Shown in pieces: positions 1 to 28,846 of a DNA stretch of 28,846 nucleotides. How positions within the stretch are numbered: the stretch's first letter is position 1; the number at the start of each line of letters is the position of its first letter. The stretch is from IMG/VR virus record IMGVR_UViG_3300010148_000081, positions 1 to 28,846 of that record; one strand, 5' to 3'. Below the pieces are notes generated by a model that had not been told where the DNA came from, did no database searches, and saw only the letters and a list, made by a program, of their open reading frames with translations. The DNA is from a virus. Made by a program: the position numbers and the translations under genes.

Positions 1-25
1 AAAACAAAACAAAACAAAACAAAAC
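1..25. repeat. (AAAAC)5 pentanucleotide tandem repeat
   Basis: Five perfect copies of AAAAC open the window, followed by AAAAT and an A-rich leader that runs into the Shine-Dalgarno sequence of the first gene. The left boundary is the window edge, so the true copy number is unknown. No TATA-like promoter can be assigned in bases 1-50. It may be a simple A-rich leader or a slippage-prone tract; a function cannot be read from it. Confidence 0.8.
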
Positions 26-50
26 AAAATAAGATAAATAAGGTGAAAAT

Positions 51-1274
51 ATGGACGAAAATATGAAAAACGAAATAATAAAAGGTGCTGAAGTATTAGG
101 CTTAAGTGCTGAAGAAGGAATGAGCAAATACGAAGAAATTTGTTCAGAAAACAACATTGAAACAACAAACCCTATTGGTAAGGGTCTTTGGCGTAATTAT
201 GTTGCTAATCAAAGAAGAGCGCAAAATAGCGGCAATAACGGAAATGGAGAAGGAAACAGTGATGATTCTTTTTATAAATCCGCATTTGGTTTCTTTGTTT
301 CTTTAGATGCACCAAGAGATATGATGGCTTATAACAGAATGAAAGCAAAAGAAGAGTTTATGCGTGATGCTGATAATGCCCTTGAAAAAGGAATTGTTGC
401 AGTAGCAAACCAAAACGCATTAGGTAAATGGGTTGTTTCTCGTTATCATAACGATGAATACAATGAAAAGACTTTAACTACATTACCCGCAGGAACAGAA
501 GAAACCGAAGATGGTCGTTTCTTTATTCCTTTGGATAATACCCCTGTTTATATGAATGGTGGTAAAAATAATAACTACGGTAAGCCTTTACCTCCTGAAC
601 AAATGAGAAGAAGCGGTATATTTTATGGTTCTTTGGGAACTGGTGAAATGAAGCCTTATTACTTCTCATATAAGAATCAAGGCGGAGTTGATTTTGCTCC
701 TAATACATTTGAATGGGTTCATTTCCTTTGTGTATTAGGTACTAATGGAACAGACATTTATGGTGCTAAACAACTAACAGTTGATAGTTTAACTATGAAT
801 GATGACATGGATAAAGAAAATGACCTTTATCGTGATATGTCAAACTTTGATTATGAAGATTGTTTAAGACAACAGTTTGGAAATCATTTAGTTCCTTTAG
901 TTGAAATGGAGAAAGCACACATTAATAGACAAGGACTACCAACAAAGGAGAGATATATTATTACTGATGGAACAGTAACTAATATGAATATGACTCCAAC
1001 AAAGAACGGTAATCGTATTATTAATCTAACTGATTTGAATGCGGAAATGAATTATGAAAATGACGGAATTACAACTTGTTGGATTCCTAATCATTTGAAA
1101 CTGGACTTTGGGATTGGTTCTACTGTTATTGTTGTTGGACGAACAAGCCAAAGAATTACTGATGAAGGTGCTGAACCCGTAACTATCAATGTTACTGGGC
1201 TTTATTGCACAGTTAAGCATGGTTCGGCAGTTGTTGTTGAACAAGCAGTTGAAGAGGACTTTGACTGGTTTTGA
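51..1274 (+). CDS. Probable single-stranded DNA-binding protein (OB-fold/RPA-like), 407 aa
   Basis: This is the first gene of the replication module and starts 5 nt after a GGTGA Shine-Dalgarno (AAGGTGAAAATATG). The protein has a helical N-terminus (residues 1-55), an Asn/Gly-rich linker (about 59-70), and a long mixed alpha/beta body. Near residues 350-385 there is a strand pattern compatible with an OB-fold. The C-terminus is acidic and ends in aromatic residues (EEDFDWF). Acidic tails tipped with Phe are typical of bacterial and phage SSBs such as T7 gp2.5, where they recruit replisome partners. Its position ahead of the Sak4-like ATPase, clamp and polymerase fits an SSB. No diagnostic catalytic motif is present, so the assignment rests on tail, size and context. 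The main alternative is another nucleic-acid-binding replication accessory protein. Confidence 0.5.
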   Translation: MDENMKNEIIKGAEVLGLSAEEGMSKYEEICSENNIETTNPIGKGLWRNYVANQRRAQNSGNNGNGEGNSDDSFYKSAFGFFVSLDAPRDMMAYNRMKAKEEFMRDADNALEKGIVAVANQNALGKWVVSRYHNDEYNEKTLTTLPAGTEETEDGRFFIPLDNTPVYMNGGKNNNYGKPLPPEQMRRSGIFYGSLGTGEMKPYYFSYKNQGGVDFAPNTFEWVHFLCVLGTNGTDIYGAKQLTVDSLTMNDDMDKENDLYRDMSNFDYEDCLRQQFGNHLVPLVEMEKAHINRQGLPTKERYIITDGTVTNMNMTPTKNGNRIINLTDLNAEMNYENDGITTCWIPNHLKLDFGIGSTVIVVGRTSQRITDEGAEPVTINVTGLYCTVKHGSAVVVEQAVEEDFDWF

Positions 1275-1349
1275 TTGAATAATCAATCATTGTGTAGTCG
1301 TTGGCGTTAATGACGGTCATATAGGTGCGAAGCCTATATCCCTTATGGG
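1272..1349 (+). promoter_or_regulatory. Structured leader with four consecutive hairpins before the 85-aa gene
   Basis: The 84-nt gap after the SSB-like gene is one of the longest in the window and can fold into four adjacent hairpins. These are TGATTGA/TCAATCA with an ATAA loop (1272-1289), GTCGTT/AATGAC with one G-U pair (1297-1314), ATATAGGT/GCCTATAT around a GNRA-like GCGA loop (1319-1339), and CCC/GGG (1340-1349), which overlaps the GGGGGTGA ribosome site of the next gene. There is no T-run, so it does not look like an intrinsic terminator. It could be a translational control element, an mRNA processing site or a small structured RNA. The hairpins are visible; the function is inference. 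Confidence 0.4.
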
Positions 1350-1358
1350 GGTGAAAAT

Positions 1359-1616
1359 ATGAATGATTTAAAAGGAAATAAATACTTACTAAAAAAGAAT
1401 AGTTATTTGATTGACTTAGAAAAAGTTGATTTTATAACATGGAAAGAGAATGATAATGAAGAAGGAACATACTGGACTAAACTCCATATTGGCTCTAAAG
1501 AAGCCCGTTATGTATGTGAAAACTTATCACAACTAAGAGAATTAGTCATGGCTTGGTGTGAAATTAGAGGACAATATTTGTCCATAGAAGAAAATGACTT
1601 AATACAGGAATGGTGA
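1359..1616 (+). CDS. Hypothetical protein, 85 aa
   Basis: I do not recognise this gene. It starts after GGGGGTGAAAATATG. The predicted product alternates short strands (residues 8-30 and 38-52) with a C-terminal amphipathic helix (55-70), a pattern reminiscent of small PH-like beta-barrel domains, and it ends in an acidic tail (EENDLIQEW). It has no zinc ligands, membrane segment or catalytic motif. It lies 6 nt before the Sak4-like ATPase gene and is probably co-transcribed and co-translated with it, so it may be an accessory to recombination or replication. Confidence 0.75.
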   Translation: MNDLKGNKYLLKKNSYLIDLEKVDFITWKENDNEEGTYWTKLHIGSKEARYVCENLSQLRELVMAWCEIRGQYLSIEENDLIQEW

Positions 1617-1622
1617 ATAACA

Positions 1623-2444
1623 ATGGGATTAACTAGCAATACAGGAAACAAAGCAGTAGCGAATGAAACAACAAACAATCAAAGAGTTTTGTTGTTTCAA
1701 GATAAATTAAAGAAACAAACAAGCGAGAGGTTAGCAAGAAATAATCGTCTTATCTGTGGTATTTGGGGAGAACCAAAAACAGTTAAGAGTGGATTAGCCC
1801 TTGATTTCCCTGATAAACAAATTTATGTTTTAGATTGGGATGATGGTTGCGAACCGACATGGCGACAAAACCATGAAATGACAGATAGAATTACTCTATG
1901 GAATCCAGAAGTTAGAAATGATAATGGGGAATTAGATATTCAAAAGTCCGAAGCAAACTCCGAAGATTTTGTTTTGTATGTAAAAGAAAGAATTGAAGCA
2001 GGAGAAGATGTTCTCTTTGTATTTGATGGAATTGATAAATGGTTAGATTGTTGCACACTTCATGTAACTGGAAGTTCTAAAATTGGAAAACCACAAAAAA
2101 TGAAGTTTGAGTGGGGTAAAAGAAATGCTCCGTTTTATTCATTGTTAATGATGTGTAAGAATCTAAACTGCGACCAAATCTACATTACACATTCAAAGGC
2201 TGATTATGGAGCAACTGGTGAAGTAATTGGTTCTAAACCTAACTGGCATAATTGGGGAGATTATCTCCATCAAATTATTACAACCCGAAGAACACGCAAG
2301 AAGAACGATGTTGTGTATAAAGCAGAACTGTTAAGCAGTAAAACTAATACAGAACTTGTTGGAAAGTCTTGGGAATCTTTAACTGTTGGTGCAGGTAAAG
2401 TTTCTTGGACTGGTATTCCTGAATTGCGTGAGGGATTAATTTGA
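1623..2444 (+). CDS. RecA/Sak4-like P-loop ATPase (AAA_24 type), 273 aa
   Basis: The product is a RecA-superfamily ATPase of the phage Sak4 kind, a group associated with single-strand annealing and recombination-dependent replication. The Walker A-like loop is GEPKTVKS (residues 49-56), followed by an aspartate-rich strand (YVLDWDDG, about 68-75). Walker B is VLFVFDGID (130-138), and a later strand, IYITHS, corresponds to motif 3. The normally conserved glycine before the lysine in Walker A is valine here. Length matches Sak4/AAA_24 proteins. The start follows GGTGAATAACA, and the stop overlaps the TTG start of the clamp gene. The partner SSB gene lies two genes upstream, as Sak-type annealases often do. 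An accessory ATPase with another role in replication cannot be excluded. Confidence 0.75.
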   Translation: MGLTSNTGNKAVANETTNNQRVLLFQDKLKKQTSERLARNNRLICGIWGEPKTVKSGLALDFPDKQIYVLDWDDGCEPTWRQNHEMTDRITLWNPEVRNDNGELDIQKSEANSEDFVLYVKERIEAGEDVLFVFDGIDKWLDCCTLHVTGSSKIGKPQKMKFEWGKRNAPFYSLLMMCKNLNCDQIYITHSKADYGATGEVIGSKPNWHNWGDYLHQIITTRRTRKKNDVVYKAELLSSKTNTELVGKSWESLTVGAGKVSWTGIPELREGLI

Positions 2445-3208
2445 TATTTACAACAGAAAGCGATAAACTAAGCAAGGCATTAACAAGTATTCAAGTTAAG
2501 GGAAAAGGAAGCACAAATAGTGGTTTTGGTAATACTTCTCTTGGTTCTTATGTAATGCTTATTGTTAAAGATAATACTCTAAATATTTGGAATGGAAATA
2601 ATACTTTCTTTGTAAAACTTGATATTGCATTAACTGGTGAAATAAACGAAGGAACTTGTGTTGTTGATACAACCACTTTACTACCATATCTAAAAACTTT
2701 TGGTGATGAGATAACTCTTAAGGTTGGAGATTTTATTTCAATTAGTAGTGAAAATAAGAAAGCCTCTATTCCGATAGTAGTCAATCACCCGAACAATGAT
2801 GCTTTGGTTAGGATTAAAAATATGTTAAATCATGTTGTTTATGAAATACAACCACAGACACTATTTAACTTTGGTAAATCCCAATTTGAAGGAGCATTTA
2901 CTTTAACTCAACTTCAACTACAATCAGCGATTAAAAGTTGCGAGTTGGTAAAAAACGGTGTCTATAAGTTTGATTATAATAAAAATCTCTTAACAGTATC
3001 TTCAAGAGAAAATGTAACAAATAAATACGAAGAAGTAATTACTCCTGTATTTCCTATGGGAGAACCTGCGACTGTTGAATTTAGTAGTCCAGTGTATGCT
3101 TTCTTTGAAAAAGACCAAATGATTAATGTTTATATGAAAGATGAATTTCCGCTTTTATTGGTATCTAATGATAGAATGCTATTAAAAGCCCCGACAGTCA
3201 ATGGGTGA
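2441..3208 (+). CDS. PCNA-like DNA sliding clamp, 255 aa
   Basis: This is a sliding clamp that would encircle DNA and tether PolB. The length (255 aa) matches archaeal PCNA. The N-terminus has the LSKAL helix of the first clamp fold. A central linker and a second two-fold half follow. The C-terminal part carries a VEFSSPVYAFF helix/strand region and ends with PLLLVSND...LLKAPTV, comparable to the PCNA C-terminal strand ending in LAPR. The start is TTG, overlapping the preceding stop codon (TTGA), with GAGGG upstream; the next in-frame ATG would delete the first strands and helix, so TTG is preferred. The gene is 6 nt upstream of polB. The polymerase C-terminal piece carries a PIP box that would dock on such a clamp. 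No clamp-loader genes are present in the window. Confidence 0.8.
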   Translation: MIFTTESDKLSKALTSIQVKGKGSTNSGFGNTSLGSYVMLIVKDNTLNIWNGNNTFFVKLDIALTGEINEGTCVVDTTTLLPYLKTFGDEITLKVGDFISISSENKKASIPIVVNHPNNDALVRIKNMLNHVVYEIQPQTLFNFGKSQFEGAFTLTQLQLQSAIKSCELVKNGVYKFDYNKNLLTVSSRENVTNKYEEVITPVFPMGEPATVEFSSPVYAFFEKDQMINVYMKDEFPLLLVSNDRMLLKAPTVNG

Positions 3209-3214
3209 ATAATA

Positions 3215-4870
3215 ATGATAATTAACAAAATGAACGATGGTAAAACAATTTATAAATCATGGAGAGAGAACGGTGAAAAGAAATATGAAATGGTTGATTT
3301 TCAACCCTATTTCTTTGTTGATGAAGATTCGCATGAACCGCCAGCGTATAATGCTTCTAAGTATATTACAAGAGATTTTAGTTATGTGCGTGGTGATTGG
3401 GTTAATCTTAATAAAAAGCCACTAAAGAAAGTATTAGTGGATTCAGCAAATGATATTAGAGAAGCAAAGAAGATATTTGGTAAAACCTATGAAGCAGATG
3501 TTCCTTTACATTTTAGATACTGTGTTGATGAATTACATGAAATGCCTGAATATAAACTGCGTAAGTGGTATTGGGATATGGAATGGCAACAAGGCGGAGA
3601 AAACCATGATAAAATTACTACTATTGTTGTTTATGACAATTATGATGAAGCCTATTATCAATGGGTATGGTTTCCTAATTACGATGATTCCTTAGAAGGA
3701 AAAGACATGAAAGATTTTGATAAGTTTATTTTTGATAATGAAAAAGATATGATTGAAAACTTTATGACAACTATGGTTGTAAAAGACCCCGATATGTTAA
3801 TTGCATGGTTCGGGAACTTTGCTGATATTCCTAAACTATTAGAAAGAGCGTGTGCAGTAGGTTTGAATCCTTGCATTATGTCGCCTATTGGTTATATTAA
3901 AGGTATTAAAAAGACTAAAGATGGATTTTCTTTTGCTTATGCGGAGAATGGATTTAGTCCTATCGAACAACCTATTGGTGGGAGAATTACTCTTTCATTG
4001 GACTTAGCATTTGAAAGACAATGGAATGACTCTCAAAGAGGAACATTACCATCAATGTCTTTAGATTACATAAGTGAAACGGTTCTCGGTAAAAAGAAAT
4101 TAGTATCGGAAAAGTTTCCAGATACAAATGAATTTTATAGAAGGGCTTGGTTAGAAGATACAGAAACTTATCTTGAGTATGCCCTCATAGATGTTAAATT
4201 GATTGTTGAAATAGATGAAACAAACTTTTGTAGTGAGGCTATTCTTTCTCTTCAAAGATTACTGAAAGCACCATTTGATGCTTGTTTTTATGCAAGTCAT
4301 ATGGGTTCTATTTATTTTATGCGTAATGCTTGGTGGAAAGCACCAACAGGAAGTAAAGTGGATAAAAGAGAAGAATATGAAGGGGCTATGATTTATGACC
4401 CATTAAGCGAAGAAACAAATGGATTACATCTTAATGTAGCCGCTTTTGATTTTGCAGGTCTATATCCATCTATGATGATTGCTCGTAATATAAGTTGGGA
4501 AACCATTAGTCAAGAACCAACAGAATTTGCAGTTAATATACTAACTCCAAGAGATTTTAGTCCAGTTGAAAGAGAACATATGTTATATTTTAAAACAGAT
4601 GAACTTGGATTATTACCAAGAGCAGTATTAGAATTGAAGGAGTTGCGAAATGAATATAAACGACTTATGAGAGAAGCAAGAGGAACGGGAGATTATGCTA
4701 AGTGGTATAACAATCAAATGGCTGTAAAGAGATTAATGGCTTCTTTTTACGGTATCGTTGCTTTTCAAGGATTCGGTTGGGCTAATGTTAATTTAGCGGC
4801 ATCAATTACTGCAAGTGCAAGAGAAGCAATTAGATTAGCGGCATTTAAGGCAAAGGAGATGGAAGTATGA
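3215..4870 (+). CDS. polB: Family B DNA polymerase, N-terminal piece (exonuclease plus motifs A and B), 551 aa
   Basis: This is the proofreading exonuclease and the first part of the polymerase domain of a family B replicative polymerase. Exo I is WDMEW (D121, E123), Exo II is N201-FA-D204, and Exo III is Y322-ALI-D326, so the 3'-5' exonuclease looks intact. Motif A is D412-FAGLYPS and motif B is K505-RLMASFYG. The frame then ends at residue 551 (AFKAKEMEV) just before motif C would appear. The rest of the enzyme is encoded 1.35 kb downstream (6218-7111), after seven small genes. The start follows GGGTGAATAATA. The stop overlaps the next start (ATGA). No intein or split-intein residues are seen at the end, so the two pieces must associate non-covalently if active. 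Confidence 0.9.
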   Translation: MIINKMNDGKTIYKSWRENGEKKYEMVDFQPYFFVDEDSHEPPAYNASKYITRDFSYVRGDWVNLNKKPLKKVLVDSANDIREAKKIFGKTYEADVPLHFRYCVDELHEMPEYKLRKWYWDMEWQQGGENHDKITTIVVYDNYDEAYYQWVWFPNYDDSLEGKDMKDFDKFIFDNEKDMIENFMTTMVVKDPDMLIAWFGNFADIPKLLERACAVGLNPCIMSPIGYIKGIKKTKDGFSFAYAENGFSPIEQPIGGRITLSLDLAFERQWNDSQRGTLPSMSLDYISETVLGKKKLVSEKFPDTNEFYRRAWLEDTETYLEYALIDVKLIVEIDETNFCSEAILSLQRLLKAPFDACFYASHMGSIYFMRNAWWKAPTGSKVDKREEYEGAMIYDPLSEETNGLHLNVAAFDFAGLYPSMMIARNISWETISQEPTEFAVNILTPRDFSPVEREHMLYFKTDELGLLPRAVLELKELRNEYKRLMREARGTGDYAKWYNNQMAVKRLMASFYGIVAFQGFGWANVNLAASITASAREAIRLAAFKAKEMEV

Positions 4871-5301
4871 TAAAGAAATATATTCGTAAGTGTATGCGTG
4901 AGAATTACTTTCATGGGGATTTTATCCCCGAAGGAGAGTTTAGGTTAGGTCATAGAAAACTAAGAAAATCAACATTAGGTGAAAAGTATTTAAATGTAAT
5001 TTATTTTCCAATTTTCTTGATGGCCTATTGTTTAGGTTTGCTTACCTTAGCAATAGCACCCTTTTTATCTTTTACTTATGTATATACTATACCTATTGAT
5101 ATAGTATTATTTTTGTTTGTTAAAAGAAAATTTGGGCTAACAAGGGGTTTTACTTCTTGGGTGTGGGAATCTCTAATTGAAGATGTATTATCGGATTTAA
5201 GATTATACAACATAAACAAGTTAGATTATTACGCCTACAAAAGAAAACAAGAAAACATAATCAGTTGGAGTATTCCGAAGGAGTTGAGAAACTATGACTA
5301 G
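4867..5301 (+). CDS. Small membrane protein, 144 aa
   Basis: I do not recognise a family. The protein has a basic N-terminal domain (residues 1-40) and then two hydrophobic stretches (about 43-65 and 70-88) that look like a transmembrane hairpin. A soluble, charged C-terminal part rich in Tyr, Asn and Lys follows. Translation is coupled to the N-terminal PolB piece: its ATG overlaps the PolB stop codon, with GGAGATGG upstream. It is the first of seven small genes that separate the two halves of polB. A membrane protein in a replication operon could tether replication to the membrane or act on the host envelope, but neither can be shown here. Confidence 0.7.
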   Translation: MIKKYIRKCMRENYFHGDFIPEGEFRLGHRKLRKSTLGEKYLNVIYFPIFLMAYCLGLLTLAIAPFLSFTYVYTIPIDIVLFLFVKRKFGLTRGFTSWVWESLIEDVLSDLRLYNINKLDYYAYKRKQENIISWSIPKELRNYD

Positions 5302-5395
5302 AGTTAAATGTAAAAAACCATTAGCACATAACCCTCAATTTGAAGGCAAATATCATTGTAAAAGATGTGCCGCAGAACAGGAGATGAAAATATGA
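5294..5395 (+). CDS. Very small Cys-containing protein, 33 aa
   Basis: This short frame has a good Shine-Dalgarno (AAGGAGTTGAG) 8-12 nt upstream. It overlaps the end of the membrane-protein gene by 8 nt and the next start by 4 nt. It encodes one CxxC pair (CKRC, residues 22-25) and a single upstream Cys (residue 6), with many basic residues, which suggests half of a zinc knuckle. Coupling on both sides argues that it is translated. No function is assignable. Confidence 0.55.
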   Translation: MTRVKCKKPLAHNPQFEGKYHCKRCAAEQEMKI

Positions 5396-5520
5396 AATGT
5401 GTAATATGTAAAACAGAATTAGTATGTAAATGGTATCAAAAGAGAAAAAGCGGTTATACTAACCAAAGAGAAAGGGCATTGTTTGAATGTCCTAATTGTG
5501 GACATAAGGAGAGATTTTAA
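5392..5520 (+). CDS. Zinc-ribbon mini-protein, 42 aa
   Basis: The frame starts at an ATG overlapping the previous stop (ATGA), after GGAGATGAAAAT. It holds two CxxC pairs, CVIC (residues 3-6) and CPNC (33-36), separated by a basic Tyr/Lys/Arg-rich segment, plus an extra Cys at residue 12. This is the layout of a minimal zinc ribbon that could bind nucleic acid or a polymerase partner. It ends in TAA, whose last base is the first base of the next ATG. Confidence 0.65.
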   Translation: MKCVICKTELVCKWYQKRKSGYTNQRERALFECPNCGHKERF

Positions 5521-5735
5521 TGAATAGTCATGTTAAAAGATGGATTGATGAAATAGTCAATGAAATGGAAATAGGACAAAGAACAACTGCTTCGGCAATA
5601 AGAGAAACTTTAGTTTCTAAAAGAGGAACAACATTTGTTTGTGATGCAAGCGCAATAGGTTGGTATCTCAAAAGAAAGAAAAACATTAAAGTTAATTGTA
5701 TGCAAAGAAACAGAAGAGTATATATGAGGGTTTAA
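5520..5735 (+). CDS. Small winged-helix-like protein, 71 aa
   Basis: Helical segments at residues 4-17 and 22-32, a third helix around 41-51, and a basic beta-hairpin-like C-terminus (KRKKNIKV...RRVYMRV) give the helix-helix-helix-wing order of a small winged helix-turn-helix domain. It starts after AAGGAGAGATTTTA. The isoelectric point must be very high, which favours DNA or RNA binding. It could be a viral transcription regulator or an architectural protein within the cassette between the PolB halves. The fold call is inference from pattern only. Confidence 0.65.
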   Translation: MNSHVKRWIDEIVNEMEIGQRTTASAIRETLVSKRGTTFVCDASAIGWYLKRKKNIKVNCMQRNRRVYMRV

Positions 5736-5736
5736 A

Positions 5737-5907
5737 ATGAGAACAAAAATAGTAACAGTTAAAGTATCGTATGATACCGAAGAAACATGGGATATAACCA
5801 TGCAAGAAATAAAAGAAATATTTCAAATGATGAATAACTTGAAGCGTCATGCTATCATTTTAGATGTGGAGCAGGGTGTTAATCGTGATGATGGACAGAA
5901 CGAATGA
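5737..5907 (+). CDS. Hypothetical protein, 56 aa
   Basis: The frame starts one base after the previous stop, preceded by GAGGGTTTAAA. The sequence begins with a beta-strand (KIVTVKVSY, residues 4-12), has a helix around residues 21-35 (MQEIKEIFQMMNNL) and a second strand (AIILDV), ending in an acidic tail. It is not recognised. The next small gene starts inside it in another frame. Confidence 0.5.
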   Translation: MRTKIVTVKVSYDTEETWDITMQEIKEIFQMMNNLKRHAIILDVEQGVNRDDGQNE

Positions 5908-6016
5908 GTTATTAGAAGAATTGCTGGCTATGATAGCAAGAAGTAATAAGATATTAATGATGGTAAATATCGTGAACATAGCAACCATTATAACAATAAT
6001 TACGGTGATAATATGA
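5888..6016 (+). CDS. Small single-pass membrane peptide, 42 aa
   Basis: An ATG ATG start follows AGGGTG with a plausible spacing and overlaps the end of the preceding gene by 20 nt. The N-terminal half is an amphipathic acidic helix (NELLEELLAMIARSN). The C-terminal half (about residues 23-42) is a run of Ile, Val and Thr typical of a transmembrane helix (IVNIATIITIITVII). The stop overlaps the next ATG. Its size and layout resemble small viral membrane peptides (holin-like or assembly factors), but no function can be assigned. Confidence 0.5.
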   Translation: MMDRTNELLEELLAMIARSNKILMMVNIVNIATIITIITVII

Positions 6017-6213
6017 AAGATGAACTAAAAGAATTAAAAAGAGAAATAGAAACCCTTAAACAAAAAATTAGAGGTTTAGAAAAAGACTTAGATTACCATG
6101 TTGAAAACAATAGAGGCATCGGTAGTCTTAAAATGTGTATTCAGGAACTACAAGAAGAAGTTGCTAAAATGCAAAATCAACCTGTTGGAATACTTTTTAC
6201 TTGGCTACGGTGA
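6013..6213 (+). CDS. Coiled-coil protein, 66 aa
   Basis: Residues 2-55 form regular heptads of Leu/Ile with charged flanks (for example LKELKREIETLKQKIRGLEKDL), interrupted by a Gly-rich kink near residue 35. A dimeric or trimeric coiled coil is expected. The start uses GGTGATAATATG and overlaps the previous stop (ATGA). It is the last gene before the C-terminal PolB piece, 4 nt away. It could hold partner proteins together, conceivably the split polymerase, but that is speculation. Confidence 0.65.
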   Translation: MKDELKELKREIETLKQKIRGLEKDLDYHVENNRGIGSLKMCIQELQEEVAKMQNQPVGILFTWLR

Positions 6214-6217
6214 TATT

Positions 6218-7111
6218 ATGAAAGTAGTTTATGGACATACCGATTCTATTTATGTACAAATTGATTCCGTTGAAACTGCTAAAAAAGCGATTAAAGAAAT
6301 TGAAGCAAGCGTAAGAGAACATTTTCCTAATATAATGGAATTAGATGAACACCCAGTAGTATTAGAATTTGAAAAGTATTTTTCGGCATTAGGAGTAGGA
6401 ACAACTAAAAACAGAAATGCTGGTTTAGTATCTTGGGAAGATGGTGAATGGTTAAAAGAACCTAAATTTACTATGACAGGATTTACTGCTAAAAGAGTAA
6501 GTGAAACCAAATTAGCCAAAGGAGTTCAAACTAATACTCTCAAAATGTGGGTTGAAAATAAATCACAGAAGGAAATCAATATGTATTTATTTGATACTTA
6601 TTTAAAAGTATCAACAGGACAAATTGATTTAAAGTCTATTATTAAAAGAAGTAGATTACGACCTAACAGATTCACAGTAAAATGCCCCGAATGTAATGCT
6701 AAATATCATCTTAGAGATTGTTTAGACTTAAAACATTCAGTATGTAAAAAATGTGCAACAGAAACAACTAAATTTACTACATTAGATGGAAAGAAACCAT
6801 CAATAGGTTCAGGAATTGCTGGCGTTTTATATGCTTGGGAGAAAAATGACACTAAATTTGATGACTCTTATTTATTTATTAAAGTAAAGGGCGCATTTGA
6901 TACATTTATTCACCCTTTAACTCAAGAAAAGAAAGAAGTTGAATACATATCGGGCATAACTTATGAAGATTTTAAGGGTTGTAGCCCCGATTGGAAGCAC
7001 TACGCTGAACAAGTAGTAAAGAAAGCCGAACCTATTTACAAGGCTATGGGTTGGGATATTTCATCTATCCGCACAGGATATATGCAAACAAGCCTTGATG
7101 AATGGTGGTGA
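6218..7111 (+). CDS. polB: Family B DNA polymerase, C-terminal piece (motif C, thumb, zinc finger, PIP box), 297 aa
   Basis: This completes the polymerase begun at 3215. It starts with MKVVYGHTDSIYV, which is motif C with His at the usual first Asp (residues 5-10; D9 is retained). The thumb region follows (about 40-150). Residues 156-179 contain CPEC...C168...CKKC, a zinc-ribbon insertion not found in typical archaeal PolB thumbs. The last eight residues, QTSLDEWW (290-297), match the PIP-box consensus (Q-x-x-hydrophobic-x-x-aromatic-aromatic). The ATG at 6218 was chosen because GGTGATATT precedes it. The longer in-frame extension upstream is only the shadow of the coiled-coil gene. The N-terminal Val-Val-Tyr strand continues naturally from the end of the N-terminal piece, so nothing of the polymerase seems to be missing. 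Confidence 0.88.
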   Translation: MKVVYGHTDSIYVQIDSVETAKKAIKEIEASVREHFPNIMELDEHPVVLEFEKYFSALGVGTTKNRNAGLVSWEDGEWLKEPKFTMTGFTAKRVSETKLAKGVQTNTLKMWVENKSQKEINMYLFDTYLKVSTGQIDLKSIIKRSRLRPNRFTVKCPECNAKYHLRDCLDLKHSVCKKCATETTKFTTLDGKKPSIGSGIAGVLYAWEKNDTKFDDSYLFIKVKGAFDTFIHPLTQEKKEVEYISGITYEDFKGCSPDWKHYAEQVVKKAEPIYKAMGWDISSIRTGYMQTSLDEWW

Positions 7112-7116
7112 AACTA

Positions 7117-8022
7117 ATGAATAAAGATGATGTATATGAAGCAAGAATTAAGTCAATGAGAGAATTTACATATCAATGGGAAGCAGAAAACTTTGACGAC
7201 CCATCTAAACCAATATTGAAGATTAGTAAATCTTCTTTAGGGTCTTTCAATTGGTGTCCTAAAAAGTATGAGTTTAGTTATATTGAGAGATTACCTCAAG
7301 ACCAAACAGAAGCCATGCGTAAGGGAACGATATTACATAATCATAGAGAAGATTTCTTTGATGAGTTTGATGTAAAGAAAGCAGAAAATATGAATAATTC
7401 AGAAATTACTGAATATGTTACGAGTTTAATGCCAGTTGATGAATACTATGATATTTCATTAACAGTAGCGGCATTTGAAGCACAACGATTTATTGAGGCT
7501 AAGTCGGAAGGAAAAACAGATGAATATTTACCGATTATCAATGAAGAAATGTTTGATTGTGAAATTACTATTCCTAAAGATACGAATAGTAAGTTCCCAC
7601 TACAAAGAGATTATGTTGTTAGATTACAGGGTATTATTGACCGTGTATTTATTGAGAATGGAAAACTTATTCCTTTTGAATATAAAACAGGCGGTTGGAA
7701 AGACTGGAAGAAAACATCTATGCGTCAGGAAATGGCTTTTTATCAATTAATGATTGAAAACTGTGCTGATGAAATATTAGACAAGTATGGATTAAATAGT
7801 GATATGGAAGTAAGTCATTGGGGTTGGTATTATCCTGCGGCTAATCATATTACTGTTGAACCAGTTAAGAAAAGAACAAGAACTTCAGTAATGAATAATA
7901 TAGCCAAATTAATTCATTCTTATGAACAGAAACATTTTGAAACCAAGTTCTATTACAAGACTTGCTCTCATTGTTCTTTCTTTGGTATTTGTGAAGCCGC
8001 AAATACAGATACATGGTTGTGA
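7117..8022 (+). CDS. Cas4/RecB-family PD-(D/E)XK nuclease with predicted Fe-S cluster, 301 aa
   Basis: This is a RecB-type exonuclease of the Cas4/AddB/Dna2 kind, expected to process DNA ends. Numbered from the chosen start, the conserved His is in GTILHNH (H74). The PD-(D/E)XK core is D175 (GIIDRV) then E188-x-K190 (FEYKTG), and the QxxxY motif is Q204-EMAFY (Y209). One Cys before the core (C47, NWCPKKY) and three at the end (C283, C286, C292 in TCSHCSFFGIC) form the four-Cys pattern that binds 4Fe-4S in this family. The ATG at 7117 follows GGTGGTGA, which lies over the PolB stop codon; an ATG at 7102 sits upstream of that site and is less likely. There is no CRISPR array or other cas gene, so a role in viral recombination or replication is the natural reading. 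Confidence 0.85.
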   Translation: MNKDDVYEARIKSMREFTYQWEAENFDDPSKPILKISKSSLGSFNWCPKKYEFSYIERLPQDQTEAMRKGTILHNHREDFFDEFDVKKAENMNNSEITEYVTSLMPVDEYYDISLTVAAFEAQRFIEAKSEGKTDEYLPIINEEMFDCEITIPKDTNSKFPLQRDYVVRLQGIIDRVFIENGKLIPFEYKTGGWKDWKKTSMRQEMAFYQLMIENCADEILDKYGLNSDMEVSHWGWYYPAANHITVEPVKKRTRTSVMNNIAKLIHSYEQKHFETKFYYKTCSHCSFFGICEAANTDTWL

Positions 8023-8026
8023 TATT

Positions 8027-8215
8027 ATGAAATGTAGTATATGTAAAAAAGAAATAGATAAAAAATACCATAATGGGAAAATGTATTGGGATAGTGGACA
8101 TAATGCTGAACCAGTAAATAGCGGTAGGTGTTGTGATAAATGCAATACTGAAGTAGTTATTCCTACAAGGATTGGCGTTTACAGATATAAAGTATTTCAG
8201 GAGGAAAATGTATGA
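8027..8215 (+). CDS. Small zinc-binding protein, 62 aa
   Basis: The start follows TTGTGATATT four bases after the nuclease stop. Cysteines occur as CSIC (residues 3-6) and CCDKC (35-39), with a His in between (SGHN), which makes a zinc-ribbon or treble-clef-like module (an HNH-like reading is possible but no full HNH signature is visible). The C-terminus is a short strand region. A longer in-frame ATG at 7922 lies inside the nuclease gene and has no ribosome site. Role unknown; probably nucleic acid or protein binding. Confidence 0.7.
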   Translation: MKCSICKKEIDKKYHNGKMYWDSGHNAEPVNSGRCCDKCNTEVVIPTRIGVYRYKVFQEENV

Positions 8216-8583
8216 ATGAATTAATCAAAAAGAAAGTGCTATCAAAAAATTGGACTTTTAATGAAATATCTAATTTAAAAGAAACAATTGGTTCTCTTTC
8301 TCAAGAACTATATCTTGAGTTATCTTTATCAGAAAGATATGAAATAATTAGAGATATTAGAATTAACGAAACTTGGGTTGGCCTTGTTTATGAAGATGCT
8401 ATGAGAGAAGCAATTATGACTACATTACAAGGTGATGTAGCAGGAATTATTAGAAATATGTTAAGTACAGCAACAGTAAATTTTGGAGGAAATATCAATG
8501 AAATATCCGAGAATGGTTTGGGCGGGGAGTCAAATAAAGAACGCTCCACAAATGAGAAGAAAAAAGATGACAACAAAGAATGA
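8212..8583 (+). CDS. Hypothetical helical protein, 123 aa
   Basis: It starts after a strong CAGGAGGAAAATGT site and overlaps the previous stop (ATGA). Residues 1-85 are predicted mostly helical, with Leu/Ile/Glu repeats (ETIGSLSQELYLELSLSERYEIIRD is split between two helices). After that comes a Gly/Asn/Ser-rich stretch and a charged disordered tail (KKKDDNKE). The last 86 nt overlap the primase start in another frame. Not recognised; context suggests a replication accessory factor. Confidence 0.65.
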   Translation: MNELIKKKVLSKNWTFNEISNLKETIGSLSQELYLELSLSERYEIIRDIRINETWVGLVYEDAMREAIMTTLQGDVAGIIRNMLSTATVNFGGNINEISENGLGGESNKERSTNEKKKDDNKE

Positions 8584-9538
8584 TTATATTGAGTTTGTTA
8601 AATCACATAATAATAGAACCAATGTATATACCACTGTCTATGATTTTGAATACTTTACAGAAAAAATGCCTGTTGAAGCAAGTGTAATTATTGATAGAAT
8701 ATTTTTAGATTTTGATGCTCATGAAGATGAATTAGGCAAAGCATGGCGTGATGTTAAGCAGGTGATGGAATTGGTAGTATTGAATGATTACAAACATACT
8801 TTGTTTTTCTCAGGTCGTGGTTTTCATTTATTTTTATTTGGAAAAAGAACAAAAAATATGAGAGATGTTCAAACATTTTTTAAAGAAATAAAAGAATATT
8901 TGATAATGAAAGTTGGTAAAAATAATACTCTTGATGAAAGAGTCGGACAAACGACAAGATTACGAAGAGTTCCTAATACAGTAAATATGTCATCTTCTGA
9001 TGGTAAAGGAAATGCTCGGTATTGCATTCCTTTAACTGTTGATGATTTATCTTTAGATATTGAAGAAATACTTACAATGGCTCTTAAGCCTCGCCATTTA
9101 CCCTTCAAAAAGGGAGGAAATAAAGAGGTAGTATTCCCAAAAGCACCCCCTATTGAGGCTATGGAGGGGTCTGTTTCTGTGCCTTCAAGCGTAGGTAAAT
9201 TGCCTATGTTGCCCTGTTTGCATAATGCGGTCATGGTGGAAAATCCCACGCATTTAGCAAGAGCATACCTTGTTTCTTGGTATCGTGATTTATTGTCAGG
9301 TTATACTGATTTAACTAATGTTGCTGATAAACAAAAAGTTCATCAATTGATAGTTGAAGAATTAGAAAAAGTCTTTTCTGATTCTGATTCAGTATGGTTA
9401 GACTGGGATAAAAATGAAACAATAAAGCATTCAAGATTTACTGTATATAATAATTATAATACGCCTCATTGTGATAGGCTCATCAGCGAAGGATTTTGTG
9501 TAGGCAAATGTTGGAGGTATAATAATGTTAGTAATTGA
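8498..9538 (+). CDS. Archaeo-eukaryotic primase (AEP) with four-Cys PriL-like C-terminus, 346 aa
   Basis: This is a DNA primase of the AEP (PrimPol) superfamily, making primers for PolB. The first catalytic motif is FLDFDAHE (D71, D73). The nucleotide-binding motif is FFSGRGFHLFL (about 103-113), and the third region is DERVGQTTRLRRVPNTVN (D146; basic RLRRVPNTVN at 154-163), the standard order for this family. After a Pro/Gly/Lys-rich linker (about 196-236), the C-terminal domain has cysteines at 240, 325, 334 and 338 (LPC...PHC...GFC...GKC), reminiscent of the Fe-S-binding PriL C-terminal domain. The ATG at 8498 was chosen because GGAGGA sits 7 nt upstream; an ATG at 8567 has a weaker site. 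The gene overlaps its upstream neighbour by 86 nt and the nuclease downstream by 14 nt. Confidence 0.82.
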   Translation: MKYPRMVWAGSQIKNAPQMRRKKMTTKNDYIEFVKSHNNRTNVYTTVYDFEYFTEKMPVEASVIIDRIFLDFDAHEDELGKAWRDVKQVMELVVLNDYKHTLFFSGRGFHLFLFGKRTKNMRDVQTFFKEIKEYLIMKVGKNNTLDERVGQTTRLRRVPNTVNMSSSDGKGNARYCIPLTVDDLSLDIEEILTMALKPRHLPFKKGGNKEVVFPKAPPIEAMEGSVSVPSSVGKLPMLPCLHNAVMVENPTHLARAYLVSWYRDLLSGYTDLTNVADKQKVHQLIVEELEKVFSDSDSVWLDWDKNETIKHSRFTVYNNYNTPHCDRLISEGFCVGKCWRYNNVSN

Positions 9539-10214
9539 TTCAAGAGAAAATTCAAAGTTATCTAAACTTGTTGTTCAAAAAGCAAAAGCACTTAGAATAC
9601 AACATGAAGTAAAATGGTTAGAAATAGGCGACTATGTTTTTGATGATGTTTGTTTTGAAGCAAAGTCAGCAACCGATTTTTTAGGTTCAGTAATGTCTAA
9701 AAGGCTATGGACTCAATTAGATAATATGGATAGACATTATCAAACTAATGTTGTTATTATTTATGGCGATATGCAAGAAGCAATTATGAATGTAATTGAA
9801 CACTCTCCGAGCAAAATGCCGATAGGAACAAGAAGCATTATGTTAAACAATAAGTTTTTAGGAGCATTAGGAAGAATTGTCTTAGACACTGATGTAAAAC
9901 CATTTTGGGTTCAAACAGAAGAAGAGGCATCATTGATTATAACAGCAGTAAGTAAAATGAAACCATTAACAAGAGAAACAATAGCACCACAAATATTTAA
10001 AAGAATAACAACAGATGATATGAGAATAGATTTACTAAGTAGCATTAAAGGATTATCAATAAAGAAAGCAAAACAATTAATTAAAGAATACGGCTCGATT
10101 ATGGAAATTGGTGAATGTTCAGCATTTGAATTACAAGCCATTGAAGGAATTGGAGAAACCTTAGCCAAAAGAATACTCTCCACATTAAACTCAGAAGAGA
10201 AGGTGAAAATATGA
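9525..10214 (+). CDS. XPF/Mus81-type ERCC4 structure-specific nuclease, 229 aa
   Basis: The product would cut branched or flapped DNA at replication forks or recombination junctions. The ERCC4 signature is present: VIDSRE (D5, R7, E8), GDYVFDDVCFEAKSATDF (G35-D36, E45-A-K47, D51). The usual ERK is EAK, keeping the catalytic Glu and Lys. Two helix-hairpin-helix motifs close the protein (about 173-190 and 205-220, SIKGLSIKKAK and AIEGIGETLAK), as in archaeal XPF. There is no N-terminal helicase domain and no C-terminal PIP box, so it is the short nuclease-(HhH)2 form. It starts after TTGGAGGTATAATA, overlapping the primase end, and its stop overlaps the helicase start. Confidence 0.85.
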   Translation: MLVIDSRENSKLSKLVVQKAKALRIQHEVKWLEIGDYVFDDVCFEAKSATDFLGSVMSKRLWTQLDNMDRHYQTNVVIIYGDMQEAIMNVIEHSPSKMPIGTRSIMLNNKFLGALGRIVLDTDVKPFWVQTEEEASLIITAVSKMKPLTRETIAPQIFKRITTDDMRIDLLSSIKGLSIKKAKQLIKEYGSIMEIGECSAFELQAIEGIGETLAKRILSTLNSEEKVKI

Positions 10215-11749
10215 ATAAAGACGAATATAACGAAGAACTCTATGGAAATGACATTGAAGAAGAATATATAGATGCTTTAGAAGAAAACGCTATTGCATTT
10301 AGTGAAGCCCTACCAAAAGTAGTAAGGGAATTTCAAAAATCAGCACTTGAAGTATCACACTATAATGATATACCAGCCGCTATTTCTTTCTTTAATATTT
10401 TAGGACAAATTACAAAAGATTTCATTAGAATACCGAATGGACGAAGTATTGAAGATACAAGAGTTCATTTTTGTTGGGTTCAAACAAGCGGAACAGGAAA
10501 ATCAACTTTATGGAATTTTGTTGGGCCAGTTGCTAAGAAAACATTTGAATTAATTAATGGGAAAGGGCAACACCCTTCTTTGCACACTAATTCAACTAAT
10601 GAATATGTTGATGACATAATGAAAAGAACTTTTGATACTTTTGGTATAACTGATTATACTGATTCTGTTTTAATTGGTAATTGGGGAGAAGAAAAGGTAA
10701 TGGAAACTAATCCAGATACTTTTGAAGAAAAGTGGACTGGTGAAATGAAACCTAAAAGAAACGCAGGAGTATTAGAAGGAAGCGGATTAGCCCATTGGGA
10801 TGAATTTGAATATTCGGGTATATTTAAACAAAGTCAGCATCAAGATAAAGCCATTGTTTATCTAAATACATTAATGAATACTTTAGCAGGTGAATCATGG
10901 ATTATTTCAAAAGCATTAAGTTCTTATGATAATAAAATTATGGAATGTTTTTGTGAGCGTTCAGTAATTGCTATGACTTATCCTCCAAGTAATCTTAATG
11001 AAGTAATGGCTGAAAAAGGAGTATTACAAAGAATGCTTTTGTATGTTTGGGAAGTTCCTAAGTTTATTCAACATAAAATGAGATTAGAGCAAATTGATAA
11101 AGCAGGAACATTAGAAGAAGTTAATCAACCGATTGATAAATATGCAAATGCTTTATTCAAAATTTATGAATTAGTTGAAGAAAAGTTTAATGATTGCGGA
11201 GGTAATCCTCTTAATGTTATGTCTTATTCACCCGATTTCAATGATGTTCTAAAATTAGAATATCAAAACATGAACAACTATCTTTGGAATACAAGAGGCG
11301 AAGTTGCTGAAATTGCGTCAAATTTTACTACCCGTTTGCTTAAAATTCTTATTAAAATGTCAGTTCTTTGTAGTGTTGCTTCTGCTCCATCTATTAAGAA
11401 TAAAGATGAAAGATTCAAAGTTTCAGGCCATAATGTACGCCAAGCCGCAACAATCGTCCGACAATGTTATATGACATTGGTTGATTGGTTGGAGCGAAGC
11501 CTACGGGTGAAGCGACATAGTATTGCTGAAAACTCGCTTGAATCAGTCTTTATCAATGTTTATAACAATATGGAAAAAGATGAAGAAGGTTATGTCAATA
11601 AATCATTGTATTTTAATGCAGTAAAAGACAAAGCAAAAAAATCTCAAGCACAAGTTTACAGACATTTTGAAAATGTAAAACATAGATTTGAAGAAATGTA
11701 TATTAGTCGTTCAAAGTATATTAGATTAACAAAAGGTGATGAAGAATGA
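10211..11749 (+). CDS. AAA+ ATPase, probable replicative helicase, 512 aa
   Basis: A P-loop NTPase with Walker A SGTGKST (residues 93-99) preceded by strand FCWVQT, and a Walker B-like HWDEFE (D197, E198). A conserved-looking GVLQRMLLYVWE (R274) may carry an arginine finger. The first 85 residues are acidic and helical. The C-terminal 60 residues (NKSLYFNAVK...YIRLTKGDEE) resemble a winged-helix DNA-binding domain. Size and domain order suit a phage or archaeal-virus replicative helicase of the SF3/MCM-like or DUF3987-like kind, and no other helicase candidate is in the window. GAAGGTGAAAATATG precedes the start. The exact family could not be fixed; an initiator or helicase-loader role is the alternative. 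Confidence 0.65.
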   Translation: MNKDEYNEELYGNDIEEEYIDALEENAIAFSEALPKVVREFQKSALEVSHYNDIPAAISFFNILGQITKDFIRIPNGRSIEDTRVHFCWVQTSGTGKSTLWNFVGPVAKKTFELINGKGQHPSLHTNSTNEYVDDIMKRTFDTFGITDYTDSVLIGNWGEEKVMETNPDTFEEKWTGEMKPKRNAGVLEGSGLAHWDEFEYSGIFKQSQHQDKAIVYLNTLMNTLAGESWIISKALSSYDNKIMECFCERSVIAMTYPPSNLNEVMAEKGVLQRMLLYVWEVPKFIQHKMRLEQIDKAGTLEEVNQPIDKYANALFKIYELVEEKFNDCGGNPLNVMSYSPDFNDVLKLEYQNMNNYLWNTRGEVAEIASNFTTRLLKILIKMSVLCSVASAPSIKNKDERFKVSGHNVRQAATIVRQCYMTLVDWLERSLRVKRHSIAENSLESVFINVYNNMEKDEEGYVNKSLYFNAVKDKAKKSQAQVYRHFENVKHRFEEMYISRSKYIRLTKGDEE

Positions 11750-11976
11750 AATGGGAAAACACATATTTAGTATTTGAAGTAGCAAAAGGGCCAAAAGTAA
11801 TAATTGATACACTAAACACCTATGGTGATGATGGTTGGGAATGTTGTTCTCAACTAATTGTAGCAAATAAACAGATAGTTTGTTTCTTAAAGCGAAGAAA
11901 AGATATAGATGAAAAGCCTAAAGTGGATAAAGAAGAAGAAAAAATAAGTAAACTTTGGTCTAATGCTGGTGAATAG
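11746..11976 (+). CDS. DUF4177-like small protein, 76 aa
   Basis: Residues 5-52 follow the pattern of DUF4177-type proteins: an N-terminal strand (YLVFEV), a helix (KVIIDTLNTYGDDGWECC) with the characteristic LNxxGxxGWE, and a strand ending in FLKRRKD. A lysine/glutamate-rich tail follows. DUF4177 proteins have no established biochemical role. The start overlaps the helicase stop (ATGA), with GGTGATGAAG upstream, so the two are translationally coupled. Confidence 0.65.
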   Translation: MKWENTYLVFEVAKGPKVIIDTLNTYGDDGWECCSQLIVANKQIVCFLKRRKDIDEKPKVDKEEEKISKLWSNAGE

Positions 11977-11978
11977 AT

Positions 11979-12572
11979 ATGTCAATTTTAGCAATTGACT
12001 TAGAAACCAAAAATATGTCTTATGATATAGGCGGTTTTGGAAATACTCATATGTTTCAAGTATCAACAGTTGCTACTTGGGATGGAAATAATGGAACTGT
12101 TTATGTTGATGAACCTGTTGATTCTTTTGCTAAATCAGGACATATAATTAAATCTCTTAAAGAATTAAAATACGACTTAGATGAGCATTTTCAAAAAGGA
12201 GGATTACTTTTAGGACATAATATTGCTGCATTTGATTTGCCTATTTTAAGAGATTCTATGGATATTTATTGCATTAATAAATATATTAATGAAAAACAAT
12301 ATATAGATACATCTAAAGTATTGCTTAAAGAACACGGAGAGCGTTTTCAACTTAAAAATTTAGTTAAATGCACAATGAATGATGCTAAATTAATGGATAG
12401 TGCTGATGCTCCTAAGTTATGGAAAATGGGTCAATATGATGAAGTTGTTGAGTATTGTATGAAAGATACACAGTTAGTATATGACCTTTGGAAGTATGGT
12501 CAAGATAATGGAATAGTTAAAGCATTTTCTTTAGAAAAAGGAGAACATTTAGATTTGGAGGTGAAATGGTAA
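11979..12572 (+). CDS. DEDDy-family 3'-5' exonuclease (RNase H-like fold), 197 aa
   Basis: All DEDDy motifs are visible: ExoI IDLET (D7, E9), ExoII GHNIAAFDLP (N81, D86), and ExoIII Y159-CMK-D163. Another acidic position, YIDT (D110), fits the substrate-binding region. The protein is a stand-alone exonuclease of the same superfamily as the PolB proofreading domain. It could degrade host DNA or RNA, trim recombination ends, or act as an auxiliary proofreader. The start follows GGTGAATAGAT; the TAA stop overlaps the next ATG (TAATG). Confidence 0.8.
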   Translation: MSILAIDLETKNMSYDIGGFGNTHMFQVSTVATWDGNNGTVYVDEPVDSFAKSGHIIKSLKELKYDLDEHFQKGGLLLGHNIAAFDLPILRDSMDIYCINKYINEKQYIDTSKVLLKEHGERFQLKNLVKCTMNDAKLMDSADAPKLWKMGQYDEVVEYCMKDTQLVYDLWKYGQDNGIVKAFSLEKGEHLDLEVKW

Positions 12573-12721
12573 TGACAGGTTGGGAATGGTTTGGCTTGTT
12601 TGTTTTCATTGTCGTTCTAATGCTTCTATTTTTCGCTGCTTTTGGTGGAACTTCGGTTACTGATGAAAGCGTTGAAGAATATATGAAGCGTTTAATGGGC
12701 GAAGATAGAAGCAACAAGTGA
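12572..12721 (+). CDS. Small single-pass membrane protein, 49 aa
   Basis: Residues 5-26 are strongly hydrophobic (WFGLFVFIVVLMLLFFAAF), forming one transmembrane helix. A short soluble acidic/basic C-terminus (SVEEYMKRLMGEDRSNK) follows. The ATG overlaps the exonuclease stop and follows TTGGAGGTGAAATGG, a strong ribosome site. Function unknown; holin-like, anchoring or host-membrane roles are all possible. Confidence 0.65.
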   Translation: MTGWEWFGLFVFIVVLMLLFFAAFGGTSVTDESVEEYMKRLMGEDRSNK

Positions 12722-12725
12722 TTAT

Positions 12726-12878
12726 ATGGGGTTAAAGCAACAATGCACCTACTGTAAAGAATATACAGTAGCAAAAAGACTTTTGGGTTTTTATGTTGGT
12801 TCAACTGAGCAAGTAAAATTGTGGGAATGTAGGGCTTGTAAAGGCATATGGTCGGAAAAGACTGTTGGGGGGCAATAG
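12726..12878 (+). CDS. Zinc-ribbon mini-protein, 50 aa
   Basis: Two CxxC pairs, CTYC (residues 7-10) and CRAC (35-38), are spaced as in a zinc ribbon, with strands between them and Trp residues flanking the second pair. It starts after AAGTGATTAT. It is the last gene of the plus-strand operon, and its stop codon lies in the loop of the terminator hairpin. Likely a nucleic-acid- or protein-binding adaptor; specific role unknown. Confidence 0.65.
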   Translation: MGLKQQCTYCKEYTVAKRLLGFYVGSTEQVKLWECRACKGIWSEKTVGGQ

Positions 12879-12896
12879 CCCCTCAACTTTTTTTTT
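12864..12896 (+). terminator. Intrinsic-type terminator of the plus-strand module
   Basis: GTTGGGGGGC pairs with GCCCCTCAAC across an AATA loop, giving a 10-bp stem with one G-U pair (12864-12887). Nine T residues follow directly (12888-12896). The TAG of the zinc-ribbon gene (12876-12878) lies in the loop and first base of the right arm. The T-run lies downstream only for plus-strand transcripts, so it terminates the replication module at the point where the two modules converge. No equivalent is visible for the minus-strand operon, which ends at 12942. The 63 bases between the last genes hold nothing else I can support. Confidence 0.85.
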
Positions 12897-12941
12897 GGTT
12901 TTTCAATTATAAGTGGAAATTATTTGGGCTAAATGAGAACA

Positions 12942-13601
12942 TTAAGTCATAATAATTTTTAAATAATAAGCATCTGATGTTTGAGCAGTTCCCGCTATAA
13001 CATTAGCATCAGTATCAGTTCCCCCTCCTGTTATATTTACTTTTATTATTATTTCTCCTGCATTATAATTTGAATTTGGAGAAATCGTTAAATCAACCCT
13101 TCCATGTCTATGCGTTGCGTTAAACGAAAGCCATCTAATTAGGCCAGTTTGTTGATTGAAAACAATATTAGCATTTACGGTATTTTTTATTACTGATACA
13201 TTTAAAAATTCGTTACTGGTTGAACCAGAATTAGGGTCAATTATCCCTTCAATTATAACATTATAATCGGTTACACTAACAGAATTAAGAGTTGTTATTC
13301 CGGCATCTAATATATTTGAATTACCATTTGCGCCATTTTCATAAAATAATCCATTTAAATTAGCAACATAATCATCAACAGTTGCCCTTCTTATGAGAGC
13401 GCCAGTAATGCTATCATTAATATAATTACTTGCTACACCGTCAAAAATAGAAATTCTTGCTGACGATAAATTTGATGGGGATTTTGTGCCACCAACAAGA
13501 AGTTTAGTTCCTAAAAGACCTCCACCTCCACCTTGCCCACCGCCTAATAATCTTTTTTTGCGGGCTTTTATTCCTTTAGTAATAAGAAATAGAGGATTCA
13601 T
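12942..13601 (-). CDS. Putative virion/tail-tip protein, Gly-rich N-terminus, 219 aa
   Basis: Not recognised by family. The N-terminus has a short hydrophobic start, a basic patch (KARKKR, residues 12-17) and a Gly-rich stretch (about 20-28). The rest is strand-rich, with Asn, Thr, Ser and Gly typical of fibre or receptor-binding proteins, and contains a His cluster (THRHGRVDL). It is the last gene of the tail operon, directly after the long fibre-like gene, with GGGTGATTAG as ribosome site overlapping the upstream stop codon. A distal fibre tip, adhesin or fibre chaperone is plausible. Confidence 0.6.
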   Translation of the reverse strand: MNPLFLITKGIKARKKRLLGGGQGGGGGLLGTKLLVGGTKSPSNLSSARISIFDGVASNYINDSITGALIRRATVDDYVANLNGLFYENGANGNSNILDAGITTLNSVSVTDYNVIIEGIIDPNSGSTSNEFLNVSVIKNTVNANIVFNQQTGLIRWLSFNATHRHGRVDLTISPNSNYNAGEIIIKVNITGGGTDTDANVIAGTAQTSDAYYLKIIMT

Positions 13602-13605
13602 CTAA

Positions 13606-15789
13606 TCACCCAATAATTTCCCAATTGTTGTTCATGGTATAAATAAAAGTTTTAGCATTTCCACCACTAATAGACATTGGGCTTTGTGATGGTATTACTG
13701 ATAACTCAAAATATTCATCATAAAATCCTTGATTGATTAATTCAACACCTTTTTGAGAATGAAAATCAGTTTGATTGACAATGGGGGTATGTATTATAGT
13801 AGAACCAAATTTAACTAAAAATGAATATTGTGTTCCAATTGGCGGGGCACTGGGCAACATTAATTGACAATTACCCGCAGTAACAAAAGCCGTTCCGGTT
13901 AAATGAACAGGTATGTGTTTAAACGAATTGCCAAATACAAAAGAAATATTAGCATTACCGTTATTTCCTGTTGATGAAGTAATAAACCATTGACCTAAAT
14001 TTTGGTTTTGTCCTGTAAAATGAAGTCCTTGTTGTCCAAAAACATCAGATTGAAAATCAGTACCTATTTCCATTCCTTGAACTTTCATAGCCTGTAAAGT
14101 TACAGATTCTCTTGGTTTTATTAAAATAGCATCTCTATATTTATCTGTTGCATTTGGGCCTTGAGCAGACCATGTAAAAAATTGACTATCTAATAGAATT
14201 TCAGACAAATTTACGCATTTTTCGTTTCCTTGAACATCAAAGAAATATTCACTTGGCCTATTCCCACCATTTACTCTATTTCTTTGAAACATTAATGATG
14301 GGTCATTGGCTTGTTCATCAATAATAACAACATAAAGAGCAAAACTTGTAATATTATGTAAAGTAACAGTTTTATGATTTTTATTATCTGGTGTTCCAAG
14401 TCCTATAAATAATGCACCACCGCCAAAAACATCTTCGGGGTTGTAGCCCGTACCATATACATCTTGATTATTTTCAACTTCTAAATTATTAAGAGTTAAT
14501 TTAGCATATTCCGATTGGCTATTTTGAATGTTGCTTGGGTCATTTACTTGCCCTGCATTCTGCCCATTATGGGAAACATCGGTTGTTGGATTACTAACAT
14601 TAGAAGCACCATCATAACCAATATAATAATTTTCTTTTATTGGAGTAATAACCCCTCTATCTCCTAAACCTGAAAATGCATTAATTAAATCATTTAAAGA
14701 AGCATAAGCATGGTGCATAGGATTATAACCTTGTGTTGCATCAGCCGCTAATTCATAACCTTTAGACCTTATTCCGTTTGAACCCAAAACACCAGCGTCT
14801 AAATAAGGATTTCCGCCACCAACAGTATTTGATTGATATATATTTTTTCCTTGAACACTACCTAAAAATGCATTAACATTTCCATTATTAGAAATAAAAT
14901 TTGAATCAGTTATTATATTATTAGTAGCAATAATAGCGGCATCAGCATTCAATTGATTTTGTCCTAAAACATTACTAAAAGTTATGCTTGATTCTGCATT
15001 TAAGTCTGTATTGGAAGAACCGGAAGTAATTAATCTGTTTTGGCCGTGATTATTAACTAAACCACCGCCAGTCAAAACAACCCCATTTGAAACTACATCA
15101 AATACACCAAAGTTAGCCATAGCGTCCGAAGAATCAAAAGTAATTGATTTATTAACCCCTCCATCATTTAAAGTAAAAATAATATCTCTATCTGCGTCTT
15201 TATTTATAATATTTAAATTTCCGCCACCAACTAATGCCGATTCTTGTTCAATAAACATACCTAATGAAGTACCATAAATATGACCCATATTAGCATAAAT
15301 ATCAACACCGCTATTTTGTCCAATATGCAAACTATTTTCTGTTTTGTCATAAGTTAAATATTGAATATGGCAAGGATTTGCCCCTGTATAAGTAATTACT
15401 CCAATAATAGTATCTCCTAAAAGATATTCAGCGACTTTTTCAGAAGCGGTTGGATTTCTTAAAGTAACCGTTGGTTGTGAATAACTACCTGCTTGTCCTG
15501 TTGGCTTAGGAACAACTAATAGATGATAGCCATTTGTATAAGTAGCATCTAAAGTAAGGGTATCTCCTGTTACTTCTAAATAGTAGCCATTATATATTAT
15601 ATATCCATTTGCAACAGTAAATGATTGAGCATTTGGATTTGTAATATCAAAACCGCTAACAGGGTATCTTCCCGAAGAAGCGGTGCTTAGTGCTTTCAAT
15701 AAACCAGTATGGGGAAAGTCGTTTCCGTCCTCAATTTGATTAGGTGTTCCGTCTGTGCTTTGTCCAAAAAATTTAGGGTTTGTTACCAT
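13606..15789 (-). CDS. Tail fibre-like / receptor-binding protein, 727 aa
   Basis: The N-terminal 130 residues contain a typical virion-attachment region (FFGQSTDGTPNQIEDGNDF, then beta-rich TVANGYIIYNGYYLEV). The middle (about 180-420) is Asn/Gly/Ser-rich with short repeating strands (for example NLNIINKDADRDIIF and VVLTGGGLVNN), compatible with a trimeric beta-helical shaft. The C-terminal third is a mixed beta domain with Trp and aromatic residues (FFTWSAQG..., GQWFITSSTGNNG), likely a receptor-binding head. There is no signal peptide or enzymatic motif. Two bases separate it from the preceding collar/fibre-type gene; the ribosome site is GGTTGATT. The position at the end of the tail operon supports a host-recognition fibre. 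Confidence 0.65.
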   Translation of the reverse strand: MVTNPKFFGQSTDGTPNQIEDGNDFPHTGLLKALSTASSGRYPVSGFDITNPNAQSFTVANGYIIYNGYYLEVTGDTLTLDATYTNGYHLLVVPKPTGQAGSYSQPTVTLRNPTASEKVAEYLLGDTIIGVITYTGANPCHIQYLTYDKTENSLHIGQNSGVDIYANMGHIYGTSLGMFIEQESALVGGGNLNIINKDADRDIIFTLNDGGVNKSITFDSSDAMANFGVFDVVSNGVVLTGGGLVNNHGQNRLITSGSSNTDLNAESSITFSNVLGQNQLNADAAIIATNNIITDSNFISNNGNVNAFLGSVQGKNIYQSNTVGGGNPYLDAGVLGSNGIRSKGYELAADATQGYNPMHHAYASLNDLINAFSGLGDRGVITPIKENYYIGYDGASNVSNPTTDVSHNGQNAGQVNDPSNIQNSQSEYAKLTLNNLEVENNQDVYGTGYNPEDVFGGGALFIGLGTPDNKNHKTVTLHNITSFALYVVIIDEQANDPSLMFQRNRVNGGNRPSEYFFDVQGNEKCVNLSEILLDSQFFTWSAQGPNATDKYRDAILIKPRESVTLQAMKVQGMEIGTDFQSDVFGQQGLHFTGQNQNLGQWFITSSTGNNGNANISFVFGNSFKHIPVHLTGTAFVTAGNCQLMLPSAPPIGTQYSFLVKFGSTIIHTPIVNQTDFHSQKGVELINQGFYDEYFELSVIPSQSPMSISGGNAKTFIYTMNNNWEIIG

Positions 15790-15791
15790 GT

Positions 15792-16130
15792 TTAATCAAC
15801 CTCAATTAATAAAAATATCTCTAATGTTTCATTTGACGCTAATGGGCCAACTCCTTCAAAATTAATTCTACTAAGTAAATTATTTTGGGAGTCAAATAAA
15901 CCCATTTCTCGTATTACTGAACCTATAAGTAATTGACCTGCAATAGAAACTTTTGCTTCAATTACATTTATATCTGAATCAGACTTAACTATTGATGTAA
16001 GAAACCCACTCGGAACATCTAACGCATTTTGTGAAGGACTTGTTGAATTACCTCCAAAACCAACCTGTGCTGAATCTATTTTATTTTTAAGTTGTTGTGC
16101 TAAATAAGCCTTTAATTCATTCGTTATCAT
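15792..16130 (-). CDS. Small tail-collar/fibre N-terminal-type protein, 112 aa
   Basis: The C-terminal half (SVIREMGLFDSQNNLLSRINF...LEIFLLIEVD) follows the pattern of phage tail-collar/fibre N-terminal domains such as DUF3751, with the hallmark IREMGLFD and a following strand. The N-terminus is an amphipathic helix. The ATG overlaps the stop of the giant hub-like gene (ATGA) and follows a strong GGAGGAAACATT site. It probably links the hub to the fibre encoded next. Full-length collar proteins are usually fused to a fibre; here it is a stand-alone piece. Confidence 0.65.
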   Translation of the reverse strand: MITNELKAYLAQQLKNKIDSAQVGFGGNSTSPSQNALDVPSGFLTSIVKSDSDINVIEAKVSIAGQLLIGSVIREMGLFDSQNNLLSRINFEGVGPLASNETLEIFLLIEVD

Positions 16131-19100
16131 AATGTTTCCTCCGATAAATTAGTAATAGTCACTGATTGACCTCCTGCGAATCCTAATGGGGTGGTGCTTG
16201 TATTTAACTGTGTTCCAAAGCCAAGTTTCAAAGGATTTCCAGTTATTGCTCTTTTTCTAATTAATACTCTAATTTCTTTTATTTTTATCTCATCAAGTGT
16301 TTCTAAAGAATGTTCTCTATTTGTAAATTCTTTTCCTCTTAAGTGGGATTTAGTTTGTTTTGTATCTTGTATTAACTCAACTAATCTATCATCTAATGAT
16401 TTAGCGTATTTTCCTAATTCTAATTCCATTAGATTTGATAGTCTGTGCGAAACAGATAATACCATATACTCTCCCCTTTGAATATTTTCTCTTTTTAGTT
16501 CAAACTGAATAATATCTCCCGTTTTAATTTGTTCTAAACCATTAGTTGAAGCAGTTACTTTATAGGATTCATTTAATTCAGAATGAAGTTTTAAAAGATT
16601 TCTTGCTTCTATATCTACATCTTCTTGTGTAATAAGTTTATTATCAAACACTTCCAATGTTTTTCTTCCTATTTTCTTTATGCTTCTTAAGTCTTTCTTT
16701 ATTGCTTTATGCGAACTTCCATATAAAATAATTTCATTATAGAAAGCAAAGGTTGTCTTTTGTTTTTCAAATTCATATACTTGATACTTCCCATCTTCTG
16801 ATAATAATACATTAGCATATTTGTTAGCATCACTGTCATTGTTTATAACAAAATTACCATCAATAATTTCTATTTCTCTATCTTTTTTATTTAATAAAAA
16901 TCTTATTGCTGATAATAAATCATCTCCTTGAAAATTAGGAGCAGCAAAAACAGGATATTCTGGTTCATTTATTGAAGTAAATTTAATATTTTCGTTTTCT
17001 AAAAGAGTATGAGCCAATTCTTCGGATTCTTGTACAATGCTTACTGTATTACCTATTAAACATCTTGTACTATCTTTATGAAAATCTTTACCTACTCTAA
17101 CTGTAATAGGTTCACTTATACTAACTATTCCTTTTAATTTCTTTAAAGAATCAAATCGTAAATTATGTCCTTTACTTGATAATCCCGATTTATAAGTTTC
17201 TTCACCATCACTTAAACAAACAGTTGAAGGTAGGTTTTCATAAAAACTTGCTTGCATAGAAGTATTTATTAGTTTACTTGCATTTACTTTACCGGATAAA
17301 TCAACTATTAGATATGCAGAACCTATTCCCTCCATATCTTGACTACTATCATTATTGTCCATAATTTTATTGTTAGTGGTGTGGCTTTTTATATCACCAT
17401 AACATTCGTTAGCATTTGGTTTTTTAGTATATGAACTTGATAGATAACCGATGCTTATATCCGTTGGACTAAAATCATAAAAACAAATAGGATTAGGTTG
17501 ATAAATTCTAAGTTTCTCATTATTGATAGGAGAATCTAATGTTAATATTACTTTATCTGAATCGCTTTCGTCAATTTCGTGTGATATTACATAATTGAAA
17601 CTAAGACCTTCTAAGAAAAAGTTATTATCTTTATTAAGGTCACTTGGACGAGATAAATAACAACCAGTTAAATCTATATTTTTTAACCAAGCAAGTTCAT
17701 TATTTGTGGTATCAAAAGAATAAGGATATACAGAATCACCTGTGGATTGTCTATAATCACCTGCATTTGTATATAACGGAGTTTTTAAAGCCGCATTTAA
17801 TCTTGGTTTAAATGCTATTTTTAATCCATTGGCTTCATCAGGTAAATCAGGATTTTCTTGAACTGTACTTCCAAAATCCATATAATATGCATATTTATTG
17901 TAAAAATTTGACTTACTTGAAAGCAAGCCAAAAATAGTTCTTGATGCGCCCACTTGTTTTCTAAATAGTGCTTCTATTTCTGGAAAGGTTTCTCCGGCAG
18001 TTATTTGCTTTTTACCACCATCTTCAATACTAAAACCATTTAATGCAACTGGAATAAAATTAGTATAGGCCATTTCATTAGAATTAGTTGTGGATATATC
18101 TGCATGAGTATCGGATTTAGGGGAGTTTATCATTAAATTAAAAATATCTGAATAACCTTCATAGTTTCCTTCATTTACATATTGAGCAGTAATGGGAAGA
18201 TAAGTTCCTCCTTTTCTTGGAGTAGTAACATAATTATTTATTGTTCCTCCTAAAGTTTCTCCCCATTTATCATAATAAGCACTTGGGTTTTTACCCCAAC
18301 CTGTATCATCTGCTCCAATAAATTGACTACTGGCAATACTACTATTAGAACTAATCATGCCTGTTGTAACATGAGTAGCAGATTCTTGAATATAATTACT
18401 GGGTGGTGGTCTTTTAGTAATTATTTCTGTTACAAACCCTCCACCATAGTTTGTAGCATTACTATCGGGTATTGTATTTCCTCCATGAACTAAATCATTT
18501 CTTAGATTAACTGAATTAAATGCAGTTTCCAAAGCAGAATGATATTGACTTATTGTTCCTTCAAACGGTAAAGGTATTTCAACGGCAGTATATGTAATTC
18601 CGTCAGCATCAGGAGTATAGTCATTAGCAAAGTCATCGGGAATAGTGTCTATTTGATTTCCGTCAGCATTAGTTACATTAAACCAAAAGAAATATCCTTC
18701 TATATTACCATTAGAATTATATAATTTTATCGCAAACCAAAACTCCGATTCTTCAGGAGTTGTTCCCGAACTATGAGAATGAGGTGTTACTACGGCATTA
18801 AGTGTTACTTGCGGAGCAAACTCTATTAATCTCAAATTAGTCGCATTAAAAGCAGGATTATTAAAATAAGCGGTCTTTAACATATCAACACTTTTATCAA
18901 GACCTATAAAAGTATCACCAGTTCCTCTACCATTAAAGGAATTTCCAAGATATACTTCTTTTGGGACTCTTTTAATTTCTCCAACATATAAGTTATTTTT
19001 CATTTCATTAGCATATAAAGCACTATGGGCTAAACTACTTTGTCCTTCATTTAAAAAGAAACCTATTAAAAAACCAGTATCAGCAGCAATAAGAGCATCT

Positions 19101-22100
19101 CCGGCCATTATTTTTTCTCTATCACTTACTGCTCCTAAAGTACCCTGTATGCTATTAACTGATATAATATTACCCCCAATTGCAGAATCATATATATTAA
19201 TACTTGCAGGGTCGTTTCCTATATTATAACTCCCTGATTGAAGATAATAAGAGTTTGAAGCCTCGCTTCCTCCAAATAAAGGAACAGGAGTAAAAAGTTC
19301 TTTTGTTTTCGCATTTCCCATATTGTCATATTCAGGTATATTTTCAGGGTCTATCTGATTAAGTGCCCAATCAACAACAACTTCAGTTATTCTCATTATT
19401 CCTATATTCATTAAATTATTAATGTCTTTGTTAGATGAAATAATATTAGTAATAGAATAATCTTCATCAAGATTTGAATGTCTTGTTGTAGATAAATCTA
19501 CTATTTTAGAATCTGTTGTTCCTGCTGATACTGTTGGTAATATTCCTACAATATTATAGTTATTAATATTTCTAATTCTATTTGGATTTGCTAAACTATC
19601 AATTCTTGCTTCATGGTATGGTTGAGAATCGGAATTAACAAATAAAAACAATCTATCAGCCGCTTTAAATCTTTTTAACATATTTTTATCTGTGCTTGTA
19701 TCAAAATTACCCACTATATTTCTTATATCATTTCCTGCACTATTGCTATCAGCAACATCTATAACTTCATTTCCCCAAGTATAAGTAGCAAGATTAGTAG
19801 TGGCTATTTGTTTATCATCATAATTTGAATATGTAGGTGTAAAATATCCTCTTGCCTCTATTGGTAAATGCTTTGCGCTATTGAATTGCTTACGGCTTGG
19901 TATATGTTTCATACTATCATTTCTTGTAGAATTTACTTTATATGCAGCAGCATAATTAATTTCGTTACCTTTTTCTAAACTATAAATAGTATATACCGGA
20001 TTACCATATTTTTCAAAAGAAGTTATTGATACGCCATCATTACGGACTAATTCTACATTAAGAGGAACTGCGGCAATTGAAAATTCGTGCATATGCGCTA
20101 TTGTTTTTCCTCCATGTAAATGACCTACATTTATTATTTCTAATTCATGAGTGTTTTTATTATCAGCAGTAGTTGTGCCTAATATTCCTTTACTTATACC
20201 ATAAGAATTATGAATAGCGGTAATTGTTTGTCCTGTAGTATAATTAACTGTTCTATCTAAAACTATTATAGCAAAATCTGATGAAATATGTTGGTCTAAA
20301 ACAACCCCTACAAATATGCTATCTATAAACAAAGAATCATTTCTTCTTACTGTATGATTAGGAACAGTATAACTCCCACTTGTTCCGCTTATTCTTATCC
20401 AATCATCTCCAAAATTATTAGACCCAAGCGTATATCCTACTAAATCAAAAGTGGCATCATAGTCATTAACCATATTAATTTCTAATCTACCTAATGTAGC
20501 AGGAATATAAGGAGCAATTTCTATTGTATTTCCTTCTTCTGTTTCGGAAACCGATATAACCGAATAATCCATTAAAGTATTTACCATTAATATATCACTA
20601 TGAATTTCATTAGAATTTATAGAACCTTGCCCATCTCCCAAAACTGCTTGGAAATCAGCACCGTTAATATCTCCATCAACTTTACTTAAATGATAACCTA
20701 TTGCTTTAGAATTAGGTGAAGAAGAAGTATTAACTAAACTGCTATCTTCATGTCCTAATTCAGTTAATTGCATTCCTCCTGTAAAATATAAACCTTTATT
20801 AGAAGAACCCGATAAAGAAGTTACTGAATCAACTAATATATTACTGGCTAATGCTTTATTAAACATATAATTTTTAACCTGTTGAGTTCCTGCCCTTCTC
20901 GCTACAAATAATCTAAATACTCCGCCATTTTGAAAAGTATCTCCACCGCATTTTATTAAACTATAACTTTTCAAAAAAGCAGTTGTGCCTCCATTGTTAT
21001 CTGATGCAACAGTTCCTATAAAACCTATATAGTTATTATTAGATTGAGCAAATAGTCTATCCCCTTCTAATACTGTTTTAGTAGTAGTAATATTAGAACT
21101 ATTTTTGAAAGTAATAGTTTGATTATTAAAACCTGCTGAAACATATCCTATTTCAACTAAATCATTAAGCACTCCATAGGAACTATAAACTATATCATTA
21201 CTAAATAAAGTATCGCTATTAATGACAGGTGATAGTATTTTAGTCATTAAATCTCTACCTTCTACTTTCATTATACTTTGTCCATCTCTTCTATAATAGT
21301 CTAATACTTCAATTGTTCCGTTTAGTTTTTCATAATATAGATAATAATCATTATTTAAATGTAAAGCATCTTCTAAATACTTATCTAATTCAATGTCAAA
21401 AGTAAGTATATTAGCGTTAATATTTGCTGAAGAACATTTAAAGTAATTATATACAGAATTATTAGTTGTAGTAACTAAATATAAATCATTATGTCTGTTA
21501 TTTATTAAATCAAAATCCACAATAAGATTCTTTTTATATGGGCTAAATGCTCTTCTTAATAACTTATCACCTATATTAATTACAGGTGTTCCAATACTAA
21601 CATAATTTGTTTCGTTTTCAAGACGAGAAAGAGTATTTACAGTGTTGAGGGTTGGGTCGGCTTGTAATAATCTAATAGACCCATTAACACTAATATTTTC
21701 TATTATGTATAATCTATCATTTATTTTTATTTCTTCACCTACTTCAAAATAATCTGATGTTTCATTTGGCCCATCAACACTAAATCCTATATCACCATTA
21801 TTTAAAGTAATTTGTTGCGCTCCATTTGGGCCAACAAATAATCCAGTATCAATAAAAGTATGTAATTTATTTCTTTTTAGTCGCTGCCTTACTCTCATAG
21901 AAGTATTAACTTCTAATTTGCTTGGGTAAATTTTCATCATGTCAGCAATACTAACTTCAGAAAAAGAGGTTTTACCACGAATAGATTCTTCAATATTCAT
22001 TTCTATTACATTATAAGAATAATTTACTTTTTCATTTGAGTAATCATAATGTAAATATCTTGTTGGGCCTCTTGAAGTAAATTGAGGATTATTGGGTAAA

Positions 22101-23200
22101 ACTAAATCATCAGCATCTCTTCTTGCATTATAGAAAGATGTTTCATAATCAGTCAAATCGTGAGTTGGTAAACGATGGGCTTCATTAGCATGACTTATTC
22201 TAAGAATCCCTTGTAAATTAGTAGCAGTAGCATTTTCGGAAATACGAACTGAAGTAGGGCTTAATATTTCTGTAATATATGCTGATTCAGGAATATTCAT
22301 GTTTCCTGTTATTCCTCTATATAGTAAATCATCAATAGTTAATCCTCCGCTTATATTGCTAATATTTCTTATTACATCAGCAGTAAAATTCTGATATGGC
22401 CCATAAGCACAATCAAAAGTAATTTCAGTATAAGCATCAGTATCTAATATTCTTAGATTATCAACTAAACGAGTATTTAATGAAAACTTACCGTAGTCTT
22501 TAATTTCATTTGCGTAGTTTTGAGAAACGAGAAAAGTAGTTTTGATATGAGTTCCGCCATTTATAGTTTGTTGAACTGCGGCAGTATTTATTTCTTCTAC
22601 TACTGCAAAGTATTTTGTATTACTATCTAATTCATTTTCTTCTTTATTAAACCAAAAATAGGGGCGAGAAATATGTAAACTATCTTGTAAATCATTTTTA
22701 ATTCCTAAACCAATTGCAGTAAACCTACTATCAATTGGTGGCCCTTTAAATAATTTAAATTTAACACCGCTTGGAATTTCATTTCCTAAACTCGGCTCAA
22801 ATTTGATACTATCTCCATATTCATCTGCTGTATGAATTTCAGTAATTTTAGCAAAATGGTGTCTTAAATGGTTATCTGAATGAACCATAACAAAGAAATG
22901 ATGAGTAGAAATATCAGTTAATGATGATAAATCTAATCCTTCTTGTGAAAAAGAATCATAAACTTTCAAAACATTTCCTTCTGTTTTTTCTAAGTTAGTA
23001 TAATCATTTCTTAAATCATGTGCGCCAGTAACTTGAACAATAATATCATTATTATCAATTGCATCATCAGGAAAAATAATCGCTAATAAGGAATTACTGC
23101 TATATTGGTTTGCACAATGCAATACTGGATTATTTGGTGTATTTTGATTAGAATCAGCAGAAGGAGTTATTTCTCCCAAATTAAGAACCCTTAAAGCCAT
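16127..23200 (-). CDS. Giant tail hub/baseplate-like protein, 2357 aa
   Basis: This is the largest gene in the window, a quarter of its length. Two regions resemble siphophage tail hub (gp27/gpD-like) domains. One is around residues 480-660, ending in KVEGRDLMTKILSP. The other is 2090-2275, with DDLLSAIRFLLNK, IDGNFVI, a QEDVDIEARNLLKLHSEL helix, TGDIIQFELK and GEYMVLSVSHRL. Between them lie about 1400 residues of strand-rich sequence with recurring GD-x-L-[FI] turns and His clusters (1027-1038 and 1474-1476). The N-terminus (1-480) is beta-rich. The start follows GAGGTTGATTTGTA and overlaps the LamG gene stop; the stop overlaps the next start. It is placed between the distal-tail-like and fibre genes, where a hub is expected. 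No protease or lysozyme motif was recognised. Confidence 0.7.
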   Translation of the reverse strand: MALRVLNLGEITPSADSNQNTPNNPVLHCANQYSSNSLLAIIFPDDAIDNNDIIVQVTGAHDLRNDYTNLEKTEGNVLKVYDSFSQEGLDLSSLTDISTHHFFVMVHSDNHLRHHFAKITEIHTADEYGDSIKFEPSLGNEIPSGVKFKLFKGPPIDSRFTAIGLGIKNDLQDSLHISRPYFWFNKEENELDSNTKYFAVVEEINTAAVQQTINGGTHIKTTFLVSQNYANEIKDYGKFSLNTRLVDNLRILDTDAYTEITFDCAYGPYQNFTADVIRNISNISGGLTIDDLLYRGITGNMNIPESAYITEILSPTSVRISENATATNLQGILRISHANEAHRLPTHDLTDYETSFYNARRDADDLVLPNNPQFTSRGPTRYLHYDYSNEKVNYSYNVIEMNIEESIRGKTSFSEVSIADMMKIYPSKLEVNTSMRVRQRLKRNKLHTFIDTGLFVGPNGAQQITLNNGDIGFSVDGPNETSDYFEVGEEIKINDRLYIIENISVNGSIRLLQADPTLNTVNTLSRLENETNYVSIGTPVINIGDKLLRRAFSPYKKNLIVDFDLINNRHNDLYLVTTTNNSVYNYFKCSSANINANILTFDIELDKYLEDALHLNNDYYLYYEKLNGTIEVLDYYRRDGQSIMKVEGRDLMTKILSPVINSDTLFSNDIVYSSYGVLNDLVEIGYVSAGFNNQTITFKNSSNITTTKTVLEGDRLFAQSNNNYIGFIGTVASDNNGGTTAFLKSYSLIKCGGDTFQNGGVFRLFVARRAGTQQVKNYMFNKALASNILVDSVTSLSGSSNKGLYFTGGMQLTELGHEDSSLVNTSSSPNSKAIGYHLSKVDGDINGADFQAVLGDGQGSINSNEIHSDILMVNTLMDYSVISVSETEEGNTIEIAPYIPATLGRLEINMVNDYDATFDLVGYTLGSNNFGDDWIRISGTSGSYTVPNHTVRRNDSLFIDSIFVGVVLDQHISSDFAIIVLDRTVNYTTGQTITAIHNSYGISKGILGTTTADNKNTHELEIINVGHLHGGKTIAHMHEFSIAAVPLNVELVRNDGVSITSFEKYGNPVYTIYSLEKGNEINYAAAYKVNSTRNDSMKHIPSRKQFNSAKHLPIEARGYFTPTYSNYDDKQIATTNLATYTWGNEVIDVADSNSAGNDIRNIVGNFDTSTDKNMLKRFKAADRLFLFVNSDSQPYHEARIDSLANPNRIRNINNYNIVGILPTVSAGTTDSKIVDLSTTRHSNLDEDYSITNIISSNKDINNLMNIGIMRITEVVVDWALNQIDPENIPEYDNMGNAKTKELFTPVPLFGGSEASNSYYLQSGSYNIGNDPASINIYDSAIGGNIISVNSIQGTLGAVSDREKIMAGDALIAADTGFLIGFFLNEGQSSLAHSALYANEMKNNLYVGEIKRVPKEVYLGNSFNGRGTGDTFIGLDKSVDMLKTAYFNNPAFNATNLRLIEFAPQVTLNAVVTPHSHSSGTTPEESEFWFAIKLYNSNGNIEGYFFWFNVTNADGNQIDTIPDDFANDYTPDADGITYTAVEIPLPFEGTISQYHSALETAFNSVNLRNDLVHGGNTIPDSNATNYGGGFVTEIITKRPPPSNYIQESATHVTTGMISSNSSIASSQFIGADDTGWGKNPSAYYDKWGETLGGTINNYVTTPRKGGTYLPITAQYVNEGNYEGYSDIFNLMINSPKSDTHADISTTNSNEMAYTNFIPVALNGFSIEDGGKKQITAGETFPEIEALFRKQVGASRTIFGLLSSKSNFYNKYAYYMDFGSTVQENPDLPDEANGLKIAFKPRLNAALKTPLYTNAGDYRQSTGDSVYPYSFDTTNNELAWLKNIDLTGCYLSRPSDLNKDNNFFLEGLSFNYVISHEIDESDSDKVILTLDSPINNEKLRIYQPNPICFYDFSPTDISIGYLSSSYTKKPNANECYGDIKSHTTNNKIMDNNDSSQDMEGIGSAYLIVDLSGKVNASKLINTSMQASFYENLPSTVCLSDGEETYKSGLSSKGHNLRFDSLKKLKGIVSISEPITVRVGKDFHKDSTRCLIGNTVSIVQESEELAHTLLENENIKFTSINEPEYPVFAAPNFQGDDLLSAIRFLLNKKDREIEIIDGNFVINNDSDANKYANVLLSEDGKYQVYEFEKQKTTFAFYNEIILYGSSHKAIKKDLRSIKKIGRKTLEVFDNKLITQEDVDIEARNLLKLHSELNESYKVTASTNGLEQIKTGDIIQFELKRENIQRGEYMVLSVSHRLSNLMELELGKYAKSLDDRLVELIQDTKQTKSHLRGKEFTNREHSLETLDEIKIKEIRVLIRKRAITGNPLKLGFGTQLNTSTTPLGFAGGQSVTITNLSEETL

Positions 23201-24372
23201 TACAAATCAACCTCTTCAAATCTATAATAAAATAAAACATTTTCATAATTTGGTAATAAATTAAATGTTCCTATGAAGTTTTTTCTTGGAATATCCATCA
23301 TGCTCATTTCATGAATTTCTCCCATAAATTGTTTATTCATATTTGCGGTATTATATCCTATATTTGAGAAGGATTGACCTATCATACAATCTGTTGGTGC
23401 AAATGTAAAAACTTTGTTTTGAGTATGGGTATTAGAATAAATTTGTTTTCCATCAATATAAAAATTAATAGTATTTGCAGTATCATTGAATACACAAGCC
23501 ACATGAAAAGTATCATTTATGTAAGATGGTTCAGCATAACTGCGAATAAATAACTCACTTCCGCTTGCTAAAGTGCCTAAAAAATTGTTGCTTATATTGA
23601 GGTTGGTTGATGAAAAATTTGAGATTAAACCGAGCGATTCAAAGTCAAATCCGCTACGATAGAACACCTCTAAACGGCCTCCATCAAACAAGTTTGTAGT
23701 TGTGAAGCCCGAATTATCCGCAGTAAAATCCGTAGCCGTATGGGAAGCAATAGAGCCGATAGACTGAAACCCTCCCATTCCATCTTCGTCAAATGTTTGT
23801 AAATTATTGTTGTTATATTTAAATCGTCTTAAATAATTAGGAGAGATACAAATAGGAGAATCAAATGTTTCTGTAACATTATTAATTGTCATTCTTGTTC
23901 TTAATTTATATTCGGCTGGTTGATTCTCATTATGTAATGTAGTATTAACTAAGCCAAACCAAAATCTAACAGTATTTGTAGAATCATAATTACTAAATAT
24001 AGTCATTTCATGAGTTAATCTATCTGTTCCTGATAAATACCTTTCACTTTGATAATCAGTAGGGGGAGGAGAGATTTGATGGGAATTAGAAGGCATTATC
24101 TTTTTACTGTTGGTAATTGCTGGTTGAGAAGCACTTGAGATTTCACCATATCCATTTATGTCATAAGGAGTAATTATTGCTTCTAAAGTAAAAGAACCTT
24201 CATTAGCCCATAATCCATAACCAATATGTGCATCGGTTATATCTTCTCCTACATCAGTAGCGTTATTAGGATTATAAGAAGGAACATTATCATGATAATC
24301 AATAATTACACCGCCATTACACATTACTGGAAAAACAAGTCCTCTTTGTTTTCCTAATAATATATCATACAT
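23200..24372 (-). CDS. LamG/concanavalin-like tail protein, 390 aa
   Basis: The C-terminal 105 residues look like a LamG jelly roll: TFHVACVFND, then TINFYIDGKQI, FAPTDCMIGQSF, and FMGEIHEMSMMD followed by YYRFEE. An N-terminal part (GSFTLEAIITPYDINGYG, about 60-76) resembles the first strands of the same fold, so the domain seems to be interrupted by about 200 residues. The ATG at 24372 was chosen because GGTGATAATT precedes it; an in-frame GTG at 24381 lies inside that ribosome site. Probably a carbohydrate-binding minor tail or baseplate protein. Bases 23631-23780, inside the inserted part, are about 47% GC against about 23% just upstream in the gene, hinting at an acquired module. Confidence 0.7.
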   Translation of the reverse strand: MYDILLGKQRGLVFPVMCNGGVIIDYHDNVPSYNPNNATDVGEDITDAHIGYGLWANEGSFTLEAIITPYDINGYGEISSASQPAITNSKKIMPSNSHQISPPPTDYQSERYLSGTDRLTHEMTIFSNYDSTNTVRFWFGLVNTTLHNENQPAEYKLRTRMTINNVTETFDSPICISPNYLRRFKYNNNNLQTFDEDGMGGFQSIGSIASHTATDFTADNSGFTTTNLFDGGRLEVFYRSGFDFESLGLISNFSSTNLNISNNFLGTLASGSELFIRSYAEPSYINDTFHVACVFNDTANTINFYIDGKQIYSNTHTQNKVFTFAPTDCMIGQSFSNIGYNTANMNKQFMGEIHEMSMMDIPRKNFIGTFNLLPNYENVLFYYRFEEVDL

Positions 24373-24382
24373 AATTATCACC

Positions 24383-25000
24383 TTAAGGAAGAATAGTCGC
24401 TACTTGGAAATCCATAGTAAATTCAATATAAACAGTTTCAGCACTAAAAGTAAAACCAAAAGACCTAATAAAACCTTTTACTCCTGCTGAAGTTTCTGAT
24501 GTAGGAAAATTAAAAGGCAAAGGAACTCTTTTATTATCTAATTTAAGATTGCCTCCCCTGCTTCTCCATGTATAAGGAATTTTTCTTTCAGCCACTTGAT
24601 TGTAATTTTCATCAACAGTTGAAGGCATTAAAACCACTAATTCATTAAATGCTTGATGTTCTGCAAGACCTGTTGAATCAACTCCTGATGCAATCATCTG
24701 TGCTATTTCATGTGCAGTAAAAGTAACTGTACTAACAGAATTACCATGTTTTTTAATAATAGTTTGTTCTGTAATAATTCCTTTTATGCTTATGCTTTTA
24801 TTAGACATTCCTAAATCTAAAGCGACTGTTGTTGATTCTCCAGTAATAGCACCAGAAAGAGGAATAGGAAAAGAAGGTATTGTTTTATCTGTTGAAAAAT
24901 CTACATTTTCTGCTTTTAAGGGAATAGTGTTAGTAAATAAACCATCGGCTTCATCAAATGCCTGTAATTTTAAAAATACATTATGTTCATCTGCATTCAT
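24383..25000 (-). CDS. Distal-tail-like minor tail protein, 205 aa
   Basis: The protein is mostly beta-strand. It contains IPLKAENVDFSTDKTIPSFPIP and a SKSISIKGIITEQ-like strand pair, features seen in the N-terminal ring domain of distal tail proteins. The end is an amphipathic strand (AETVYIEFTMDFQVATILP). It follows the tape measure gene by 5 nt, exactly where siphoviruses encode Dit, with GAGGTGATATAA as ribosome site. Exact family is not certain; another ring-forming tail-tip protein is the alternative. Confidence 0.6.
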   Translation of the reverse strand: MNADEHNVFLKLQAFDEADGLFTNTIPLKAENVDFSTDKTIPSFPIPLSGAITGESTTVALDLGMSNKSISIKGIITEQTIIKKHGNSVSTVTFTAHEIAQMIASGVDSTGLAEHQAFNELVVLMPSTVDENYNQVAERKIPYTWRSRGGNLKLDNKRVPLPFNFPTSETSAGVKGFIRSFGFTFSAETVYIEFTMDFQVATILP

Positions 25001-25005
25001 TTATA

Positions 25006-27612
25006 TCACCTCAAATTACTTGTATTGCTTTGTCTTTGAATATTATTTGTTATTGTTCTTGACACTTCTCTTGCAATTCTATCCATTTCTGCTTTTGAAG
25101 TATCTTTTGCATTAATTGTAATATTTATGTTATTTACTTGATTAGAAGTTTTTCCGTTATTAGTAGACATTCGCCTAGATTCTTTATTATTGTAAACTGT
25201 TGCTCCTTTAGGTAAAGTAACTAATTCTGGGCCTTCTTCTCCAACAACTGCTAAACCACCTGAAGTAACTGTTCCTCCCGTAGCAACACCTGGAATTTTC
25301 TTTATTAATCTTATAAGGCTTCTAAATGCTCCAGTTATGAAATCAAAAACTTTCATAAAAGGGCTAAGTAAAAATTTACCTACTTTAAATACTGCAAGAC
25401 CAATAACTATTGCTAACCAAACAGGCGCACCCATTATAATTGCCGTTATAGCAGCAGCAATACCTAATATCATAGCGATACCTTTAACCATCTTTTTTGA
25501 ATCAGTAAAGAATCCAAGTATTACTTTCCAAGCATTATCCCATACTCTTTTAATTAATTCCCATGTAAATACTAATGCTACACCAAGTCCTGCAATCGCT
25601 AAAGAAACCGCCATCATTAGTAATCCTAAACCTAATTCAATAAATCCATCTATTAAATCACTAATAGAACCATCTCCAAAAATAGCATTATAAATTTTAA
25701 ATAAACTATCCTTAATCATAGTCCAAGCAAATGTTATGAGAGGTGCAAGAACCTCAATAACTCCCATCGCTTTAGCAAAAGAATCTTTTAATATTGGGCC
25801 AAATGCTTTTAATAAAACTACAATAGCAATAATAGCCATAGACACATAAACAAAACTGGCTGCTGCGGCTTTAAAAACAAATTTTATAGCAGGTAAAACA
25901 CCACCTAATGCTTTAACAAAGCCGAATAGTGCTTTTAGTTTAGGGGCTTTATTTAGAAGTGCGCCTAAACTTTCTTTCCTTGTGGCTTTTAGTAACTTAA
26001 GTTGTTCTTTAGCATTTTTAATTGTTTCTTCTGAATTTTTATCATCAGTATCTAATTGAATTGCTTCTTCTCCTGCTTGTTGTTGAAATCTTGTTTTCTT
26101 TTTAATTTTTGTTTTTGTGGAGGTTATTTGGTCTTTTAATTCTTTTTCTTGAACTTTAGTAAGTGAACCTGCTTTTTGCTTTATCTTTAGTTCTTCTTCA
26201 AGAAGTTTCTTTTTTTCCGCTAACATTTGCAGGGCTTTTCCCCTATCTTGAATCTCTAATGCTATTTCTTTTCTTCTGTCAGCCCTTGTTTTCAAGTCCT
26301 TTTTAGCATTTTTTATTTCCTGTTTTATTGCATTAGAGCCTTTATTCATGGCTAATTGCTTATCATATTTAGCCTGTAATTTTGTTTTCTTTTCAAGTTG
26401 TTCAGCAAGTTCTTTTTCTTTCACCTTTGCTTCTTCAAGACTTTTAAGTTGAGCCTCTAATTGTTTTATGTTGCCAGTATCTCTCTTATTCATATTAAGA
26501 ATAGGAACATATTCTTCTATTTCTTTTCTTACTCTTTCTTCCATTTCTGCTCTCTTTTCAGCAGTATTGTTAAGTCTAGTTAATTCTTTATTTATTTTTT
26601 TAGTATCAATAGAATCTATCTGTGCTTGAGTTTTCTTAAGAGTTTTATCTAAATTAAATCCTTCTTTAAATTGTTTACCTAGTCCTTTTCTTTCTTTAAA
26701 TAAAGAAAATAAACCTTTAGTATCTCCATATGCTTGCTTTGCTCCTTCTTTTATTGCGACAAAAGGCGATTTTGATATTTTAGTTAAAACGCTCCAATAA
26801 TTTTTACCAAAGGCATTTAACCAAGATAACGGATTCTTTTTGTTATTTACTTCCTTAGTTCCAGCGGAGAGAGGGTTCATTATTTTTTTATCAATAAATC
26901 CTCCTATTTTCTTTGATACTGTTAATATACTTGTAAAAAAATTAGGTTGTGCATCGGCTTCTAATTTTGAAACTATTTCCGAAATCTTTTCAAAATTTTC
27001 ATCACCCTCTTTCATTCCTTTTAATTCATCTTTATATTTTTCTAATTCCTCTCTAGCACCTTTTCCGTTATCTTTAAGTTTTCTCATTGTTCCGCCTAAA
27101 AATTGGAAAGAAGATGAGAATTTATTCACTAATCTAAACATTCCGGGCGGTAAAAACCCATACATAACTTTACGGGCTTTTGCTGCTTCTAAACCAAATA
27201 CAGTTAATTCTTCTCTTCCTGAAGATAAAAATTCCGCAAAGTATTCAAGAAGATTTCCTCCTTGTTTTAGATAAACATTCATTCCTTTAAGAAAAGGAAC
27301 GGCTTTACCATCTTTAGTAAATTTAGCAATTGTTGAGTTCATAATAGAGGTTCTTTTGTTAAAGTTACCCATTACTTCTCCTACTTTAGTTATTTCTTGC
27401 CCATACTCATTTACTCTTACGCCAGCCTTATTAAATAATTTTTCACCATCTCTTGTATCAACGCCTAATCTTCTTTGTAAAGCGGAAATATCAGCAGTTG
27501 CTTTTTTTGCGTTTTTAAGATTAGTTTCATAACTTCCTAAACTTTTTATAAAACTTTCCATTGTTCCTTGTAATCCAAGAACAGAAGTATTTAGTTTAGC
27601 AATTTCAGTCAT
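25006..27612 (-). CDS. Tape measure protein, 868 aa
   Basis: This would span the tail tube and set tail length. Residues about 330-545 form long charged coiled coils (LEAQLKSLEEAKV, LKTRADRRKEIALEI). Several hydrophobic segments follow (about 582-602, 617-632, 660-688 and 710-742). The C-terminal signature ATGGTVTSGG...VGEEGPELVTLPKGATV is highly typical of tape measure proteins. The ATG at 27612 was preferred to an in-frame GTG at 27621 because GTGAGG lies between them. At about 0.15 nm per residue, a tail of roughly 130 nm at most would be expected, an estimate from the general rule. The tail chaperone genes immediately upstream support the call. Confidence 0.92.
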   Translation of the reverse strand: MTEIAKLNTSVLGLQGTMESFIKSLGSYETNLKNAKKATADISALQRRLGVDTRDGEKLFNKAGVRVNEYGQEITKVGEVMGNFNKRTSIMNSTIAKFTKDGKAVPFLKGMNVYLKQGGNLLEYFAEFLSSGREELTVFGLEAAKARKVMYGFLPPGMFRLVNKFSSSFQFLGGTMRKLKDNGKGAREELEKYKDELKGMKEGDENFEKISEIVSKLEADAQPNFFTSILTVSKKIGGFIDKKIMNPLSAGTKEVNNKKNPLSWLNAFGKNYWSVLTKISKSPFVAIKEGAKQAYGDTKGLFSLFKERKGLGKQFKEGFNLDKTLKKTQAQIDSIDTKKINKELTRLNNTAEKRAEMEERVRKEIEEYVPILNMNKRDTGNIKQLEAQLKSLEEAKVKEKELAEQLEKKTKLQAKYDKQLAMNKGSNAIKQEIKNAKKDLKTRADRRKEIALEIQDRGKALQMLAEKKKLLEEELKIKQKAGSLTKVQEKELKDQITSTKTKIKKKTRFQQQAGEEAIQLDTDDKNSEETIKNAKEQLKLLKATRKESLGALLNKAPKLKALFGFVKALGGVLPAIKFVFKAAAASFVYVSMAIIAIVVLLKAFGPILKDSFAKAMGVIEVLAPLITFAWTMIKDSLFKIYNAIFGDGSISDLIDGFIELGLGLLMMAVSLAIAGLGVALVFTWELIKRVWDNAWKVILGFFTDSKKMVKGIAMILGIAAAITAIIMGAPVWLAIVIGLAVFKVGKFLLSPFMKVFDFITGAFRSLIRLIKKIPGVATGGTVTSGGLAVVGEEGPELVTLPKGATVYNNKESRRMSTNNGKTSNQVNNINITINAKDTSKAEMDRIAREVSRTITNNIQRQSNTSNLR

Positions 27613-27617
27613 AATCC

Positions 27618-27824
27618 TCACTTATGTTTTTTCATTTCTTTTTCCATTTCTTCTGATTCTATTTCTAATATTGCGCTATGAACACTTAATAAATCTTGAA
27701 CTAAACTCGCTGGCATTTGGTATATTTCAAGAGGGCTTATAGATAATGCTTTCGCTAAGGTATATACAACGATTAGTGAAGCGTCTTTCGGTTCGGCTTT
27801 ACCTCCCCTTAATATCCGCTTCAT
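27618..27824 (-). CDS. Tail assembly chaperone, frameshift extension (gpT-like), 68 aa from the internal ATG
   Basis: This frame lies just before the tape measure gene and overlaps the end of the upstream chaperone gene by 4 nt (ATGA). It has no well-placed ribosome site of its own. A -1 shift at A_AAA_AAC (27830-27836) would enter this frame two codons before its ATG and give a fused product of about 191 residues. The sequence is mainly helical (VVYTLAKALSISPLEIYQM, then LVQDLLSVHSAILEIESEEMEKEMKK), as for gpT-like extensions that bind the tape measure protein. Independent reinitiation at the overlapping ATG is the alternative. Confidence 0.75.
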   Translation of the reverse strand: MKRILRGGKAEPKDASLIVVYTLAKALSISPLEIYQMPASLVQDLLSVHSAILEIESEEMEKEMKKHK

Positions 27825-27836
27825 TCTTCGTTTTTT
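27777..27836 (-). promoter_or_regulatory. Programmed -1 ribosomal frameshift signal
   Basis: On the minus strand the zero frame reads GAG GAA AAA AAC GAA GAA TGA. The heptamer A_AAA_AAC (27836-27830) is in the correct phase for tandem -1 slippage. After a 6-nt spacer, TGAAGCG (27823-27817) can pair with CGCTTCA (27783-27777), a perfect 7-bp stem. Loop bases TAAGG (27811-27807) could also pair with CCTTA (27760-27756) to form a pseudoknot. GAGG directly precedes the slippery run and might act as an internal stimulator. Confidence 0.75.
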
Positions 27837-28192
27837 TCCTCGTCCCCCGACATAGAATCAAGAGGATTTGGTAATATTTCTTTTAATTGATTACCCACAT
27901 AAGGAGTTAATCGGAGAATATCAATAACTGAAAGGTTGGGTTCTGTTTTTACAACAAAATGCTCAACCATATACCTAAACATAGCATTTAAATCAATATC
28001 CATGCTTTGTGTTTTAGCATTGATTTTCATAAGACTATTCATAGCCTTATCAACCTCAAGCCAAGAGGGTTCTTTAACCCACACTTTTAGGTATTCTTCT
28101 ATTTCGGGTGCTACTTTAACATAATGTAGCGTAGGCTCTTGTAATGCAAACATTACACTTTTATCCGTTACGACTTTTTTATCATTTAACAT
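27821..28192 (-). CDS. Tail assembly chaperone (gpG-like), 123 aa
   Basis: The protein is mainly helical and acidic at its end. It lies between the tail tube and tape measure genes, where dsDNA tailed viruses encode the gpG/gpGT chaperone. It ends in a Gly-Asp-Glu-rich tail with the A-rich slippery codons, and its stop (TGA) overlaps the next frame. The ATG at 28192 was chosen because GGTGGAGAAT precedes it; the GTG at 28201 lies within that site. About 121 residues would be shared with the frameshift product. The function as chaperone is inferred from order, size and frameshift signal, since sequence conservation in this family is low. Confidence 0.75.
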   Translation of the reverse strand: MLNDKKVVTDKSVMFALQEPTLHYVKVAPEIEEYLKVWVKEPSWLEVDKAMNSLMKINAKTQSMDIDLNAMFRYMVEHFVVKTEPNLSVIDILRLTPYVGNQLKEILPNPLDSMSGDEEKNEE

Positions 28193-28207
28193 ATTCTCCA
28201 CCTTCTA

Positions 28208-28234
28208 ACCAACAAACAAACAAACGGTGTTGGT
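28208..28234 (-). repeat. Hairpin with AAAC repeats upstream of the chaperone gene
   Basis: ACCAACA (28208-28214) and TGTTGGT (28228-28234) form a perfect 7-bp inverted repeat around a 13-nt loop made of three AAAC-type repeats. On the minus strand it lies in the leader just before the GGTGGAG site of the chaperone gene, so it could influence its translation or mark an mRNA processing site. It has no T-run on either strand. Confidence 0.45.
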
Positions 28235-28240
28235 GGAATA

Positions 28241-28369
28241 TTATTCTGTCTTATTTAATTTAGACTTAGGCTTGGCCTTTGATTTTTTTGGAAGATTTTG
28301 CTCCAAACGAGCATTAATTAATTCTCTTCTCTTAGCCATTCCTAATTTATATGCTTCTAACTTCTTCAT
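28241..28369 (-). CDS. Small basic protein, 42 aa
   Basis: The start follows GGGGTGATTAA four bases after the tail tube stop. Residues 1-24 are likely helical (KKLEAYKLGMAKRRELINARLEQ), followed by a lysine/proline-rich tail (KKSKAKPKSK). It is very basic and might contact DNA, RNA or tail tube surfaces. No family recognised. It lies between the tail tube and the chaperone gene, a position often occupied by small tail accessory genes. Confidence 0.65.
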   Translation of the reverse strand: MKKLEAYKLGMAKRRELINARLEQNLPKKSKAKPKSKLNKTE

Positions 28370-28373
28370 TTAA

Positions 28374-28846
28374 TCACCCCAAAATAACCCAATCAGTACC
28401 AATTGTGCATGAATGTAAATCTCTTGGTTTAATTGTTGCTTCAATAGTAACTGGGCCTTTATCATCAGGAATTGTCCAATTAGCAGTATCTAAAAAGTAA
28501 TTCTTAAATTGAAGGTCAATAAATTCTTCATTATCCTCTTTATCAAATCTTAATTTAATTAGTTGAGAACTGCCTGTTCCGACTGTTTCTGCCTCATTAA
28601 GATAATATCTAAAAATTTCATCATCAGTAACAATTGCACTAAAAGTAATGACATATGCTCTTTGTGCGGCCAAACCTTCTTTCATATCACGGTGTCCACC
28701 CATATATCTTTTATCTTGTAAATTGTTTTGAATTTCAATACTAACACTTGAAACCTTAAGGAATTGTTGCCCAAAGGCTTCTAAACTTCCCGAAGAAAAG
28801 AAGAAAGGCGCACCAGAATTTGTTCCTGCATTCCAGTTGAAAAGGT
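28374..28846 (-). CDS. Major tail tube protein, partial (C-terminal 157 residues)
   Basis: The frame stays open to the window edge; the apparent ATG at 28703 is internal, because sense codons continue upstream (ending in NLQDKRYMGGHRD across that point). The sequence alternates beta-strands, with SGSLEAFGQQFLKVSVSIEIQNN, then a long strand AYVITFSAIVTDDEIFRYYL, another LIKLRFDKED, and a final VTIEATIKPRDLHSC. That is the beta-sandwich pattern of tail tube proteins, in the expected position before the chaperones and tape measure gene. The N-terminus and start codon are beyond the right edge. Confidence 0.75.
   Translation of the reverse strand, partial: LFNWNAGTNSGAPFFFSSGSLEAFGQQFLKVSSVSIEIQNNLQDKRYMGGHRDMKEGLAAQRAYVITFSAIVTDDEIFRYYLNEAETVGTGSSQLIKLRFDKEDNEEFIDLQFKNYFLDTANWTIPDDKGPVTIEATIKPRDLHSCTIGTDWVILG

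Follow-up and report, generated by a model that had tools for sequence, protein, structure and literature searches.

How is the second of two overlapping tail-chaperone frames translated in a virus that probably infects archaea? We examined this question in IMG/VR record IMGVR_UViG_3300010148_000081, positions 1 to 28,846 (28,846 nt, i.e., 28.8 kb; hereafter the window), in which a chaperone frame (G) runs into a second frame (T) lying in the -1 register, and for which a preliminary description had proposed a programmed -1 frameshift joining the two.

Tail genes and probable identity of the virus

G occupies positions 27821..28192 of the minus strand (123 amino acids, 0 frame) and ends in a TGA (27823..27821, minus strand). 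Its start is most likely ATG 28192, with the Shine–Dalgarno (SD) sequence GGTGGAG just upstream; this codon was preferred because the listed GTG 28201 sits inside that SD sequence. The -1-frame extension T (27618..27824, minus strand) comprises 68 amino acids from its own ATG. Members of the G alignment matched three PHROG tail-assembly-chaperone families (best E-value 8e-8), and T matched tail assembly chaperone family PHROG 9001 (E-value 1.2e-5); a Pfam search of G and T returned no significant match. G was also modeled with AlphaFold2 (mean pLDDT 77), and in the Foldseek viral library this model matched the HHTV-2 (Haloarcula hispanica tailed virus 2) tail assembly chaperone (E-value 1.3e-7) as well as Bacillus phage chaperones, with Mu FS-gp41 further down the list. 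Against the PDB, the same model had no significant Foldseek match (3klu, YqbN, at rank 2, was not significant), and a profile comparison of the G family with HVTV-1 G indicated a distant likeness (hhalign E-value 1e-4). Profiles and predicted fold thus point to G and T being tail assembly chaperones.

Downstream, the tape measure gene (25006..27612, minus strand; PHROG tape measure families, E-values 1.3e-9 and 1.5e-8) has its own ATG at 27612 with an SD-like GAGGAT just upstream, and is therefore expected to be initiated separately. Upstream, an open frame at 28374..28846 (minus strand) runs past the window end and represents the C-terminal part of a tail protein. It is placed like the tail tube gene of HCTV-2 and the same gene is carried by relatives; PHROG and Pfam gave no tail-tube family match, and its tail-tube identity comes from position. 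The proposed gene order (tail tube, chaperones, tape measure) holds, with the tape measure identified by PHROG and the tail tube by position. A small basic protein of ~43 residues, which begins MKKLEAYKLGMAKRRELINARLEQNLPKKSKAKPKSKLNKT, is encoded between the tail protein and G (28247-28369, minus strand).

The window has a G+C content of 31.6% and two gene clusters of opposed direction, and encodes a family-B polymerase (PolB) in two ORFs along with an ERCC4 nuclease (Pfam). PolB is apparently split into N- and C-terminal ORFs (3215-4870 and 6098-7111, plus strand) with small ORFs in between, the Pfam check concerning the first part; separate ORFs for the N- and C-parts are a likeness to Aobingvirus. 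All 11 longer relatives encode a Cpn60 chaperonin; ten of these records measure 87-97 kb and the other 185 kb. Among ten long relatives, archaeal TFIIB was above cut-off in one, the archaeo-eukaryotic primase PF01896 in none, and MCM helicase gave sub-cut-off matches in four, although divergent primase and MCM genes could escape these models. A tblastn search of G and the tape measure against a phage collection returned no match. Aoguangviridae/Magrovirales are described as having genomes of 90-110 kb with ~31.5% G+C, in which replication and morphogenesis clusters run oppositely, and as encoding PolB N- and C-domains, a tail assembly chaperone, GroEL, and TFB (PMC10768690, PMC12999244). Further traits of the order are an archaeo-eukaryotic primase and an MCM helicase. 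G+C content, opposed clusters, and split PolB are matched by the window, and genome length and chaperonin by the long relatives. This gene content is consistent with the archaeal virus originally suggested, and more specifically with a magrovirus type whose presumed hosts are marine Poseidoniales archaea; the host assignment is kept provisional because the primase and MCM models gave no confirmation.

Two records among the relatives stand apart. With 184733 bases and two chaperonin genes, L045 is roughly double the size of the other records and may combine two genomes fused during assembly. L161 (NZMJ01000011.1), the sole match on a metagenome-assembled genome (MAG) contig, encodes the G-T chaperone pair on a contig binned as the bacterium Maricaulis sp.; as the related contigs are viral and magrovirus-like, mis-binning of a viral contig is the probable explanation, and L161 therefore provides no host link.

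Slippery heptamer and access to the T frame

The minus strand at 27850-27815 carries TCG GGG GAC GAG GAA AAA AAC GAA GAA TGA. As initially reported, a slippery heptamer A_AAA_AAC (27836..27830, minus strand) lies here in X_XXY_YYZ phase relative to G, four codons ahead of the G stop, its last codon AAC being two codons ahead. Beginning 34 nt ahead of the G stop, the -1 frame stays open through the end of T (27824-27618), so that it does run into the downstream frame, and a full G-T fusion with G read from ATG 28192 would comprise 191 residues, the size predicted. An Rfam search returned no match. For comparison, we used relatives from IMG/VR scans with G (L001-L160 and L183-L262) plus L161, and removal of identical 105-nt regions left 173 distinct loci.

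The leading competing explanation is that T is a separate protein made by translational coupling, i.e., ribosomes ending G restart at the T ATG, which in the window overlaps the G stop as ATGA. T had been said to lack a clear ribosome site; an ATG is present and overlaps the stop, yet 19 nt separate it from the closest SD-like run ahead of it (27844-27848), a distance too great for ordinary SD use and initiation. A start codon at the stop/start overlap was found in 38 of the 109 distinct loci checked, but in 51 of them no ATG, GTG, or TTG occurs between the point where the T frame opens and position +18; in these, T would be reachable only by a shift, and free T is therefore not the conserved product. 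G also ends in TAA and TAG, hence without ATGA, and coupling leaves unexplained the heptamer as well as the AAC bias and hairpin described below. We consider coupling improbable as the general route to T, although reinitiation may add some free T in viruses like that of the window.

Conservation of the heptamer instead favors a programmed -1 shift. Of the 173 distinct loci, 169 place T in the -1 frame, and every one of these carries a canonical heptamer (A_AAA_AAN, G_GGA_AAN, or T_TTA_AAA) in the right phase, which is the outcome of the suggested check of heptamer and phase in related contigs. Among distinct loci, these are A_AAA_AAC (68), A_AAA_AAA (10), A_AAA_AAG (7), and A_AAA_AAT (1); G_GGA_AAN in 61, i.e., G_GGA_AAC (43), G_GGA_AAT (9), G_GGA_AAA (7), and G_GGA_AAG (2); and T_TTA_AAA (22). 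This tally includes nine sister-group loci (seven distinct) scored as -1 by their open frame, for which the T match was not significant; these frames are long enough to span T except in L218, and the group includes G_GGA_AAR-type heptamers. The A-run is often swapped in relatives but, where T is in the -1 frame, always for another in-phase canonical heptamer. A relative in which the slippery run was destroyed while both frames were kept, named beforehand as the case that would speak against the frameshift, was sought in the 173 distinct loci, and none was found with T in the -1 frame.

To place these counts against background, 59 of 1083 other ORF ends from the same loci (5.4%) had a heptamer within the last 15 codons, and 11 of 1083 (~1%) combined it with a -1 frame open for 40 codons, five of these being G genes of loci outside the analyzed list. 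By itself, then, an in-phase heptamer close to the end of a gene is not rare, and the site gains its significance from being conserved in 169 of 169. Also among the 11, gene ends with heptamer and open -1 frame in L002, L003, L020, and L032 were rejected as further candidates: the next gene has its own ATG and, for L003, L020, and L032, the heptamer is not conserved and an ordinary gene follows. A supposed avoidance of A_AAA_AAG, related to archaeal tRNA-Lys(CUU), was also dropped, as seven distinct A_AAA_AAG loci exist.

The heptamer could alternatively promote slippage of RNA polymerase instead of the ribosome, given the A7 run of the window (27831-27837) and the A6-A7 runs of many relatives. 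Nevertheless, the frame relation is the same in the 22 distinct T_TTA_AAA and 61 distinct G_GGA_AAN loci, which have no long homopolymer, the X_XXY_YYZ phase is kept throughout, and a 3′ hairpin with a 5′ SD-like run are stimulators of ribosomal shifts. Transcriptional slippage is therefore very unlikely, and the ribosomal -1 shift remains the preferred reading.

Putative stimulators and a change of shift type

Codon choice was evaluated in 41 representatives, which share less than 85% identity across this stretch, with binomial figures that ignore shared ancestry. Within the heptamer, A-site Asn was AAC in 35/35 (vs 24% genome usage) and Lys was AAA in 38/38 (vs 73%). Counted back from the codon whose last letter opens the heptamer, a second bias affects the third and fourth codons. 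At these two positions, Glu was GAG in 17/20 and 18/20, respectively (vs 16% genome usage); alongside the former, Gly was GGG in 16/18 (vs 11%), and alongside the latter, Gln was CAG in 7/7 (vs 16%). This G-ending bias is found at exactly two positions, and the two codons between them and the heptamer follow normal usage. The result of this synonymous choice is a G-run (GGAGG/GGGGG type) that ends 7 nt short of the heptamer; in the window it reads GGGGG (27844..27848, minus strand) and is a putative 5′ stimulator. Pairing with the anti-SD was computed for the general archaeal 16S rRNA 3′ end. Using this sequence, which may not be the host's, the duplex had a mean z of -2.0 relative to codon resamples, and was stronger than these resamples (p<0.05) in 24/41 loci. 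SD stimulators of -1 frameshifting stand 9-14 nt from the shift site (PMC5009743), and the spacing of the G-run is in or just below this range, depending on the counting point.

Past the heptamer, the window folds into a 3′ stem-loop (27777..27823, minus strand; outer arms 27823-27817 and 27783-27777) that begins 6 nt after the heptamer in its own fold, with a free energy of -14.9 kcal/mol and a moderate codon-controlled z of -2.4. Across relatives, the 60 nt after the heptamer were more stable than mononucleotide shuffles (mean z -4.1, 64 sequences) and than protein-keeping codon-usage resamples (mean z -3.6, with 36/41 below -2), while neighboring control windows had mean z of -0.45, 0.16, and -0.97. 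In the ungapped hairpin alignment, compensatory changes occur in the stem: the 13 core pairs, for which 79% of cells pair, had a covariation of 0.397 vs 0.286 ± 0.019 when shuffled, above all 500 shuffles (which ignore shared ancestry), and vs ≤0.221 in slid registers. RNAalifold recovered stem columns 16-23/54-61 and 30-32/46-48 with ribosum scoring, and no consensus structure with default scoring; the conserved core stem begins 8 nt past the heptamer. In the T_TTA_AAA group (L076-L107), the SD-like run is kept as GGGGAT and a strong 3′ hairpin is mostly missing (mean z -1.3), many members having a weak one or none. The two candidate stimulators are therefore not always paired, and the hairpin is not universal.

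The least credible alternative is that conservation of the protein sequence and an A+T-rich composition gave rise to heptamer and hairpin incidentally: the C-terminal GDEEKN of G and the N-terminal RGGK motif of T are conserved and chance heptamers occur at the 5.4% background rate noted above, but the synonymous choices are extreme (AAC, GGG, and GAG), codon-usage resampling preserves the protein and loses the hairpin, the residue before Lys varies (E, G, Q, A, S) and its third base is still A, and heptamer swaps change amino acids (KN, LK, GN) with slipperiness retained.

T occupies the -2/+1 frame in the remaining six loci, four of them distinct (L121; L134=L142=L143; L141; L160). Their site reads GAA GAA AAA AAG GAT GAT TAR (an A7G run), on which both tRNAs would be able to re-pair two bases back along seven As; the +1 alternative would require the A-site codon to become AGG. 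The hairpin is retained in these loci (mean z -2.9), and their relatives L153 and L159 use -1. Sequencing error is unlikely because three identical copies come from three samples and the other loci are divergent. These sequences suggest an apparent evolutionary switch of frameshift type inside one virus lineage; a -2 shift is used for the same gene pair in phage Mu (PMC5009743).

Proposed mechanism, precedents, and implications

Given the site with its phase and conservation, the codon bias, the hairpin covariation, and the chaperone homology, all read directly from the sequences, the G-T fusion very probably arises by programmed -1 ribosomal frameshifting at A_AAA_AAC, with the SD-like run and stem-loop as predicted stimulators. 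The slip, its efficiency, the action of both stimulators, and the role in tail assembly we infer as follows. Most ribosomes would read G (123 amino acids) and stop. A fraction would pause, with the SD-like run paired to 16S rRNA behind them and the stem-loop ahead, and the Lys- and Asn-tRNA of these paused ribosomes would slip back one base on A_AAA_AAC, so that T is read and the 191-residue G-T is made. If the pair acts like lambda gpG/gpGT, G in many copies and G-T in few would then coat the tape measure and recruit tail-tube subunits.

The gpG/gpGT type of frameshift is itself already known, and it has been predicted in haloarchaeal viruses. Pietila and Sencilo, both in 2013, reportedly predicted frameshifts in haloarchaeal siphovirus tail-chaperone genes. 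In two later sources, a tail-chaperone frameshift is given as proposed in 2013 for HVTV-1, HCTV-1, HCTV-2, and HCTV-5 (PMC8211752, PMC5009743), and one was also proposed for Hardycor1 (PMC7911831); the assertion that such cases are few among archaeal viruses is accurate, though the number is not zero. These haloarchaeal siphoviruses resemble the present one in being archaeal tailed viruses with the order tail tube, G, GT, tape measure and a -1 shift near the G stop, and GenBank holds a joined coding sequence for G-GT in HVTV-1 and HCTV-2. HCTV-2 likewise uses A_AAA_AAC, reading GCA AAA AAC at the matching place, and HVTV-1 uses G_GGA_AAG; neither of these two sites showed a notable 3′ hairpin. 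The haloarchaeal examples differ in comprising few genomes, whereas the present cassette spans 173 distinct loci and has an SD-like run and a covarying stem-loop.

Lambda gpG/gpGT also has two overlapping chaperone frames ahead of the tape measure and a canonical slippery site, but differs by a low-level shift and a bacterial ribosome, vs that of a presumed archaeal host here. To our knowledge, the lambda site works without such strong stimulators. The lambda tape measure is covered by G, the tube protein is brought in by T, and low-level shifting yields a G:GT ratio of ~30:1 (PMC5009743); conservation of the tail-assembly frameshift in dsDNA phages is attributed to Xu, Hendrix and Duda (2004) in the same source (PMC5009743).

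The closest parallel in design is Escherichia coli dnaX, which combines an SD-like 5′ stimulator, an A_AAA_AAN heptamer, and a 3′ stem-loop at short spacing. The SD-to-heptamer spacing of dnaX is 7 nt. Traits of this cassette type found here are an SD-like run produced by codon choice and a 3′ stem 8 nt past the heptamer, within the 5-9 nt that define the type; no homology is implied, dnaX being a bacterial chromosomal gene with A_AAA_AAG and a shorter shifted product. On archaeal ribosomes, a site of A_AAA_AAN type works in fucA1 of Saccharolobus solfataricus, where a -1 shift at A_AAA_AAT with a putative stem-loop reaches ~10% in vitro (PMC8211752). However, fucA1 is a cellular gene, conserved in few strains, for which no SD-like element is described. 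A 2021 review counted one demonstrated programmed -1 frameshift in archaea and a handful predicted in haloviruses (PMC8211752).

In the open literature, we found no account of an SD-like run with a covarying hairpin in archaeal viruses, although the 2013 halovirus papers and PMC11706807 may mention them, nor of the cassette throughout the present lineage or of a change from -1 to -2. We consider it rather likely, with less confidence than for the frameshift itself, that in magroviruses a dnaX-like dual-stimulator cassette drives efficient archaeal frameshifting and that one subclade switched to -2 (or +1) at A_AAA_AAA_G with the fusion kept. Magroviruses rank among the most abundant marine viruses (PMC10160649), and T is easily overlooked or mis-started in their annotation. 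More than 170 distinct natural variants of one archaeal-virus frameshift cassette are thus at hand, a natural series of heptamer swaps along with a changed shift type, with signals strong enough for a direct test of anti-SD pairing and a 3′ hairpin as stimulators in archaeal translation. If the proposed mechanism is true, elongating archaeal ribosomes would scan mRNA by their anti-SD, as bacterial ribosomes do.
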